Assembly (NCBI GenBank): GCA_024579835.1
Contig: CP102060.1
Coordinates: 2,951,558-3,015,557, forward strand
Direction: 5' to 3'
Source of the DNA: Clostridiaceae bacterium HFYG-1003
GTDB lineage: Bacteria > Bacillota > Clostridia > Clostridiales > Clostridiaceae
Length of the DNA: 64,000 nucleotides
Below are positions 1 through 64,000 of this stretch, piece by piece. Position 1 is the first letter of the stretch, and each line of letters starts with the position of its first letter. A model generated the notes under the pieces. It was given only the letters and a program-made list of their open reading frames with translations. It ran no database searches and was not told the origin of the DNA. The translations under genes were made by a program, and so were the position numbers.

Positions 1-58
1 TGATCATATCCGTATCGACGTTATCGCCGAATTTGATGACAGTTCCTGTTGCGTTCAT
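1..58 (-). CDS. leuD: 3-isopropylmalate dehydratase small subunit, N-terminal fragment
   Basis: Only the first 19 codons lie in the window; the gene runs off the left edge. The visible residues (MNATGTVIKFGDNVDTDMI) match the start of LeuD, in which a G-D-N-V-D-T-D segment is typical. The ATG follows the leuC stop directly (TAAATG), so translation is probably coupled. With LeuC it would form the enzyme that isomerises 2-isopropylmalate to 3-isopropylmalate in leucine synthesis. The identification rests on the short N-terminus plus gene order. Confidence 0.85.
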   Translation of the reverse strand, partial: MNATGTVIKFGDNVDTDMI

Positions 59-1327
59 TTATCTTTCCTCCAATTCACTGGGATGCGCGATATAGCCCTT
101 GATGGCTGAGGCTGCTGCTACAGCGGGACTGGCCAGATAGACTTCCGACGTGGCGTGGCCCATGCGGCCGACAAAGTTCCGGTTGGTAGTGGACACGGCC
201 CGCTCGCCCTCCGCCAGGATGCCCATGTGTCCGCCCAGGCAGGGTCCGCAGGTAGGCGTGCTGACAACGGCGCCGGCCTCGATAAAGGTCCGCAGGTAGC
301 CGGCTTCCATGGCGTCGAGGTAAATCTGCTGGGTGGCGGGAATGATAATGACGCGCAGTCCATGGGCGACTTTTTTACCGGCCATGATGTCAGCGGCTGC
401 GCGCAGATCATTCAGCCGGCCGTTGGTGCAGGAGCCGATGACCACCTGGTCGATGGCGATGCGGTCGATGGCCTGAACTTCGAAGGTATGATCCGGGCTG
501 TGCGGAAAGGAAACTGTCGACTGGATCTGTGACAGATCGATGTCGTAAACCTCGTCATAGACGGCATCCGGATCCGGGGCATAGACTCTGGCCGGCTGAG
601 CGCCATGGGATGTCAGGTACTCCCGGGTCCGCTCATCCACCGGGAAGATGCCGTTCTTGGCGCCGGCTTCGATGGCCATGTTGGCCATGGTGAAGCGGTC
701 ATCCATGGACAGGCTGGCTACCCCTTCGCCGGAGAACTCCATGGAGCGGTAGCGGGCGCCATCCACGCCGATCCGGCCGATGATGTGGAGGATTGCGTCC
801 TTGCCGCTGACCCAGCGAGAAAGCTTGCCGCTGAGGCGGAAGGACAGGGCCGAGGGCACCCGGAACCAGGCCTGGCCCATGGCCATTCCTGCTGCCATGT
901 CGGTGGAACCCACGCCGGTGGAAAAAGCCCCCAGGGCACCGTAGGTGCAGGTGTGGGAGTCGGCGCCGATGACGACGTCCCCGGCGGTGACCAGGCCTTT
1001 CTCGGGCAGAAGGGCATGCTCGATGCCCATTTCTCCGACTTCAAAATAGTGGATGATCTGCTGGTCCCGGGCGAATTCGCGCATGATCCGGGCCTGGCCG
1101 GCGGACAGGATGTCCTTGTTGGGGGCAAAGTGGTCGGGAACCAGGGCGATCTTTGCCCGATCAAAGACCCTGCCCCCTCCCATCTTGTTAAACTCGCGGA
1201 TGGCGGGCGGGGTCGTGATGTCGTTGCCCAGGACCAGATCCAGATCCGCCATGATGAAATCCCCAGGCTGAACCTGATCTTTCCCGGCATGAGCCGCCAG
1301 AATCTTCTGTGTCATTGTCATTCCCAT
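59..1327 (-). CDS. leuC: 3-isopropylmalate dehydratase large subunit
   Basis: Aconitase-superfamily large subunit of about 422 residues, the length of the short LeuC type that works with a separate small subunit. It carries [18 protein letters not shown] near the middle of the N-terminal half and the three [4Fe-4S] ligand cysteines in GSCTNG and TCGPCLGG. The enzyme converts 2-isopropylmalate to 3-isopropylmalate in the cytoplasm. The first ATG is chosen because GGGAG lies 8 bases upstream; a second in-frame ATG (MTQKIL) is four codons in and could be used instead. It lies 3 bases after leuA and abuts leuD, so the three form one operon under the leuA T-box. A very long open frame antisense to it is a shadow. 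Confidence 0.95.
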
Positions 1328-1330
1328 TGC

Positions 1331-2857
1331 TTATTCTCCCTTGTCTGTTTCGATCGCGTGCATTACTTTGTTCATGGCATTGAGCCAGGCGCCGATGGAA
1401 GCCTGGACCACATTGATGCTGGCGTCCCGGCCGATAAAATGACGGTCGCCGTGGCGCAGGGTCACCGTGGCGTAACCCAGGGCATCCGTTCCTTCCGTGA
1501 CGGACTGAAGGGAAAAATCCTCCAGGGCAACGTCCACATCGATGACCTGCTCGATGGCACGAAAGGTCGCGTCAATGGGTCCCTGGGCGAAAGAGATGCC
1601 TTCCCGCTCGACTCCCCCAGCGGCGACGACGACCGAGGCAGTGGTGGTGATGGTGTTGCCGCTGTTGACAACGAAACGCTTGAGCTTATAGTAATCGTGG
1701 TGGTCCTGCATTCCCTGGGTGAGCAGGGTCTCGATGTCCCGGTCGAAGATTTCTTTCTTGCGGTCGGCCAGTTCCTTGAATTCCTCAAAGACGGCATTGA
1801 GTTCATCCGGAGACAGATCGTAACCCAGTTCCCGGGCTTTGTTGCGGAAGGCGTGCCGGCCGGAATGCTTGCCCAGCACCATGTTGTTTTTCGCCAGACC
1901 CACAGACTCCGGGGTCATGATCTCATAGGTCGCCCGGTTGGCCAGGACGCCGTGCTGATGGATGCCGGACTCATGGGCGAAGGCGTTGGCGCCGACGATG
2001 GCTTTGTTGGGCTGGACATGAACGCCGGTGATGCTGGAGAGCAGGCTGCTGGTACGGGTGATCTCCTCGGTGACGATGCCGATCTCGGTGTCAAGGAGAT
2101 CACTGCGCAGCTTGAGGATCATGGCAATCTCTTCCAGGGCGGCGTTGCCTGCCCGCTCGCCAATGCCGCTCACTGTGCATTCCACCTGGGCAGCGCCGGC
2201 GCTGATGGCAGCGATGCTGTTGGCGACGCCCAGTCCCAGGTCATCGTGGCAGTGCACGGAGATCCGGACGGTGTCAAGGAGACGGGACTTCTCCCGAAGG
2301 GCTTGGATGAAGTGATAGAACTCGTCCGGTGTCGTATAGCCGACGGTGTCGGGAATGTTGATGATTTTAGCGCCGGCAGCAATGACCCGGTCAAAGACCA
2401 GAGCCAGAAAATCCACATCGCTCCGGGTGGCATCCTCGGCAGAGAACTCCACCTCCGGGCAAAGCGAAGCGGCATAACCAACCATGGCCTCAGCCCGTTC
2501 CAGCACCTGCTCCGGGGACATCTTAAGCTTGTACTCCATATGGATCGGCGATGTGGCGATGAAGGTATGGATCCTCGGCCGGGCCGCACCCTGGACGGCT
2601 GCCCAGGCTTTGTCGATGTCATCCTTCACCGTCCGGGCCAGAACGCAGACCGTGGAGGTCCTGATCTCATCCGCAATCAGTTTCACCGATTCGAAGTCTC
2701 CGGGCGAGGCAGCGGCAAAACCGGCCTCAATGACGTCTACCCCCATTTTCTCCAGCTGGCGGGCCAGCAGGAGTTTTTCCCGTTTGTTCATGCTGCAGCC
2801 AGGTGACTGCTCCCCATCACGAAGTGTCGTGTCAAAAAAGTAGATTCGTTTTGCCAT
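1331..2857 (-). CDS. leuA: 2-isopropylmalate synthase
   Basis: Encodes about 508 residues. The TIM-barrel begins [20 protein letters not shown], the HMGL-like signature with the metal-binding aspartate; the HCHDD motif supplies metal-binding histidines. The C-terminal third matches the LeuA allosteric (leucine-binding) dimer domain. It condenses acetyl-CoA with 2-oxoisovalerate, the first committed step of leucine synthesis. The start at 2857 is preceded by GGGGGAAAC at good distance; an upstream in-frame ATG at 2914 lies inside the leader terminator and is unlikely. It is the first gene of leuA-leuC-leuD and is controlled by the T-box leader upstream. Homocitrate or citramalate synthase are related alternatives, but the context favours LeuA. 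Confidence 0.95.
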
Positions 2858-2872
2858 TGTCTTTTGTTTCCC

Positions 2873-3160
2873 CCTCAAAAAAAATAAATGCCCCCGTCCT
2901 ATGGTCAGAACCATAGGGACGAAGGGATCTTCGTGTTACCACCCTAATTTACAGAAAAAACTGCCTCATTCCCGGACAGGCATCCGGTATCCTGATAACG
3001 GTGGCGCCGTCCCGGCCTACTCATCTCACGATTTTCCGCCAGGCTGCCATGAAGCCAGTATTGCATGCCGAAGTCCTGCTGATTCTCACCATCCATCAGC
3101 TCTCTGAAAACACTTCCTGGCACTTTTCTCTTCATGTTTGCATTTTGTTCATTAGTTGTG
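2873..3160 (-). ncRNA. T-box leader of the leu operon
   Basis: Read on the minus strand the leader has, in order: a stem I region with AGAGAG followed by a GCTGAT...ATCAGC hairpin whose loop holds GGATGGTGAGA; the T-box sequence AGGGTGGTAACACG at 2945-2932; and a terminator hairpin at about 2927-2889 (CTATGGT/ACCATAG extended by GGACG pairing) followed by ATTTATTTTTTTT. T-box leaders sense uncharged tRNA and prevent termination. The operon predicts tRNA-Leu; CTT triplets at 3073-3071 and 3054-3052 are candidate specifier codons, but I could not fix the specifier loop by eye. Confidence 0.9.
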
Positions 3161-3189
3161 ATTATATCTGCGATTCTGATCGATGACAA
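3161..3189 (-). promoter_or_regulatory. Promoter of the leu operon
   Basis: Minus strand TTGTCA (3189-3184) and TATAAT (3166-3161) are separated by exactly 17 bases, a near-consensus sigma-A promoter directly upstream of the T-box leader. Confidence 0.8.
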
Positions 3190-3427
3190 CCCCTTTTGGC
3201 TCATATTTTTTCAAGATATGACCGATTTTGTCGTGAGATCCATAGAACCGGCATTGATTAACCATTCGATGGCTAACCGGACATCGTCTGACATTCCGCC
3301 AGGGGTCAGTCAATACCATCCGGCAGAACGAACCTCGGACTCACAGCCAGCGCCAGTTCCGGGCTGGACTTTTTTTCTGTCCGGACTTCATTGTAGAATG
3401 TATGTACGAACTGACGAGGTGAGACAG

Positions 3428-3687
3428 ATGAATGAAAAAGATTTTTTAAAAGCGGCAATCGATGAATATTTTCGGACAGGAAACCCGATGTATCAGGCGG
3501 AAGGCCGGATTGTCCTGGTGAACCTGAATACCATCACCAGATATAAGCAGCTGGCAGGCCCAGTCACATATGGTGAATTTGAGGGGACGGCGATCTGTCC
3601 GGAGTGACAGACCTCCCTCATGGGCAGGATCCGGGGCGAGATCTACTGGTGTCTGGAATGTCGGGAACTGTTTGATCTGAGCAAGTA
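3428..3687 (+). pseudogene. Small zinc-ribbon protein with an in-frame UGA
   Basis: An ATG at 3428, with GAGGTGA just upstream, opens a frame of 59 codons ending ...GTAICPE, then TGA at 3605-3607. The same frame continues for 26 more codons to a TAA at 3685-3687 and reads QTSLMGRIRGEIYWCLECRELFDLSK in two parts: QTSLMGRIRGEIYW and CLECRELFDLSK. The UGA stands where the second cysteine of a CPxC...CxxC zinc ribbon would be. One base change from TGC or TGT would explain it, so a point-mutated gene or sequence error is the simplest reading. Selenocysteine is possible because another selenoprotein gene is in this window, but I see no convincing SECIS hairpin with GU in its loop after this UGA. 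Function unknown. Confidence 0.5.
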
Positions 3688-3710
3688 AAGTTATCGGAGC
3701 AAAGCCGGAC

Positions 3711-3757
3711 GGGGAGCAGTCCATCCTGATGGAGCTGCACTTGCTGGACTGCGCCCC
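3711..3757 (+). terminator. Hairpin after the zinc-ribbon gene
   Basis: GGGGAGCAGTCC (3711-3722) can pair with GGACTGCGCCCC (3746-3757) with one internal mismatch. There is no T-run after it, so it may be only a 3' RNA structure. Confidence 0.35.
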
Positions 3758-3815
3758 TCCCAGACCATAACAGGCGGTCGAATGGGTTGAATGAGGTTTT
3801 CTTGATCCGCACACA

Positions 3816-3858
3816 AAAAGGGCGATGGCAGTTCCATGAGAACTGGCATTGCCCTTTT
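3816..3858. terminator. Bidirectional terminator
   Basis: AAAAGGGC (3816-3823) pairs with GCCCTTTT (3851-3858), with GCAGTTC/GAACTG pairing inside. The A-run on one side and T-run on the other suit convergent genes: the zinc-ribbon gene on plus and the lipoprotein on minus. No gene is seen between 3688 and 3980. Confidence 0.65.
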
Positions 3859-3980
3859 AATAATGACATCCTTGGCGTTCATGTCGTATATGACGGATTG
3901 ATCGCCGGATGACATAATCACCGAAGGCGAACTGACCGGAGGAAATGCCCCCGGAATTTTTGAGTTTTTGCTTCTGTGAA

Positions 3981-4580
3981 TCAGGGATTGGACCGGTTCT
4001 TCAGGATGATGCTGTGGCCCCAGTCCGAAATCATGAAGTGACCCTGGGAATTCTTCTCGTAGTAGATTTCTGTCACAATGAGGTTCTCTCCCGGCTCAAT
4101 ATTGAAGGGGATATAATCTTCACTCATGGTGATCGTGTGAGTCACCGGAACCATGATCCGGCTGCCTTGCCATTTAGCTTTCGAAAAATCCAGTGAAATG
4201 TCCTCCTCACTGATCAGAGTCTTCTTCATGTATTGCCAGGATTCACTCGTTTCTTCCATTTGCTGCTTCTTTGCAACGGAGGCGTTATACGTCGCGATGT
4301 CCTTTCGATTCAGGGAGTCATAGTATTGGTTGGTTACCTCGGTGATGCCGGTCACATCTGCGGCAGGGACAACAGGGTCAGCAGTTGAGCCGGAACTGGT
4401 CACATGGGTCTGAGCGGGGCCGGCGGCAGGAGACGTGGTTTCGGACGCCATGGTGCCGGATGCCGTGGTGTCGGATACTGTTGCGTTGGGCGTGGTCATA
4501 CCGGGGGTATCAGGCGTACAGGAAGTTAGCATAAGGCTTAACACCAAGGCTGCTGTGAATCGGGCAGGTTGTTTATTCAT
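3981..4580 (-). CDS. Putative lipoprotein of unknown function
   Basis: About 199 residues. The N-terminus is a lipoprotein signal peptide with lipobox L-T-S-C (Cys21). A linker rich in T, S, P and G runs to about residue 70. The C-terminal domain (VTGITEVTNQYYDSLNRKDIATYN onward, in two parts) resembles a small NTF2-like or DUF4878-like fold by its opening helix pattern, but I cannot name the family. The start at 4580 is preferred to the upstream ATG at 4598 because AGGAG lies 8 bases before it. It is a single gene with no obvious partner, probably anchored on the outer face of the membrane. Confidence 0.75.
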   Translation of the reverse strand: MNKQPARFTAALVLSLMLTSCTPDTPGMTTPNATVSDTTASGTMASETTSPAAGPAQTHVTSSGSTADPVVPAADVTGITEVTNQYYDSLNRKDIATYNASVAKKQQMEETSESWQYMKKTLISEEDISLDFSKAKWQGSRIMVPVTHTITMSEDYIPFNIEPGENLIVTEIYYEKNSQGHFMISDWGHSIILKNRSNP

Positions 4581-5588
4581 GTTCTTCACTCCTCGCATAC
4601 TTCAGAATCGGTTCAAACCATTATTTGGCAGCAGATGAATCAGCGCCGGCCGTTCTCTGTTCAAGCCGGCAGCTGAAAGCACAGCCGGCTTCCGGGTAAA
4701 GGGATGTCTGATCCGAACCATCAGACCGGAGAATCGCTGAACTCCGCGGATTGCCGGATTCCTTCACTGGAAGGGGAATTTTCCAGGGAAAAAAGAATGT
4801 AAATGGGAGATGCTCAGATTTTTTCTATTAATTATTGTCAGTATACGGGAAAATTTGGGTGTATAAAATATGAATTTTAAACAATTGAATTGGAATTATC
4901 AAGTGAAAATCAAAAAAACGGTTGAGATATAACAGAATAATATGCGCCGGATGATTTATGGAAACTACCCTATACATTCTATTTGAAATTCATGGAATTA
5001 TTTCACCCTCATACAAGTACCTTAAGACTGGATCCATCCTAAAAACATAAATGCGATAAAGCTCATGAAGTTCAAAAGCCCATGAAATCCATGAAATCCA
5101 TGAAATCCAAGAGTCCATGAAGTCCAAGAGTCCATGAAGTCCAAGAGTCCATGAAGGTAACGAAGGTAACGAAGGTCAGGAAGGTAACGAAGGTAACGAA
5201 GGCCAGGAAGGTCAAGAAGGTCACCAGCATCATGAGGCTCATGACAGTGCAGTGAAGTGAGAACTTTGAACAAGTCGATTTCCGAAGTGGGGAAGTAGCT
5301 GTCGGGGTATGATTTTGTCAGGGCATTTCTCTGTCAGGAGAGCAGTTACTGCCTGAGGGCCACTCTGCCTTGAAACCGGCTGTTTTATCTTCTTAGGGAG
5401 GCCGGACGAATTGTGAGGCTTTTGGATAGTTCTGATTTCAGAGGGAGTCAGACTGGTACTTTATCAATAATTCTGATTCCTGGAATCGAGTTTAAAATTT
5501 TTTTGTCCAACTTGTGGATAATTTTATAGTTTGAATTGGCAATTGTACCCAAATCAGAGGATGTGTAAACAGTTCTTTAAAATTAATG
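4581..5588. other. Long gene-free stretch
   Basis: About 1 kb with no credible gene. It is AT-rich around 4800-5000 and 5470-5590 and includes the minisatellite at 5062-5228. Nothing else recognisable. Confidence 0.6.
5062..5228. repeat. Compound minisatellite
   Basis: Three kinds of tandem unit lie side by side: 9-base copies of atccatgaa (about 5081-5105), three perfect 17-base copies of tccaagagtccatgaag (5106-5156), then about eight 9-base copies of gtaacgaag and close variants (5157-5228). The minus strand stays open for 83 codons (5022-5273) and would give repeats such as LRYLRYL and GFHGFHG, but there is no ribosome binding site or domain, so I do not call a gene. Confidence 0.8.
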
Positions 5589-5617
5589 TTGAGTCTTTAA
5601 CAAAAAGCCTGTATCAT
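5589..5617 (+). promoter_or_regulatory. Promoter of the BMP transporter gene
   Basis: TTGAGT (5589-5594) and TATCAT (5612-5617) are 17 bases apart, giving a leader of about 85 bases before the substrate-binding gene. Confidence 0.5.
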
Positions 5618-5710
5618 TATACATATGATAACGATAACACCTTGCGTGGGATTTTTTGAGCTTTTCCAGGGGGAGTTGTCTGATCATAAGCAAGAAGGAG
5701 GAAATAAGAA

Positions 5711-7066
5711 ATGAAGAAGGTTTTTGCATCACTTCTCACACTGGCTATGGTCTCGAGTCTGGCTGCCTGCGGACCGGCCACTCCGACAACGACTCCCGCG
5801 GGTACTACAACCCCGAGCGTTACCACTCCTGCTACCACGCCCGGAACTACTCCGGCAACGACCCCAACCACCACAACGGCAGAAAAGCCAAACATCAAGA
5901 TCGGCTTTATTGCACTGCATGACACGAACTCCGGTTATGACGCAGCTCATCTGGAAGGCGTAACCAACGCCGCCAAGGAATTGGGCGTTGATCCGGCCAC
6001 TCAGATTATTTTCAAATACAATATTCCGGAAGATGAAAAAGCTTATGACACGGCAGTGGACCTGGCTGAACAGGGCTGTACCATCATATTCTCCAACTCT
6101 TACGGTCATCAGATGCACATGCAGCGTGCTGCCACTGAGTATCCGGAAATCACCTTTGTCGCAGCGACAGGCGATCTGGCTGCTCCATCCAAACTGACCA
6201 ACCTGAAGAATATTTTCCCATATACGTATGAATCCCGCTATGTTTCCGGCGTTGTTGCCGGCAAGAAGCTGAAGGAACTCATGGACGAAGGAAAAGTCAA
6301 AGATCCGTATGTCGGTTATGTCGGGGCATTCCCCTATGCGGAAGTGGTCAGCGGCTACACCGCGTTCCTTCTGGGAATCCAGTCCATCGTTCCCGAAGCT
6401 CATATGGATGTTCAGTACACCAATTCCTGGTATGATCCAGTCGCTGAAGGCGAAGCCGCCAATGCTCTGATGGCCAGAGGCGCCGTCATCATCGGTCAGC
6501 ACGCGGACTCCACCGGAGCTCCCTCGGCGATTCAGGCAGCCCTGGCTTCCGGAAAAGTCGCTTATTCCGTTGGTTACAACATCGACATGCGTTCAGTCGC
6601 ACCGGACGCGGCTCTGACTTCCGCTCAGAACAACTGGGCCGTATTGTACAAAGCCACCCTGGACAAGTTCATCAAGGGCGAAGAAGTCCCGGTTGACTTT
6701 GCCACTGGATCCAAAGACGGCGCCGTCATGATTTCCGAACTCGGAAACAAAGTCGCTGCAGGCACCAAGGAAGCGGTTGACGCAGCCTGGGCCGGACTTA
6801 AGGATGGTTCCCTCAAGATCTTCGACACCTCGAAGTACACCGTGAAGAAAGATTTCGACAAGACCAAGGCAGCCGGCAAGACCCCGACCTATGAAATTGA
6901 TGCCGACGGACACGTTACCAAGTGTTTTGCCCTGGACAGCAACGGTGATTTCGTGAATGACACGGGAGAAGCCATCGTGGACGGAGCGTTTATCGAATCG
7001 ACCCTGCGGTCGGCACCTTACTTCTCGCTTCGCATTGATTCCATCACGGAGCTCAACAACAACTAG
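5711..7066 (+). CDS. BMP-family ABC transporter substrate-binding lipoprotein
   Basis: 451 residues. Lipobox L-A-A-C gives lipidated Cys20, followed by a T/P-rich linker to about residue 60 and then a BMP (PnrA/Med-like) periplasmic-binding fold beginning KPNIKIGFIALHDTNSGYD. This family mostly binds purine nucleosides. The start has AAGGAGG at ideal distance. The protein is longer than usual (350-380 residues) because of the linker and a C-terminal extension after about residue 395 (TYEIDADGHVTKCFALDSN...). The ATPase and two permease genes follow on the same strand, separated from it by hairpins at 7088 and 7195, so this gene is probably made in excess. The ligand is inferred from family only. 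Confidence 0.9.
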   Translation: MKKVFASLLTLAMVSSLAACGPATPTTTPAGTTTPSVTTPATTPGTTPATTPTTTTAEKPNIKIGFIALHDTNSGYDAAHLEGVTNAAKELGVDPATQIIFKYNIPEDEKAYDTAVDLAEQGCTIIFSNSYGHQMHMQRAATEYPEITFVAATGDLAAPSKLTNLKNIFPYTYESRYVSGVVAGKKLKELMDEGKVKDPYVGYVGAFPYAEVVSGYTAFLLGIQSIVPEAHMDVQYTNSWYDPVAEGEAANALMARGAVIIGQHADSTGAPSAIQAALASGKVAYSVGYNIDMRSVAPDAALTSAQNNWAVLYKATLDKFIKGEEVPVDFATGSKDGAVMISELGNKVAAGTKEAVDAAWAGLKDGSLKIFDTSKYTVKKDFDKTKAAGKTPTYEIDADGHVTKCFALDSNGDFVNDTGEAIVDGAFIESTLRSAPYFSLRIDSITELNNN

Positions 7067-7087
7067 TTTCAGACCAACATTGATATC

Positions 7088-7116
7088 AAGGGGCTGGCGC
7101 TCAGCTTCAGCCCCTT
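7088..7116 (+). terminator. Partial terminator after the binding-protein gene
   Basis: AAGGGGCTG (7088-7096) pairs perfectly with CAGCCCCTT (7108-7116), followed by an interrupted T-run (TTTGTCATTTCTT). It probably lets part of the transcription continue into the transporter genes. Confidence 0.6.
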
Positions 7117-7194
7117 TGTCATTTCTTCAGATCAATTTCTTGATCCATGAGACCCCTATGAATTGTCAGCATGCCGAAACAGGAGTAGACAATG

Positions 7195-7257
7195 CAAATT
7201 TTATGACGGTAGGAGCAAAGATGAATATCGATTTGCCCTTACCGTCATAAAATTTTG
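7195..7257 (+). repeat. Long inverted repeat upstream of the ATPase gene
   Basis: CAAATTTTATGACGGTA (7195-7211) is complementary to 7240-7257 apart from one extra T, and GCAAA/TTTGC pair inside it. It makes a hairpin of over 20 pairs ending 84 bases before the ATPase start. It has no T-run and may stabilise or process the mRNA. Confidence 0.7.
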
Positions 7258-7340
7258 CCGGCCGTATTCGATCAGAAAACGGGAAATCCGTTCGCAGTGA
7301 ACAGCTGGCGAAAAAATCCACCCATGAAAGGATGATAAGT

Positions 7341-8879
7341 TTGGAACAAACCAGTGCAGTCCTGATGAAAAATATTACCAAGCGGTTTGGGCCGGTGAAC
7401 GCCAACGACGGCATAACCCTGGAAATCAAGAAAGGGGAGATCCTGTCACTGCTGGGCGAAAATGGCAGCGGCAAGACCACCCTCATGAATATGCTGGCGG
7501 GAATCTATTTCCCGGATGAGGGCCATATCGAAGTAGACGGCAAACCCGTGACCATTTCTTCGCCCAAGGATGCCTTCACCTGCGGCATCGGCATGATTCA
7601 CCAGCATTTCAAGCTGGTGGATGTATTTACCGCCGCTGAGAACATCGTGCTGGGGTTGGAAGATGAAGGGAAGCTGGACCTGAAGAAAGCAGCCGCCAAA
7701 ATTACGGCGATCTGTGATAAATATGGGTTCAACATCGATCCCAATAAAAAAATCTATGATATGTCCGTTTCGGAAAAACAGACGGTGGAAATCGTCAAGG
7801 TTCTCTACCGCGGGGCGCAGATCCTGATCCTGGATGAACCATCCGCCGTTCTGACCCCGCAGGAAACGGACCGGCTGTTCGATGTCATGCGCAACATGAA
7901 AGCCGACGGCAAGGCCATGGTCATCATTACCCATAAGCTGAACGAAGTAATGGATGTGTCAGACCGGGTAGCCGTTCTGCGCAAAGGCAAATTTATTGGA
8001 GACGTCGCCACCAGCCAGACCAATCCGCAGCAGCTCACCGAAATGATGGTGGGTCATGCGGTTGCCCTGAATATCGACCGGCCGCTGCCGGTGGATCCCG
8101 TTCCGCGGCTCAAGGTCCAGAATCTGACCATTTATGACGCCATGGGCGTCAAGCGCCTGGACAATGTCAGCTTCACCGCCATGGGCGGAGAGATTCTTGG
8201 CATTGCCGGCATTGCCGGTTCGGGCCAGCGGGAACTGCTGGAGGCCATTGCGGGCCTTCAGCCCATCAGCCCGGGCGCCCACATCCGGTATACGCCCATT
8301 GACGGAACCCCCGTCAATCTGGTGGGGAAGACACCGCTTCAGATCAAGAAAGCCGGAATTTCCCTGGCCTTTGTGCCGGAGGATCGTCTGGGCATGGGTC
8401 TGGTCGGATCCATGGGCATGACCGGCAATATGCTTTTGCGCACGTACCGCAAGGGACACATCGGATTCACTGACCGCAAAGCACCCAAGAAACTGGCGGA
8501 AGACGTCATGCAGCAGCTGGAAGTCGTAACCCCCGGCATCAATACGCCGGTGCGGCGCCTGTCCGGCGGCAATGTCCAGAAGGTTCTGGTCGGGCGGGAA
8601 ATCGCCCAGATGCCGTCGGTTCTGATGACGGCCTATGCCGTTCGCGGCCTGGATATCAACACCTCCTATACGATCTACAACCTGCTGACCGAGCAGAAAA
8701 TGAAAGGCGTCGCCGTCATCTATGTCGGAGAAGACCTGGATGTTCTGCTGGAACTTTCCGACCGGATTATGGTTCTGTGCGGCGGCCAGGTCAGCGGAAT
8801 CGTGGACGGACGGACCACCACCAAGGAAGAAGTGGGATTGTTAATGACACGCTTTGAGAAGGAGGCTGTACAGGAATGA
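7341..8879 (+). CDS. ABC transporter ATPase, tandem-domain (sugar/nucleoside type)
   Basis: About 512 residues with two nucleotide-binding domains, the RbsA/NupO arrangement. Domain 1 has Walker A GENGSGKTT, an SVSEKQ signature variant and Walker B ILILDEPSAVL. Domain 2 has a weak Walker A (GIAGSGQRE), a good signature LSGGNVQK, and a Walker B region reading VLMTAYAVRGLD, without the usual acidic residues. So only domain 1 is likely to be fully catalytic, which is partly true of the family. I prefer TTG at 7341, 8 bases after AAAGGA; the ATG at 7332 overlaps that same ribosome binding site. The stop overlaps the next gene by 4 bases (ATGA). It powers uptake of the BMP protein's ligand. Confidence 0.9.
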   Translation: MEQTSAVLMKNITKRFGPVNANDGITLEIKKGEILSLLGENGSGKTTLMNMLAGIYFPDEGHIEVDGKPVTISSPKDAFTCGIGMIHQHFKLVDVFTAAENIVLGLEDEGKLDLKKAAAKITAICDKYGFNIDPNKKIYDMSVSEKQTVEIVKVLYRGAQILILDEPSAVLTPQETDRLFDVMRNMKADGKAMVIITHKLNEVMDVSDRVAVLRKGKFIGDVATSQTNPQQLTEMMVGHAVALNIDRPLPVDPVPRLKVQNLTIYDAMGVKRLDNVSFTAMGGEILGIAGIAGSGQRELLEAIAGLQPISPGAHIRYTPIDGTPVNLVGKTPLQIKKAGISLAFVPEDRLGMGLVGSMGMTGNMLLRTYRKGHIGFTDRKAPKKLAEDVMQQLEVVTPGINTPVRRLSGGNVQKVLVGREIAQMPSVLMTAYAVRGLDINTSYTIYNLLTEQKMKGVAVIYVGEDLDVLLELSDRIMVLCGGQVSGIVDGRTTTKEEVGLLMTRFEKEAVQE

Positions 8880-9970
8880 TGACAACAAGAAAAGAACCTC
8901 TCCTTCGTATCGCGAAGCGGGACAGCATCGCCGCTCCGAAAGCCTACACGATCCGGATTGCCGCCGTGCTGCTGGCACTGGCCGTCAGCGGACTGTTCAT
9001 CTTCGCTGTTACCAGACTGGATCCGGTCAAGGTGTTCGAGGCCATGTTCAATGGCGCCTTTGGCACCAACCGGCGCAGCTGGGTCACCATCCGTGACGCC
9101 ATGATGCTTCTTTGCATCGGCGTCGGACTGGCCCCCGCCTTCAAAATGAGATTCTGGAACATCGGCGCCGAGGGTCAGATCCTGGTAGGAGCCATTGTGA
9201 CAGCCGGTCTGATGCGAGCTCTGGGCGGAGACCTGTCCACCCCGCTTCTCCTGGTCGTCATGGCCTGCCTGAGCCTTCTGGTGGGAGCACTCTGGGGCGT
9301 CATCCCCGCCACGTTCAAGGCGCTTTGGAACACCAATGAGACCCTGTTCACCCTGATGATGAACTACGTCGCGATCCAGCTGACAAGCTACGCGGTCGCC
9401 CTCTGGGAGAACCCGGTTGGCTCCAATACCGTCGGCGTCATCAATCAGCAGACCAAGGACGGCTGGTTCCCGGCAGTCTTCGGGCAGGTCTACGGCCTGA
9501 ATGTCCTGATTGTCGCAGCCCTGGCGATTGGCATGTATCTGTATCTGAAGTACTCCAAGCAAGGCTATGAGATCTCCGTCGTCGGAGATTCCGTGAATAC
9601 AGCGCGCTATGCCGGCATCAATGTCAAAAAAGTCACGATCCGGACCATGGCAATTTCCGGAGCAATCTGCGGCCTGGCCGGCTTCATCGCCGTTGCCGGC
9701 GCCAGCCACTCCATCTCCGCCGCCACCGCCGGCGGCCGCGGCTTCACCGCCATCATTGTCGCCTGGCTGTCCAAATTCAACAGCTTCGTGATGGTACTGA
9801 TCTCCTTCCTCCTGGTGTTCCTGGAGAAGGGCTCCGTCCAGATCGCTTCTCAGTTCAATCTGAATGACTACGCGTCCAGCATCATTACCGGGATCATCCT
9901 GTTCTTCATCCTGGGCAGCGAGTTCTTTATCAACTACCGACTGATCCTGAGAACAGGGAAGGAGGCCTAG
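8876..9970 (+). CDS. ABC transporter permease (BPD_transp_2 type)
   Basis: 364 residues with about nine hydrophobic segments after a basic cytoplasmic N-terminus. It has the family's GEN/EGQ-like segment FWNIGAEGQILVGA and a conserved loop with GDSVNTARYAGINVKK. It matches the NupP/YufP-like permease of BMP-dependent nucleoside importers. It overlaps the ATPase gene by ATGA and has GAAGGAGG upstream; the second permease starts 4 bases after its stop. The two permeases should form the heterodimeric channel. Confidence 0.9.
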   Translation: MMTTRKEPLLRIAKRDSIAAPKAYTIRIAAVLLALAVSGLFIFAVTRLDPVKVFEAMFNGAFGTNRRSWVTIRDAMMLLCIGVGLAPAFKMRFWNIGAEGQILVGAIVTAGLMRALGGDLSTPLLLVVMACLSLLVGALWGVIPATFKALWNTNETLFTLMMNYVAIQLTSYAVALWENPVGSNTVGVINQQTKDGWFPAVFGQVYGLNVLIVAALAIGMYLYLKYSKQGYEISVVGDSVNTARYAGINVKKVTIRTMAISGAICGLAGFIAVAGASHSISAATAGGRGFTAIIVAWLSKFNSFVMVLISFLLVFLEKGSVQIASQFNLNDYASSIITGIILFFILGSEFFINYRLILRTGKEA

Positions 9971-9974
9971 CATC

Positions 9975-10964
9975 ATGTCAAGCGCACAACTGATCCAGCT
10001 GCTGCTGTCAGCCATTTCGTTCGGAACCGTCATCATGTATGGCGCCATCGGAGAAATCCTGACGGAAAAATCGGGCAATCTGAACCTGGGTGTCCCCGGC
10101 ATCATGTACCTGGGCGGCATCGGCGGACTGGCCGCATCTTTCTTCTACGAACTGAACAATCCCGCGCCCAATGCCCTGATCTGTCTCATCATCAGTTTTG
10201 CGGCGGCCTTCCTGACCGCTGCCCTGGGGGGACTCATCTACAGTTTCCTCACCATCAGCCTGAGGGCCAATCAGAACGTCACCGGTCTGACCCTGACCAT
10301 CTTTGGCGGCGGAGTCGCCAACTTCTTCGGCGGCGACCTGAGCCGGATGGCCGGCGGAGTCGGACAGATCTCCGTACCGGTCACCAGCGGTATCTACCGG
10401 GCCAATATCGCCGATGCCACCAATCTTGGGGTGATCGGTTCCCTGTTCCTGAGTCATGGCTTTATGGTCTATCTGGCCATCATCCTGGCCATTCTGATGA
10501 GTCTGTTCCTGAACCGGACCAGAAAAGGCCTCAATCTGCGGTCCGTTGGTGAGAACCCGGCTACGGCAGACGCGGCCGGCATCAATGTCACCCGCTACAA
10601 ATACCTGGCTACCTGCATGGGCGCTGGAATCTCCGGTCTGGGCGGTCTCTACTACACCATGGATTACATCAAGGGCACCTGGGCCAATGACGGAACCATC
10701 GAGTCCCTGGGCTGGCTGGCCGTTGCGCTGGTTATCTTCGCGACCTGGCGCTCCCTCAACAGCATCTGGGGATCCTACCTCTTCGGCCTGCTCTTCTGGG
10801 TTTATCTGGTCATCCCGAATCTGGGCCGCCGCGACATTGAACTCTATAAAATGCTGCCCTACCTGGTCACCATCGCCGTCCTGATTTTCACCTCGCTGCG
10901 CAAGCGCCGGGAGAATCAACCTCCGGCCAGTCTGGGTCTGCCGTACTTCCGCGAGGAGCGTTAG
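9975..10964 (+). CDS. ABC transporter permease (BPD_transp_2 type), second subunit
   Basis: 329 residues, almost entirely hydrophobic segments, with NLGVPGIMYLGG near the N-terminus and GENPATADAAGINVTRYK in the cytoplasmic loop. These are hallmarks of the NupQ/YufQ-like partner permease. GGAGG overlaps the end of the upstream permease and places the ATG correctly. It is the last gene of the transporter operon and is followed by a terminator at 10998. Confidence 0.9.
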   Translation: MSSAQLIQLLLSAISFGTVIMYGAIGEILTEKSGNLNLGVPGIMYLGGIGGLAASFFYELNNPAPNALICLIISFAAAFLTAALGGLIYSFLTISLRANQNVTGLTLTIFGGGVANFFGGDLSRMAGGVGQISVPVTSGIYRANIADATNLGVIGSLFLSHGFMVYLAIILAILMSLFLNRTRKGLNLRSVGENPATADAAGINVTRYKYLATCMGAGISGLGGLYYTMDYIKGTWANDGTIESLGWLAVALVIFATWRSLNSIWGSYLFGLLFWVYLVIPNLGRRDIELYKMLPYLVTIAVLIFTSLRKRRENQPPASLGLPYFREER

Positions 10965-10997
10965 GCAGAAAGCGAGATCCCTGTTCTAAAGATCATT

Positions 10998-11028
10998 CCG
11001 GGAGTCTTCCGCAGAAGGAGACTCCCGG
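10998..11028 (+). terminator. Terminator of the BMP transporter operon
   Basis: CCGGGAGTCT (10998-11007) pairs perfectly with AGACTCCCGG (11019-11028), followed by TTCATTTT. Confidence 0.75.
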
Positions 11029-11211
11029 TTCATTTTCTGCGACCGACGAAGGCAGCCGCAGCAGAAACCGGAACCCAGACAGCACGAAAACCAGCCATCA
11101 GCCGGGGCTGCAACGGCAGGTTGCACAATTTCCAGCTTGAAAGCATGGTTTCGCAACCAGGGAAAATGGTATATTACAGGTGAAACAACAGAAACTTTTG
11201 GGGAGGCTATC

Positions 11212-11826
11212 ATGAATTTGAATGAAAAGCTGCTATATTGCAGGAAAAAAGCGGGACTGTCTCAGGAGGCACTGGCGGAACAGATTGGGGTATCGCGCCA
11301 GGCGGTCAGCAAGTGGGAAACCGGCGAAGCCATGCCGGAACTGACCAAATTGAAAAGTCTGGCGGATGCCTTCGACGTCTCGGCCGACTGGCTGCTTTCG
11401 GATGAGCCGACTGAACCGAGTGACCCTGATCCGGTCCAAATTCCGACCCTGACCGCATCCCAACCGCAATGGGTCGATGCGCTCCCTGGCATGATCAAGG
11501 GAATGATCCGATCCTATGGCTGGCTGGCAGGTGTCCATCTGGCGGTGAGCGGGGCTTCCATCACTGGACTCAGCGCCCTGGCACTCTACATAACCGGTAA
11601 AATGCTGAGCAATCCCTTCGGGTCATTTGACGATAACTTCCCCGGCGTTTCCCTGGAACCGGCCGGCGGCATGTTCTCAGACTTTGCCAGCAACAATCCG
11701 GTCACCATCATGAGCAAGGTTCTTCTCGGCTTCGGGATCATTCTGATGATCGGCGGCGTGCTCCTGGCCTTCTTCCTGAAGAAATGGGGAGAAAAACAGG
11801 AAGCGGATTCCGGAGCTGTCAACTGA
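11212..11826 (+). CDS. XRE-family HTH regulator with membrane-spanning tail
   Basis: About 204 residues. Residues 1-65 form a classic HTH_3 domain (LSQEALAEQIGVSRQAVSKW is the helix-turn-helix). The rest has a proline-rich linker and two hydrophobic segments, around WLAGVHLAVSGASITGLSAL and SKVLLGFGIILMIGG, then a basic tail. Such fusions are thought to hold the regulator at the membrane. The start at 11212 is chosen over an upstream in-frame ATG because GGGGAGG precedes it. It is a single gene between two terminators; target genes and signal are unknown. Confidence 0.85.
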   Translation: MNLNEKLLYCRKKAGLSQEALAEQIGVSRQAVSKWETGEAMPELTKLKSLADAFDVSADWLLSDEPTEPSDPDPVQIPTLTASQPQWVDALPGMIKGMIRSYGWLAGVHLAVSGASITGLSALALYITGKMLSNPFGSFDDNFPGVSLEPAGGMFSDFASNNPVTIMSKVLLGFGIILMIGGVLLAFFLKKWGEKQEADSGAVN

Positions 11827-11910
11827 ACCGATGCTGCCGCAGGCGAACCTAATGGAGGAACAATCAAAGACTCAGGCCGAAGGCCTTGATATCTTCTGAA
11901 TCAACAAATG

Positions 11911-11956
11911 AATCCTCTGCGTCCCCGAACCTCATGGATCGGGGACGCAGAGGATT
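11911..11956. terminator. 18-bp perfect hairpin, probable bidirectional terminator
   Basis: AATCCTCTGCGTCCCCGA (11911-11928) pairs without mismatch with 11939-11956. A second hairpin (CAACTTCCCG 12054-12063 with CGGGAAGTTG 12074-12083) follows. The 11827-12173 interval holds no gene. Confidence 0.65.
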
Positions 11957-12173
11957 CTGCTTATGCTAAGAGCTTGAACATACAACGGCAGGTACGGATC
12001 TATGCTTAAAATCAGTGCATCCGTATTACTTTTTTCTTTGTCTGGCATCAAAGCAACTTCCCGTTCAGGGCATCGGGAAGTTGTTCCGCGTCGGGGTTCA
12101 GCCATTCTTTCCAGTCAGACCATCAATAGTTCTTCCGTCTCTGATTTTGAGAGTCTTCCGTGCCGGAAAAAGA

Positions 12174-12202
12174 AAGCCTCCCGTGCCAGGCACGGGAGGC
12201 TT
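12174..12202 (-). terminator. Terminator of the alanine symporter gene
   Basis: AAGCCTCCCGTGCC (12174-12187) and its complement (12189-12202) form the stem; on the minus strand it is followed by TTTCTTTTT. It lies 18 bases past the symporter stop. Confidence 0.85.
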
Positions 12203-12219
12203 GAACATATTCCGTTCGA

Positions 12220-13590
12220 TTACTTGAAGTCCTCGGCATGGTACTCCTGACCGGAGCGGTAGTGCGTGAGGATCTTCTTGACCTGGGGGGCCAGGAACAG
12301 AAGAGCGACAAGGTTCGGGAATACCATGATGTCGTTGAAGAAGTCGGCCAGGGTCCAGACGAAGTCGACTTTCTGGGTCAAAGCGGATCCCAGAATGATA
12401 AAGACAACGACCAGAATGCGGTAAGGCAGGAGCCCCTTCTTGCCGAACAGATAGCGAATGTTGGACTCACCGAAGTAATACCAGCCAATGATGGTGGTGA
12501 AGGCGAAGAAGGTGAGGCAGATGGCGAGGAAACTGGTGCCGAAGCCGCCAAAGGCGGTAGTAAAGGCCTGCTGAGTAACCAGGGGGCCGGCCAGACCCAT
12601 CTTATGGGCGCCGGTGACCAGGATCACCATGGCGGTGCTGGTGCAGACGACGATGGTATCGATAACGACACCGACGATGGCAACGAGTCCCTGCTGGGCC
12701 GGATGTTTGACATCAGCAACCGCATGAGCGTGCGGGGTGGAACCCATACCGGCTTCATTGGAGAAGAGGCCGCGGGCAACACCGAACCGGACAGCTTCAC
12801 GCACGGTTACACCGAGCGCTCCGCCCATGACCGACTGCGGATTGAAGGCACCGACGAAAATGGACTGGAAGGCCGGAATGACCTGATCCGCAAACAGGAT
12901 CATGACAGCGACGGTTCCCAGAATGTAAAGGACGGCCATAAAGGGCACGACCATTTCAGCAAAGGTGGCGATCCGCTTCATGCCGCCCATGAAGACCAGA
13001 GCAGCGGCAACGCCAAGGATGAGTCCAATGATCAGGGGATTCAGACCGGTGGCGGCGGTAACCGAGGCGGAGATAGAGTTGGACTGAACCAGGTTGCCGA
13101 CAAAGCCCAGGGCAATGATCAGGGCAACGGAGAAGAAGGCTGCCAGGGGCTTTGACTTGAGTCCCTTGCTGATGTAGAAGGCAGGACCTCCGACATAGTT
13201 GCCATCACGCACTTCGCGGTACTTCTGAGCCAGGACGGCTTCCCCGAAGATGGTGGCCATACCGAGGAATCCGGAAACCCACATCCAGAAGATTGCTCCC
13301 GGACCGCCGGACATGATGGCGGTTGCCACACCGGCGACATTTCCGGTGCCGACCTGAGCCGCTACCGCAGTGGCCAGCGCCTGGAAGGATGACATGGATC
13401 CTTCTTCAGCGGATTCTTTCTTTTTGAAAAGACCGCCGAAGGTGTTCTTGAACGCTTCTCCGAAATGACGGACCTGGGGGAATCCCAAATAAACCGAATA
13501 AATGATTCCGACGGAGACCAGGATGATGAGCAGTACGCTGGACCACATCATATCACTGGCTTGGGTGATAAAGTTTACTAGTTGTTCCAT
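12220..13590 (-). CDS. Alanine/glycine:sodium symporter (AGCS family)
   Basis: 456 residues with about ten membrane segments. It contains the AGCS hallmarks ATAVAAQVGTGNVAGVATAI and a long GGPGAIFWMWVSGFLGMATIF stretch (given here in family terms), plus a second conserved region ARGLFSNEAGMGSTPHAHA. Members (AlsT, DagA, AgcS) import alanine or glycine with sodium. GTAGGAGGTC lies just before the ATG. It is a single gene with its own promoter and terminator. Substrate choice between alanine and glycine cannot be read from the sequence. Confidence 0.93.
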   Translation of the reverse strand: MEQLVNFITQASDMMWSSVLLIILVSVGIIYSVYLGFPQVRHFGEAFKNTFGGLFKKKESAEEGSMSSFQALATAVAAQVGTGNVAGVATAIMSGGPGAIFWMWVSGFLGMATIFGEAVLAQKYREVRDGNYVGGPAFYISKGLKSKPLAAFFSVALIIALGFVGNLVQSNSISASVTAATGLNPLIIGLILGVAAALVFMGGMKRIATFAEMVVPFMAVLYILGTVAVMILFADQVIPAFQSIFVGAFNPQSVMGGALGVTVREAVRFGVARGLFSNEAGMGSTPHAHAVADVKHPAQQGLVAIVGVVIDTIVVCTSTAMVILVTGAHKMGLAGPLVTQQAFTTAFGGFGTSFLAICLTFFAFTTIIGWYYFGESNIRYLFGKKGLLPYRILVVVFIILGSALTQKVDFVWTLADFFNDIMVFPNLVALLFLAPQVKKILTHYRSGQEYHAEDFK

Positions 13591-13629
13591 GATAAGACCT
13601 CCTACATTTGTATATTTATGTATAGATTA

Positions 13630-13658
13630 ATGATAGTATAGCAAGGCTTATTCGTCAA
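13630..13658 (-). promoter_or_regulatory. Promoter of the alanine symporter gene
   Basis: Minus strand TTGACG (13658-13653) and TATCAT (13635-13630) are 17 bases apart, about 40 bases before the start codon. Confidence 0.7.
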
Positions 13659-13834
13659 CGATTTAACAATGTGGGAATGATTCCATGGAATGGCTTAACT
13701 ATTGTTAACTATTTCATTGGATCATTGGGAATTTGGGCGCATCTCTTGGAGTATGTTGTCAGTCCGGTCTTTAATATTCGCTTAATCCCAATTCTTTATA
13801 GTAAAAAAAGATCAATATTCTGGGAGGAATCCAT

Positions 13835-14182
13835 ATGAAACTGTTACAATCCTGGCTTTTGACCACGCTCGCGATCCTGGGAGCTTCCCAACTGATGCCC
13901 CAAAGCTTCCATGTCGATTCGGCAGCCACCGCGGCTGTTGCCGCCCTGGTCCTGGGAATCCTGAATGTGACCATCAAGCCGATTCTGCACATCCTGTCAT
14001 TTCCCATTACGCTCCTAACCCTCGGCCTGTTTTCCTTTGTGATTAATGGCATCATTATCAGCCTGCTGGCCCGGCTCATGTCCGGAATGGAAGTTTCCGG
14101 CTTCCTGTCCGCCCTGCTGGTCGCCATCGTCATTTCAGTCATCCAATCGATCCTTCATTCCTTTACCAAGTCCAAGCGCTGA
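13835..14182 (+). CDS. YvlD-like four-helix membrane protein (phage holin family 4 superfamily)
   Basis: 115 residues, four hydrophobic segments, with the family pattern LNVTIKPILHILSFPITLLT followed by GLFSFVINGIIISLLARL. Members are often annotated as phage holin family or DUF membrane proteins and in Bacillus (YvlD) belong to cell-envelope stress operons; no prophage genes are near, so a lysis role is not indicated. GGGAGGAATCCAT precedes the ATG. It is a single gene upstream of the selenoprotein gene on the same strand, 98 bases apart. Confidence 0.8.
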   Translation: MKLLQSWLLTTLAILGASQLMPQSFHVDSAATAAVAALVLGILNVTIKPILHILSFPITLLTLGLFSFVINGIIISLLARLMSGMEVSGFLSALLVAIVISVIQSILHSFTKSKR

Positions 14183-14215
14183 TTCTGTACTGGGACTGAA
14201 TCGATGGCAGGGGAG

Positions 14216-14243
14216 TTGTATTCCCCAATTAATTTGATACAAT
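14216..14243 (+). promoter_or_regulatory. Possible promoter of the selenoprotein gene
   Basis: TTGTAT (14216-14221) and TACAAT (14238-14243) are 16 bases apart, ending 37 bases before the start codon. Confidence 0.4.
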
Positions 14244-14280
14244 ACAATTAATAGTTAACAAATGATGAGGAGGTGTCATG

Positions 14281-14565
14281 ATGAACATCATCATTGACCC
14301 GGATGCAAGAGAACTGATTGAAACCAAAGGGAACTGCGAATTCACGCTGGATCTGATGCGTGCCCAGGGCTGATGCGGTGCGATTGAGCAACCAATGGTT
14401 TCATTGGGAAAACCCCGCAGCAAGCCCATTCTGTTCACGCCGGTGAATCTGGACGGGCTGACCATGTACAAGCAGAATACCTTCGGCGAGGACCTCAGGT
14501 TCCGGATCAGCGTCAGTAAAGTCCTGTTCTGGAAGATGCTGCGGATTGAACCGTACCGCGAATGA
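14281..14565 (+). CDS. Small selenoprotein with a UC motif (HesB/IscA-like, CC/Se family)
   Basis: The frame runs 94 codons if the TGA at 14371-14373 is read as selenocysteine (residue 31): ...LDLMRAQG-U-CGAIEQPMVSLGKP... and ends at TGA 14563-14565. AGGAGG is 7 bases before the ATG at 14281; the adjacent ATG at 14278 is too close. A hairpin with GU at the start of its loop follows the UGA, as a bacterial SECIS should. The N-terminus (MNIIIDPDARELIETKG) resembles HesB/IscA-like small proteins, and a Sec-Cys or Cys-Cys pair is the mark of a family I recall as CC/Se motif (seleno)proteins. A redox or metal-sulfur role is inferred only. Automated callers would end the protein after 30 residues. 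The alternative is a nonsense mutation, but reading-frame continuity plus the SECIS argue against it. Confidence 0.8.
14374..14419 (+). promoter_or_regulatory. SECIS element after the UGA codon
   Basis: Directly after the UGA, TGCGG (14374-14378) can pair with CCGCA (14415-14419). Inside, CCAATG (14392-14397) pairs perfectly with CATTGG (14402-14407), leaving the loop GTTT. The G-U of the loop is 24 bases after the UGA, within the range of known bacterial SECIS elements such as fdhF. It lies in the coding sequence, as bacterial SECIS elements do. Confidence 0.75.
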
Positions 14566-14688
14566 CCGGCACAGCCGAGATCCTTCGGCAGATTCAAGGA
14601 ATCGACAGAAGCCAGGTACGGCGATGATTCGGGTGCCGCGGTGATTCCGGTGCCGCGCAAGTCATCCAATGAAGGTTGAATCAACAAC

Positions 14689-14731
14689 GAGCGAAATCGA
14701 CACGTCCCGGAAGGATGTGTCGATTTCGCTC
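14689..14731. terminator. Bidirectional terminator
   Basis: GAGCGAAATCGACAC (14689-14703) pairs perfectly with 14717-14731, between the selenoprotein gene and the convergent EamA gene. Confidence 0.75.
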
Positions 14732-14765
14732 ATTTCTGTCAGTGGTTATGAACGGTTTGCCGGCA

Positions 14766-15650
14766 TCAGGCATGGTTTCCCTGGACGGGTTCGGGCTTTT
14801 TCGCCGGCTTGATTTCTGCCAGCAGGATCGCGGAAAAGATAATGAGTCCGCCGGCGATGAGCCGTACGGTCATGGTTTCATTAAGGAACAGGAAGGAGAA
14901 CAGGGTTCCCCAAAGGGATTCGGTGGAAAGCAGGATCGCAGAGCGCGTTTCACTGGTGTATTTCTGTCCGTAGGCCTGCAGCAGAGTGGTCAGGCTGGTG
15001 GAAAAAACGGCCAGGTAGAGGACGGAGACCAGTCCGGATTGGTTGAACGGGGCGAAGGGGGTTCCTTCTGCGGCGGCAGCCAGCCCGGACAGGACCATGC
15101 AGGTGACGGTCTGGATAATGGCGATATCCGCCGGATGTTCTTTTTCCATATAGAGAGTGGTGTAGAAAATGTGGAAGGCAAAAGCCACGGCACACCCAAG
15201 GGTCAGAAGGTCACCGATGTTTACCTGGCCATCGGTCCGCAGAGTCAGAAGCCCGATGCCGATGATGGACAGCACTGCTCCGAATACTTCCTGTCTGGCC
15301 AGTTTCCGCTTGTACAGAAAGTATGCGATGATGGGAACAATGATGACGTTGACGCCGGTCAGGAAGGCGTTTTTGGATGGCGTGGTGTATTTCATGCCGA
15401 AGGTCTGCAGCACGAATCCGATAAAGAACAATGTACCCAGGATGATTCCCCGGTGGATGGTTCGTTTTTTTAACTGAGGCACTCGCTTGTGAAAAACGCC
15501 CGCCAGAATCAGCGATGCGATGGAAAATCGCAGGAACAGGAGCTGCAGGGGCGTCAGGCTGTCCAGGGAATTTGCCACGGCGACGAAACCGTAGCCCCAG
15601 ATGATGGCGGTCAAAAGCAGAATGATCTCCCCCGGGATCTTTCGTTTCAC
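14766..15650 (-). CDS. EamA-family (DMT superfamily) transporter
   Basis: 294 residues with ten hydrophobic segments in two EamA halves (residues 5-140 and 150-285). It opens IPGEIILLLTAIIWGYGFVA, typical of the drug/metabolite transporter superfamily, whose members export amino acids, other metabolites or drugs. The start is GTG at 15650 with AGGAGG nearby. It is a single gene and the substrate is unknown. Confidence 0.88.
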   Translation of the reverse strand: MKRKIPGEIILLLTAIIWGYGFVAVANSLDSLTPLQLLFLRFSIASLILAGVFHKRVPQLKKRTIHRGIILGTLFFIGFVLQTFGMKYTTPSKNAFLTGVNVIIVPIIAYFLYKRKLARQEVFGAVLSIIGIGLLTLRTDGQVNIGDLLTLGCAVAFAFHIFYTTLYMEKEHPADIAIIQTVTCMVLSGLAAAAEGTPFAPFNQSGLVSVLYLAVFSTSLTTLLQAYGQKYTSETRSAILLSTESLWGTLFSFLFLNETMTVRLIAGGLIIFSAILLAEIKPAKKPEPVQGNHA

Positions 15651-15782
15651 GATAGTTGTCCTCCTTTGTGCGTTTCTCTAAAAACAGTGATTCTTCTATT
15701 ATAAGACATCATAAGCCATCCGGTCCGTGTCATCTGCAACTTTATTTTTGCGACTGGAACTGGATTTTCCATAGGTTTATCA

Positions 15783-15812
15783 AATAAAAAAAGCCGTCTG
15801 CAAGCAGCCGGC
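15783..15812 (-). terminator. Terminator of the ArsR-type regulator gene
   Basis: On the minus strand GCCGGCTGC, loop TT, GCAGACGGC forms the stem and is followed by TTTTTTTATT. Confidence 0.85.
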
Positions 15813-15822
15813 AACGAAGGGG

Positions 15823-16896
15823 CTATTTAATGTTCAGGTCCTCCAGGAGGCCTGCGATGGCGTCTTTCATTCGAGTCTCGTTGATCCGGTAGCCGTTTTT
15901 GCGGCGGTTGGCATCAAACTGGATGAGCCGATCATTGGTCAGCTGCTTCAAATGATAAGAAATCGCGGCGCTGGTCACTCCAAGCTTTTCAGCCAGGACC
16001 TTCGTGGAGGAATCACCCTGGGCAATGAGTTTCAGGACTTCATAGCGGGTTTTATCCGCCAGGTTCTTGAAGACCGTGATTCGTTCCTCTTTGCTGCGTT
16101 GTCTGAACTCGGTCAGACGGAAGTAATAATCCAGGACATTGATTCCGAGGAAGATATCCGTATAATCTGCATGGGTGATCAGATTGAAACTGTAGTCGCT
16201 CAGTCCCAGCAGATAGAAATTGATGGTTTCACTTTTTCGAAGGGCTTCGATGGTTTCAGTAAAAACATACTGTTCCATCATCGCCTCCAGCAGGGCGTGA
16301 TCGCCGCTGGCCAGAGTCCGCTCCAGCTGTTTGGCATAACCAGAAATGGAATATTCCACATCCTGGTAAAACTTGTGAAAAATGGGCTTTACCCGTTCCA
16401 TGAAGGCGACAAATTCATCGCGGACGTGCTCGGGATCCTCCAGAATTTCCAGGAGCTTCCATTTATCACTGGTTTCCAGGGAGCTGGATGACAGGATCTG
16501 GAAGGCTTCCATCAGGTAATTGGGGGATTTTTCCGCCGTCGGGATGACCAGATCGAGCTTACGGTCAAGGAAGGAACTCAGATGCGCGGTTAAGGTGTCC
16601 TTGCTCAGCGCTTTGACGCTGGCTAAAAAATCATTCTCATCCTTGAGCTGGCGCAGGTCAAACTGATACATCAGATCAAAGTAATAGGAATAGCCGGAAA
16701 ACTTGAAGCGTTCGAATTCATCTTTCAATCCGGACATTTCTTCCGCGATCAGCGTCCACCGTTCGGTGGATGCCGGGTCCATGATTTCATAATTCAAGGC
16801 GCCGAATGCCTTTTCACTTTTCTCGTACAGAGCCAATGCGGGGAAAAATACAAATTCCACGACTCTACTGGATCCCAAATAGAATTGGAATTTCAT
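15823..16896 (-). CDS. ArsR-type winged-helix regulator with long N-terminal domain
   Basis: 357 residues. The last 90 form a winged-helix domain of ArsR type: FKNLADKTRYEVLKLIAQG, then helix-turn-helix VTSAAISYHLKQLTNDRLIQ. The 265-residue N-terminal part is helical and unassigned; similar architectures occur in Firmicute regulators of unknown signal (DUF5937-like). The start at 16896 has AGGAGGAAAG before it; an in-frame ATG at 17019 lies within the promoter and is rejected. A TTAAAC-N4-GTTTAA palindrome at the promoter suggests autoregulation. It does not carry the metal-binding cysteine pattern of classic ArsR sensors. Confidence 0.85.
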   Translation of the reverse strand: MKFQFYLGSSRVVEFVFFPALALYEKSEKAFGALNYEIMDPASTERWTLIAEEMSGLKDEFERFKFSGYSYYFDLMYQFDLRQLKDENDFLASVKALSKDTLTAHLSSFLDRKLDLVIPTAEKSPNYLMEAFQILSSSSLETSDKWKLLEILEDPEHVRDEFVAFMERVKPIFHKFYQDVEYSISGYAKQLERTLASGDHALLEAMMEQYVFTETIEALRKSETINFYLLGLSDYSFNLITHADYTDIFLGINVLDYYFRLTEFRQRSKEERITVFKNLADKTRYEVLKLIAQGDSSTKVLAEKLGVTSAAISYHLKQLTNDRLIQFDANRRKNGYRINETRMKDAIAGLLEDLNIK

Positions 16897-16975
16897 GTTT
16901 CTTTCCTCCTGCGGAAGGGTCGGGATGGAATGGGGCACAGGCTTAATGTAAACCTTTTTAATCTTTGAATATAAA

Positions 16976-17019
16976 TTAAACCCTTGTTTAATATTAGGGC
17001 CATTCACTGAATTTGTCAA
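16976..17019 (-). promoter_or_regulatory. Promoter and candidate operator of the ArsR-type gene
   Basis: Minus strand TTGACA (17019-17014) and TAATAT (16996-16991) are 17 bases apart, close to consensus. The palindrome TTAAAC-CCTT-GTTTAA (16976-16991) sits just downstream of the -10, where a repressor would block transcription; autoregulation is an inference. Confidence 0.65.
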
Positions 17020-17164
17020 TGGATCAGGGTCCTGGCTGGCAAAGAAACTCTATACCTCGCCGATAAATCTCATTTCTGATAATGATCTGTTCTGATCACG
17101 GAACTGCCGATCCGATGAAAGGTTCGGATTTTGCGCCGGCAGTCCGGGATGCAGCTCCATGGAA

Positions 17165-17173
17165 TGCTATAAT
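17165..17173 (+). promoter_or_regulatory. Extended -10 promoter of the amidotransferase gene
   Basis: TGCTATAAT at 17165-17173 is a perfect extended -10; no clear -35 box. The 16897-17256 interval otherwise holds only the divergent regulator promoter. Confidence 0.45.
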
Positions 17174-17256
17174 GAGGGTGGCGCATGAGAGTATTCGATC
17201 CAATGGGAATGAAGCTCATCGGCTGCTGCATCAACTGGAACATGAGGAGAATATGA

Positions 17257-17997
17257 ATGAAGCCATTGATTGGAATCACTGCCAGTGTGACCTGGGAAAC
17301 CGACAAAGAGACATTTTCTGGCTACAAGAGAAATTATCTGAGTTTTGACTATGTGGACGCAGTAGCTGCCGGAGGCGGAATTCCGGTTATTCTGCCGGTG
17401 ACCCAGGAACCGGAGGTGATCCGCGAAATGGTGAGCCGGCTGGATGGTCTGCTGCTGTCCGGTGGTTCCGACATTTCTCCCATCCTGCTGGGGGAAGAGC
17501 CTCGGGAACGACTTGGGATGACCATTATGGAGCGGGACCGGAGCGAATGGATGATCCTGACTGAGGCGAAGCAGAGAAAGCTGCCGATTCTTGGCATCTG
17601 CCGCGGTTTTCAGCTCCTGAACTGTTTTTACGGAGGCAGTCTGTTTCAGGATTTATCCGAGTCTGCCGATTTCTACATTCAACATAACTTTAGAGGTCTG
17701 CCCGGTGTTCCGGCTCATTCCGTGATCCTGGAGGAAAACAGCCTCATCCGGGAGCTTCTGGGAGATCACAACCAGGTGAATTCCCACCACCACCAGGCAC
17801 TGGACCGGATCGCGCCGAATTTTCGGGTAACGGCCCGGGCAGTGGACGGAGCGGCGGAAGCCATTGAATTACAGGATCCGGATCAGTTTATTCTCGGCGT
17901 CCAGTTTCATCCGGAGATGATGCATAAATCCCAGCCCCATGTCATGACGATATTCCAGCGATTTGTTCAGGAAGCAGAAAAGTTCAGGGTCCGCTGA
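17257..17997 (+). CDS. Class I glutamine amidotransferase-like hydrolase (PuuD / peptidase C26 type)
   Basis: 246 residues, the normal PuuD length. It starts MKPLIGITA, has the nucleophile cysteine in LGICRGFQLLN and the catalytic His-Glu in VQFHPEM. Family members hydrolyse gamma-glutamyl amide bonds, for example gamma-glutamyl-GABA in polyamine breakdown. GAGGAGA is about 7 bases before the ATG. No other polyamine gene is adjacent, so the substrate is open. Its stop codon lies in the loop of its own terminator. Confidence 0.9.
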   Translation: MKPLIGITASVTWETDKETFSGYKRNYLSFDYVDAVAAGGGIPVILPVTQEPEVIREMVSRLDGLLLSGGSDISPILLGEEPRERLGMTIMERDRSEWMILTEAKQRKLPILGICRGFQLLNCFYGGSLFQDLSESADFYIQHNFRGLPGVPAHSVILEENSLIRELLGDHNQVNSHHHQALDRIAPNFRVTARAVDGAAEAIELQDPDQFILGVQFHPEMMHKSQPHVMTIFQRFVQEAEKFRVR

Positions 17998-18012
17998 CCC
18001 TGAACTTTTTTT
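17979..18012 (+). terminator. Terminator overlapping the end of the amidotransferase gene
   Basis: AAAGTTCAGGGTC (17979-17991) pairs with GACCCTGAACTTT (17996-18008), followed by a T-run. Confidence 0.88.
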
Positions 18013-18127
18013 GCTTCCTCTATGTTTTCAAACGAAGGGTCTGTCAGCCCGAATCCGGATTTTTTGAAAGACCGGTTCCTGGGAGGCTTTGCTGCACAGA
18101 CCCTGATCGGGCGGAAGACGGATTCTT

Positions 18128-19120
18128 CTAAATGTAGCGCTTGCGGCGGAACCACCACAGGCTGCCAAAGACAACCATCAGGGACAGGAAGATGACGCCC
18201 AGATAACCCTGCGGGTGATTCAGCTCGGGCATAAACTCAAAGTTCATCCCGTACCAGCCGGCGATGAGCGTCAGGGGCAGGAAGATGGAGGCGATCACCG
18301 TGAACAGCTTGGCTGTTTTGTTGAAGCTCAGATCAACCTGTGCCTGCCACGATTCCCGGACCTGGGCAATGGTATCCTGGAGGTTGGTGAGCTGCGAGCT
18401 GAGACGGTCGGCTTTGAGGGACAGCTTCATGAAGTACCGGTCGTACCGTTCGGGAATCAGGTCAGACTCGTCAATTTCCAGGATTTCGATAATGTCCTGG
18501 GTGGGCTCGATGTAGCCTTTGAGGAACTGCAGCTCCTTGCGCATCCGGACCAGCAGGTCCATATGCTGATCCGGATCCCGCAGCTGGCGCGGCCTGTACT
18601 TCTGCGCGTCATCCACCTGGACGATTTCCAGGATCTGGTTTTCGAGCTCCAGGGCACGCTGTTCCAATTGCAGGATCAATCGTTTGTCGTTGTCCAGGAC
18701 TGCGTCGATGAAGGTGTAGAGGGCCCGGTAAATTGAGCTTTTATCAATTCGGTTCAACGCATAGCTCAGTTCCTCGAAGTCGCCGTGATACACGATCATG
18801 ACGTTATACTGCCCCAGGAAGACGTTAATTTCCCGGGCAATCAGGTTTTCCTGAGTGGATGGGTCATTCAGGATATTGTTGATAATCAGGAACAGGAGAT
18901 TATCGTAGAACTCGGCATTGGGTGACTGGTTGGCATCCAGGGTTTCGGCAAAAGCCCGTTCGGGAAAGCGGAAAACGCTCTTGAACTCGGCAAATTCACG
19001 CGGGGAGAGCAGTACCAGGTGCTGAGCGGCGGGATTATCGAAAAACGCGCTGTCCAGATCCTGAGCCGAAAGATTCAATGGCGTCGTACTGTCCTTCAGG
19101 CCTAACTGATAAATTTCCAT
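18128..19120 (-). CDS. CorA-type magnesium/divalent cation channel
   Basis: 330 residues with a long charged cytoplasmic domain and two C-terminal membrane helices. The signature YGMNF is at the end of the first helix (ASIFLPLTLIAGWYGMNFEF) and the protein ends in basic WWFRRKRYI. CorA forms a pentameric magnesium (or cobalt, nickel) channel. The start at 19120 follows AGAGG; an upstream ATG at 19159 is less likely. It is a single gene convergent with the amidotransferase. A zinc-exporting ZntB role cannot be excluded. Confidence 0.9.
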   Translation of the reverse strand: MEIYQLGLKDSTTPLNLSAQDLDSAFFDNPAAQHLVLLSPREFAEFKSVFRFPERAFAETLDANQSPNAEFYDNLLFLIINNILNDPSTQENLIAREINVFLGQYNVMIVYHGDFEELSYALNRIDKSSIYRALYTFIDAVLDNDKRLILQLEQRALELENQILEIVQVDDAQKYRPRQLRDPDQHMDLLVRMRKELQFLKGYIEPTQDIIEILEIDESDLIPERYDRYFMKLSLKADRLSSQLTNLQDTIAQVRESWQAQVDLSFNKTAKLFTVIASIFLPLTLIAGWYGMNFEFMPELNHPQGYLGVIFLSLMVVFGSLWWFRRKRYI

Positions 19121-19416
19121 AAGCAGAACCTCTGATTCTTGATACCTATAGAATAGCACATCCGGACAATTCCGGTCGATGCAGCCATTTTCTGTGCGGG
19201 AAATGCAAGGTGTTTCCTGAAACCGTCAATTATCTGAATCAAATATAAATTTATAAATAATGTGTCTTTTACAGGTGGACAGATGGCCGACCTGGTGGAA
19301 TCCTTTACAGAAAGCGGAATCGTAGATGTAAAGAACGTGAAAGTCCAGTAAAATCAACGTTTCTATTCCATAATTTTACACTCAATCCCATGAATGGGGC
19401 GAATGGGTTTGTTAAT
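19121..19416. other. Gene-poor interval with a possible gene remnant
   Basis: At 19283-19351 the plus strand reads MADLVESFTESGIVDVKNVKVQ and then TAA. It has no ribosome binding site and no recognisable family, so it may be a degraded gene end. The rest is AT-rich. Confidence 0.35.
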
Positions 19417-19490
19417 CAAAATTGGCTTTTTCATTAGATTGCCAATTTTGTAAAAACTGCATTGACAATCCCATAATCAGGTTCTAAACT
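19417..19490 (+). promoter_or_regulatory. liv promoter with upstream inverted repeat
   Basis: TTGACA (19462-19467) and TAAACT (19485-19490) are 17 bases apart. Just upstream is the perfect inverted repeat CAAAATTGGC (19417-19426) / GCCAATTTTG (19441-19450), which lies outside the transcript and so is more likely a protein-binding site than an RNA hairpin. Confidence 0.6.
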
Positions 19491-19553
19491 CATTCTATAA
19501 TATTCAATCTTTGTGAATATCTATGAACAGAAGGGAACTACAGGAGGGAAGCA

Positions 19554-20726
19554 ATGAAAAAATCAGTCAGTAAACTAACCGCTCTATTGTTGACATCAGT
19601 TCTACTTGCAGCAGGATGCTCGAATGGCGGATCGACAACGACCCCGTCCAGCGGCGGAACCGCTCCAGCCGGGGGCACCATCAAGATCGGTGTCTTCGAA
19701 CCCCTGACCGGCGCCAATGCAGCAGGCGGACTGCTCGAACTCGATGGCATCAAGCTGGCACACAAACTGTATCCATCCGTTCTGGGACAGCAGATCGAAC
19801 TGGTCCAGGCTGACAACAAATCGGACCGTGTGGAAGCTGCCAATGCCGCCTCTTCACTGGTCAACGCCAAAGTCAATGTCGTTCTGGGCAGCTGGGGATC
19901 CTCACTCTCCATCGCTGGCGGCGTCGCCTTCCAGAATGCCAAGATCCCGGCCATCGGTACCTCGGCGACCAACCCGCAGGTTACAGAAGGCAATCCTTAC
20001 TACTTCCGCGTCTGCTTCATCGATCCCTTCCAGGGAACTGTTATGGCAAACTATGCGTTTACCAAGCTGGGCCTGAAGAAAGCAGTCATTCTGCGCGAAG
20101 TCAACAGTGACTACTCCGTTGGTCTTGCCAAGTTCTTCGAAGAGCAGTACAAGAAACTGGGCGGAACCATCGTCAATACCTTCAATTTCCAGACAGGCGA
20201 CCAGGACTTCAACGCAATCCTGACGAACCTGAAGAGCTCCGGCGCAGAAGTTGTATTTGCTCCCAGCAACTACACGGAAGCTGGACTCATTATCAAACAG
20301 GCCAAGGAAATGGGCATCACCGTTCCGTTCCTCGGCGGCGACACCTGGGAGACTCCTCAGATGGTTGAAATCGGCGGACCGGCAGTGGACGGCGTCGTAT
20401 TCTCCACCTTCTTTGATCAGGATCACCCGCTGACCGCAGAAACCACCAAGTTTATCGAAGAGTGGAAGAAAGAATACCCCGGCAAAGAACCCGCCGCAGT
20501 ATCCGCTCTGGGCTACGATGCTTACCTGATGGCTTACAAAGCCATTGAAGCTGCCGGATCAGCTGATCCAGCCAAGATCCATGAAGCCCTGGGCAAAGTC
20601 AAGGACTTCCAGGGAGCAGCCGGAGTCGTCAATTTCGACGCGAACCGCAATGCGATCAAGGACGCAGTCCTGAAAACCGTCAAGGACGGCAAGTTCACAT
20701 TCTTGGATATCGTTAAGCCGGAATAA
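19554..20726 (+). CDS. livK: Branched-chain amino acid ABC transporter substrate-binding lipoprotein
   Basis: 390 residues. Lipobox A-A-G-C gives lipidated Cys22, followed by a short S/T/G/P linker and a type I periplasmic-binding fold starting TIKIGVFEPLTGANAAGG. The pattern VLGSWGSSLSIAGGVAF and the NFQTGDQDFNAIL region are typical of Peripla_BP_6 (LivJ/LivK) proteins. It captures leucine, isoleucine, valine or related amino acids and passes them to LivHMGF. GGAGGGAAGC precedes the ATG. A terminator-like hairpin separates it from livH. Confidence 0.92.
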   Translation: MKKSVSKLTALLLTSVLLAAGCSNGGSTTTPSSGGTAPAGGTIKIGVFEPLTGANAAGGLLELDGIKLAHKLYPSVLGQQIELVQADNKSDRVEAANAASSLVNAKVNVVLGSWGSSLSIAGGVAFQNAKIPAIGTSATNPQVTEGNPYYFRVCFIDPFQGTVMANYAFTKLGLKKAVILREVNSDYSVGLAKFFEEQYKKLGGTIVNTFNFQTGDQDFNAILTNLKSSGAEVVFAPSNYTEAGLIIKQAKEMGITVPFLGGDTWETPQMVEIGGPAVDGVVFSTFFDQDHPLTAETTKFIEEWKKEYPGKEPAAVSALGYDAYLMAYKAIEAAGSADPAKIHEALGKVKDFQGAAGVVNFDANRNAIKDAVLKTVKDGKFTFLDIVKPE

Positions 20727-20747
20727 TCACCTGACCATCAGGCGATC

Positions 20748-20799
20748 ACTTCCTTCCTCATCGGGGGGACCCCCTGATGAGGAGGGAAGTATATTTTTT
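20748..20799 (+). terminator. Terminator-like hairpin between livK and livH
   Basis: ACTTCCTTCCTCATCGGGGG and the complementary strand to 20790 form a long stem, followed by ATATTTTTT. With no promoter seen before livH, partial read-through is expected. Confidence 0.8.
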
Positions 20800-20813
20800 A
20801 GAGAGGTGATTTC

Positions 20814-21731
20814 ATGAGTACCCAAGCCCTGTTCGAATGGCTGTCGCAAAACCTGCTCAACGCTTTGGCCCTGGGCAGTCTGTATGCTCTTCTGGCCATC
20901 GGCTACACCATGGTATACGGCGTTCTGAAGCTGATTAACTTCGCCCACGGTGATATTTTCATGGTGGCAACCTACTTCTTCTTTTATGCCCTGACCCGTT
21001 TCCAGCTGCCCTGGTATGTCGCCTTCTTCGGCGTCATCATCCTGACGGCTATCCTGGGTATGGCGGTCGAGAAAGTCGCTTACTCAACCATCCGCGAAGC
21101 GCCAAAAGTTACCCTGCTGATTTCCTCCATCGGAGCCTCGTTCCTTTTGGAGACATTGGGAACCGTCGTATTCGGCGGCATCACCAAAAGCATTCCGCAG
21201 CTTCCGCTATTCAACACCGTCATGGTGCTTGGTCCGGTGCGGACCCAGCGTCTGACTTTCATCATCCCGGTTGTGACTGTAATTTTCCTGGTTATTCTGG
21301 TGTATCTCATTGATAAGACAAAAATGGGAATGGCCATGCGTGCTCTGTCCAAGGATCAGGAAACGGCATCCCTGATGGGCGTGAACGTGAACCGGACCAT
21401 TTCCTTTACATTTGCGGTGGGTTCCTCGCTGGCGGCCATCGGTGCCATGCTGTGGGGCCTTAAGTACCCTGCCATTATCCCGCTGATGGGCGTTCTGCCC
21501 GGACTCAAATGCTTCATCGCCGCCGTTGTCGGCGGAATCGGCAGCATCAAGGGTGCTGTTCTGGGTGGTCTCATCATCGGTTTCGGCGAGATCTTCATTG
21601 TTGCCTCGAGCTTTATTACTAAGGTTGATATATCCGGATACAAGGATGCCTTCGCATTCATTCTCCTCATTGTCATCCTGATGTTCCGGCCGGGCGGCAT
21701 CACGAACCAAAAGATCACGGAGAAGGTGTAG
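20814..21731 (+). CDS. livH: Branched-chain amino acid ABC transporter permease
   Basis: 305 residues, about eight membrane segments. It starts with the LivH-type segment NLLNALALGSLYALLAIGYTMVYGVLKLINFAHGD (here split: NALALGSLYALLAIG and YGVLKLINFAHGD) and has the cytoplasmic EAA-like loop with GVNVNRTISFTFAVG. It pairs with LivM to form the channel. AGAGAGGTGATTTC precedes the ATG. It is 2 bases from livM. Confidence 0.93.
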   Translation: MSTQALFEWLSQNLLNALALGSLYALLAIGYTMVYGVLKLINFAHGDIFMVATYFFFYALTRFQLPWYVAFFGVIILTAILGMAVEKVAYSTIREAPKVTLLISSIGASFLLETLGTVVFGGITKSIPQLPLFNTVMVLGPVRTQRLTFIIPVVTVIFLVILVYLIDKTKMGMAMRALSKDQETASLMGVNVNRTISFTFAVGSSLAAIGAMLWGLKYPAIIPLMGVLPGLKCFIAAVVGGIGSIKGAVLGGLIIGFGEIFIVASSFITKVDISGYKDAFAFILLIVILMFRPGGITNQKITEKV

Positions 21732-21733
21732 CT

Positions 21734-22783
21734 ATGGATAAGAAAGTTAAAATCGCACTGAATCTGATGCTTGCTTTAGGACTTCTGACCTTTGCGAACT
21801 TCTCACAGGATATGTTCTCCAATGACACCATCCGCCTCCTGACGCTGTCCCTGATTTACGCCATCGGCGCCATGAGCATGAACCTGATCAACGGGTTTAC
21901 CGGTCTCTTCTCGCTGGGTCACGCCGGCTTTATGGCCATCGGAGCCTACACTACGGCTATCCTGACCCTGAGCCCGGCCAATAAGCAGCAGCTCTTCATC
22001 ATCGAGCCCATTGCCGGTCCCTTGCTGAACCTGAACACGCCCCTGTGGGTCGCCCTGATTATCGGCGGACTCATCGCCGCCCTGTTTGCTCTGCTCATCG
22101 GACTGCCGGTGCTGAAACTCAAAGGTGACTACCTGGCCGTCGCGTCCCTCGGATTCTCCGAGATCCTGGTCATCATCTTTACCAATCTGACGACCATTAC
22201 CAATGGGGCCACCGGCCTCTCCCGAATTCCGGGACTGAAAAACCTGACCGGCATGACCGCCTCGATGAGCCCGTTCTGGCCGATGCTGTTCTTCCTTCTG
22301 ACGCTGCTGCTGCTGCGTAAACTCATCGATTCCTCCTACGGCCGGGCGCTGAAAGCCATCCGGGAGGATGAAATCGCGGCCGAGGCTATGGGCATCAACC
22401 TGCAGCTTCACAAAACGCTGTCCTTTGCCGTTGGCGCCTTCTTTGCCTCCATTGCCGGAGGTCTGCTGGCCGCCTGGGGCACCTCGATCAATCCTGTCCA
22501 GTTCAAGTTTGTCTTTACCTATCAGATCCTGCTCATCGTCGTCATCGGCGGCATGGGTTCGCTGACCGGCTCGATCCTGGCGTCCTTCCTGTATGCCTTC
22601 GGCATGGAGCGGATGCGGATCCTGGATGATATTTCCGGAATTGCCGGCCTGCGCATGGTGGTATTCTCCATCCTGCTGATTCTGGTCGTGCTGTTCTTCC
22701 GGCGCGGCATCATGGGAACCAGAGAGATTACCTGGGAGTCCCTGGCCAAACTGTTTAACCGCAAGAAAGGGGAGGTGAGCTAG
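21734..22783 (+). CDS. livM: Branched-chain amino acid ABC transporter permease
   Basis: 349 residues with about nine hydrophobic segments. It has the LivM hallmarks SLGHAGFMAIGAYTTAIL and GLPVLKLKGDYLAVASLGF, and the coupling-loop sequence AIREDEIAAEAMGIN. GGAGAAGGTG precedes the ATG. It forms a heterodimer with LivH. Confidence 0.93.
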   Translation: MDKKVKIALNLMLALGLLTFANFSQDMFSNDTIRLLTLSLIYAIGAMSMNLINGFTGLFSLGHAGFMAIGAYTTAILTLSPANKQQLFIIEPIAGPLLNLNTPLWVALIIGGLIAALFALLIGLPVLKLKGDYLAVASLGFSEILVIIFTNLTTITNGATGLSRIPGLKNLTGMTASMSPFWPMLFFLLTLLLLRKLIDSSYGRALKAIREDEIAAEAMGINLQLHKTLSFAVGAFFASIAGGLLAAWGTSINPVQFKFVFTYQILLIVVIGGMGSLTGSILASFLYAFGMERMRILDDISGIAGLRMVVFSILLILVVLFFRRGIMGTREITWESLAKLFNRKKGEVS

Positions 22784-23776
22784 ATGGGAAAAGAGCCGAA
22801 TACGCCTCATCCTGATAAAAACCTGCACCCGGATGTATTCCTGGATCCAGGAATCAAACCGGATGAGGGAGCCATGGTCAACATCACCGACTCCCATATC
22901 AAATCGGCCATTCTGCGGACGGACCTGGAAGGCTATGCCAAGCCAGTCGGATCGGAGGACGAAGCAACTGGCCTGACGCCGGTCGCTCCGAAGCCGCCGC
23001 AGGGAGAAGTCGTTCTGAAAACGGAGGCCATTACCATGCAGTTCGGTGGTCTGACCGCCGTCAATGAATTCAACCTGGTTCTGGAAAAAGGCCAGATTGT
23101 TGCCCTGATCGGCCCCAACGGAGCCGGCAAAACTACCGCCTTTAACATGATTACCGGCGTCTACAAGCCGACGAAAGGCCGGGTCTGGTTCAACGGCAAG
23201 GATATCACCGACCTGAAGCCCGATGCCATTACCCGGCTGGGCATCGCCCGAACCTTCCAGAATATCCGGCTGTTCCGCGACCTGACCGTTTATGAAAATG
23301 TCCTGATCGGAAATCACCTGCGCATTCGCAGCAGTTTTCTTTCCGCCACCGCCGGACTTCCCGGCTACCGCAAGGAAGAAGCTCACTTCCGCGAGAAAAC
23401 CGAACGGCTGTTAAAACGGGTCGGACTGTGGGAACTGCGGGCTGAAAAAGCCGGATCCCTGCCCTACGGCAAGCAGCGCCGGCTGGAAATTGCCCGGGCC
23501 CTGGCCACAGAGCCTCAGATCCTGCTGCTGGACGAACCGGCAGCCGGCATGAATCCAAAGGAAACAGACGATCTGACGGAGTTTATCCGGGAAATCCGGG
23601 ATGAATTCAATCTGACGATCTTCATGATTGAACACCACATGCAGGTGGTCATGGGCATTTCCGACAAAATCTATGTCTTCGACTATGGCACCACCATTGC
23701 CGAGGGCAACGCCAAAGAAATTCAAAACAATCAGCGAGTCATCGTTGCGTATCTGGGGGTGGATGAAGATGCTTAA
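22784..23776 (+). CDS. livG: Branched-chain amino acid ABC transporter ATPase with N-terminal extension
   Basis: 330 residues. Walker A GPNGAGKTT is near residue 110, the signature is LPYGKQRRLEIARAL and Walker B is ILLLDEPAAGMNP, all typical of LivG. Usual LivG proteins have about 255 residues with Walker A near 40, so this one has an extra 70-75 residues, rich in D, E, P and K, without predicted membrane segments. The start is well supported: GGGGAGGTGAGCTAG runs directly into the ATG. The extension is therefore probably real; its role is unknown. The gene overlaps livF by 8 bases. Confidence 0.92.
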   Translation: MGKEPNTPHPDKNLHPDVFLDPGIKPDEGAMVNITDSHIKSAILRTDLEGYAKPVGSEDEATGLTPVAPKPPQGEVVLKTEAITMQFGGLTAVNEFNLVLEKGQIVALIGPNGAGKTTAFNMITGVYKPTKGRVWFNGKDITDLKPDAITRLGIARTFQNIRLFRDLTVYENVLIGNHLRIRSSFLSATAGLPGYRKEEAHFREKTERLLKRVGLWELRAEKAGSLPYGKQRRLEIARALATEPQILLLDEPAAGMNPKETDDLTEFIREIRDEFNLTIFMIEHHMQVVMGISDKIYVFDYGTTIAEGNAKEIQNNQRVIVAYLGVDEDA

Positions 23777-24482
23777 AGTGAAAGATCTGGTGGTCGCCTA
23801 CGGCGGCATCCAGGCCCTGCGCGGGGTCAGCTTCGAAGTCCCGGATCACAAGATCGTCACCCTGATCGGTGCCAACGGCGCCGGCAAGTCCACCACGCTC
23901 AAGGCCATCATGAATCTGGTAAAGCCCAAGTCCGGCTCCATTGAGTTTGACGGGGCGGATCTGGTCAAAACGAAAACCGGTCTAATCGTCCAGAAGGGCA
24001 TTTCCCTGGTTCCGGAAGGCCGGCGGGTATTTGCCAATCTGTCCGTACTGGAAAACCTGAAAATGGGCGCTTTCCTGCGGACTGATGCCAAAGGCATTCA
24101 GGAAGACATCGACAAATGCTACGAGCTCTTCCCCCGTCTGAAGGAACGAGCCTGGCAGGAAGCCGGAACGCTGTCCGGCGGTGAGCAGCAGATGCTGGCC
24201 ATCGCCCGCGGCCTCATGGCCAAGCCCAAGGTTCTGATGATGGATGAACCCTCCCTCGGACTAGCTCCTCTTATTGTCCGGGATATGTTCCGGATTATCG
24301 AGGAGATCAACCAGACCGGCGTGACCATTCTCCTGGTGGAACAAAATGCCAATGCCGCCCTGAAGATCGCTCACGAAGCCTACGTTCTGGAAACAGGACT
24401 CGTGACCATGCATGGCACCGGAAAGGAGCTGCTCAGCGATGAAAAAGTCAAGCAGGCCTACCTGGGAACAACGGCTCACTGA
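23769..24482 (+). CDS. livF: Branched-chain amino acid ABC transporter ATPase
   Basis: 237 residues, the usual LivF length. It begins MLKVKDLVVAYGGIQALRG, has Walker A GANGAGKSTT, signature LSGGEQQMLAIARGL and Walker B VLMMDEPSLGLAP. The ATG at 23769 is preferred to the one at 23763 because GGGGTGG lies 6 bases before it. It overlaps livG in another frame and is the last gene of the operon, before the hairpin at 24594. Confidence 0.94.
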   Translation: MLKVKDLVVAYGGIQALRGVSFEVPDHKIVTLIGANGAGKSTTLKAIMNLVKPKSGSIEFDGADLVKTKTGLIVQKGISLVPEGRRVFANLSVLENLKMGAFLRTDAKGIQEDIDKCYELFPRLKERAWQEAGTLSGGEQQMLAIARGLMAKPKVLMMDEPSLGLAPLIVRDMFRIIEEINQTGVTILLVEQNANAALKIAHEAYVLETGLVTMHGTGKELLSDEKVKQAYLGTTAH

Positions 24483-24593
24483 TCCTTTGGCTCACTTGCA
24501 AAGCGAGGGAATTTAAGACAAAGTCAGGCCGTTCAGCCATTCGGACCGCAACCGATCCGGATCGTGCCAGGGCTTGAACAGAACAAGAAATAA

Positions 24594-24632
24594 GAAAGCG
24601 GGAGTCCGGCAGCAATGCAGACTCCCGCTTTC
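24594..24632 (+). terminator. Terminator-like hairpin after the liv operon
   Basis: GAAAGCGGGAGTC (24594-24606) pairs perfectly with 24620-24632; the T-run is weak. A run of ten G follows at 24665-24674, a risk point for assembly. No gene in 24483-24854. Confidence 0.65.
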
Positions 24633-24854
24633 CGCCGTACCGGATCCTGAATCGGCACACCAGCGGGGGGGGGGATGACGCCGGCCACAGGTCCAGGCGG
24701 TGGTGATGAAGGCGATCGTTGACAATTTTCGCTTCCAATGGAAAAATGATGGAAACGAGAGCTAAAATTCTGATCCGTCAGAAAGAAGGCAATGAAAGTG
24801 AAAAACGCTCCATCGAAACAGAGGGAGCGCAAAGCAGAGAGGGGAGCGGGGGAT

Positions 24855-25448
24855 ATGAACAGACGATTGACGGTTGGATTTGCAGTGCTGGTTCTGGGGC
24901 TGGTTTCGTTTGCCTGGTGGACTTCTTCGGATCCGAAGGAAACGGTGCCTGACCAGACAGTGACCATCGAACAGCTGCCGCATGCATCTTATGGCGAGGG
25001 GTTAAGCTATGACGAAATGATCTGGGACAAGCAAAAGATTGGCCTGCCCCTGGATGATCAGCCCGAAGAGCCACAAGGCGAAACCGGCACCTTTCCTGCC
25101 CAGGTGAGGTACTACAAGCTGGCAATGGAGGATTATCACGTTGCGAACTGGTTCAGAAGGTATACTCTGACGCCGGTATTCTATGTCGGCTTATCCTTTT
25201 CTGATCCGGCGGGGACACCGGATCAGATCGTTTCCCTCAACGGCGCCTATGTGTCCACTGAAAAAGGGAATCCCTGCGCTTTTCAGGGCAGAGTCTTTTA
25301 CAAGCTCGAAACCGGAAGGCAGTTCTTTTTTGGCGTTTCCGGGGACACCTATGTACCGGGACTGCTGGACTCACCCTCGGCACCAGGCAGGTTCCTGCAA
25401 AATGTAAGTTTTGACGACAGGTTCTACACTGCTGAGCTGAAACCATAA
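24855..25448 (+). CDS. Unknown secreted or membrane-anchored protein
   Basis: About 197 residues. It has one N-terminal hydrophobic segment (LTVGFAVLVLGLVSFAWW) and an extracytoplasmic domain that I cannot place in a family. The start at 24855 follows a run of GGGGAGCGGGGG; an in-frame ATG at 24792 would add 21 basic residues and is possible. It lies after the liv operon but is separated by a hairpin. No cysteine-rich or catalytic motif is evident. Confidence 0.7.
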   Translation: MNRRLTVGFAVLVLGLVSFAWWTSSDPKETVPDQTVTIEQLPHASYGEGLSYDEMIWDKQKIGLPLDDQPEEPQGETGTFPAQVRYYKLAMEDYHVANWFRRYTLTPVFYVGLSFSDPAGTPDQIVSLNGAYVSTEKGNPCAFQGRVFYKLETGRQFFFGVSGDTYVPGLLDSPSAPGRFLQNVSFDDRFYTAELKP

Positions 25449-25517
25449 TAACTGGCAAAATTTTTTCAGGGTGTTCTAGTACCTCCTTGGGACAATAAGG
25501 AGCCTCACCAATTCCGA

Positions 25518-25551
25518 AACAGAACAGGAGCCCGGCGGCTCCTGTTCTGTT
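25518..25551. terminator. 15-bp perfect hairpin
   Basis: AACAGAACAGGAGCC (25518-25532) is the exact complement of 25537-25551. It probably terminates the unknown gene upstream, although there is no T-run. Confidence 0.55.
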
Positions 25552-25659
25552 GACGGCGGTTGTTGCCATACAGGATCACGCAAAACGCGTAATGTATTCC
25601 TTGCGGGATGCCGGGGCACCATCACAGCATGAAGAATTTCTTTCTTCGTTACTCGCAAT

Positions 25660-25694
25660 CCAAGGGAGCAGCTCAATTTGAGCTGCTCCCTTGG
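25660..25694. terminator. Second 15-bp perfect hairpin
   Basis: CCAAGGGAGCAGCTC (25660-25674) is the exact complement of 25680-25694, loop AATTT. It lies just past the end of the small minus-strand frame at 25707 and may terminate it. Confidence 0.55.
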
Positions 25695-25706
25695 CCATAC
25701 GATCAT

Positions 25707-25853
25707 TTAATGTTTTGCCCTGATCGATCGAATACTCAGAAGTACAAAAACATAAAATATGACATCTGATAAACCTGCTGGAGTTACTCCATTGGTAATC
25801 CGAAACTCAGTGAAGTAAGCAATCACAACAAGAGCAATCCCTATCAATTCCAT
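25707..25853 (-). CDS. Possible 48-residue membrane protein
   Basis: The frame gives MELIGIALVVIAYFTEFRI then NGVTPAGLSDVIFYVFVLL, two hydrophobic segments, and a basic end (SIRSIRAKH). It has no clear ribosome binding site of its own but starts 2 bases after another small frame, so translation could be coupled. No family recognised; it could be the remnant of a longer membrane gene. Confidence 0.35.
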   Translation of the reverse strand: MELIGIALVVIAYFTEFRITNGVTPAGLSDVIFYVFVLLSIRSIRAKH

Positions 25854-25855
25854 CG

Positions 25856-25966
25856 TTAATAGCCCGAGGATTGGTATGCTCTAACAGCACCAACACGTTC
25901 CACTCGATCATCGAAGTTCGTGCAGAGTATCACCTTGAGAAGTTTTTCACCGGAATCCTTTTTCAA
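25856..25966 (-). CDS. Possible 36-residue protein upstream of the small membrane frame
   Basis: TTG start with AGGAGG 11 bases upstream; the product contains KLLKVILCTNFDDRVERVGA. Minus strand TTGTCA and TAAAAA 17 bases apart lie further upstream and could be a promoter. No family recognised. The remaining 25967-26254 interval holds nothing else I can identify. Confidence 0.3.
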   Translation of the reverse strand: MKKDSGEKLLKVILCTNFDDRVERVGAVRAYQSSGY

Positions 25967-26254
25967 TTTCCACGTACCCTCCTATTTGATAGATAAAGCA
26001 TATCATCGTGATTTTTTAGATAAGTGTCACCTTAATGACAACGATGACGTTAAAAGATTTGTTTAGAAAATCCGTCGGAAATTCGTCGGAAATTCGATGG
26101 AAGATCGAGCGGTTCAGGTGTCTGCCGGTAGGGGAGTAATTGTGAAAGCAAGAAGAAAAGCCGTTGAAAGACACCAGGTCAGATTCGGCGGGATATCTTC
26201 TTTAATCATTGGTTAATAATGTTTTGATATAACCTAGACAAGGGGTGATTCAAT

Positions 26255-27964
26255 ATGAATTTTAACCAAAATAACCAAGGGTTCAACAACACCATCCATT
26301 TTGGCAAAAAAAACAAGACTCAGGGGTCCCGAAGCGGATTCAAAGCCTGGCTCGAGGAGCTGAAGGGAAAGGTCGGCAAGTGGGATAATCAGCGTAAGGG
26401 TCTAAACCCTCTTCTGATCCTTCTGTTCACATTGATCGCCATGTTCATCTACTTTTTCCTGACCCTGCCGGCTTTAAACTTCATGGCTCCGGAATTTTAT
26501 GCCTTCCTGATTACCGCGGTTCTGATCTTCAATGGTCTGAATCTGCTGTTCGGAAAGCTGCCGGTGTTTCGTACGGGCTGGATCTCCACGGTGGCCATTG
26601 CGCTTTTAATCGCCATTCCGGCTGTACTGGGTTTCTTCTCCCAGCCGCTGTTCCGGGCGAAAAGCTATGCCACACTGATCCCGGTCGAGGATGCGAACTT
26701 CGCCGATTCCGTCAAGGAAATGAGTTATGACAAGGTCCCGGTGGTGGACCGCGAAGCGGCTGCCATTATCGGCGCGCGCCAGATGGGTTCGGTTCAGGAA
26801 GTGGTCTCGCAGTTTGAGATCAACGAAAACTATACCCAGATCAACATCAAGAACGTCCCGGTGCGGGTTTCCCCGCTGGCGTACTCTGACATCGTCAAGT
26901 ACTTCATTAATTCCGGAAACGGTATCCCTTACTATGTCAAAGTCGACATGGCCACCCAGGAAGCGGATCTGATTAAGCTGGCCAATCCGCTCAAGTATTC
27001 CAAGAGCGATATCCTGATGCGGGACATCACCCGCCACAATCGGTTCAATCATCCCACCAAGATGTTTGGGGAAACCAATTTCGAAGTGGACGACAATGGC
27101 AATGGCTACTACATCACTTCCGTTCTGACCCGCCGTATCGGCTTCTTTGGCGGTACGGACGTCAAGGGGGCCATTGTTACCAACGGCGCCAACGGAGAAT
27201 CCCAGTACTACGACATCGCCAACGTGCCAAACTGGGTTGACCGGGTCTATCCGGCGGATTTGATTGTCCAGCAGCTGGATTTCCGGGGAATGTACACCAA
27301 TGGCTTCTTCAACTCCATCATTGGTCAGCGCAATGTCACCCGGACAACTCAGGGTTACAACTACGTGCCGCTCAATGATGACATCTATCTGTTCACCGGC
27401 GTCACCTCAATCCGCAGTGACTCCTCCAACCTGGGCTTCTACTTTGTCAATCTGCGGACCAAGGAAGCCAAGTTCTTCTCGGTACCGTCAGCCGATGAAG
27501 TGTCCGCCATGAATTCGGCCGCCGGTCAGATTCAGGAGAAGAACTACACACCGGCCTTCCCGGTGCTGCTGAACATCAAGAACCGGCCGACGTACCTGAT
27601 CGGTCTGAAGGACGCTTCCGGCCTGGCCAAGATGTTTGCCCTGGTCGACGCGGAAAACTACCAGCAGGTCATCGTCGGCAATACTGTTCAGGAAGTCATC
27701 GCCCAGTATAATCTGCGGACTGATACTTCCAACCAGCCCGGAGCTGATGCCAACGAAAAGACCATTGTAGTGGACGAAGTCCAGAACGTGGTCATTGACG
27801 GCAACACCATCTTCTTCATCCGGGCCAAGGATGACACCACCATCTATGTAGGCACCGCCAAGCAGCTGGGTTCAGCCCTGGTCTTTGTCAAGCCGGGCGA
27901 AACCCTGAAAGTCTTCGGCAATCCCAGAGGCGAACAGTTCGACATTCTGGAAGTAAGACCCTAA
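26255..27964 (+). CDS. Large membrane-anchored protein of unknown function
   Basis: 569 residues. A basic, Q/N-rich cytoplasmic N-terminus (1-50) is followed by three hydrophobic segments (about 52-75, 83-100, 112-132) and then by roughly 430 residues of soluble, beta-rich sequence without cysteines. I do not recognise the family. The extracytoplasmic or cytoplasmic side of the large domain is not certain; three membrane segments and a basic N-terminus favour outside. GGGGTGATTCAAT precedes the ATG and TGATATAAC upstream is a possible extended -10. It is a single gene followed by a terminator. Confidence 0.75.
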   Translation: MNFNQNNQGFNNTIHFGKKNKTQGSRSGFKAWLEELKGKVGKWDNQRKGLNPLLILLFTLIAMFIYFFLTLPALNFMAPEFYAFLITAVLIFNGLNLLFGKLPVFRTGWISTVAIALLIAIPAVLGFFSQPLFRAKSYATLIPVEDANFADSVKEMSYDKVPVVDREAAAIIGARQMGSVQEVVSQFEINENYTQINIKNVPVRVSPLAYSDIVKYFINSGNGIPYYVKVDMATQEADLIKLANPLKYSKSDILMRDITRHNRFNHPTKMFGETNFEVDDNGNGYYITSVLTRRIGFFGGTDVKGAIVTNGANGESQYYDIANVPNWVDRVYPADLIVQQLDFRGMYTNGFFNSIIGQRNVTRTTQGYNYVPLNDDIYLFTGVTSIRSDSSNLGFYFVNLRTKEAKFFSVPSADEVSAMNSAAGQIQEKNYTPAFPVLLNIKNRPTYLIGLKDASGLAKMFALVDAENYQQVIVGNTVQEVIAQYNLRTDTSNQPGADANEKTIVVDEVQNVVIDGNTIFFIRAKDDTTIYVGTAKQLGSALVFVKPGETLKVFGNPRGEQFDILEVRP

Positions 27965-28023
27965 ACGAAGGGGTGATCTTACCGGATTGTCCGTGTCGCC
28001 TGACTGGCAGCGAATATCCCAAC

Positions 28024-28051
28024 CACCCCGGAGCCGGCTGGCTCCGGGGTG
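28024..28051 (+). terminator. Terminator
   Basis: CACCCCGGAGCC (28024-28035) pairs perfectly with GGCTCCGGGGTG (28040-28051), followed by ATTTATTT. Confidence 0.8.
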
Positions 28052-28144
28052 ATTTATTTCCTGGGCGGAGTGGAGGAGTACGGAGGTGAATAGATGACGG
28101 AATCAATTTTATGCAATCGATTACCAGGAAAGGCGGTCAGGTAG

Positions 28145-28174
28145 TTGATATCTCACTGAATTTAGAATTATACT
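28145..28174 (+). promoter_or_regulatory. Promoter of the WYL regulator gene
   Basis: TTGATA (28145-28150) and TATACT (28169-28174) are 18 bases apart, about 40 bases before the start codon. Confidence 0.5.
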
Positions 28175-28212
28175 GAAGTCAGACGAATTGGCAGGAAAGG
28201 GGTATGAGATAA

Positions 28213-29241
28213 TTGACGGGAAAAATTGGCACAAAAGAGGATCGGATTCTGGACATTTATACTGCACTGCTTAACGGCGAGGCTGTCAGTCTGACGGAGT
28301 ATGCCCAAAAGTACGAGGTCAGCGAGAAATCCATCAAGCGTGATTTTCAGCGGATTGAATTGTTTCTGGCAGACTACAACCTGGCCAGCAGCGACAACTT
28401 CAACATTATCAATACTAATACCTCCAAGCGGGACAAGGGTCAGTTCCAGCTGAAGAACGCGGAGAACAACTACATGTCCCGGGCTGAGATTCTGGCAGTG
28501 GTGAAGATTCTGATGGACTCCCGCGGCCTGTCTGAATCCGAGATGAACCCCATCGTGAAGAAACTGATTGCATCTTCCGTCTCCAAGGCGGATCAGCGCT
28601 TTATCCGGGATCTTTTGATCAATGAATGGTATAACTACGTGGAGCCCAGCCATGGGCAGCCGATCCTGGAAAAGCTTCTGGAATTGGCCAAAGCCATCAA
28701 GGAACAGCGGATCCTGCGCCTGACCTACAGCAAATCCAGCGGCGGGTCCGTGGAACGGATCATTGAGCCCCTGGGAATCATTTACAGTGAATTCTATTTC
28801 TACCTGGCCGGAAATATTAAAAATATCGACAAGGACAAGCACTTCCAGATCAAAGGCGATGAGAATCCAACCATGTACCGGCTGGACCGGATCCAGGAGC
28901 TGGAGCTGATGGATGAGCGGTATCAGGTGTCCGAGGCCAAGCGGTTTAAGGAAGGTGAATACCGCAAGCGCATCCAGTTTATGTACGGTGGGAAGCTGCA
29001 TCATGTCCGCCTGCTGGTTCGGGATTTCGCTCTGGAAGCAGTCAGCGATAAATTGGCTGGGGCGAAAGTCAGTCCCTGGAACAAAGACGGTTATGAATAT
29101 CTGGTGGAAGCGGAGCTCTTCGGGGAAGGCATTCTGATGTGGCTCATGGGGCAGGGCGATGGCGTGCGCCTGATTGCGCCCCAGTCCCTGGCCAAGATGA
29201 TGCTTGACCGGGCCAATAAGCTGGCAGACATGTACAAATAA
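28213..29241 (+). CDS. HTH and WYL domain transcriptional regulator
   Basis: 342 residues. Residues 8-60 form a DeoR/HTH_11-like winged helix (SLTEYAQKYEVSEKSIKRDF is the recognition region). Residues about 150-340 match the WYL domain with its C-terminal WCX part. WYL proteins bind nucleic acid or small ligands and regulate varied genes. The start is TTG at 28213 with AGGAAAGGGG upstream. A weak hairpin (CCGCG/CGCGG, 29369-29395) follows. The amylase gene is next but no regulatory link can be seen. Confidence 0.85.
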   Translation: MTGKIGTKEDRILDIYTALLNGEAVSLTEYAQKYEVSEKSIKRDFQRIELFLADYNLASSDNFNIINTNTSKRDKGQFQLKNAENNYMSRAEILAVVKILMDSRGLSESEMNPIVKKLIASSVSKADQRFIRDLLINEWYNYVEPSHGQPILEKLLELAKAIKEQRILRLTYSKSSGGSVERIIEPLGIIYSEFYFYLAGNIKNIDKDKHFQIKGDENPTMYRLDRIQELELMDERYQVSEAKRFKEGEYRKRIQFMYGGKLHHVRLLVRDFALEAVSDKLAGAKVSPWNKDGYEYLVEAELFGEGILMWLMGQGDGVRLIAPQSLAKMMLDRANKLADMYK

Positions 29242-29451
29242 AGTCGAATTCGGCAGATTTTCCTTCCCGGCCGGTCTTTTGGCAGGTGTCATCCTCAAAA
29301 TTAATAGAATATTCGCAGTCTGGTTCGAGTCAGAACATAATCTCGGGCTATACTAATGAAAAATACCGCGGCTTCCCAGTTTTAGGATGTCGCGGTTTTC
29401 AACGAGAGACAAGCAATGATCCGAAGGGATCGGGAAAGGCAGGGCAATCAA

Positions 29452-30942
29452 ATGAGTCAGAATGGCATCATGTTCCAATATTTTGAGTGGTATATGCAGG
29501 ATTTGCAGAATGATCTGTGGATCCGGCTGAAGGAGGATGCCCCGCGCCTGGCCGGTCTGGGCATTTCCAGCGTCTGGATCCCGCCGGCCTTCAAGGCGAC
29601 TTCCCCCCTGGATACCGGCTACGGCACCTATGATCTGTATGACCTGGGAGAATTTGACCAGAAAGGATCCGTGAAGACCAAGTACGGCACGAAAGAAGAG
29701 CTGCTGGCAGCCATCGCGGCGCTCCATGAACATGGAATCCAGGTCTATGCCGACGTGGTGCTTAACCATAAGGCCAACGGCGATGAAACAGAGACCTTCC
29801 TGGTCCGGGAGGTTGATCCATCGGATCGCACCAGTCCCATCTCCGAACCCTACGAAATTGAAGCCTGGACTAAATTTACCTTTCCCGGCCGTGGTGACCG
29901 GTATTCCGCGTTCCAATGGAACTGGAGTCATTTTACCGGAACAGACTTCAATGCCAGGGACAACCGCCGCTCCGTCTACATGATTGAAGGGATCAACAAG
30001 GGCTGGTGCCAGGGCGTTACTTATGAAAACGGAAATTTCGACTACCTGATGTTCAACGACATTGACTATAAGCATCCCGACGTGGTGAAGGAAATTCGCA
30101 GCTGGGCCATCTGGTTCCTGAATGAAACGAAGGTGGACGGCTTCCGCTTCGACGCGGTCAAGCACATCAACGACTTTTTCCTGCGCGATCTGGTTCGGAA
30201 AATCCGGGGTGAATACCGCCAGGATTTTTATGCTGTGGGCGAGTACTGGCATCAGGATGAGGAGGAGGTCAACAATTACCTCGACCAGACGGATTATGAG
30301 ATGGATCTGTTCGATGTGCGCCTGCATTTCAATTTCCATCATGCCAGTCTGGCCGGGGCGGACTATGACCTGACGACCATTTTTGACGGTACGCTGGTTC
30401 AGAATCATCCGGCCATGGCCGTCACCTTTGTCGACAATCACGATTCCCAGCCGACTCAGGCGCTGCAGTCCTGGGTGGAACCCTGGTTCAAGCCCCTGGC
30501 CTATTCCATGATTCTTTTGCGCCAGGATGGTTATCCGAAAATATTCTATGGGGATTACTTCGGCATCAAGGCTCCGGAATCCATTGAGGGCCATCAGGCG
30601 ATCCTCGATCAACTGATCTACCTGCGCAATCAGCACGCCTACGGCGAACAGGTCGATTATCTGGATCATCCCAATGTCATCGGCTGGGTTCGCCTGGGGG
30701 ATGAAGTACACCCGTACGGCTGCGCGGTCCTCCTCAGCAATGGGGAAGAGGGGGAGAAGCTGATGAATGTCGGTTCCATCAATCAGGGGGCAGTCTACGC
30801 CGATTATACCGGCAGCCGGACCGACAAAGTCACCATCGATCCGGATGGCAATGGCCTCTTCCGCTGCAATGCGGGGCAGGTGTCCGTCTGGGTTCGGGAT
30901 CAGGTGACGCCGGAAGAGGCGTTCAACGAAGAAAATCTGTAA
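29452..30942 (+). CDS. amyA: Cytoplasmic alpha-amylase (GH13)
   Basis: 496 residues without signal peptide, close to the cytoplasmic GH13_5 amylases (AmyA/AmyS type). It starts MSQNGIMFQYFEWYMQ, a hallmark of this subfamily. Catalytic residues are seen in VDGFRFDAVKH (nucleophile Asp), FYAVGEYW (acid/base Glu) and FVDNHDSQ (Asp). It would hydrolyse alpha-1,4-glucan or maltodextrins in the cytoplasm. The start at 29452 is chosen from family alignment and a weak GGCAGGGC upstream. No signal for export and no adjacent sugar transporter. Confidence 0.93.
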   Translation: MSQNGIMFQYFEWYMQDLQNDLWIRLKEDAPRLAGLGISSVWIPPAFKATSPLDTGYGTYDLYDLGEFDQKGSVKTKYGTKEELLAAIAALHEHGIQVYADVVLNHKANGDETETFLVREVDPSDRTSPISEPYEIEAWTKFTFPGRGDRYSAFQWNWSHFTGTDFNARDNRRSVYMIEGINKGWCQGVTYENGNFDYLMFNDIDYKHPDVVKEIRSWAIWFLNETKVDGFRFDAVKHINDFFLRDLVRKIRGEYRQDFYAVGEYWHQDEEEVNNYLDQTDYEMDLFDVRLHFNFHHASLAGADYDLTTIFDGTLVQNHPAMAVTFVDNHDSQPTQALQSWVEPWFKPLAYSMILLRQDGYPKIFYGDYFGIKAPESIEGHQAILDQLIYLRNQHAYGEQVDYLDHPNVIGWVRLGDEVHPYGCAVLLSNGEEGEKLMNVGSINQGAVYADYTGSRTDKVTIDPDGNGLFRCNAGQVSVWVRDQVTPEEAFNEENL

Positions 30943-31002
30943 CCGGATGACATCGGGCGAATCAAACGCTATGGGGCTGAAGTGTTTTTTATTTCCACAT
31001 TG

Positions 31003-31043
31003 AACAGGGACTGTCTGACGTTGGTCAGGCAGTCCCTGTTTTT
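31003..31043 (+). terminator. Terminator of the amylase gene
   Basis: AACAGGGACTG...CTGA pairs with TCAGGCAGTCCCTGTT (31025-31040), followed by TTT. It also faces the convergent threonine aldolase gene. Confidence 0.82.
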
Positions 31044-31077
31044 GCGATGCTGGATGGAAGGATCCGACGAACTCCGC

Positions 31078-32145
31078 TTAAAAATGGAGGGCTTCGTCGG
31101 TTCCGTAGAAATAGGCTTTCAGCGCGTTGACCAGGGTATCGCAGTCCTCACGGCTGATGCCGTGGTGCGTGACGAAGCGGACGATGCCATGTTCATGTCC
31201 GTTGGTCAGGATGCCGCGCTCGCGCAGAAAGTCCTGCAGTCCGTCCATCCGGCTGTCATCGGGTCCATTATGGCTGGCAAAGACCATATTGATCTTGATA
31301 TTGGACTCGAACACCTGGAAGGCTTCGATGGTTTTGAGCTGTTCCCCCAGATACAGGGCATTTTCGTGGTCTTCGCTCAATCGGTGGCGCATTTCGTTCA
31401 GAGCCACAATGCCGCAGGCCGCGAGAATACCGGCCTGGCGAAGTCCGCCGCCCATCAGCTTCCGGTTGCGACGGGCCTTGTCGATGAAGGCTTTCGGCCC
31501 GCACAGCACCGACCCGACCGGTGCGCAAAGTCCCTTGGAAAGGCAGAAGGACAGAGTATCCGTATACCTCGTCAGTTCCCGCACGTCCACTTTTAGATAG
31601 GCCGCCGCATTGAAAATACGGGCTCCGTCCGTATGGACCGGAATGCCATGCTCCCGGGCCAGTTCCCAGGTTTCGCGCATGATCTCAGGCGGCGCGACCA
31701 GTCCGTTGGAATGAGCGGTTTCCATGCAGATCAGGCCGGTTTTGGGATAATGGATGTCTTCGACGGTGCGAAGCTTGGCTTTGATATCTTCCGGCTTCAT
31801 ATAGCCCATTTCATCATCGACTTCACGGACCATGGCGCCGGATAGTCTGGCGCAGGCGCCGCACTCATGCTGGATAATGTGAGCGCCGGAGCCCACGATG
31901 ATTTCGTCCGACGGGGAGATATGGGTCATGATGGCCAGCTGATTGCTGAATGTTCCGCTGGGCACAAACAGGGCGGCTTCCATGCCGGTGATTTCGGCGG
32001 CCAGGGCCTCCAGACGGTTGATCGTGGGGTCATCGCCATAGACATCATCGCCCAGTTCGGCTTCGAGCATGGCATCGTACATCGCCTTGGTGGGCTTTGT
32101 TACTGTGTCGCTGCGAAAATCGAGGAAATTCATTTTTTCTTCCAT
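31078..32145 (-). CDS. ltaA: Low-specificity L-threonine aldolase
   Basis: 355 residues. It begins NFLDFRSDTVTKPTKAMYDAM, the classic threonine aldolase opening (written MNFLDFRSDTVTKP here), and carries the PLP lysine in SFCLSKGLCAPVGS. It is a fold-type I PLP enzyme that cleaves threonine or allo-threonine to glycine and acetaldehyde. GGAGGC is 7 bases before the ATG at 32145; a later ATG at 32133 would also fit. The minus strand has TATAAT at 32193-32188 with TTGATC 15 bases upstream, a passable promoter. It could instead act on serine or related beta-hydroxy amino acids. Confidence 0.93.
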   Translation of the reverse strand: MEEKMNFLDFRSDTVTKPTKAMYDAMLEAELGDDVYGDDPTINRLEALAAEITGMEAALFVPSGTFSNQLAIMTHISPSDEIIVGSGAHIIQHECGACARLSGAMVREVDDEMGYMKPEDIKAKLRTVEDIHYPKTGLICMETAHSNGLVAPPEIMRETWELAREHGIPVHTDGARIFNAAAYLKVDVRELTRYTDTLSFCLSKGLCAPVGSVLCGPKAFIDKARRNRKLMGGGLRQAGILAACGIVALNEMRHRLSEDHENALYLGEQLKTIEAFQVFESNIKINMVFASHNGPDDSRMDGLQDFLRERGILTNGHEHGIVRFVTHHGISREDCDTLVNALKAYFYGTDEALHF

Positions 32146-32193
32146 ATCAGGTGCCTCCAGTATCTTAATCAAAGGGTTCTGACTTCTATTATA

Positions 32194-32551
32194 CTCTATT
32201 CCCAGGCAGATCAAGAGAAAAAGCTGGAGGAGCGTAACTGTCGTGCCAACTCTTAGAGATAATTGAAGTTGTTCGTCTTTGGCGTGCATTTTTCTCGAAG
32301 TGTTTTTATTAACAAAAAATTCACATAAATAACTGAAATAATTCGAGAGATATTTTTGCATAAATTTCAAGTCGCCTTGAATATTGGTAAACGTTTAATT
32401 CATTCAAAAGCAAAATATTCACTATGTTCTTAAAATTATTATCATTTCAAAATGAAGCTGTCACTTTTATACAATTCCCTATAGTAAAATTTTATTTGAC
32501 CCACTCCAGTCGGAGACTGAAGCGGGAATCGAATGTTAATGGGGGGAAATT
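32194..32551. other. AT-rich intergenic region before the protease gene
   Basis: Divergent promoter region. Plus-strand CTGTCA (32458-32463) with TATAGT 16 bases on is a weak promoter candidate. No gene seen. Confidence 0.4.
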
Positions 32552-35500
32552 ATGGGTAACTGGAACAAGAAGCGCTGGACCGCCTGGTTCATGACGCTGG
32601 TTCTGTGTCTTGGGTTGATTCCGATGAACGGAATCGCTCTGGCAGACACACTGACTCCGGCTCAGAGCCGGCTGCAGGAACAGGCAGCCGGCCTGTTCGA
32701 AGATCAGGAATCAGTTCAGGTCATCGTTCGACTGAAAGAGGAAGGCGTCGTGCACAGACGGCTGACGAGTCTTTCAGCCAAGCAGTCAAGAATGGAAACT
32801 GCCCGATCGAAGCAGAAAGAGGTGAAGGCCAAAATCAAAGCCAAAGGGATTGACTTTGAAATGGGCTATTCCTACTCGCTTCTGATCAATGGCTTCAGTC
32901 TGACCACCAGCTATGGCGAAGCCATGGAGATTGCGGCTCTGCCTGAAGTAGCCAGTGTGGAGGTTGCGGCAGAATTTGACGCGCCGGCCCCACCGGACGA
33001 AGTCAAAATGAAGCACTCGGTGGACATGGTCCAAGCCCAGTCAGCCTGGGATCTGGGCTACAAAGGCCAGGGCCAGCTCATCGCCGTCCTGGATTCCGGC
33101 GCGGATCCCGAACACAAGGACTTTGTGCTGAGTGATGCCAGCAAAGCCAAATATCCGACACTGGATTCCATGCAGTCGGTAATTACCCAGCTGGGACTGT
33201 CTGGAAAGACGTTCAACAGCAAGGTAATCTACGGTTATAACTACAAGGATCTCAACACCGGCATCAAGGAGATCCGTCAGGCTTCGGGCATGCATGGCAT
33301 GCATGTGGCCGGAACGACGGCCGCCAACGGTGATCCCGCCAAAGGCGGTGTCCGCGGCGTTGCCCCGGAGGCGCAGCTCTTGGTTATGCGCGTCTTTGGC
33401 GAAGCTGGCGGCGGCACCAATGAGGCCATCTACCTGAAGGCGATTGAGGACGCGGTCGCCCTGGGCGCGGATTCCATCAACATGAGCCTGGGCTCGCCGG
33501 CGGGAGTAATCGGCCGGATGGGCAGCGCGTTCCTCACCGCGATCCAGAAGGCCGGAGAGATTGGCGCGGTTGTCAACATTGCCGCCGGCAATGAAGGGTT
33601 TTTCGGACAGAGCGTGGCTTTGCCCAAAGCAGACGCGCCTGACTATGGCATTGTAGCCACTCCGTCCATCGCGCCGCTGGCACTGTCCGTGGCCTCCATC
33701 AACAACCGGTTCATCCAGATGACTGCCCTGAAGCTGGCGGATGGGTCTTCCATGGCGTACCGCCTGTCAGGAACCATTCCTCTGGTGTATGGGGTGTCCT
33801 TTGACATCGTGCCGGTCGGACTGGGAAAACCGGCTGACTTTGAAGGAAAGGATCTCACCGGAAAGGTAGCGTTGATTGAACGCGGCGAGATCAACTTTAC
33901 TGAAAAAATCGCCAACGCCCACAAGGCGGGAGCCGTTGCCGTCATTATCTTTAATAACGCAGCCGGCGGCGACACCTATGTGTCCATGGCAACAGACGGT
34001 TCCGCCATCCCGGCCGTTTCCGTCACCCGCAGCAACGGACTGAAACTTCAGGCCAGCCCTCAGCCCGTCACCTTCAGCGAAGAGGTAGTCAGTGAAACGT
34101 CCGTCGTGGGCGGAGAGATGTCCGACTTCTCGAACTGGGGTCTGTCCAATGAGCAGGAAATGAAGCCAGAAATCACCGCGCCGGGCGGAGATATTTATTC
34201 CACCCTCAACGATGACAGCTATGGCGGCATGTCCGGAACTTCCATGGCAACGCCCCATGTCGCGGGCGGGACTTCCCTCATCAACGAGCGCGTGAAGCAG
34301 GATTTCCCGGAACTGACCGGAACCGACCGGTATGTCTTCATCAAAAATCTTTTGATGAGCACCGCAACCCCGCATCTGCACGGAGACAGTCAGGTTCCCA
34401 CCTCCCCCCGCAAGCAGGGCGCGGGCGTGATGAACCTCGACGCGGCAGCCCGGTCCAACGTGATCGTGGTGGATTCGGCCACCGGATTGTCAAAACTGAA
34501 TCTGAAAAATGTCGGAAGCCGCTTTACCGTGTCAGCCAGGCTGATCAACCGCGGGGACCAGTCCGTTGCCTTTGACTATGACGCGACCCTTCAGACCGAC
34601 GCGGTGAAGAACGGACGGTTTGAACTGGCTCCGCGGCTTCTGGAAGTGGTAAAGGGCGGCAGCGTTACCGTTGCGCCGCACTCCGAGCAGACGGTGACGA
34701 TTGAGCTGGATGCCTCAGCCTACGAGCAGGAACTCTCACAATCCATGCCCAACGGCTATTACCTGGAAGGCTTTATCCGCTTCACCAGCGCGGATGTACC
34801 AGCCGTCAGTCTGCCCTATGTCGGATTCAAGGGAACCTGGAATGACATCCCGGTACTGGAAAAATCAATCTATGATTATTCCGGATCGGAAAAACCGTTC
34901 TACTATACCGACACTACAACTAACTTTACCCACTTCTTCTCCAGCATTGCGGGAAAATCCGTCGTGCTCGGCTACCAAAGAGGTCAGACCCCGGCTTATG
35001 ACAAAAACCGTTTGGTTATTTCGCCCAATGGAGACGGCAAGCTGGATGATATGAAATTCCGCGGGACTTTCCTGCGCAATTACCGCAATGTTCAGCTCCT
35101 GGTGTATGAAGCCAACGGCACCACGCCGATCCACACCAGCTTTGTGTCCTCGCTGCTGGGAACGAAAAATCATTTCTCCGGCGATGAACGCTGGGAGAAG
35201 TCCACCACCAACTCTTCCTGGAGCTGGAACGGACGGGCGAATTACAAAACGATCCCGGACGGGCTGTATCAGCTCGATGTATCGGTTACGCCAAACATCG
35301 CCGGCGCAAAAGCTCAGCTGACACGCTTCCCGGTCCTGGTGGACACCAAGATGCCGGCCCTGCGCAAAGCGGCCTTTGACGAGACAGTCAGAAAGCTCAC
35401 CTTTGAAGCCTATGACGTTACCTCCGGCATCCTTTCTCTGGAAGTTGCCCTGGCCGACGGTACAAAACTCGAATTAATCGACGGCGGTTATGTGATCCCT

Positions 35501-38500
35501 GCGGGCATCAACCTGGCGGATGTCATGATTACCGTGACAGACCTGGGATACAATGAATTCAAAACCAACGCCGCCAATGCCATGATTCCCGTTAACCAGG
35601 GAGTGATTACCGTCCGGGCAACCACCAAAGACGGTTCTCTGACCCCTTCCTTCAAACCAGTGGTGCGCAATGAAAAAGGCGAAATTCAGGCCAGTCTGAC
35701 CTCGCTGCCTTACGGTACCTACACGGTGGAAGCGACGGAAATCCAGAAGGGTTATATCACGGATCAGTCCAAGTACACGGTGACCCTGACGGAAGCCCAG
35801 CCGGCAGCCGTTGTGGAGTTTATGTTCGCAAAGCCGAACATTCCCACCGGTGAACTGGTCATTGCCCTGACCATTCAGGACGGCCCCTATCCGGAAGTCC
35901 TCCAGTTTGTGGCAACCGACTCCAAGGGCGTGGAATATCCACTGGCCAGGGATGCCTACATGTCCAGCTGGTATGTGGTGGATCTGCCGTACGAGTCTTA
36001 CACCATTTCTCTCAAGAACCTCCTGACTGGATGGACTCTGACGCCGGAAACGGCAGCGGTGGAAGTTCGTTCCAGTTATCCGCCCATTACCTATATGACC
36101 CTGGCTCAGGGCGTCGGCGGATTCATCAAGCCGCAGGCCATCGGCGAAGACGGACTGGATGTCTCGGACATCGAGTTTACGGCAATTGATGAATACGGTA
36201 CGGCGGTAGATCTGACCAAGGCATTGCCCAATGGCAGCTACACCGTCTACCCGACAACTGTCCCGGCCAGAGTGTATGTCACGCCGCAGTCTCAGGAAGC
36301 GGAGCTGACCGCAGAAGTTAAGGAAGTCAAACCGGCCTTCACATTCCGCAAGACCAATGGTCAGACCGGATCGGTCAAAATCAACACGTTGAAGGCTAAG
36401 GCTGAGTATCCGGAGATCAAGCCGGAATACGCGGTGGAGGACTACTACGGCAATCAGATGACCGACTGGGAGGCCCTGCCCCTTGGCACCTACTATGTTG
36501 TGGTGAAAAACGCGCCCATGGAATACAGCTATGAACCCTATGACGCGGAAATTATCATCACGCCGGAACAGCCGGATCACACCGTAGACTTCACCTTTAC
36601 CAAACTTTCCGATACCGGAAAGAGCGGCACCTTGTCTTTGACGGTGAACGATCCGACCTACTCCTATCGCGATAATATCACGTTTGAAATCACCGATGAG
36701 GCCGGAGCGGTCACGACGCTGGTCTATGACCGCCTGTCCTTCTCCAGCAATCGGGTGAAGCTGCCGTATGGCATCTATAAAGTGAGGGCGCTGGATGTTA
36801 AGGATGGCTGGTACCTGGAACCGGAGACGGCTCTGTGGCGCCTGGATTCTCTCTACAGCTACCTGGATTTCGATCTGAAGCAGGGAACCAGACCGCAGGT
36901 GATCCAGTCAGTGGAAGAACTGCCACGTCTGACGGTGCCCTATGGCACGGCAGCCGGCGAATTGAAACTTCCGCAAACAGTCAATGTGACCCTGAACACC
37001 GGTAAAACCATAGAACTCCCGGTATCATGGGATGTTAAGCCTTACGATCCGGAACAGACCGGACTGGTGAAACTGAGCGGCGAACTGGATCTGACTGGAC
37101 AGATCTTTACCAACCCCGACCAGATCAAAGCCGTACAGGAAGTGGAAGTGGAAGCCCGAGAACTCATCATATCCTCGGTAGAAGCCGTGGAACCGCTTAC
37201 CGCGGCCTACGGAACCCCGAAAGACGCTCTGGGACTGCCGGCAACGGTGGGGCTCAAGCTCAGCGACGGATCGACCGTGGAGAATCCGGTGGTCTGGGAC
37301 CTCAAACCCTATACCGGAAAGACCGGTACTGTAAAACTCAGCGGTACCCTGGATCTGACCGGAAAAGAATATCTCAATCCGGATCAATTAAAAGCTGTCA
37401 TCACCATCGTGGTAAAGCCTGCTGAAATTACCGAAACTCAGACCTTTGAACGGATTTCGGTGCTGGAAGATACGGTCTGGTCCGAACTTCCCTTGCCCCA
37501 GACCGTTCAGGTAACCCTGAATGATGGATCAAAGGCAGCTCTCCCGGCAGAATGGATCAAATCCGATTACGATGCCTCCAGAATTGGAGAACAGACCATC
37601 ACCGGACAGATCAAACTGCCGGAGGATGGCTCGATCCTTAATCCGAAGGAACTGACCCTCGAGGTTGTCATTGAGATCGGAAACCTGGAACGGATTGCGG
37701 GTTCTACCCGTTACGACACAGCCATTGCCATCGGTCAGCGCACCGTCCGGGAAACGGATACCATCATCCTGGTCAATGGCGAAGCCTCAGCCGACTCTCT
37801 GCTGGCCGGACCGCTGGCGGTTCAGCTGAATGCTCCGATTCTGCTCCTGCGGGATAAGAGTCTGTCAGACAAAATCGCCTATGAACTGAAGCGCCTGGGT
37901 ACTTCCAAGGTAATTCTGGTCGGCGGCGAAAGCGTTATTCCGGCTTCTGTAGCACGGATTCTGAGCGCGGCCGGATATTCGGTGGAACGGCTGGGCGGAT
38001 CAAACCGCTTCCAAACCAGCCTCCTGGTAGATCAGAAGGTGCGCTCCCTCTCCGGCAATCAGACTCATGCGGTCATCGCCAACGGCTCCAGCTTGTTTGA
38101 TGCCCTGACCATGGGCTCTGCCGCCGGCGAAATGGGCGTGGGAATCCTCTTCAATGACGGGAAAACCCTGTCAATGATCGAGCCGGCCATGAAAGGCCTG
38201 ACCTCAGCCACACTGATGGGAGGAACCCTCGTCGAAGCCAAGGCGGTCGAGACGAATCTGACCACCAGAGGCATCAAGGTGGAACGCCTGGCCGGAAAGA
38301 CCAGATACGAAACCGCCGCAGCCATTGCCAATCGCTTCTACAGCAAAGCAGATCGGGTTCTCATTGCCAACGGCGAGCGTCCCTATGACGCGTCAGCGGC
38401 CGCGCCCCTTTGCCACCGCTATGGAGCGCCTCTCCTGCTGACCCCGGCGAAAGCCCTGAATCCGGCCACTGCGAAGTTTATTACCGACCAGGGGATTGAG

Positions 38501-38575
38501 AAAGCCTTCCTCCTGGGTGGAGAGCTGACAATCTCACCCGAAACCGAAACCGCAATCCAGGATCTGCTCAAGTAA
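32552..38575 (+). CDS. Giant cell-wall-anchored subtilisin-like protease (S8, CWB2 repeats)
   Basis: 2007 residues. In order: signal peptide (cut after about Ala31); inhibitor I9-like propeptide (about 50-140); S8 catalytic domain with Asp181 (AVLDSGADPEH), His248 (GMHGMHVAG) and Ser564 (MSGTSMATPHVAGG), interrupted by a PA domain (about 400-500); Fn3-like region (about 640-800); a FlgD-like Ig segment (about 825-925); five repeats of about 85 residues resembling Cna-B/SdrD folds (about 1019-1445); three Ig-like Big_4-type modules (about 1449-1710); three CWB2 repeats (about 1713-2007) that anchor to secondary wall polymers. It resembles lactocepin/C5a-peptidase-type enzymes with a clostridial anchor. 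GGGGGGAAATT precedes the ATG. It is likely the main extracellular protein-digesting enzyme here. Confidence 0.93.
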   Translation: MGNWNKKRWTAWFMTLVLCLGLIPMNGIALADTLTPAQSRLQEQAAGLFEDQESVQVIVRLKEEGVVHRRLTSLSAKQSRMETARSKQKEVKAKIKAKGIDFEMGYSYSLLINGFSLTTSYGEAMEIAALPEVASVEVAAEFDAPAPPDEVKMKHSVDMVQAQSAWDLGYKGQGQLIAVLDSGADPEHKDFVLSDASKAKYPTLDSMQSVITQLGLSGKTFNSKVIYGYNYKDLNTGIKEIRQASGMHGMHVAGTTAANGDPAKGGVRGVAPEAQLLVMRVFGEAGGGTNEAIYLKAIEDAVALGADSINMSLGSPAGVIGRMGSAFLTAIQKAGEIGAVVNIAAGNEGFFGQSVALPKADAPDYGIVATPSIAPLALSVASINNRFIQMTALKLADGSSMAYRLSGTIPLVYGVSFDIVPVGLGKPADFEGKDLTGKVALIERGEINFTEKIANAHKAGAVAVIIFNNAAGGDTYVSMATDGSAIPAVSVTRSNGLKLQASPQPVTFSEEVVSETSVVGGEMSDFSNWGLSNEQEMKPEITAPGGDIYSTLNDDSYGGMSGTSMATPHVAGGTSLINERVKQDFPELTGTDRYVFIKNLLMSTATPHLHGDSQVPTSPRKQGAGVMNLDAAARSNVIVVDSATGLSKLNLKNVGSRFTVSARLINRGDQSVAFDYDATLQTDAVKNGRFELAPRLLEVVKGGSVTVAPHSEQTVTIELDASAYEQELSQSMPNGYYLEGFIRFTSADVPAVSLPYVGFKGTWNDIPVLEKSIYDYSGSEKPFYYTDTTTNFTHFFSSIAGKSVVLGYQRGQTPAYDKNRLVISPNGDGKLDDMKFRGTFLRNYRNVQLLVYEANGTTPIHTSFVSSLLGTKNHFSGDERWEKSTTNSSWSWNGRANYKTIPDGLYQLDVSVTPNIAGAKAQLTRFPVLVDTKMPALRKAAFDETVRKLTFEAYDVTSGILSLEVALADGTKLELIDGGYVIPAGINLADVMITVTDLGYNEFKTNAANAMIPVNQGVITVRATTKDGSLTPSFKPVVRNEKGEIQASLTSLPYGTYTVEATEIQKGYITDQSKYTVTLTEAQPAAVVEFMFAKPNIPTGELVIALTIQDGPYPEVLQFVATDSKGVEYPLARDAYMSSWYVVDLPYESYTISLKNLLTGWTLTPETAAVEVRSSYPPITYMTLAQGVGGFIKPQAIGEDGLDVSDIEFTAIDEYGTAVDLTKALPNGSYTVYPTTVPARVYVTPQSQEAELTAEVKEVKPAFTFRKTNGQTGSVKINTLKAKAEYPEIKPEYAVEDYYGNQMTDWEALPLGTYYVVVKNAPMEYSYEPYDAEIIITPEQPDHTVDFTFTKLSDTGKSGTLSLTVNDPTYSYRDNITFEITDEAGAVTTLVYDRLSFSSNRVKLPYGIYKVRALDVKDGWYLEPETALWRLDSLYSYLDFDLKQGTRPQVIQSVEELPRLTVPYGTAAGELKLPQTVNVTLNTGKTIELPVSWDVKPYDPEQTGLVKLSGELDLTGQIFTNPDQIKAVQEVEVEARELIISSVEAVEPLTAAYGTPKDALGLPATVGLKLSDGSTVENPVVWDLKPYTGKTGTVKLSGTLDLTGKEYLNPDQLKAVITIVVKPAEITETQTFERISVLEDTVWSELPLPQTVQVTLNDGSKAALPAEWIKSDYDASRIGEQTITGQIKLPEDGSILNPKELTLEVVIEIGNLERIAGSTRYDTAIAIGQRTVRETDTIILVNGEASADSLLAGPLAVQLNAPILLLRDKSLSDKIAYELKRLGTSKVILVGGESVIPASVARILSAAGYSVERLGGSNRFQTSLLVDQKVRSLSGNQTHAVIANGSSLFDALTMGSAAGEMGVGILFNDGKTLSMIEPAMKGLTSATLMGGTLVEAKAVETNLTTRGIKVERLAGKTRYETAAAIANRFYSKADRVLIANGERPYDASAAAPLCHRYGAPLLLTPAKALNPATAKFITDQGIEKAFLLGGELTISPETETAIQDLLK

Positions 38576-38649
38576 GCTCAGTGAATCCTTCAGATCCACA
38601 CAGAAACCCTACAGAAAAAATGAGATAGATAAAGGGTACACATGACTAC

Positions 38650-38680
38650 GGCCGGAATCCAAGGATTCCGGCCCTTCTTT
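38650..38680 (+). terminator. Terminator of the protease gene
   Basis: GGCCGGAATCC (38650-38660) pairs perfectly with GGATTCCGGCC (38663-38673), followed by CTTCTTTT. Confidence 0.85.
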
Positions 38681-38759
38681 TCTCCAGCATCACCCGGGAT
38701 CTTTGCCTGGGAAGATAACGAGCATCCCGGAACATTCGTATGGTTCGCGGTGGGTTTCG

Positions 38760-38935
38760 GCTGATCGAATGCTCATCGTATGCTGATCAATGCTGACAAT
38801 TGATGTTCGAATGCTGTTCATGGAACTCGGACCATTGAACCCTGAATCATTGAATCACGAATCATTGAAACGCGATCCATAAAGCACCGTTCATTGAAAC
38901 ACAGATCAAGAAAACTAATCCATCGGCGTGCAGGA
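38760..38935. repeat. Degenerate short direct repeats
   Basis: Many loosely spaced copies of ATTGAA, AATGCT and AATCATTGAA (for example tgaatcattgaatcacgaat). It is non-coding low-complexity DNA between the protease terminator and the helicase promoter. Confidence 0.5.
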
Positions 38936-39054
38936 CCAGTTCATGGGGCTGTAGTATAGGAAGGAAGTCGAATGGTACCAAGAATGCCAGGATCAGTGGG
39001 GATCTCAGGGATCAGCCAGGTCCGGCTCCGCGGAAAATTATTTTCCGGAGAGGG

Positions 39055-39083
39055 TTGTTATTTGAAAAATGGCACGTTATAAT
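39055..39083 (+). promoter_or_regulatory. Promoter of the DEAD-box helicase gene
   Basis: TTGTTA (39055-39060) and TATAAT (39078-39083) are 17 bases apart. A palindrome CGGAAAAT-T-ATTTTCCG (39031-39047) lies just upstream. Confidence 0.75.
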
Positions 39084-39125
39084 GATGTGTGGACTAGCAT
39101 ATGATTAATACATGAAGAAATTCCG

Positions 39126-39156
39126 GACTCTGTATTTTTTATACAGAGTCTTATTA
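39126..39156 (+). terminator. Attenuator-like hairpin in the helicase leader
   Basis: GACTCTGTAT (39126-39135) pairs perfectly with ATACAGAGTC (39141-39150), followed by TTATTATA. It lies between the promoter and the start codon, so it may control read-through or mRNA structure. Confidence 0.65.
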
Positions 39157-39198
39157 TACGAATTAGTAAATAAATCCAAGATAAAGTGAGGCAATTGA

Positions 39199-40893
39199 TT
39201 GAAAGAAACCATTTTAAATCCGAGTGAACACGTGGAAGAGCAGATTGAAACCGTGGAGCAGAACAGCTTTGACGGACTGGGGCTGGCGCCGGAAGTGCTG
39301 AAAGCCATCCAGGACATGGGGTTTGAAGAACCCTCGCAGATTCAGGCTGCCATCATCCCTACCCTGATGTCAGGCAGCGATGCCATTGGGCAGGCACAGA
39401 CGGGAACCGGAAAAACCCTGGCCTTTGGGGCACCCATGATTTCCATTCTGAGGAAATCCAAGCGCAAGGTATCCGGACTGGTGCTGGCTCCGACCCGTGA
39501 ACTGGCGGTTCAGGTCAGTGATGAGCTGACGCGCCTGTCCAGCAAGACAAACCTGCGCATCCTGCCTGTCTTCGGCGGCGCGCCCATTGACCGTCAGATG
39601 AGAGCCCTCAAGGAAGGGGTCGATATCGTAGTCGGAACTCCGGGACGGGTCATCGATCTGATCAACCGCAAAAAACTGATGGTCGAAGACATTGAGTTCT
39701 TCGTACTGGATGAAGCGGATGAAATGCTGAATATGGGCTTTATCGAAGATGTTGAGGAGATTCTCAGCCATGCCTCCGACAATCGTCAGACCATGTTGTT
39801 CTCCGCCACCATGCCGCCCGCCATCAAGAATCTGACCAAGCGGTTCCTGAAGCCGGACGCGGAGCACATCACCATCAAGAAAGTAAGTCTGACCGTTGAT
39901 ACGGTGGAACAGTACTACTTTGAAATCAAGCACAAGGATCGGTTTGAGTCACTTTGCCGGATTCTGGATGCCACGAGCCATTCCACGGTTCTGATCTTCT
40001 GCAACACCAAGCGCAACGTCGATACTCTGACGGATCACCTGAAGAGCCGGGGCTACGATGTGGAAGGCATGCACGGCGACATCAACCAGGCTCAGCGGAT
40101 GCGTACCCTGGCCAAGTTCAAGGAAGGCACCATCGAATTCCTGGTAGCCACTGATGTAGCAGCCCGCGGCATCGATGTGGAGAATATCTCCCATGTCATC
40201 AACTACGACCTGCCCCAGGATCTGGAAGCCTATGTTCACCGCATCGGCCGGACTGGCCGGGCCGGACGTACCGGTACCGCGTTCTCCCTGGTAACTCCCC
40301 GGGAGTACATGGACATCAAGCAGATCGAGAAGATGACCCATTCCAAGATTCGCCGCAAGGAAATCCCGACCGTCGAAGATATTTTCGAAACCAAGTATGC
40401 TGATATCCTGACCGATGTTCGGGAAGAGCTGGAGAAAGAAGACTATAAGCGCTTCCTTCCCCATGTCACCGCACTGGACGAGGATTACAACCTGGCAGAA
40501 GTGGCCGCCGCACTCATGATGATGCGCTACCGCGATGAAGTATCCTTCGACTACACCCAGAATAAGCTGGAACAGGCTCAGCGCAACGCCAGAGTGTTCA
40601 TCACCGTTGGCAAAATGGACGGTCTGAATCCGCTCAAGCTCCTGAAGTTCCTGCAGAGTAACACGAAGGTCGATTCACGGGACATCGGCGACATCGAGAT
40701 CCTGGAGAAGTTCAGCTTCTTTGAAATCAAGGAAGATCTGGCCGCTCCGGTCATCGAAGCCTGCTCCGGCAAGAAGCTTCTGGGCCGCAAGGCAGCCATG
40801 GACATTGCGGAAGGCAGCGGAAAACGGAAATCCAGATCCAGCCGTCCCCAGTCCGACAAACCCCATCCCTTCAAACGAAAGAAAGTTTACTAA
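39199..40893 (+). CDS. deaD: DEAD-box ATP-dependent RNA helicase
   Basis: 564 residues. Motifs in order: Q motif region (FEEPSQIQAAIIP), Walker A AQTGTGKT, PTRELA, TPGR, DEAD (VLDEADEML), SAT, and HRIGRTGRAG. After the helicase core there is a linker and a C-terminal DbpA/CsdA-like RNA-binding fold (about 465-535), then a basic S/R/K-rich tail. Such proteins remodel RNA in ribosome assembly or cold adaptation. The start is TTG at 39199, 7 bases after GTGAGG. The long leader with a hairpin suggests post-initiation control. The exact paralogue (CsdA/DeaD or CshA) is uncertain. Confidence 0.92.
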   Translation: MKETILNPSEHVEEQIETVEQNSFDGLGLAPEVLKAIQDMGFEEPSQIQAAIIPTLMSGSDAIGQAQTGTGKTLAFGAPMISILRKSKRKVSGLVLAPTRELAVQVSDELTRLSSKTNLRILPVFGGAPIDRQMRALKEGVDIVVGTPGRVIDLINRKKLMVEDIEFFVLDEADEMLNMGFIEDVEEILSHASDNRQTMLFSATMPPAIKNLTKRFLKPDAEHITIKKVSLTVDTVEQYYFEIKHKDRFESLCRILDATSHSTVLIFCNTKRNVDTLTDHLKSRGYDVEGMHGDINQAQRMRTLAKFKEGTIEFLVATDVAARGIDVENISHVINYDLPQDLEAYVHRIGRTGRAGRTGTAFSLVTPREYMDIKQIEKMTHSKIRRKEIPTVEDIFETKYADILTDVREELEKEDYKRFLPHVTALDEDYNLAEVAAALMMMRYRDEVSFDYTQNKLEQAQRNARVFITVGKMDGLNPLKLLKFLQSNTKVDSRDIGDIEILEKFSFFEIKEDLAAPVIEACSGKKLLGRKAAMDIAEGSGKRKSRSSRPQSDKPHPFKRKKVY

Positions 40894-40972
40894 GAATTCG
40901 AAGCGAATCCTTTCGGCGAACAGTTGGCATCAGCTCGACTGAGCCGAATAGCGGTTAATGCAAAATGGTATG

Positions 40973-41030
40973 CTCCCCATAAAGTACAGTTTACAGATAT
41001 AAACTGACTACTTTATGGGGAGTGTTTTTT
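40973..41030 (+). terminator. Strong terminator of the helicase gene
   Basis: CTCCCCATAAAGTA (40973-40986) pairs with TACTTTATGGGGAG (41009-41022), with CAGTTTA/TAAACTG inside, followed by TTTTTT. Confidence 0.9.
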
Positions 41031-41642
41031 GGGGGATGGAAATTTAGAATAGGTTGAGAAGAAAAATTAGCTTCTTTGGGTAAGTAATAGTATGGGAGAT
41101 CCAGTTACTTGCTATTTGCCTGCTGTGAATTTCTCCCGGCCATACTTCGTAAATGCCATTATTGAAATACGGTTCCGTTAAGGAGGGAAAATCTGCGCCA
41201 TTAACTGGCCTGTAATTTCCGTCAGTACAGTAGCCATTTTCTTATTAGCTCATAAGAAAACAGTGAGAACAGGCTGTCTGATCTCTGATCTAATTTCATC
41301 GGGCAGAAACGGTGAATTATTGATGAGAGGTTATGAAGTGGTAGGTTTCCTATCATTAAGAGATTTAAATTTTTTTATCTTCATTTTATCCTTCGAGTTA
41401 TTTCTCAATTTTCCGTCCCTCAAAAGGGGGGTGGGCTTGAAATTGGATATAACTCTGAATTAGACTGATTTTAATATTAAAATACATGGATTGAATATTA
41501 GAATTACTAAAAAAACCTTCCTTACTATTCTAATGCTTTAAGCCATCACAATTAAAAATCCTGAAATTATCTGTATGCCATTTCGGAGAATCCAAGTGGC
41601 AGGATCAATTTCCAGTCTGTCGGTGGTATTTGAAATGGAGGT
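41031..41642. other. Gene-free interval
   Basis: AT-rich. A plus-strand frame at 41263-41463 has no ribosome binding site or recognisable product and is not called. Nothing else seen. Confidence 0.5.
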
Positions 41643-41673
41643 AAAAAATCGCAGCTCAATAAACTGCGATTTT
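41643..41673 (-). terminator. Terminator of the permease gene
   Basis: On the minus strand AAAATCGCAG and CTGCGATTTT (41673-41664 and 41654-41645) form the stem, followed by more T. Confidence 0.85.
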
Positions 41674-41693
41674 CGACAAGATCCAATCAATAG

Positions 41694-43034
41694 CTAACCG
41701 ATCAGCATTGGACCGACAAACGCCCAGATGATAACCCATGCCCATAAAGCAGCAGCACCGATCCAGCTGGCTTTCAGGACTTCTTTCATATTTGTAGCCC
41801 GGGCGATCCCCAGTTGTCCGGCCAGATTGGCTGTGGGATACAGGGATCCCGTGATTCTGGTGGCTGCGAGGATCGCGGTGGCCCAGATTTCCATTGGGAG
41901 ATTCACACTGGTGACCAAGTTGATGAACATCTCATGGACGATGTTGATCTCTGCGACTGCTGCTGCTTCGATGCCGAATCCACCAACAAGTGAGGCAATG
42001 ATAATAACTACTGCTTTGCCGCCTCCGGATACCAGATTGGTCAGCAAACTGCCCAGCGCCTCAAAGCCTCCGCCCAGATTGATCATGCTGAACATCGCTT
42101 CAAAAAAGATGAAGACCAGAAACATTCCTGTCATCTTGGCTGCACCACTGACAAATTCTTCCACCGCTTCATCCATAGCCATTTGGCTGCTGATTGCGAT
42201 GACCACTGACAATACCAACATGACGATGATCGCATAGCTCGTTCCAAGTTTCGCTAAAATGCCATATGCCACTAACAGGATAAAGGAAACAATGAATAAT
42301 ACGGAAGTGCGTTGTTGTTTTGCTGTGATCTCCATGTTACTCAAATCCACCATATCTTCGGTGATTTCATACACTTCGATGCCTCTGTACTTCTTCTGTA
42401 TCCTCAAAACAGCAAACCAGGTGGCTGCAAGCCAGACCAGACTGAACGGGATCACAGCCCAGAGCATGAGTTTCCCATAGGATAATCCGGTGACGCCCAT
42501 GGTGGCAATGGTAACCCCGGTCAGAGGTCCCATGATGAGACCAACTTCACCAGCCACGCGAAGGAGCGCTGAAACTGCAGTGGGAGTCAGTCCGACGGCT
42601 GCGACTAAGGGGATGATCACCGGCGCAATGACGGCATTGCCGCCGGCAAGGGTGCCCAGCAGGCCGCAGATGACAATGGAGGATACGATGATCGCCAACA
42701 TTCCCTTCTTCTCTGAGTCGACACCGATCTGCTTGACGATCCAGTAAACAAGGGTGTGACTTACTTTGGCCTTGTTCATCAGATATCCCAGACCGCTTCC
42801 GAACATTATGATAATTCCGATGGTCCCCAGGAAAGAGCCCAGAGCTGCATTGAAGATCCCTGCCAGATTCTGAAGATTTTGCCCGGTGAGTACCGCGGCC
42901 ACGATGACCCCCACCACCAATCCCGACAAGTTCGATTTGTTTCTGAATACCATGATAAGATAAGCCAGAAGCGGGATCAGAGCCAACAGTGATGTTTCCT
43001 TGATGATTGACCAACTACCCAGTGTTAATTCCAT
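41694..43034 (-). CDS. Ion-transporter superfamily permease (GntP/CitM-like)
   Basis: 446 residues with about twelve hydrophobic segments and a charged cytoplasmic loop near residues 210-240. The GGGNAVIAP-like stretch (GTLAGGNAVIAPVIIPLVAAVG) and a second similar region suggest the ion-transporter superfamily that includes GntP, CitM and DcuC; I cannot choose the subfamily. The start at 43034 has AGAGGAGAACG before it; an upstream ATG at 43064 is less likely. It lies 227 bases after the dipeptide epimerase gene on the same strand, so its substrate may be a dipeptide, an amino acid or another organic anion. Confidence 0.8.
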   Translation of the reverse strand: MELTLGSWSIIKETSLLALIPLLAYLIMVFRNKSNLSGLVVGVIVAAVLTGQNLQNLAGIFNAALGSFLGTIGIIIMFGSGLGYLMNKAKVSHTLVYWIVKQIGVDSEKKGMLAIIVSSIVICGLLGTLAGGNAVIAPVIIPLVAAVGLTPTAVSALLRVAGEVGLIMGPLTGVTIATMGVTGLSYGKLMLWAVIPFSLVWLAATWFAVLRIQKKYRGIEVYEITEDMVDLSNMEITAKQQRTSVLFIVSFILLVAYGILAKLGTSYAIIVMLVLSVVIAISSQMAMDEAVEEFVSGAAKMTGMFLVFIFFEAMFSMINLGGGFEALGSLLTNLVSGGGKAVVIIIASLVGGFGIEAAAVAEINIVHEMFINLVTSVNLPMEIWATAILAATRITGSLYPTANLAGQLGIARATNMKEVLKASWIGAAALWAWVIIWAFVGPMLIG

Positions 43035-43260
43035 ATACGTTCTCCTCTTGTTGATGTATTGCACAGTATCATTTGCTTTTATGTTCGTACTCTAAGCTTG
43101 TTGAGGACTTTTGTTCATCACCTCTTATTGAAATGGTGTTAAACATCCGGCACCCTGCCATATAGCAATAAATGCCGACATCTCATTCATTTTTATTTCC
43201 GCACTGACTTGTACAGATCCGCTTTCCATACGTCGGGAGTTCTATTGCCCGCGTTTTGGT

Positions 43261-44352
43261 TCAATCGAGATATTTCAAACCATTGATTCTCCGGATTCCA
43301 AAACCTGGTTCTTCACTGACCGTAATCCTGGATTCATTGAAAATGGATCCGCCGTCAATGGGGTCTTCACTACAGAGCACCGGACCATCCAGATCGATCT
43401 TTGTGATGATGGATTTGGCGGCTGCCAAATGCACCGCAGCATTGACGCTGACTTTCGCTTCCAACATACAGCCAATCATGCATTCGACATCATATGCCTC
43501 CGCAATGGAGCAGATCCTCAGAGCATTGTGGATGCCACCTGTCTTCATCAGTTTGATGTTGACAAAATCAGCCGCCCGATTCTGAAGAATGGTCAGTACA
43601 TCCCGGGGTGAGAATACTGATTCATCGGCCAGGACGGGAATGGAGATGTTGTCTGTGACATACTTCAGGCCGTCGATGTCATGAGCAATGACGGGCTGTT
43701 CGACAAATTCAATGTCCAGACCCTCGTCTTCCATTTTGCGGAGGACTTTGACCGCTTCCTTGGCTTTCCAGCCCTGATTGGCATCGATTCGCAGCTTGAC
43801 ATCATAACCCACTGCCTCCCGGATCGCTTTCATCCGAAGAATATCCTTGGCAGGATCTTTGCCGACTTTTATCTTGAGAGTATCAAACCCCCGTTTGACT
43901 GCATCCCGGCTGTCCTGGGCCATTTCTTCAGGCTCGTTAACACTGATGGTAATGTCAGTGATGATCTCCTTGCGGTGCCCGCCCAGTAACTTGTAGACAG
44001 GTGCATGGTGGAGCTGTCCGTAAAGATCGTACAGGGCGATATCCACAGCCGCTTTCGCACTATTATTGTGGATCACTGATTTATCGAGTTTTTTCATGAT
44101 ATCCTCAAAATTCTCCAGATCCATTCCGATAATGCTCTTGATGATGTGATCTTTCAATGCACCTACAATGGCCCCTTTCGTGTCTCCGGTGATCACACCG
44201 GTGGGCGGGGCTTCTCCGTAGCCAATGTGGCCGGTATCTGTATGAATCTCGACGATCATATCCTCCACACTGTGGACGGTCCTTAATGCGGTCTTAAACG
44301 GGGTTTTCAAGGGTACAGAAATTTCCCCGATTCGAATGGCTGTGATTTTCAT
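43261..44352 (-). CDS. Dipeptide epimerase (enolase superfamily, L-Ala-D/L-Glu epimerase type)
   Basis: 363 residues. It has the muconate-lactonizing subgroup features: acid/base lysines in TLKIKVG, metal ligands in RIDANQGW, FVEQP and VLADES, and the second lysine in VNIKLMKTGG. These match YcjG/YkfB-type epimerases that invert the second residue of dipeptides such as L-Ala-D-Glu from peptidoglycan. TAGGAGGAAATC precedes the ATG. A terminator lies upstream, so it has its own promoter. Specificity for other dipeptides is possible within this family. Confidence 0.88.
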   Translation of the reverse strand: MKITAIRIGEISVPLKTPFKTALRTVHSVEDMIVEIHTDTGHIGYGEAPPTGVITGDTKGAIVGALKDHIIKSIIGMDLENFEDIMKKLDKSVIHNNSAKAAVDIALYDLYGQLHHAPVYKLLGGHRKEIITDITISVNEPEEMAQDSRDAVKRGFDTLKIKVGKDPAKDILRMKAIREAVGYDVKLRIDANQGWKAKEAVKVLRKMEDEGLDIEFVEQPVIAHDIDGLKYVTDNISIPVLADESVFSPRDVLTILQNRAADFVNIKLMKTGGIHNALRICSIAEAYDVECMIGCMLEAKVSVNAAVHLAAAKSIITKIDLDGPVLCSEDPIDGGSIFNESRITVSEEPGFGIRRINGLKYLD

Positions 44353-44428
44353 GATTTCCTCCTATTAATTGATGTAAATGATCGAGTATCACAAGCGGTA
44401 GAAAAAACCGGCAGGCAGGTTAAAACGA

Positions 44429-44476
44429 CAAAAAACCCGGCAAAAAAACAAAACATTGTTTTTAATGCCGGGTTTT
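44429..44476 (-). terminator. Terminator after the DUF3870 gene
   Basis: AAAACCCGGCA (minus 44476-44466) pairs with TGCCGGGTTTT (44442-44432) followed by TT on the minus strand. Confidence 0.8.
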
Positions 44477-44544
44477 ATTTACTCTAATACAGTGGTTGGA
44501 CTGCATCCTATAAATAAAGCAGCGAAGTTGTTCAATGAACCTGA

Positions 44545-44877
44545 TTACTGATAGAATTTAATTTTTACATCCTGATACTTCTTGATGGCATCTTTGAACG
44601 AAACAATGACAGCCTTTTGTGAAGTCCCATGGTAACGCCGCTTGATTTCACGTTCCAGGGATTCAAAATCAAGGATATTTCTTCCAATGAATATTTCTTT
44701 CAAGAATTCCTCAGTGATTTGAATCGTATGAGTGCATCCTGCATCGACAATCATATCTGTTCTGACATCAACGATGAAGCCAACGTAGAAAGAATTATAA
44801 ATCACCGTTATGGCATTATCCATATGTGTTCTCGATTCTCCGATGATATAGATGGTTTCATCCAGTTTGTGTTTCAT
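44545..44877 (-). CDS. DUF3870 family protein
   Basis: About 110 residues. The pattern YIIGESRTHMDNAITVIYN...VDAGCTHTI...RYHGTSQKAVIVSFKDAIKKY is that of DUF3870, a family of unknown biochemical role often near amino-acid or racemase genes. I place the start at 44877 (MKHKLDET) because the stop of a 10-codon upstream frame overlaps it (TAATG); ATG at 44883 is the alternative. It lies upstream of the dipeptide epimerase and permease on the same strand. It may be a small sensor or regulator, but this is inference. Confidence 0.85.
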   Translation of the reverse strand: MKHKLDETIYIIGESRTHMDNAITVIYNSFYVGFIVDVRTDMIVDAGCTHTIQITEEFLKEIFIGRNILDFESLEREIKRRYHGTSQKAVIVSFKDAIKKYQDVKIKFYQ

Positions 44878-44909
44878 TACCATTTTGTTACCTGACAGTG
44901 TGAAATCAT
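44877..44909 (-). CDS. 10-residue upstream leader frame (MISHCQVTKW)
   Basis: AAAGGAG lies 5 bases before ATG at 44909, the best ribosome binding site in this leader. The frame encodes MISHCQVTKW and its TAA overlaps the ATG of the DUF3870 gene. The arrangement suggests translational coupling. Confidence 0.5.
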   Translation of the reverse strand: MISHCQVTKW

Positions 44910-44922
44910 TTACTCCTTTATA

Positions 44923-44951
44923 ATAATAACTGAATCACCTTTGTATTTCAA
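44923..44951 (-). promoter_or_regulatory. Promoter of the DUF3870 gene
   Basis: Minus strand TTGAAA (44951-44946) and TATTAT (44928-44923) are 17 bases apart. It lies 18 bases inside from the insertion sequence end. Confidence 0.6.
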
Positions 44952-44959
44952 GAAACACT

Positions 44960-44968
44960 GTAAATTAA
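44960..44968. repeat. Target-site duplication, left copy
   Basis: GTAAATTAA, identical to 46515-46523 on the other side of the insertion sequence. Confidence 0.85.
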
Positions 44969-46514
44969 GATAGTGTCAACTTACTTTCGGTTCAAAAACT
45001 GAATAAGCCTGCCGTGCGGATTCCAAGTAGCCCGGGTTTTACGATTTATACCACCCAAAATGAGGCGTTGCATAGCTGATTGAACCTTGTTTTACCGGGT
45101 AGACCCGGCTCTTCTTCACGATCCGTTTTTCCAGCCTCAAAAGTCGGGCTTCCTTCTTCTTTTCTTTCTCTTTGGCAGCGAAGTAGCCCATGAGATCCCC
45201 GCCATTGAGGACGAAAACTCGCATGCGCGCTATATTCTCAGCACCTACTGTGCTCCACCCCATCGGGCGTGAAGATAACCGTGAGGAAAGCACATGACTG
45301 ACATGCCCTTCCGCACTGCAGCCCTGATAGCCCGACTTGGCCGCGTTCTGGATCGATTCCCAGTTGGACAAAAGATAGGTTTTCATCTCGCCTAACTTCT
45401 TTTCCTGGGTCTTTTTAAGCGGCAATCCCGCTGCTGATTCGAAGAATGTGTTGATGTCCTCAAGGGAGTCCATGCTGATGGCGTCTTTGAGGTACCAGTA
45501 ATATTCATCCTTTGTCCCTTTGTAGGAATCAATCGGCGTTGCCGCCTGGCGCAGGGCCTTTTCCAGGTGGAACTTATCCAGATAGAGCTTGCATCGAGGC
45601 AGAATCTGGGCACCCATCTTGATCCAGGACGCCCCATCCCCTGATAAGGAGATTTCCTCGATCTTATCCACTTCATAAGCCGAGTTCAGGTAATCGAACA
45701 CTTCGTACCACAGTTCATCCGAGTTGCCCTTGTAGAAGCCTGCAAATCGACGTACACCCATTAAGGCCTTGCGTCTCTTCCCGACACTCTGCTGCCCCTC
45801 ATGGACGTAGATCAGCCGCATCTGCTGATTGGAACCGTCCTGCATAGCTACATGATCCTCATCGGCCTCAATATAGATCCGAGATACCACTTTTTTCTGA
45901 GGCAGGGGTCCCTCAGAAGACTCAATGTTCCCCAGTCGATGGACCAGATTCATTACCGTAGTGCGGCTGGTAATTCCGCTGCTTGCATAGCGCTCCACCG
46001 TCCCCTGGTAAGAAATATCTTTAGCACTGGAGAGAAGACACGAGGCTAGTTCCCGGCTGATTCTCTGATGGGGCTCAAGGCCCAGAAGACGATCCACCAG
46101 ACACACATGGTGATTGGTCTTTTTATCCCGAAAGTACGTCCGGCCAAAGACCACAGGTCCGGCTGTAGTAGCGATGGTTTTTGTTTGATAGCGCCGTTCG
46201 ATGGTGTAGTCTTTTTTCCGTAACTGTGAGTTCCTCAGGCGCTCATCGAGTACCTGAACATAATCCTGGATCTGCTCACGGGCAATCCGATCCGTCAGCT
46301 CGTGAGTCTCCTGTACCACTTGATCCATGGTGAGAGTACCGCTTGCCATTCTTGAATCAAAACCTTGTCTGAGAGTGGTGAACATTGAGTTGAAATCTGT
46401 TAAGATAGGCATGAGAATAAGTCCTTTCGTGTAGTTTGTTTTTGGTTGTTACTAACTTTCTAGCACTTGGGCTTATTCTCTTTCATTTTCGACCTACAGT
46501 AACTTTACACTAAC
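44969..46514. mobile_element. ISLre2-family insertion sequence, complete
   Basis: 1546 bases bounded by imperfect inverted repeats: inward from the left GATAGTGTCAACTTACTTTC, from the right GTTAGTGTAAAGTTACTGTA, matching at 22 of 29 end positions. It is flanked by identical 9-base direct repeats (GTAAATTAA). It carries one intact transposase gene on the minus strand. The duplication shows that it arrived by transposition and has not been rearranged since. Confidence 0.9.
45039..46412 (-). CDS. ISLre2 family transposase (UPF0236)
   Basis: 457 residues, full length for the family. It contains VVFGRTYFRDKK, then a conserved DxD-like core (IYIEADEDHVAMQDG), ISLSGDGASWIK and LYLDKFHLEKAL, hallmarks of ISLre2 transposases with a predicted RNase H-like acidic triad. 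GAAAGGAC lies about 10 bases before the ATG. The frame is intact, so the element could be active. Confidence 0.93.
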   Translation of the reverse strand: MPILTDFNSMFTTLRQGFDSRMASGTLTMDQVVQETHELTDRIAREQIQDYVQVLDERLRNSQLRKKDYTIERRYQTKTIATTAGPVVFGRTYFRDKKTNHHVCLVDRLLGLEPHQRISRELASCLLSSAKDISYQGTVERYASSGITSRTTVMNLVHRLGNIESSEGPLPQKKVVSRIYIEADEDHVAMQDGSNQQMRLIYVHEGQQSVGKRRKALMGVRRFAGFYKGNSDELWYEVFDYLNSAYEVDKIEEISLSGDGASWIKMGAQILPRCKLYLDKFHLEKALRQAATPIDSYKGTKDEYYWYLKDAISMDSLEDINTFFESAAGLPLKKTQEKKLGEMKTYLLSNWESIQNAAKSGYQGCSAEGHVSHVLSSRLSSRPMGWSTVGAENIARMRVFVLNGGDLMGYFAAKEKEKKKEARLLRLEKRIVKKSRVYPVKQGSISYATPHFGWYKS

Positions 46515-46523
46515 GTAAATTAA
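46515..46523. repeat. Target-site duplication, right copy
   Basis: GTAAATTAA, the partner of 44960-44968. Confidence 0.85.
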
Positions 46524-47126
46524 TAGAGAATTAAATAAACTTATAATAATCGGCTGCATTGAAAATGAGACGATCAGGGACTCTGATGGATTATTCCGGT
46601 CGCTGAATAATCCATCAGAATGTCGATCAACTGATGCCTCAGTGCGGCATAGCTGCGGAGACAAGCCCTAGTTTGGATGTGTTTTGCGGATCACCAGGAT
46701 CTTTTCCAGGTCACTTTTTTCTGGAGCCGGCATGTTCCATTGGGTCTGCCAGTATATATGTCGATTTCCAACTTAACTGCAGCGAGGATCAATTTTAAGT
46801 GAGAATTATTCTCGGAGTTTGTGGTGACTCCTGCTTGGACTTCTTTACTCTTAGGTCCTTATAACTCTCAACTGTTTCAGGCATTCAGTCTGGATGATCA
46901 ACATGATATTTTCATGTTGATACTTGGTATATTTTTGCCTCAACTCCTCTGATCGCATTCAGCTCGGTTTCGTTTGATGTTTGAGCTTATTTGCTGAATG
47001 GATTTTCTCTCTTTGGAGATCACTGGTTTTTTGCTGGCCGCCTTAAGGAACCACAAAGACCAGGAATAGTTATCTTCACTGTACTTATTACGCCTGCGGG
47101 GGATCAGACTTTAGCTGTTTTTTGGC
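46524..47126. other. Interval between two insertion sequences
   Basis: It holds a perfect 14-bp hairpin CTGATGGATTATTC (46583-46596) / 46605-46618. The frame at 46991-47194 has no support. The rest is featureless; part may be the end of the ISL3 element. Confidence 0.5.
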
Positions 47127-48530
47127 TCAATCATAAATTCTGTGGGATGGTGGATTCCTTACGTAAGTTTTACGACTCATATCGAATAACTTGAGGAAGA
47201 AGTATTCATCGTCTGGATAGCCATAACCTTGGCGTCGTAGTGTCTTGATCTTGTTATTGATCCCCTCGATCTGACCGTTAGAGATCCGGTAGGTCGCAAA
47301 TGCAATGATCCCTTCAAAGTGTCGGTCCATCAGGCGCCCAAACCAGCGTAGGTGGTCATTTCTCGAAGCATAGCATACTTCCATGATCTCAGTTATCAGA
47401 ACGGCCATCTCCGGCTCACTGGCGGCCTTGTAAGCCTCCGATAGCATCACTTTGATGAGATCCAACGTGAGCAGAAGCTGATTGTCCTGGATAAGCTGGT
47501 CGTACTTCTCCTCACTGCCTGGACAGCGCGTAATCATCGCCTTTGGGAAGAGAGTGCCGCCTTTGGACAAGGGCTTGCCCTGCACAGCCTCCAGGTCTTT
47601 GCGCTGCAGCGTCTCCCGGGATGACATCAGGATATACCGGGTCCGCTTGAGGGACTCAGCGGCTTTGTAGTCGCCCTCGGCCTGGAGACGTCTCTGCTCG
47701 TCTTTGCGCACTTCAGCGACTACTTTGTCATTGAAGTTTTTGACGATGTGGAAGTGGTCGAAGACCGGCTGGATATGAGGGCACTTTTCCTCAAAGGCTT
47801 CTTGGAAATCTGAGTTCATGTCAGAGGCGACTGCCTCAACCCCGTCCATCCACTCAAGACCGACGTGCTCAATGAAGTCATAGACGACCTGCTTGCGCTT
47901 GCCGTGGGCAATCCAGAGAATATGGCCCGTCTCTATGTCGATGATGTGGGTGGCGTACTGGTGGCCTCGGTGAAGCTTGAATTCGTCGATACTGAGGTAC
48001 TTTGCCTGCCTCTGGGGCTTGGTGAGCTTTCCGTCCAGGGTGTACATTTCCTCCAGGCGTTTCAAGTCGATCGCTTTGACTGTGTTCTTGCCAAGACCAG
48101 TAATCTCAGCGACTTGCTTGAGGTTGTAGGTTCCGATGGCGAGAAGATCCCTAGTGTATTGCAAAAGTGGTTGCGAGATCCGATGACCTTGTGCCTGAAA
48201 GGGCACCTGTTGGACTCTGGTGATCCCGCAGGTTGGGCACAGTAATTGATTCTTGTCGAATTCCAGGGAAGTATAAGTGTGCCCGAAGTTCAGGTGCCAA
48301 AGACTACATGAGGACGTATTGTTAATGTGCATGAAGCCCCCGCAGTTGGGGCAGGCGCGATCGGTGTCATCTAGCTTGAGGACTCCATGAAACTGGATCA
48401 CACTTTTACCGGAAACGGCAGTATGCTGTGAACTATGCGTATTAGTAAACCCAATAAGAGACGAAGGGATGTGCAGATAATTTTGGTAATCAGTGATTGT
48501 ATTAGCTTGTTCATCCTGTGTATAATTCAT
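47127..48530 (-). CDS. ISL3 family transposase
   Basis: 467 residues. An N-terminal zinc ribbon (CPNCGG ... CPTCGI), a helix-turn-helix (NLKQVAEITGLGKNTVKAID) and the DDE transposase core with SIDEFKLHRGHQYAT, VASDMNSDFQ and a late SNGQIEGINNKIKTLRR are typical of ISL3 (DDE_Tnp_ISL3). GGAGG is 6 bases before the ATG. I could not identify reliable terminal repeats; GGCTC occurs just outside both gene ends but the match does not extend well. The frame is intact. Confidence 0.92.
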   Translation of the reverse strand: MNYTQDEQANTITDYQNYLHIPSSLIGFTNTHSSQHTAVSGKSVIQFHGVLKLDDTDRACPNCGGFMHINNTSSCSLWHLNFGHTYTSLEFDKNQLLCPTCGITRVQQVPFQAQGHRISQPLLQYTRDLLAIGTYNLKQVAEITGLGKNTVKAIDLKRLEEMYTLDGKLTKPQRQAKYLSIDEFKLHRGHQYATHIIDIETGHILWIAHGKRKQVVYDFIEHVGLEWMDGVEAVASDMNSDFQEAFEEKCPHIQPVFDHFHIVKNFNDKVVAEVRKDEQRRLQAEGDYKAAESLKRTRYILMSSRETLQRKDLEAVQGKPLSKGGTLFPKAMITRCPGSEEKYDQLIQDNQLLLTLDLIKVMLSEAYKAASEPEMAVLITEIMEVCYASRNDHLRWFGRLMDRHFEGIIAFATYRISNGQIEGINNKIKTLRRQGYGYPDDEYFFLKLFDMSRKTYVRNPPSHRIYD

Positions 48531-49195
48531 TCAGAGCCTCCGCTGTGTTTGGATTTGTACATCCGCCAAGATGCAATTCCATCATAGCGCGGGGCTCGTC
48601 CTATTATCAAATGTTATGTCGGCGTGAGGTATTGATCTATTCGATCAATCCCACAGGTTTTGTGATTGACCCTGTTTTTTCTAAGTTCTTCAGCGATTTC
48701 TGGGTAATAGTTTTCGCTTGCCTCATTCATTTTTAAAGCATATACTTTTTGATTCTCTACGCAGGAGTGATTTCAACGAGACAGCTTCAGTCCGTCGATC
48801 TCAAACGATTCATGTGATTTTGCCCGACTCCTTACATCCAGGTAAACCATGGTTTTTGCCAATGAAATTGAGCTTGCAGTACCAGACAGGTATTCAATAA
48901 CCCTTCACTTAGATTCAAGATATTATTAAGCTGAAAGAATAACCCCCCCAACATAGATTACTCAATCCAAGTTTGGGGGGGCAGTCCAATTACTCACCAA
49001 CAAAAAAAATGCAGTGCTCTAAAAACTACGTTGGGATTTTGGATAGACCATTAGTAAATAGTGCTATTTATACAGCAGCACATGGCTGGTTTACGATAAG
49101 CAGATTAATTTCCAATCGACTAATGAAACGATGATCCACAGGTTCATCTTGAGATGGATAATCATTCCACGGGAGACTTTCTGGCTGGTTGCTGT
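48531..49195. other. Gene-free interval with a C7/G7 hairpin
   Basis: No gene. CCCCCCCAAC (48943-48952) can pair with GTTTGGGGGGG (48971-48981); on the minus strand it is followed by TTATTCTTTC and could stop transcription from the ABC operon. Confidence 0.5.
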
Positions 49196-50731
49196 TCAGG
49201 GAAGCTCAGTGAGAAACTGGTCCGCGAGGTTCAGCTGGCGGTCGCAGACGTTGGCAATATAGAGTCGGTCATGGGAGACGCTGATGATGCAGCCGGTAAA
49301 GTCGGAGAGGATCTCCCGGATCACGGGGGCTGACAGAGGGGAGAAGTTGCGGGTTGGTTCATCCAGGATGAGGAGTTGTTTGCCTTCTTTGATGAAATGG
49401 AGGATGAACAGTTTGGCTTTTTGTCCGTCGGACAGTTCGGCCGGCGGCCGGAGCATTTCCTCCCGGGTAAATTTCATGGCACCCATGAGTTCGCGGGCGC
49501 GTTCCTTGTCCAGCTTGTGGCCGGAAGGTGCCAGAAAATCAAGGCCGGTGGGGAAGCCTTCCAGGCCTTTCATATAATCCTGGGGCATGTAGCCGATGTT
49601 GAGATCGCCGCGCCGGGTCAGGTCTTCATAGATTTTTGCCAGGAGCAGGGACTTGCCGGTCCCGTTGTTTCCGGTGAAGACTACTTTATCGCGGGCCAGG
49701 ATGGTCAGGTCAAAGGGCACCAGGAGCGTCCGCTGGGGCAGTTCCAGGGTGGCCTGATTCCATTCCAGGATTCGCTTGGCCGGGGGCAGGTCGGTTGGCG
49801 GGAAGAAGACATCGATGGCTTCCTCCGGGTGATCCACTTTGGTGTAGCTTTCTTTTTCAAATCGTCGTTCCATGGACTTCACCGCATGCATTTTCTTTTT
49901 GAGGAGCCGGCCGCCGGCGGGATCCTGCCGGGAAATGGCGTTTTGAGCGTGGTGAACAGCATTCATGATGTCATTGAGCCGTCGTTTCTTTTCCAGGTAC
50001 TCGGCTTTTTCCTTCCGGGCCAGCTGCAGGGTTTTTTCGTATCCCTGCAGGCGCTCTTCCACATAGGTCCGGTAAGTGCCGCGGTAATCGGTGAATCGGC
50101 GTTTGGTTTTCAGGTTGACCTGCTCCAGATGGAGAATCCGGTTGGCACAGCGTTCCAGCAGAGTTTCGTCATGACTGACAAAGACCACCGGCATTTTCTG
50201 GCGCAGAATGAACTCCTCCAGAAATATGAGGGTTGCCAGGTCCAGGTCGTTGGTGGGCTCATCCAGCAGCAGGAGCCCGGCCGGGGTGCCCATGAGTTTC
50301 AGCAGCTGCAGCTTGACCCGCTCCCCGCCGGACAGTTTTGCCATGGGCAGGTCCTGGGTCAGGAAGGCGGTGGGTAGATGCAGGGAATCTGCCAGTTCAT
50401 GGAACAGGGTCAGCCGGTTGTAGTCTTCCGGCTGCAGGATCTGGTCCGGTGTGCTTTTCAGCAGAAAGTCAGCGGGAATGGCATCGAACCATTCGGCCGG
50501 AAGATGCTGCGGCAAATAGCCCGTAATCACATCATCATGCAGGATCTCCCCGGTGACGGTAAAATAATCACTGCCGCCGGTGGGATCCAGCAGAATTCGG
50601 AGCAGGGTTGATTTTCCGTTGCCCTCCTCGCCGATGATGGCGATGCGGTCTCCGGGATTGATGGTGAAGCTGATGTCGCTGATCAGCTCTGTGCCGTCCG
50701 GTTTATGGACGTTCAGGTGTCGGAGTTCCAT
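49196..50731 (-). CDS. ABC-F family ATPase (ribosome-associated / drug resistance type)
   Basis: 511 residues with two nucleotide-binding domains and no membrane segment, the ABC-F plan. Domain 1: GEEGNGKST, LSGGERVKLQLL, LLLLDEPTNDLD. A charged helical linker (about 225-290, rich in K, R, E) would be the P-site tRNA interaction motif. Domain 2: GNNGTGKS, LSDGQKAKLFIL, LLILDEPTRN. ABC-F proteins act on the ribosome; some displace antibiotics, others help stalled translation. Its start lies 29 bases inside the upstream exporter gene, so it belongs to the same operon. Whether it protects against a drug is inferred from context. Confidence 0.9.
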   Translation of the reverse strand: MELRHLNVHKPDGTELISDISFTINPGDRIAIIGEEGNGKSTLLRILLDPTGGSDYFTVTGEILHDDVITGYLPQHLPAEWFDAIPADFLLKSTPDQILQPEDYNRLTLFHELADSLHLPTAFLTQDLPMAKLSGGERVKLQLLKLMGTPAGLLLLDEPTNDLDLATLIFLEEFILRQKMPVVFVSHDETLLERCANRILHLEQVNLKTKRRFTDYRGTYRTYVEERLQGYEKTLQLARKEKAEYLEKKRRLNDIMNAVHHAQNAISRQDPAGGRLLKKKMHAVKSMERRFEKESYTKVDHPEEAIDVFFPPTDLPPAKRILEWNQATLELPQRTLLVPFDLTILARDKVVFTGNNGTGKSLLLAKIYEDLTRRGDLNIGYMPQDYMKGLEGFPTGLDFLAPSGHKLDKERARELMGAMKFTREEMLRPPAELSDGQKAKLFILHFIKEGKQLLILDEPTRNFSPLSAPVIREILSDFTGCIISVSHDRLYIANVCDRQLNLADQFLTELP

Positions 50732-52517
50732 CATGGGGTACCACCTCCTCGCCCCAGATCGCTTTCAGTTCAGGTGATGTGGATAAGAGTTGTCCAGGCG
50801 GGCCGTAGGCTTCCATTTTACCGTCCTTGAGAACCAGTACTTTATCCGCGTTCTTCAGGCAGACATGCCGATTGGATACGGCGATGCGGGTTTTATGGCG
50901 CTGACCGATGCGCTCCCAGAGTTTCAGCTCCGTGTCGACATCCAGTGCCGAGGAAACATCATCCAGGACGAAGACTTCCGCTTCATGGGCCAGCATGCGG
51001 GCAATGGCGACGCGCTGTTTCTGTCCGCCGGACAGTTTGACGCCCTTGGTGCCGATGAGGGTGTCAGCATTCTGCTCAAACTGCTGCAGGTCCTCATTGA
51101 GAACGGAATCTGAGAACGCTCGTTCCAGAACCTCCGGCCGACGCTCATGGCCAAGCAGAATATTGTCCTTAATGGATTCCGAGAAGAGCGACGGGGTCTG
51201 GGAGGTGTAGCTGAACTGCGGGGGAATGACGCCCTGTTCGATGGGCAGAGCTTGTCCGTTCCACAGCACCTCGCCGGAATCTTTTGATTTGACTCCGAGC
51301 AGAGTTTTCAGGAGAGTGGATTTGCCGGAACCGATGCGCCCGGTAATGACCAGAAACTCTCCGGCCGGGAGGTCGAAGGAAATATCACTTACGCCATTCT
51401 CCCCCCCATAGGTGGAAGTCAGGTTTTTCACACTCAGGACCTTCAAAGGTTCTGCCAGGGGCTGTTCGGTAATGGCAGAGGGAGGATTTTTCAGGTTGAA
51501 CCGGTTGACATCGAACAGGAAGCGGTCATCGCTTTGTCCGGTCATTTCCAGCATGCGGTCCAGGGAGACCGTGCTCTGCTGGAAGCGGGCGGCCTGGCGT
51601 CCGACCCATTCAAAGAAGGAGATTACATTCCAGATGTAGTAGTTGAAGATGACAAAGTCGGCGGTGGAAAAGGTGCCGGCCCGGATTTTTCCGGCTGCGG
51701 CGATGAGGATCAGGGCCGTGCCTACTCCGGAAATATTGTTGGAGATGTTCCACAGCAGTTCCTGAATCAGGCTGTCCTTCACCATGGCTTTCCGGCGGAT
51801 CTCGCCATATTCCAGCAGGCGGGCGATGACGCTTCGCTCCGCGCCGTTCACTTTGATGGCCTGGATATTGTTGAACAGGTCACCCAGCAGGGATGAAACC
51901 AGAGCGGAGCCTTTGCGGGACTTTTTCCGGTTGTTGATGATGCGGTTGCTCATGACGTTGGCCACCCAGGCAATGCCGATGAGGGGCAGGAAGAGCAGGA
52001 TGGTCAGCTGGGCGTCCACCGCCAGCAGAATGAAGAAGACCACGATGTTGTACATGAGCTTGCCGAAGAAATCCAGTGAATTGTCCAGGGCGAAGGTGAC
52101 ATGCATCGGATCCTCCTTGATGGAGTTGATGGCCTCACCCATGGAGAATTTGTTCTTTTCCGGGCGTTCCGTCAGGATCATGTCCAGCAGGTTCTGCTTC
52201 ATGCCGTAATTGGCCTTGAACAGAAGCAGCGCCAGAAAATAGCCGACTCCGATGATCAGACTGATGCGAAGCAGGGCGTTGAGCATCTGGGGCAGCATGA
52301 TGCCAAGGACCCGGCCGCGGTCATAGGCTTCGCCGGTTTCCAGATAGGTAAAGAAATTGCGGTACATGAGGCCGGGAACCAGCATCGTGACATAGAGCAG
52401 CGTCCAGCCAAACAGGTTGATCAGATAAATGCCCTTGACCTGGGGCAGTTGCTTGATGAAGATGCGGATTCCCCGGATCATATTTCCGGTATTGGATCGG
52501 GTGTTTGATTTTATCAT
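50703..52517 (-). CDS. ABC exporter half-transporter with degenerate ATP site
   Basis: 604 residues: a six-helix exporter domain (about 20-320) and an ATPase domain. Walker A GRIGSGKST and signature LSGGQKQRVAIARML are intact, but the catalytic Glu after Walker B is Asp (VFVLDDVSS) and the H-loop reads SNR instead of SHR. That is the degenerate half of a heterodimeric exporter. GGAGGTACTTAT precedes the ATG, which overlaps the partner gene stop by 4 bases. It pairs with the product of 52514-54256; the pattern resembles BmrC/BmrD-type multidrug or peptide exporters. Confidence 0.92.
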   Translation of the reverse strand: MIKSNTRSNTGNMIRGIRIFIKQLPQVKGIYLINLFGWTLLYVTMLVPGLMYRNFFTYLETGEAYDRGRVLGIMLPQMLNALLRISLIIGVGYFLALLLFKANYGMKQNLLDMILTERPEKNKFSMGEAINSIKEDPMHVTFALDNSLDFFGKLMYNIVVFFILLAVDAQLTILLFLPLIGIAWVANVMSNRIINNRKKSRKGSALVSSLLGDLFNNIQAIKVNGAERSVIARLLEYGEIRRKAMVKDSLIQELLWNISNNISGVGTALILIAAAGKIRAGTFSTADFVIFNYYIWNVISFFEWVGRQAARFQQSTVSLDRMLEMTGQSDDRFLFDVNRFNLKNPPSAITEQPLAEPLKVLSVKNLTSTYGGENGVSDISFDLPAGEFLVITGRIGSGKSTLLKTLLGVKSKDSGEVLWNGQALPIEQGVIPPQFSYTSQTPSLFSESIKDNILLGHERRPEVLERAFSDSVLNEDLQQFEQNADTLIGTKGVKLSGGQKQRVAIARMLAHEAEVFVLDDVSSALDVDTELKLWERIGQRHKTRIAVSNRHVCLKNADKVLVLKDGKMEAYGPPGQLLSTSPELKAIWGEEVVPHDGTPTPERP

Positions 52518-54256
52518 ATAAGTACCTCCTCCAGGCCGCGCTGAAGCAGTCTGGCAAAGTGAGAGTCAGGATCCTGGGTCAGCTGAGCTGTAGCGCCCTG
52601 CTCCAGGATGCGGCCATCTTCCAGGATCATGATTTCATCGGCCCGCAGAACAGTTTTCAGACGGTGGGCGATGATGATGGCGGTCCGGTTTTCCAGCAGG
52701 GTGTTCAAGGCCTTCTCCAGATATTTTTCAGTGATGGGATCCAGCCGTGAGGTGGCCTCATCCAGAATGACGATTTCCGGTTCCTTTAAAAAGACGCGGA
52801 TGAAGGTCAGGAGCTGGAGTTCGCCGGTGGACAGGAAGGGGGCTTCCGTCGAAATTTTGGTATCAAGTCCCTCGGGGAGCTTGTTGAACCAGTCGCGAAT
52901 GCCGATGCGGTCAATGGTGGCCATGATCTTTTCATCCGTGACCGAAGGATCGTACAGGGTCAGGTTGTCGCGCACCGAAGTATTAAACAGCTGAACTTCC
53001 TGGGTAACGTAGGAGATCTTGCGACGCAGCGTCTCGTCCGACAGGCGGCGGGCGTCGGTGCCGTCCAGATAAACGGTACCTTCGCTGGGATCGTACAGCT
53101 TCACGATCAGGCGGGCCAGGGTCGTTTTGCCGGAGCCGGTCCGTCCCAGGAGCCCAAGAATTTTGTTTTTCTCCAGGCGCAGTGTCACATCGTCGATGAC
53201 CTTTTCATTGTCCTCATAGGAGAAATGAACATGGTCCAGTTCGATGCCGCCTGTATTGGCCGTCACCGTTTCGGTGCCGGAGGATAAATCCCGCTTTTCG
53301 GACAGGATTTCCCGGATCCGGCGGATGGAGGCATCGGTTTTTTGCATGTACATCAGTTCTTCCCGAAGGTTCAGGATCGGCATGATGATCAGTTCGCCCA
53401 GCCGGTTGATCAGGTAGGCGGTACCGATGGAGAGTTCCCCGGCAAATACCATCTTTGCCATCAAGAGGACGACGATGAATTCAACGCCCCACAGGACGGC
53501 CTCGTCATAGCCCCAGGCACCGAAGCCGAACATGAAATCACGCTTGAACCATTTGAACAGGCGTCGGAGCACTGCGTTCATCCGGTTCATCAGATGAGGT
53601 CGGGCATCCAGGGTGCGGATGTCTTCAACGGAGGTGATTGCTTCTCCGATGATGCCGTAGAGGTTCGATTCTTCCTCTCTCAGGTGTTCGGAGGTCTCAT
53701 CGATCTTCTTGCCCATGACGATCATGTACAGATAGACCAGGATGGTCGCACCCATGTACAGCAGGGCAAAGCGCCAGTCGATGAAGAAGAAGTAGACAAA
53801 GACGCCGGCCATCATGAACAGGTTCATGACGATTCCGGTGATGAAGGTGGTGAAGAAGCCGAACAGGGAGTTGATGTCCCCGTCCACCCGTTCCACCAGC
53901 TGACCGGGAGTAAAGCGCTTGTGGAAGGCCATATCCAGGTCCATGGTGTGGCTTGTCAGATCAATGCGCAGGCCGTTGGTGGCCCGCCACCCGATGTTCT
54001 GGGTCAGCCAGGCGATGGCAATGCCGATCCCCTGCTTGGTAGCCGTCAGAACCAGGAACAGGACGGCCAGGCCATAGATACTGGCCAGCGGAACATCCGT
54101 TACGACCTGGTCGATGAATTCGCCCAGCAAACGCGGCTTGGCGGTTTCAACCAGAACATTGAGGATCAGGATCAGAAAGAGCGCGAGCAAGCCTTTCTTT
54201 TCCTTAACCAGGTATTTTTTTAATAGTGCGATGTAGTCTTTCAGGTTAATTTTCAC
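52514..54256 (-). CDS. ABC exporter half-transporter with catalytic Glu and degenerate signature
   Basis: 580 residues: exporter domain with six membrane helices (about 20-310), then ATPase with Walker A GRTGSGKTT, Walker B VILDEATSRLD with catalytic Glu, H-loop IAHR, but signature LSTGE instead of LSGGQ. Thus one composite ATP site, made from this Walker motif and the partner's LSGGQ, is complete and the other is not. The start is GTG at 54256 with AAGGAGGAC upstream. It is the first main gene after the leader peptide and attenuator hairpins. Confidence 0.92.
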   Translation of the reverse strand: MKINLKDYIALLKKYLVKEKKGLLALFLILILNVLVETAKPRLLGEFIDQVVTDVPLASIYGLAVLFLVLTATKQGIGIAIAWLTQNIGWRATNGLRIDLTSHTMDLDMAFHKRFTPGQLVERVDGDINSLFGFFTTFITGIVMNLFMMAGVFVYFFFIDWRFALLYMGATILVYLYMIVMGKKIDETSEHLREEESNLYGIIGEAITSVEDIRTLDARPHLMNRMNAVLRRLFKWFKRDFMFGFGAWGYDEAVLWGVEFIVVLLMAKMVFAGELSIGTAYLINRLGELIIMPILNLREELMYMQKTDASIRRIREILSEKRDLSSGTETVTANTGGIELDHVHFSYEDNEKVIDDVTLRLEKNKILGLLGRTGSGKTTLARLIVKLYDPSEGTVYLDGTDARRLSDETLRRKISYVTQEVQLFNTSVRDNLTLYDPSVTDEKIMATIDRIGIRDWFNKLPEGLDTKISTEAPFLSTGELQLLTFIRVFLKEPEIVILDEATSRLDPITEKYLEKALNTLLENRTAIIIAHRLKTVLRADEIMILEDGRILEQGATAQLTQDPDSHFARLLQRGLEEVLI

Positions 54257-54321
54257 GAATACTGTCCTCCTTGACTGTCAAATTTTGGATAAAAAGGGCT
54301 GGCACGGATCTCCAGGCATGC

Positions 54322-54349
54322 AAAAAAGGCCATGGGAGTTCCCATGACC
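54322..54349 (-). terminator. Attenuator terminator before the ABC exporter operon
   Basis: Minus strand GGTCATGGGA (54349-54340) pairs with TCCCATGGCC (54337-54328), then TTTTTT. It lies between the leader peptide and the first exporter gene. Confidence 0.8.
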
Positions 54350-54368
54350 ATGTCAGATGCAAACGATA

Positions 54369-54472
54369 GCTTTATTGCACAAAAAATAAAGCGAGGTGCA
54401 TAACAAGGATCACAGCGATGTCTCCCGAATTTTCTGCATGACAAAAAAGGCATATCGTGCCCGGGTTTTGTC
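54369..54472 (-). promoter_or_regulatory. Structured leader RNA between leader peptide and terminator
   Basis: Minus strand: GACAAAA...GGGCAcgatatGCC-TTTTTTGTC (54472-54440) is a terminator-like hairpin directly after the leader stop codon; GCTTTATT/AATAAAGC (54392-54369) is a second hairpin, and TGCAC/GTGCA gives an alternative fold. Competing structures are typical of ribosome-mediated attenuation. Confidence 0.55.
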
Positions 54473-54474
54473 GT

Positions 54475-54510
54475 TTACAGATTAATTCTGGTCTCCATCA
54501 TTGAAATCAT
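54475..54510 (-). CDS. 11-residue leader peptide MISMMETRINL
   Basis: GGAGGTAATAAC places ATG at 54510 ideally; the frame stops with TAA at 54475. It ends 3 bases before the first leader hairpin. Stalling of a ribosome here would alter folding of the hairpins downstream, as described for BmrB and other leader peptides of resistance genes. Confidence 0.7.
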   Translation of the reverse strand: MISMMETRINL

Positions 54511-54547
54511 GTTATTACCTCCAGAGTGTTACTCACTCACACTTACC

Positions 54548-54576
54548 ATTAAATCGCACTTTTTTTGATTTGTAAA
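54548..54576 (-). promoter_or_regulatory. Promoter of the ABC exporter operon
   Basis: Minus strand TTTACA (54576-54571) and TTTAAT (54553-54548) are 17 bases apart; the leader ribosome binding site follows at once. Confidence 0.6.
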
Positions 54577-54849
54577 GCGAAACCGGTTCAATAACGAAAA
54601 TTCAACCCGGCATTATAACCCAACTTTCGTATAATTCCTTGTCGAATCACTCTGCCCCAAAGCAAACTAATGTTGGGCCAACGGCAGAAACCACTGGACT
54701 GCAGATCGAGTCTGTTCCAGAAAAATTTTTTGATCGCCGTACGGATTCTGGTTCCTCAATCCTGTGAATCGGATTTAATTCAACTCTGCACAAAAACAAA
54801 GTCCAAATTCCTTACCCTCGCACTGATTTGAACCCCGCGGTATACCAGT

Positions 54850-54983
54850 GCATGACTCCACGGCTCAGGGAAGAAAGCAAGGAAGATTACAAGGAAGAAG
54901 GAAAAGAAGATAACAAGAAAGGAAGCAGGGAGGAAGGAAACGAAGATTACAGGGAAGAAAACAGGAAAGAGAGCGGAGAAGAA
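54850..54983. repeat. Purine-rich low-complexity tract
   Basis: The plus strand is almost all A and G, with loose repeats such as gaagattaca and ggaagaagg. A 92-codon plus frame (54828-55106) reads through it as K/E/R/N-rich sequence but runs into the terminator and antisense of the lipoprotein gene; it is not called. Confidence 0.55.
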
Positions 54984-55013
54984 AAAAAATCAGCCCTGCG
55001 GCTGATTTTTTTT
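54982..55013. terminator. Terminator of the FMN-binding lipoprotein gene
   Basis: AATCAGCC/GGCTGATT stem with A8 on one side and T8 on the other, working in both directions. Confidence 0.88.
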
Positions 55014-55016
55014 GAC

Positions 55017-55367
55017 TTATTTGAACTTGGTAACATCCAGCTTCATTTCGGTCAGAGCCTGCTCGACCGCAGTCTTGATTCCGGTGGAAGTCATGGTTGC
55101 ACCTGAAACTGCGTCAACAGTTATCTTATTGGTTTCCATGATCTTGGCGGGAATGCTCTTCAGAGCCTCGCCAGCAACTTCTGGAGTCTCGTTGTTGGCA
55201 ACAACCTCAACCTTTTCGATCTTATCTGCCGTAGCGGTGACTTTGACTTTCAGTCCGTCGTACATTCCCTTTACGGTAACTTCTTTGGTCTGGGGTCCGG
55301 CAGGAGCGGCCGGGCTGCAAGCGGTGAGCATTGCGCCGAGTAAAACTGCACTTATGATTTTCTTCAT
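55017..55367 (-). CDS. FMN-binding domain lipoprotein
   Basis: 116 residues. Lipobox L-T-A-C (Cys17), a short A/P-rich linker and one FMN_bind domain (about 28-116) ending with DAVSGATMTSTGIKTAVEQAL. The Thr in SGAT is where RnfG/NqrC-type proteins attach FMN covalently. It would carry electrons on the outer face of the membrane; partners are not in view. CGGAGGTTAATA precedes the ATG; an upstream in-frame ATG at 55448 is rejected. Confidence 0.88.
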   Translation of the reverse strand: MKKIISAVLLGAMLTACSPAAPAGPQTKEVTVKGMYDGLKVKVTATADKIEKVEVVANNETPEVAGEALKSIPAKIMETNKITVDAVSGATMTSTGIKTAVEQALTEMKLDVTKFK

Positions 55368-55614
55368 TATTAACCTCCGAACATTTGTTAAGGATAGCAT
55401 GATTTTAACAATAAATGAGATTGAATGCAATTGAATTGAACGATACAATTACAGGATCTGTTGCGGTCTTAAGGAGAATTTCTCGGGAAATGGCGCACTG
55501 AGGGCTCCGAAGCAATATAGAAATGTTTTTCGCAAAACATTAAGTTTTGATGACGATAAATAACATAAAACTAATTCATAACTGTCCAGTATAATAGAGG
55601 ACAGGAGTGATCAA

Positions 55615-56529
55615 ATGATGAAAGTGGAAGTAAATTTAGGGGAATTGCCCCTTGCAACATACCGTTGGCAATACGAAGCGGGTCAGCCCAAGGCAGTGGT
55701 CCAGATTATCCACAGCATTTCAGAACATATGGGACGATACGAGGAACTGGCCTCATTTTTAAATGATTACGGCTATGAAGTCTGGGGTCATGACCATCCT
55801 GGTCACGGCAGCACCGGACCCAGTTTGGGAAGCGTGTCCGGCGATGCCATGAGTTTGCTGCTGGGCGGAATTCATGCAGTCCGGGAGGCAATTGCGAAGG
55901 AACTGCCGGATGTTCCGGTGATTTTACTGGGACATTCCATGGGATCTTTTCTTGCGCTGCGGGCGGCAGAACTGGATAAGACGCGCTGGGACGGACTGAT
56001 TCTGTCCGGAACCAACGACCGCAATCCCATTCTTCTGGAGCGGGCGCACCTGGCTTCCAATACGCTGCTGAGCCACCTGAAGAAACGAAAAGGAGCCGAA
56101 CGGGCTCTGTACCAGATGATTCTCAAAGGGTTTGCTTCGGGCATTCATCTGGCCCGAACCGACTGGCGGACCAGTGATCCCATCGAGGCGGCCCGGTATG
56201 AGGAAGATCCGCGGTGCGGTTTTCCGGTGGATCACGAGTTCATGAAAAGCCTCGCCAAAGGACTTTCGGTCTGGTATCGCAAGGATGAGCTGGCCAGACT
56301 GTCAAAGAATCTGCCGATCCTTATTATTTCAGGTACACAGGACCGGATCGGTAACTTTGGCAAGGGAGCGGCCAAACTGGCCAGGTCCCTGAGCGGTGCC
56401 GGTCTGCCTTTAATCTATCTGCGCTTTTACGAAGGCGCCCGCCATGACCTGTTCTGGGAGATCACCCGGCAGGAAACGATGGTGGATCTGCTGGAATTTT
56501 TAAAGATTTCTACAAAGGAGCGGATGTAA
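55615..56529 (+). CDS. Alpha/beta hydrolase (monoacylglycerol lipase / serine aminopeptidase S33 type)
   Basis: 304 residues. It has GHDHPGHGSTGPS near residue 60, the nucleophile elbow GHSMGS, an Asp in GTQDRIG and a late His in GARHDLFWE, a complete triad of the Hydrolase_4 family. Family members hydrolyse monoacylglycerols or lysophospholipids. AGGAGTGATCAA precedes the ATG. The next gene, an EIIB-like domain, starts 1 base after its stop, so they are co-transcribed. TATAAT at about 55591 without a good -35 may be the promoter. Confidence 0.88.
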   Translation: MMKVEVNLGELPLATYRWQYEAGQPKAVVQIIHSISEHMGRYEELASFLNDYGYEVWGHDHPGHGSTGPSLGSVSGDAMSLLLGGIHAVREAIAKELPDVPVILLGHSMGSFLALRAAELDKTRWDGLILSGTNDRNPILLERAHLASNTLLSHLKKRKGAERALYQMILKGFASGIHLARTDWRTSDPIEAARYEEDPRCGFPVDHEFMKSLAKGLSVWYRKDELARLSKNLPILIISGTQDRIGNFGKGAAKLARSLSGAGLPLIYLRFYEGARHDLFWEITRQETMVDLLEFLKISTKERM

Positions 56530-56530
56530 C

Positions 56531-56857
56531 ATGTCGTTATCAGCCAGGGAGATCGCACAGGCCTTGCTCGACAGCATTGGCGGGAAACAGAATGTAACCG
56601 GTCTGAAGCGCTGCAGCACCAAGCTTCGGTTCACACTGAAGAACGCATCTCTGGTGCGGGAAGAAAACATCAAGCGGCTTAACGGAATCATCGGTATCAT
56701 AGAGGCCGACAATCTCTACTATATTATTCCGGAAGCCGGCCTGACTCTGAAAATCTACAATGAACTGGTACATATGGTTGACTCAACGTCGGCAACACAG
56801 GAAAAAACCAGATGGTTTGACCGGATCCGCAACCGCTTTCAAGGGGATCGCAAATAA
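56531..56857 (+). CDS. Stand-alone PTS EIIB-like domain protein
   Basis: 108 residues. The segment ALLDSIGGKQNVTGLKRCSTKLRF is that of glucose/sucrose-type EIIB domains, with phosphorylatable Cys28 kept. The usual EIIC membrane domain is missing, and the protein ends in a basic tail (RIRNRFQGDRK). GGAGCGGATGTAAC precedes the ATG. It follows the lipase-like gene directly. It may be a regulator or phosphocarrier that lost its permease; no PTS permease is near. Confidence 0.8.
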   Translation: MSLSAREIAQALLDSIGGKQNVTGLKRCSTKLRFTLKNASLVREENIKRLNGIIGIIEADNLYYIIPEAGLTLKIYNELVHMVDSTSATQEKTRWFDRIRNRFQGDRK

Positions 56858-56919
56858 TCGGACTCGTTGATTTCAGGACTTGTACTTCTCTTCATTATTT
56901 TCATTGATCGAACAAAGTG

Positions 56920-56953
56920 AAACCTCCGATCCATGTGTGGACCGGAGGTTTTG
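56920..56953. terminator. Bidirectional terminator
   Basis: AAACCTCCG (56920-56928) pairs with CGGAGGTTT (56943-56951), extended by TCC/GGA inside. It lies between convergent genes. Confidence 0.75.
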
Positions 56954-57844
56954 TCATTCGATCTGTGCCAGAGAAGAGCCCATTCGAAGCAGGGTTTCAA
57001 TGCCCAGTTCAGACTGCCGGAGCAGATCCTCGCGAATCTTCAGAGATCCCTGGGGCAGAGGCGGGATAATCAGCAGGATGGTGGATCCGCCGAATTCAAA
57101 CCAGCCCTTTTCATCCCCTTTGGCAAAAGGACCCTCACCGTGGCTGTTGTGGATGGAGCCGACCGAGGTGGCACCCACTTCAATGAACAGGACGGTTCCG
57201 AAGCGGTCTGTTGCCAGTTTGGTCACCTGACGATGATTCTTCAGGTAGAGATGGGGAATCCTCGCCAGCGCCATCGGATTGACCGAATAGTACGCTCCCG
57301 GGAAGGTTCGGGATCCCAGATCGACCCCGGTGGTCGGGTAATGATACCGGTGATAATCCGTCGGATTGAGCCGGATCGTAAACAGGGTGCCGCCTCGCCA
57401 GGGAGAGGCATCCTCACCGATCAGTTCATCCATGGGATAGGTCATTCCCTTGATCTGCAGCAGCAACGACGGATCAAGGGCGGTTTCCACCCGGACCCGT
57501 CCATCAGCCGGACAAATCAGGACATGGGGCGCCGGATCAAAGGGCCGGGTTCCCGGCTTGAGACGCCGGGCAAAAAAATCGTTGAAATGGCGAAACCCGT
57601 CCTGGGGGATCACTGCTTCATGGAGGTTGATGCCATACTGAGCAGCAAAACCTTCAATGGAAGATCTGGACCAGCGGCTGCTGCAGTAAGCTCCGGCGAT
57701 GGTTTGGAACAGTTTTCGCTTGACCAGGGCTTCCAGGGTGAGGCGGCCGGAGCCGGTTGTGTAGAGGTATTTGAGAAACCCTTCCCCGGAGACCGCTTCC
57801 CTAAAGCAGGTTCCGCGGTCCGGATCAAAGACGCTCAGACTCAT
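56954..57844 (-). CDS. psd: Phosphatidylserine decarboxylase proenzyme
   Basis: 296 residues. It contains the CPADGRV Asp, the NPTDYHRYHYP histidine region and the GGST cleavage site (FEFGGSTILL), where the Ser becomes the pyruvoyl group. It makes phosphatidylethanolamine from phosphatidylserine at the membrane. The start at 57844 follows GGGAGGAAC and lies inside the end of tadA (20-base overlap), so the two are coupled. An upstream ATG at 57889 is less likely. The partner synthase (pssA) is not in view. Confidence 0.92.
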   Translation of the reverse strand: MSLSVFDPDRGTCFREAVSGEGFLKYLYTTGSGRLTLEALVKRKLFQTIAGAYCSSRWSRSSIEGFAAQYGINLHEAVIPQDGFRHFNDFFARRLKPGTRPFDPAPHVLICPADGRVRVETALDPSLLLQIKGMTYPMDELIGEDASPWRGGTLFTIRLNPTDYHRYHYPTTGVDLGSRTFPGAYYSVNPMALARIPHLYLKNHRQVTKLATDRFGTVLFIEVGATSVGSIHNSHGEGPFAKGDEKGWFEFGGSTILLIIPPLPQGSLKIREDLLRQSELGIETLLRMGSSLAQIE

Positions 57845-58388
57845 CGCCAGTTCCTCCCGGTTTTCGTTTTTTGCTCTGGAAGAATTCATCGAGCAGAGCT
57901 TCGGCTTCGGAGCGGTAATCCCACTTTACCCGCAGCTGGATATGGTTTAAGGGGTCATGGGTCAGATCCAGCACAGTACCCAGTGCCCCGGACTGGACTT
58001 CATGCAGTGCCACATGAACTTCCCGGATGCGCGACTGGGTAATCAGTGAGGCGCACATGGGACAGGGTTCCAGGGTTACATAGAGCACGCAGCCGTTCAG
58101 GCGCCAGTCGCCGATGCGGCGGGCAGCATCCTGGATGGCCAGCACCTCAGCATGGGCGCTGGGGTCCTTGCGCCCTTCCTTTTCGTTATGACCCCGTCCG
58201 ATAACTGCCCCATCGCGGACAATGACACAGCCCACCGGGATTTCACCCTGCTCCAGCGCCAGTTGCGCATGGGCCAAAGCCTCAGTCATGAATGGCTGGT
58301 GGTCAGCATCGGTCAGTGTTTGATCTTTAGTTGATCCTGGTGTTTGATCTTTAGTTGATCCTGGTGTTTGGTTTGGTGTAGTCTTCAT
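57825..58388 (-). CDS. tadA: tRNA-specific adenosine deaminase
   Basis: 187 residues. Catalytic zinc motifs PSAHAEV and PCPMCASL are complete. TadA converts A34 to inosine in tRNA-Arg. The family core starts near residue 33 (QPFMTEALAHAQLAL); before it is an extra segment containing two exact copies of TPGSTKDQ, from a 24-base tandem duplication. The ATG at 58388 has AGAGG immediately before it, a poor spacing, so the true start is uncertain; ATG at 58289 would remove the repeat but has no ribosome binding site. Confidence 0.92.
   Translation of the reverse strand: MKTTPNQTPGSTKDQTPGSTKDQTLTDADHQPFMTEALAHAQLALEQGEIPVGCVIVRDGAVIGRGHNEKEGRKDPSAHAEVLAIQDAARRIGDWRLNGCVLYVTLEPCPMCASLITQSRIREVHVALHEVQSGALGTVLDLTHDPLNHIQLRVKWDYRSEAEALLDEFFQSKKRKPGGTGDESERL
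58320..58367. repeat. Two exact 24-bp tandem copies at the 5' end of tadA
   Basis: The unit ttgatctttagttgatcctg plus gtgt occurs twice without a mismatch and keeps the reading frame (8 codons per unit). Confidence 0.85.
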
Positions 58389-58398
58389 CCTCTGATTG

Positions 58399-58420
58399 AA
58401 AAAGGGACCGGCCGGTCCCC
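58399..58420 (-). terminator. Terminator of the CNNM-type gene
   Basis: GGGACCGGCCGGTCCC (58404-58419) is a perfect 16-base palindrome; on the minus strand it is followed by TTTTTC. Confidence 0.75.
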
Positions 58421-59725
58421 TTAATCCTTTGCTTTATTTTCCGGGGTCATTTCCGACAGGACTTTGATCCGTACGCGGTTGACCCGATTCTTTTCCGTTT
58501 CGGTGACGGTGAACTCCAGATTCTCCCAAGGGATGATCTGGCCTTCTTCGGGGAAGTTCCCCAGCAGTTCAATGATAAAGCCGCCAATCGTATCGACATC
58601 TTCCGATTCGATCTCAAAGCCCAGTTCATCATTAATATCGGTCAGTTTCATCATGCCGTCCATTTCATAGGCGGAATCACTGACTTTATCAATGGCGCTT
58701 TCCGGCTCATCGTCATACTCGTCGTCGATCTCCCCGACAATGGCTTCCAGGAAGTCCTCGATGGTGACGATGCCGACGGTTCCGCCGTATTCATCCAGAA
58801 CCACCGCGATGTGGGTGCGCTCCCGCCGCATTTCGCGGAACAGTTCCTGCACCAGCTTGAATTCATAGGTGAAGAATGCCGGGCGGACATAGTCCAGCAG
58901 GGAAAACCCCGGACTGTTCTGAGTGAACATCAGGTCTTTCACGTTGAGAATGCCTACGATGTCGTCGGTGTTGTCCCGATACACCGGGATGCGGGAATAT
59001 TTCTCCCGTCGGATGATATCCACCACTTCGTCGTAAGGCGTATCCAGATCCAGTGCCACCATGTCGTAGCGCTGAGTCATGATGTCGCTGACACGAAGGA
59101 TCCCAAATTCCGTGACATTTTCGATGATCTCTTTTTCTTCCAGATCCAGCAGACCCTCTTCCACCGAGCCATCCACGATGTTCCTGAACTCTTCCTTTGT
59201 CATTCCCGTTTCCTCGGGCCGGCGCTTAATTCCAAACAGACGCAGGATTAAGCCTGAGATCCCATAGAAGATCACCACAAAGGGGCGCAGTATAAACAGG
59301 AAAACCTTCGTCAGCCCCATGGAGAATAACGAGACTTTCTCGGGATGCCGCCGGCCGATGGATTCAGGCAGGATTTCACCGATGATGAGAACCACCACTG
59401 TCATGACCGCAATGCCGATCAGCAGATCGTAGGTCGTGTGGCCAGTCGGTTTCTGACGGATAAACCATGCGGTGCCCAGTGCGGAGGCAGCAACATTGAA
59501 GATGGAATTCCCTACAATCATGGTCCGGTAAACACTTTCCTGGTCCTCCAGCAGAATGCTGAGCTTATCTGCTCCGCGGACTTCTTCGTCCACCAGATAA
59601 CGCAGTTTTCCCTTGGACATGTTCAGAAAGGCGGTTTCAGCCAGTGAAATAAAGGCGGAAATAAGAATCAGTGCAAGTACAACAGCAAGCAGAATCGCTT
59701 GCCCCGAACTGCTGGGATCACCCAA
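58421..59725 (-). CDS. CNNM/CorC (hemolysin C) family membrane protein
   Basis: 434 residues: DUF21/CNNM membrane domain (four helices, about 1-170), a CBS pair (about 200-325, with [17 protein letters not shown] and [17 protein letters not shown]) and a C-terminal CorC_HlyC domain. The family is linked to magnesium or other divalent cation efflux. The start is TTG at 59725, 10 bases after AGGAG; an out-of-frame ATG (MIFG then TGA) lies closer to that site. Minus strand TGGTATAAT (59785-59777) is a perfect extended -10. Confidence 0.9.
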
Positions 59726-59776
59726 AAATCATCAACTCCTGTTCAATCGTGTGAAAAATAAAATAAATACGTTATT

Positions 59777-59785
59777 ATTATACCA
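59777..59785 (-). promoter_or_regulatory. Extended -10 promoter of the CNNM-type gene
   Basis: TGGTATAAT on the minus strand; no good -35. Confidence 0.5.
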
Positions 59786-59934
59786 TATTTTGACAGCAGC
59801 TGATGAAATCCAACGGATTTGCAATGGCCAGAGCCTTGTTCCCCGATGGTGGGTATAACTCCCGCCATAACCATCGAAAATTAGGGCGATCCGATCGAAG
59901 GGCAGAGCCATCGCGACCCGACTTTTACAGTTTA

Positions 59935-59984
59935 AAAAGCACAGAGAGCAGCAAACTTAGTGTTTGCAAGGCGTCTGTGCTTTT
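59935..59984. terminator. Hairpin terminator
   Basis: AAAAGCACAGA (59935-59945) pairs with TCTGTGCTTTT (59974-59984), with GCAAAC/GTTTGC inside. The interval 59786-60067 otherwise has no gene; CGATGGT...ACCATCG near 59844-59877 is another hairpin. Confidence 0.7.
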
Positions 59985-60067
59985 ATTAAGCTATTGATGC
60001 TGTAGTGCTACAGCTGTATTTTTGCCCCTTCAATAATCACTTGAAGGCTTCCTGTCTGATTTCGACA

Positions 60068-60199
60068 TCATACATGTTGCACATAATTTTTAACGTGAGC
60101 ATATAAAGCCATAGCTGAACAGCGGGAGCTCCCAATGGCCGGATCCTCCAGGTAGTTCAATTCGTCGAGTAAACCGCGCAGGTCTTCCATGGGACTCAT
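60068..60199 (-). CDS. Possible 43-residue protein of unknown function
   Basis: The frame starts ATG at 60199 with AGGAG about 9 bases upstream and reads MSPMEDLRGLLDELNYLEDP then AIGSSRCSAMALYAHVKNYVQHV. Minus strand TTGTAA (60250-60245) and TAGTAA (60227-60222), 17 bases apart, may be its promoter, and the hairpin at 59984-59935 may end it. No family recognised. The combined signals make it better than chance. Confidence 0.4.
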   Translation of the reverse strand: MSPMEDLRGLLDELNYLEDPAIGSSRCSAMALYAHVKNYVQHV

Positions 60200-60250
60200 C
60201 TTGGTATTCTCCTATCATTGCTTACTAAGTCTATCAAGTCCACTTTACAA

Positions 60251-60517
60251 GGCGATGTGGGGGTTGGCAATGTATAGGAACAGTTCGTTCACGTTACCGC
60301 AGCGTGCGATCAGTGTTAATTTCACTGAAGCGTTTCGATATTGCTTTGTTTGGAAGGCACAATGACAGAAGAGCTTTGGGATCTTTCAAAGTAATTATCA
60401 TTTTTTTAAAATAATGCAGCCTTTAAATAATTCAAGGAAGGCTCTTTGTTGATCTTCGAGGGGAATGAAGGAATGCCTGGCGATAATGAATCAAGCCACC
60501 CGGTTGGGCAGGCGCAA
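60251..60517. other. Gene-free interval before the kinase gene
   Basis: Nothing recognisable apart from the extended -10 at its right edge. Confidence 0.5.
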
Positions 60518-60526
60518 TGATATAAT
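60518..60526 (+). promoter_or_regulatory. Extended -10 promoter of the kinase gene
   Basis: TGATATAAT, a perfect extended -10, about 100 bases before the start codon. Confidence 0.45.
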
Positions 60527-60628
60527 GAAGCAAAGACTGAATGGTCCATTCAGTTTGATCATTGCATTGCATAGAGAACAGACAGGGCGGGCTGCAATGG
60601 AATAATAATTTTAGCGGGAGTGAACAAC

Positions 60629-61168
60629 ATGATCATCATCATCAATGGACCTTCCGGTTCAGGGAAAACCACCTTGGGCAACTACTTTGGCGAACTGGGG
60701 CTGAAGGAAATTGTCTCCACCACGACTCGCCCCCCGCGGGAAGGCGAGATCGATGGGATCAGCTATTATTTTGTGACGGAAGAGGAATTTCTGGCTGCGG
60801 ACCGCATTGAGGAATCCTTATATTCCGGTCATTATTACGGCGTAACCCGGGCAGAGGTAGAGGCGAAGGTCGGCGACGGGCAGAGTGCCTATGCCTCGCT
60901 GGATATCAACGGAGTCAAGCGTTTCAAGGAGCTGTATCCGGAAGACACCATTGTTCTTTATCTGAAGGTATCGCGTACTCTGATCAAGAAGCGGATGGCC
61001 CGGCGGGGCGATTCGGTGGAAAACATCCGGCGGCGGCTGGCTCACCACCGGCAGACCAGGGAGGATTTAAACCACCGGTTTGCCGACTATATTATCTACA
61101 ACCACGGCAGTTTGAAGAATCTGAAAAACCAGGGATTGGAAGTGCTCAAGCGCGAAGGCATCCTTTAG
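60629..61168 (+). CDS. Guanylate kinase-like protein
   Basis: 179 residues. P-loop GPSGSGKTT, then STTTRPPREGEIDGISYYFV, the GMP-binding region of guanylate kinases, and a YASLDINGVKRFKELY strand. It is somewhat shorter and more divergent than housekeeping Gmk (about 200 residues), so it may be a paralogue. GGGAG is 8 bases before ATG 60629; the frame also has a GTG at 60620. It would phosphorylate GMP to GDP or a related nucleotide. Confidence 0.8.
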   Translation: MIIIINGPSGSGKTTLGNYFGELGLKEIVSTTTRPPREGEIDGISYYFVTEEEFLAADRIEESLYSGHYYGVTRAEVEAKVGDGQSAYASLDINGVKRFKELYPEDTIVLYLKVSRTLIKKRMARRGDSVENIRRRLAHHRQTREDLNHRFADYIIYNHGSLKNLKNQGLEVLKREGIL

Positions 61169-61314
61169 ACGTTTTCAAAAAAGGTTTCGTCACTAGGCAG
61201 TGGGAATTTCAATGAATAGCCATAGTTCCTTCACAGGCCATCCACCACATTCACACTTTTTCTCCGTATAATTTAGTTAAAGCTAAATAATTGAGAAAAG
61301 GAGTGATCCATTTG

Positions 61315-61509
61315 ATGGAAAAGCAATACGGAATAACAATTGGATTATTCCTGATCTTTCTTTCGATTCTGTTGATTGAGATTGAGGACAAGCTCCGGAA
61401 ACCGGAAATTGTCATTTATTTTATATCCGCCGTGCTGACGATTGGGGTCATATTACTGTTGTATTCCTTTGTCAAACGCAAGGATCGCAAAAAAAGACAG
61501 GAAAATTAG
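61315..61509 (+). CDS. Small two-helix membrane protein
   Basis: 64 residues with two hydrophobic segments (ITIGLFLIFLSILLIEI and VIYFISAVLTIGVILLLYSF) and a basic tail (RKDRKKRQEN). No family named. AAGGAG lies about 11 bases before ATG 61315 and 8 before TTG 61312, either of which could start. TATAAT at 61267-61272 may be the -10. A terminator follows at 61652. Confidence 0.65.
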   Translation: MEKQYGITIGLFLIFLSILLIEIEDKLRKPEIVIYFISAVLTIGVILLLYSFVKRKDRKKRQEN

Positions 61510-61651
61510 GGAATACAGGGACTCATCGATGGGCACGCGTGGAATATTTCGCGAAAACCGTTGGCGCATGGATGCCACGAACCAAGAAAATATGGATGAC
61601 AGCAAATCAAAGCCCCATTCCAATCCAATATGCGATTTCTCAGAAAGCCCG

Positions 61652-61688
61652 CCGAGCCGTTGCGATGTTTCGTAACGGCCCGGTTTTT
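61652..61688 (+). terminator. Terminator
   Basis: CCGAGCCGTTGCG (61652-61664) pairs with CGTAACGGCCCGG (61671-61683) with two mismatches, then TTTTT. Confidence 0.75.
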
Positions 61689-61799
61689 ATAGTTTATTGG
61701 TTCTTGTGGAATGGTTGTCTTTTCAGGGTAGTTCGTGGATAATATGAGTGAAAAGAATGTCAACATGGTGCGGAATGAAACGAAAAACGGAGGCAGTAC

Positions 61800-63083
61800 A
61801 TGCATAAATTTTCTCAGATCCTCAAGGATGAACTTATTTGCGCTCTGGGGTGTACCGAGCCCATTGCTGTGGCATTGGCCAGTGCCAGGGCAAGGGCGGT
61901 GCTTGGATCCATACCGGCATCGGTAGATGCCTATTGCAGTGGAAATATTATTAAAAATGTTATGGGCGTCACAGTACCGAATTCCCAGGGAATGAAGGGG
62001 ATTGATTCCGCGGTTGCTTTGGGAATCGTCGGCGGCAAAGCGGATCTGGGGCTCGAGGTTCTCTCAGGTGTAACCGAGACGGATCTGGAGACGGCTAGAC
62101 AGCTCATCGCGGACAACGTCATCCGGGTGCATCTGAAGGAAGGCGTTCCCAACCTGAATATTGAGATCCATATGGAAGATGCCAGAGGCAATAAGGTGAT
62201 TGTGGAGATTATGAACCAGCACAACAACATTGTCCGGATCTCCTTAAACGGTGAGGAATTCATGGAAGCCCAGGTGTTGGGCCGGGAATCGGAGAAGAAT
62301 CTTTACGATGACCTGAGCATGAAGGCGATCCTGGATTATGCCGACACCGTGGACCTGGAAGAAATCCGGACCGAGCTGGAAAATCAGATGAAGCTTAACG
62401 CAGCCATTGCCCAGGCTGGCCTGACCCAGGATTTTGGATCATCCATCGGAAAGATTCTTCTGTCCGGAAACAATGACATCCGCACCCGGGCCCGGGCGAA
62501 AGCCGCTGCCGGATCCGATGCCAGAATGAGCGGCTGTGCCCTGCCGGTGGTCATCAATGCCGGTTCCGGCAACCAGGGCATCACTTGCTCGCTGCCCGTC
62601 ATGGAATATGCCCGGGAAATGGGAGCGGATCAGGAAAAAACAATGCGGGCTCTGCTCGTGTCGAATTTAACGGCCCTCCATATCAAGCGCTACATCGGCC
62701 GACTGTCTGCCTTCTGCGGCGTGACCAGCGCGGGGGCCGCAGCAGGAGCCGGCATTGCTTATCTCCACGACTCGTCCAACCGGGATCTGATTTATCAGAC
62801 GGTGGCCAACGCCCTGATGATCGATTCCGGCATGGTCTGTGATGGTGCCAAACCTTCCTGTGCCGCCAAGATCGCCTCGGCCGTGGATGCCGGCATTACC
62901 GGATTTGAGATGGCCAAAACCAATCGCAGCTTCAAAGCCGGCGAGGGACTCCTGAAAGAGGATATAGAAGAGACCATCCGGAGCATTGGCCGTTTTGCGG
63001 CCAAAGGTATGAAGCAGACGGATATTGAAGTGCTGAACATTATGCTGGATAAAACCGAGGATGTCTCATCAAAGGCTGAATAG
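61800..63083 (+). CDS. L-cysteine desulfidase-type protein (UPF0597 / YhaM-CyuA family)
   Basis: 427 residues, the family length. It has DELICALGCTEPIAVALA near the N-terminus, SGCALPVVINAGSGNQG in the middle, and later cysteines in AFCGVTSAGAAAG and VCDGAKPSCAAKI that probably hold an iron-sulfur cluster. Family members (CyuA/YhaM; serine dehydratase alpha-like fold) break cysteine into pyruvate, ammonia and sulfide under anaerobic conditions. GGAGGCAGTAC precedes the ATG. A related L-serine dehydratase role is possible. It is a single gene followed by a long hairpin. Confidence 0.9.
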   Translation: MHKFSQILKDELICALGCTEPIAVALASARARAVLGSIPASVDAYCSGNIIKNVMGVTVPNSQGMKGIDSAVALGIVGGKADLGLEVLSGVTETDLETARQLIADNVIRVHLKEGVPNLNIEIHMEDARGNKVIVEIMNQHNNIVRISLNGEEFMEAQVLGRESEKNLYDDLSMKAILDYADTVDLEEIRTELENQMKLNAAIAQAGLTQDFGSSIGKILLSGNNDIRTRARAKAAAGSDARMSGCALPVVINAGSGNQGITCSLPVMEYAREMGADQEKTMRALLVSNLTALHIKRYIGRLSAFCGVTSAGAAAGAGIAYLHDSSNRDLIYQTVANALMIDSGMVCDGAKPSCAAKIASAVDAGITGFEMAKTNRSFKAGEGLLKEDIEETIRSIGRFAAKGMKQTDIEVLNIMLDKTEDVSSKAE

Positions 63084-63126
63084 AGTAAAAAATGAATCCT
63101 TCGTTCGGCGGCTGAACCGGACACAA

Positions 63127-63174
63127 TGGGATCCAGCAGAATGACCTCCTCGGCGGTCATTCTGCTGGATCCCA
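63127..63174 (+). terminator. 20-bp perfect hairpin terminator
   Basis: Arms 63127-63146 and 63155-63174 are exact complements, followed by CTATTTTGCC. Confidence 0.82.
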
Positions 63175-63323
63175 CTATTTTGCCACAATTTAGCCCAGGT
63201 TTGGCGATAGTATTCAGGATTCGGATGCCTCATAATGAAACCATAGAACAAAGGAACATTACCCCAATAACGACGGAATCAGATCTCATTCTGATCCAAC
63301 ACATAAACAAGGAGAAATGACAA

Positions 63324-64000
63324 ATGAACAAAAGACAAATTGTTAGCTTCGTACTGGCCGCGGGATTGGTTGCAGGTGCTGGCTTTGGCCTCCGGGCCAT
63401 GGCGGATGACACCAATACCCAACCATCCACTCAGCCATCGACTCAGACCGAGCAGACACCGTCCTCCCGATTCGGCAGAGGCTTCTTCGGTATGATGAAA
63501 GGCTTTGGCCGCATGGGCGGAGGCTGTTTCGGCGGAGGATTCGGCTTCAATTCCGATCTGACGGCAGAACAGCAAAAAGAATTGAATCTGCTCCGGGCAG
63601 AAGCGCAGAACATTAAGGTTGACTATCAGGCTCAGCTGAACACTTTGCATGAAGCGCTCAGAACCGCGATTGATGCCGGCAGCAAGACTGATGTTCTGGC
63701 TGCATGGGATTCCATCACCGGCGTGCATGAAGAGATCCAGACCAAGCTGGCTCCGACACAGGAGAAGATCAAGGCCATTCTGGGAACGGAAGCCGATGAC
63801 TGGAACCTGTTCGAAGGACGCTGGGAAGACAGCTGGATGGCGGAACAGATGGAAGACCTGAAGAATGCGCAGACGGATGAGGCAGCCAAGGTGATCCTCG
63901 ATCAGCTGAAGACCGGCCAGGGTCGCGGCGGCATGATGTATAACAAACCGCAGGGCAATGGCCGTGGCAGAATGCCTGGATTGGGCGGACGGATGAATAA
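63324..64000 (+). CDS. Spy/CpxP-like secreted protein, C-terminus cut by the window edge
   Basis: The first 225 codons are present; the frame is still open at 64000. A signal peptide (MNKRQIVSFVLAAGLVAGAG) is followed by a T/Q/P-rich linker with two copies of TQPS, a G/F/M-rich stretch (about 50-75) and a helical region with DLTAEQQKELNLLR and a long coiled segment, similar to Spy/CpxP or periplasmic heavy-metal-sensor proteins, which have LTxxQ motifs. The tail is G/R/M-rich. AAGGAG is 9 bases before the ATG. In Gram-positive cells it would be secreted or wall-associated. Confidence 0.75.
   Translation, partial: MNKRQIVSFVLAAGLVAGAGFGLRAMADDTNTQPSTQPSTQTEQTPSSRFGRGFFGMMKGFGRMGGGCFGGGFGFNSDLTAEQQKELNLLRAEAQNIKVDYQAQLNTLHEALRTAIDAGSKTDVLAAWDSITGVHEEIQTKLAPTQEKIKAILGTEADDWNLFEGRWEDSWMAEQMEDLKNAQTDEAAKVILDQLKTGQGRGGMMYNKPQGNGRGRMPGLGGRMN

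Follow-up and report, generated by a model that had tools for sequence, protein, structure and literature searches.

A probable Sec-Cys selenoprotein of the CC/Se motif family with a predicted IscA-type fold in a Clostridiaceae genome

The cluster ligands of E. coli IscA are Cys35 and a C-terminal CGC pair, and the CGC is invariant in the A-type carriers IscA, ErpA, and SufA (Pfam PF01521). In the arsenite metallochaperone ArsD, which belongs to the separate Pfam family PF06953, adjacent Cys residues bind As(III). Adjacent Sec and Cys residues in general can form a selenenyl-sulfide. The closest described family for the protein reported here is NCBIfam NF041239, the 'CC/Se motif family (seleno)protein'. 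Its accession was found in one paper, a 2026 review (PMC13188914), which assigns no function to the family; in its Table 1, the entry is a hypothetical protein that was predicted in Moorella thermoacetica and has one Sec in a CxxU motif. For the HesB-like (seleno)protein TIGR01911, which is likewise small and Sec-containing and to which its name assigns a HesB-type fold, the motif printed in the same source is UxGP.

The gene studied here lies in a window of 64,000 nucleotides (the whole stretch of contig CP102060.1 that was analysed) from Clostridiaceae bacterium HFYG-1003. An earlier note on this DNA had described a 94-codon frame that is broken only by a UGA directly before a Cys codon, and the sequence agrees: the frame starts with the ATG at 14281, ends with the UGA at 14563-14565, and has the UGA at 14371-14373 as its sole internal stop, while a second in-frame ATG is located just 5' of the start, at 14278. 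Very probably this is a genuine selenoprotein gene and a new member of the known CC/Se family, whose UC placement differs from the printed motif. The decoding of the UGA as Sec, the membership in the CC/Se family, and a HesB fold are jointly assigned a probability of about 0.85. The features of the locus are the following.

13835 to 14182, + strand: gene of a Phage_holin_4_2 membrane protein, the upstream neighbour (same place in congener G001)
14268 to 14273, + strand: ribosome binding site AGGAGG, 7 nt 5' of the ATG at 14281 (sequence)
14281 to 14565, + strand: probable selenoprotein gene that encodes 94 residues, Sec31-Cys32 among them, and ends with the stop UGA at 14563-14565 (NF041239 match across the UGA, orthologs, model)
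14371 to 14373, + strand: in-frame UGA, the predicted Sec31 codon (the syntenic ortholog L020 also has UGA here; UC in 11 of 11 loci L133-L143)
14374 to 14376, + strand: TGC codon of Cys32, the partner of Sec31 (sequence, conservation)
14392 to 14407, + strand: putative bacterial SECIS (bSECIS) hairpin, 6-bp stem CCAATG/CATTGG, loop GUUU (30 of 30 cells paired in five genes; within the published constraints)
14689 to 14731, + strand: terminator-like hairpin between the selenoprotein gene and the convergent EamA gene (sequence scan)
14766 to 15650, - strand: EamA-type transporter gene, the convergent downstream neighbour (homolog in the same place in congener G001)

The ribosome binding site that had been claimed is found as AGGAGG at the expected place, 7 nt before the ATG. 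The claim of a promoter in place did not hold up, as the sole sigma-70-like match between 14100 and 14800 (14255-14282) overlaps the start codon and 0.7 such matches are expected by chance; terminator-like sites in the same interval number three versus 0.7 expected by chance. The second gene downstream of the selenoprotein gene (15823-17019, - strand) encodes a protein of 397-398 residues with a C-terminal ArsR-type HTH, and no such gene was seen beside the ortholog in congener G001.

Frames of this kind are frequent. Within the window, 74 UGA read-through frames reach a length of at least 85 codons, and 19 of them pass a naive rule for SECIS-like hairpins, so the sequence pattern alone is weak evidence and the naive rule was rejected as a discriminator. 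The same counts favor the explanation that the gene is decayed or the read-through a matter of chance, the product then being a 30-residue peptide or nothing, and this explanation has to be weighed against the homology, the conservation, and the decoding machinery.

When the read-through protein was compared with NCBIfam, residues 1-90, across the UGA, matched NF041239 at 53.4 bits (cut-off 40), which is the outcome of the database search proposed in the earlier note; the family is therefore already known. Because the family is covered by a curated NCBI model, the statement that gene callers would miss the gene is doubtful. The window protein has the size of the family, a similar N-terminus, the GKP motif, and Sec or Cys at the pair, and the UC at residues 31-32 falls under the family's motif rule (Cys-Cys or a Sec-containing motif at the loop). 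It differs from the CxxU printed in Table 1 of PMC13188914, as residue 28 is Ala and the Cys follows the Sec; the CxxU form is carried by the paralog L021. A Pfam scan of the window protein gave no family at E ≤ 10, PF01521 had no match in the window's genome at E ≤ 0.001, and TIGR01911 was not among the matches listed for the window protein at E up to 10, a search in which HMMER filters drop most weak matches.

At E ≤ 0.001, family matches were present in all 3 genomes from the genus; at the level of the taxonomic family the count was 16 of 96 genomes, at that of the order 46 of 225, and at that of the class 37 of 391. Matches over the NF041239 cut-off occurred in 3, 7, 20, and 27 genomes, respectively; the sets overlap and include the window's genome. 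No relative was found in viral contigs, and none in genome contigs when a single protein was used as query. The window's genome itself encodes three paralogs, namely the UC form (window gene, L018), the CxxU form (L021, G000:C1:840009-840284), and L019 (G000:C1:1243612-1243890), which has neither Cys nor Sec and reads TSGES at the place of the motif. L019 lies downstream of CobT-VWA-like and AAA genes and may keep another function of the fold. L021 and the CxxU paralogs of two congeners, L016 and L017, immediately follow an SDF-family symporter gene and, by eye, precede an rpsB-like gene. A link of these paralogs to cystine transport was considered and dropped, the best NCBIfam names for the SDF-family neighbour being GltP/DctA, below the cut-off.

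The ortholog in congener G001 (L020) is 51% identical, keeps the UGA and the Cys, and is likewise flanked by a Phage_holin_4_2 gene and a convergent EamA-type gene. Between the two genes, dN is 0.55 and dS 1.07 downstream of the UGA, and 0.35 and 1.36 upstream; the constraint downstream of the UGA is moderate only, with dS near saturation. When the main UC group was used as an aligned query (A2, five UC rows and one CC row, L089, which was not recovered), 11 more distant loci (L133-L143) were found, all 11 of which carry UC; the search patterns exclude the motif itself, and the loci are not all independent of the query, several of them (e.g., L136, L137, L139, and L142) being already in the set. 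Homologues with neither Cys nor Sec had been named in the earlier note as what would speak against its proposal; the paralog L019 is such a case. L020 and 11 of 11 distant loci keep both UGA and Cys. In a tree of 80 members (L070 and L129 left out, L130 trimmed, bootstrap not fully settled), the window gene, L020, and L095, all UC, are grouped at 97/86 inside a 98/93 clade that also contains four CC proteins. Given the starred branches, the UC label must have changed at least three times, and the Sec-Cys form has therefore been gained or lost repeatedly.

The window's genome also encodes the machinery for Sec insertion. The presence of selA, selB, selC, and selD had been proposed as a check, and selB (371 bits), tRNA-Sec (68 bits), and both selD and selA, which lie near selB, are all over their cut-offs. 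A cysteine-desulfurase-like gene between selB and selA is below the cut-offs of the models that it matched, and near the tRNA-Sec gene a reductase selenoprotein B gene (TIGR01918, over cut-off) and a GrdE/GrdG-like gene are found. In-frame UGAs are also present in selD (L039:8364-9305, the upstream UGA in CGGU) and grdB (L040:15812-17260), which suggests that these two are likely selenoprotein genes themselves.

The proposal of a small selenoprotein with a Sec-Cys pair is thus supported by the NF041239 match, by the UGA and Cys in L020 and 11 of 11 loci, by CC relatives in the same clade, and by the Sec machinery. Three of these speak against a decayed gene or chance read-through, as the match spans the UGA, the UGA and Cys are kept in the congener and the 11 relatives, and the machinery is present in the genome. 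Since the homology extends across the UGA, the window frame is more than chance, and we regard the chance explanation as highly improbable. The predicted decoding of the UGA at 14371-14373 as Sec is strongly supported by these sequence comparisons.

The perfect 6-bp hairpin with loop GUUU, with its GU 24 nt downstream of the UGA, is present as the earlier note had described it. According to the review (PMC13188914), bSECIS elements have a loop of 3-9 nt, a stem of 4-16 bp, a G in the first two loop positions, a distance of 16-37 nt from the UGA, and an MFE ≤ -7.5 kcal/mol. The window hairpin lies within these constraints, with a 4-nt loop, 6 bp, the G in first position (14398, at a distance of 24 nt from the UGA), and a folding energy of -13.2 kcal/mol for a stretch of 45 nt. 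Conservation was assessed in five genes, namely the window gene, its ortholog L020, and the three CxxU-type genes of the genus. Here, 30 of 30 cells of the inner hairpin are paired, two pairs are changed on both sides, and the loop GUU is conserved. In a shuffling test that comprises five sequences only, which coding also constrains, the paired cells and the covariation score were reached by 8 of 500 shuffles and the count of two-sided pairs by 243 of 500. One of the five genes, L017, misses the published energy limit with -5.2 kcal/mol, and the folding z-score of the window stretch is weak (-1.14, with 26 of 200 shuffles folding as well). An equivalent hairpin is found in the main UC group, with 98.5% of cells paired and one pair changed on both sides; its score is reached by 55 of 500 shuffles. 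An outer stem, TGCGG (14374-14378) with CCGCA (14415-14419), had been proposed as well; all five pairs are present in the window gene, but only 3, 1, 1, and 1 of the five are possible in the four related genes of the genus, and the stem was rejected as a conserved element.

The motif at the pair varies widely within the family. Among 82 fetched rows, it is CC in 29, UC in 13, UU in 9, CU in 8, CxU in 8, CxxU in 6, another U-containing form in 5 (including L130, which has a long N-terminus), a single C in 2, and neither in 2; the rows include the window gene and some members below the family cut-off, matches without a fetched locus are not counted, and L036 and L037 (unrelated by eye) as well as L096, L105, L111, and L114 (cut or of odd length) are left out. 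The predicted Sec occupies different positions of the pair in different branches, which is new here, as are the adjacent UU forms of a sister clade.

The nine UU loci, which have two consecutive in-frame UGAs, form one side of a 96/93 branch in the 80-member tree. When eight UU loci were used as query against 398 genomes of the phylum, the best ten matches all had two UGAs and were all UU. The total is 19 UU loci (L115-L123 and L180-L189) in 18 genomes, and one further two-UGA match (G673:C15) is kept outside the count. An alignment of the UC profile with the UU profile has a probability of 97.6%, and of three UU proteins compared with NF041239, two score over the cut-off (42.1 and 41.7 bits) and one below (37.2). 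In the nine UU loci that were folded, a hairpin follows both UGAs. The adjacent UU motif is absent from the motifs printed in the review table (PMC13188914), and among the papers listed in literature searches there was no adjacent Sec-Sec bacterial protein and no such selenoprotein in ars operons; two papers cited in the review (PMC12013261 and PMC9879109) may describe the UU form.

The UU loci also stand out by their surroundings. ACR3-type genes are located within 6 kb of 7 of 19 (one of the seven, in G436, is N-masked and seen in part), and aldehyde ferredoxin oxidoreductase-type genes near 9 of 19 (one of these, L194, is on the opposite strand and has ACR3 nearby as well); 15 of the 19 have one or the other nearby and four have neither. 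ArsD-type genes are found near three UU loci and ArsA-type genes near four. One representative per gene cluster was confirmed by HMM, the other neighbours being assigned by BLAST clusters: over cut-off are the representatives of ACR3 (406.5 bits, cut-off 282.8), ArsA, ArsD, and arsenite methyltransferase, and by Pfam those of an ArsR-type regulator and AFOR. In a neighbour clustering of 53 family loci with four genes per side, the ACR3 cluster was drawn from 6 of 9 UU loci and 0 of 44 others. ArsA-like genes also occur near one CC member, L076. The CC members L075 (G105) and L076 (G106) are near P-type ATPase genes (CopA-like by eye), one of them with an ArsA-like ATPase gene upstream, a context that hints at metal handling. 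Arsenic or aldehyde ferredoxin oxidoreductase genes thus lie near UU members, and none was found directly beside the window gene. The methyltransferase beside the UC member L139 is UbiE-like and below the ArsM cut-off, and a link between UC members and ArsM, which would have been based on this one locus, was dropped.

The structure of the window protein was modelled by AlphaFold2 with 11 relatives, giving a pLDDT of 83.0 and a pTM of 0.74 for the best of five models and a pLDDT of 42.4 for the worst. The modelled elements are arranged as E-H-E-E-E-E-E-E, and the Sec-Cys pair is in the low-confidence loop between strand 2 and strand 3, with pLDDT < 50 at residues 29-31. In Foldseek against the PDB, the window model had no match at E ≤ 0.001; the nine best matches (best E 2.7e-3) comprise IscA, SufA, two 'putative Fe-S biosynthesis' proteins, and AQ_1857, presumably an IscA homolog. 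VIA gave a Z of 8.8 to IscA (1r94; 89 residues, 3.5 A), and the sole chain listed outside ten IscA-type entries has a Z of 2.2, where we take DsrR, YneR, hi1723, and AQ_1857 to be of IscA type. VIA values below 8 may mean merely a common arrangement, and those obtained here are just above this limit and clear of unrelated chains. For the relative L133, the five models were more uniform (pLDDT 86.8-89.8, best 89.8), its best Foldseek match was IscA 1x0g at E 4.4e-4, and VIA gave a Z of 9.2 to 1r94.

By sequence, the window protein is 7-10% identical to IscA and SufA chains. A profile comparison by hhalign with the three E. coli A-type carriers IscA, ErpA, and SufA, which set the pair on the IscA Cys35 loop, was not significant (probability 3.9%), and the family profile against sequences of solved structures gave ribosomal-protein matches only, at E 0.47 or worse. 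Membership in PF01521 or TIGR01911 by sequence was rejected, as there was no match and the profile comparison was not significant. The fold predicted for the window protein by the models is HesB/IscA (IscA/SufA). The guess in the earlier note of a HesB/IscA-like protein stands as far as the predicted fold is concerned, but finds no counterpart in a sequence-model match or in the C-terminal CGC of IscA.

In one alternative reading, the protein would be an A-type Fe-S carrier like IscA with Sec and Cys as cluster ligands. The match to IscA and SufA, the non-significant hhalign placement on the Cys35 loop, and the position of the CU-type L126 (G482) upstream of cysteine-desulfurase-like and ThiI-like genes (by eye) agree with such a role. 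On the other hand, the window protein lacks the set of three cluster-ligand Cys of IscA, having no C-terminal CGC and ending without Cys; no Pfam family matches; and besides L126 no isc or suf genes were present in the neighbourhoods viewed by eye, which are a part of those fetched. We consider an Fe-S carrier unlikely.

In the mechanism that we propose, SelB with Sec-tRNA would be directed by the GUUU hairpin just after the UGA at 14371-14373, and the ribosome would insert selenocysteine, yielding a 94-residue protein with adjacent Sec31 and Cys32. For this protein, the models predict the fold of the A-type carriers IscA and SufA, with the pair in the flexible loop between strand 2 and strand 3, where by residue matching it would sit at the place at which IscA carries Cys35. 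This vicinal selenol-thiol pair might take up a soft metal(loid), or a thiophilic ligand of another kind, and hand it on. That the pair binds such a ligand is put at somewhat short of an even chance. The As(III) binding by adjacent Cys in ArsD resembles the pair, and ArsD-type genes accompany the three UU loci mentioned, whereas ArsD itself is of a separate Pfam family. It is the UU clade that has the arsenic context, which could be extended to the UC protein by analogy only.

Alternatively, the Sec-Cys pair could be a redox centre, the protein being a small thiol-selenol oxidoreductase or electron-transfer domain that cycles through a vicinal selenenyl-sulfide and binds no metal. The capacity of adjacent Sec and Cys to form this bond fits such a role, and one UU group is located near aldehyde ferredoxin oxidoreductase, ferredoxin, and [FeFe]-hydrogenase-type genes. 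Furthermore, the majority of uncharacterised selenoproteins are, in the view of the review (PMC13188914), redox proteins. It speaks against a redox centre that the predicted fold is IscA-like and not thioredoxin-like, that ligand binding is at least as good an explanation for the ars genes near the other UU group, and that the window protein is without the UxxC/CxxU spacing. We consider this reading plausible and would stop short of calling it probable. In our view, metal(loid) capture is the most likely function, with reversible selenenyl-sulfide redox as a close alternative.

For the family as a whole, we tentatively suggest that CC/Se proteins may be carriers of the HesB/IscA fold that use a vicinal chalcogenol pair to capture soft metal(loid)s; depending on the branch, Sec would occupy the first position of the pair, the second, or both. 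The UU clade would then be the first described family with a genetically encoded adjacent Sec-Sec pair, for which two consecutive UGAs would be decoded with one hairpin. This wider proposal is held with less confidence than ligand binding by the pair.

The predicted IscA/SufA fold, the natural permutations of Sec and Cys, and the arsenic and aldehyde ferredoxin oxidoreductase context of the UU members make the function of the family directly testable. The UU form in addition poses a decoding question, namely how one SECIS-like hairpin serves two consecutive UGAs. The fold assignment and the UU clade are the parts most worth following.
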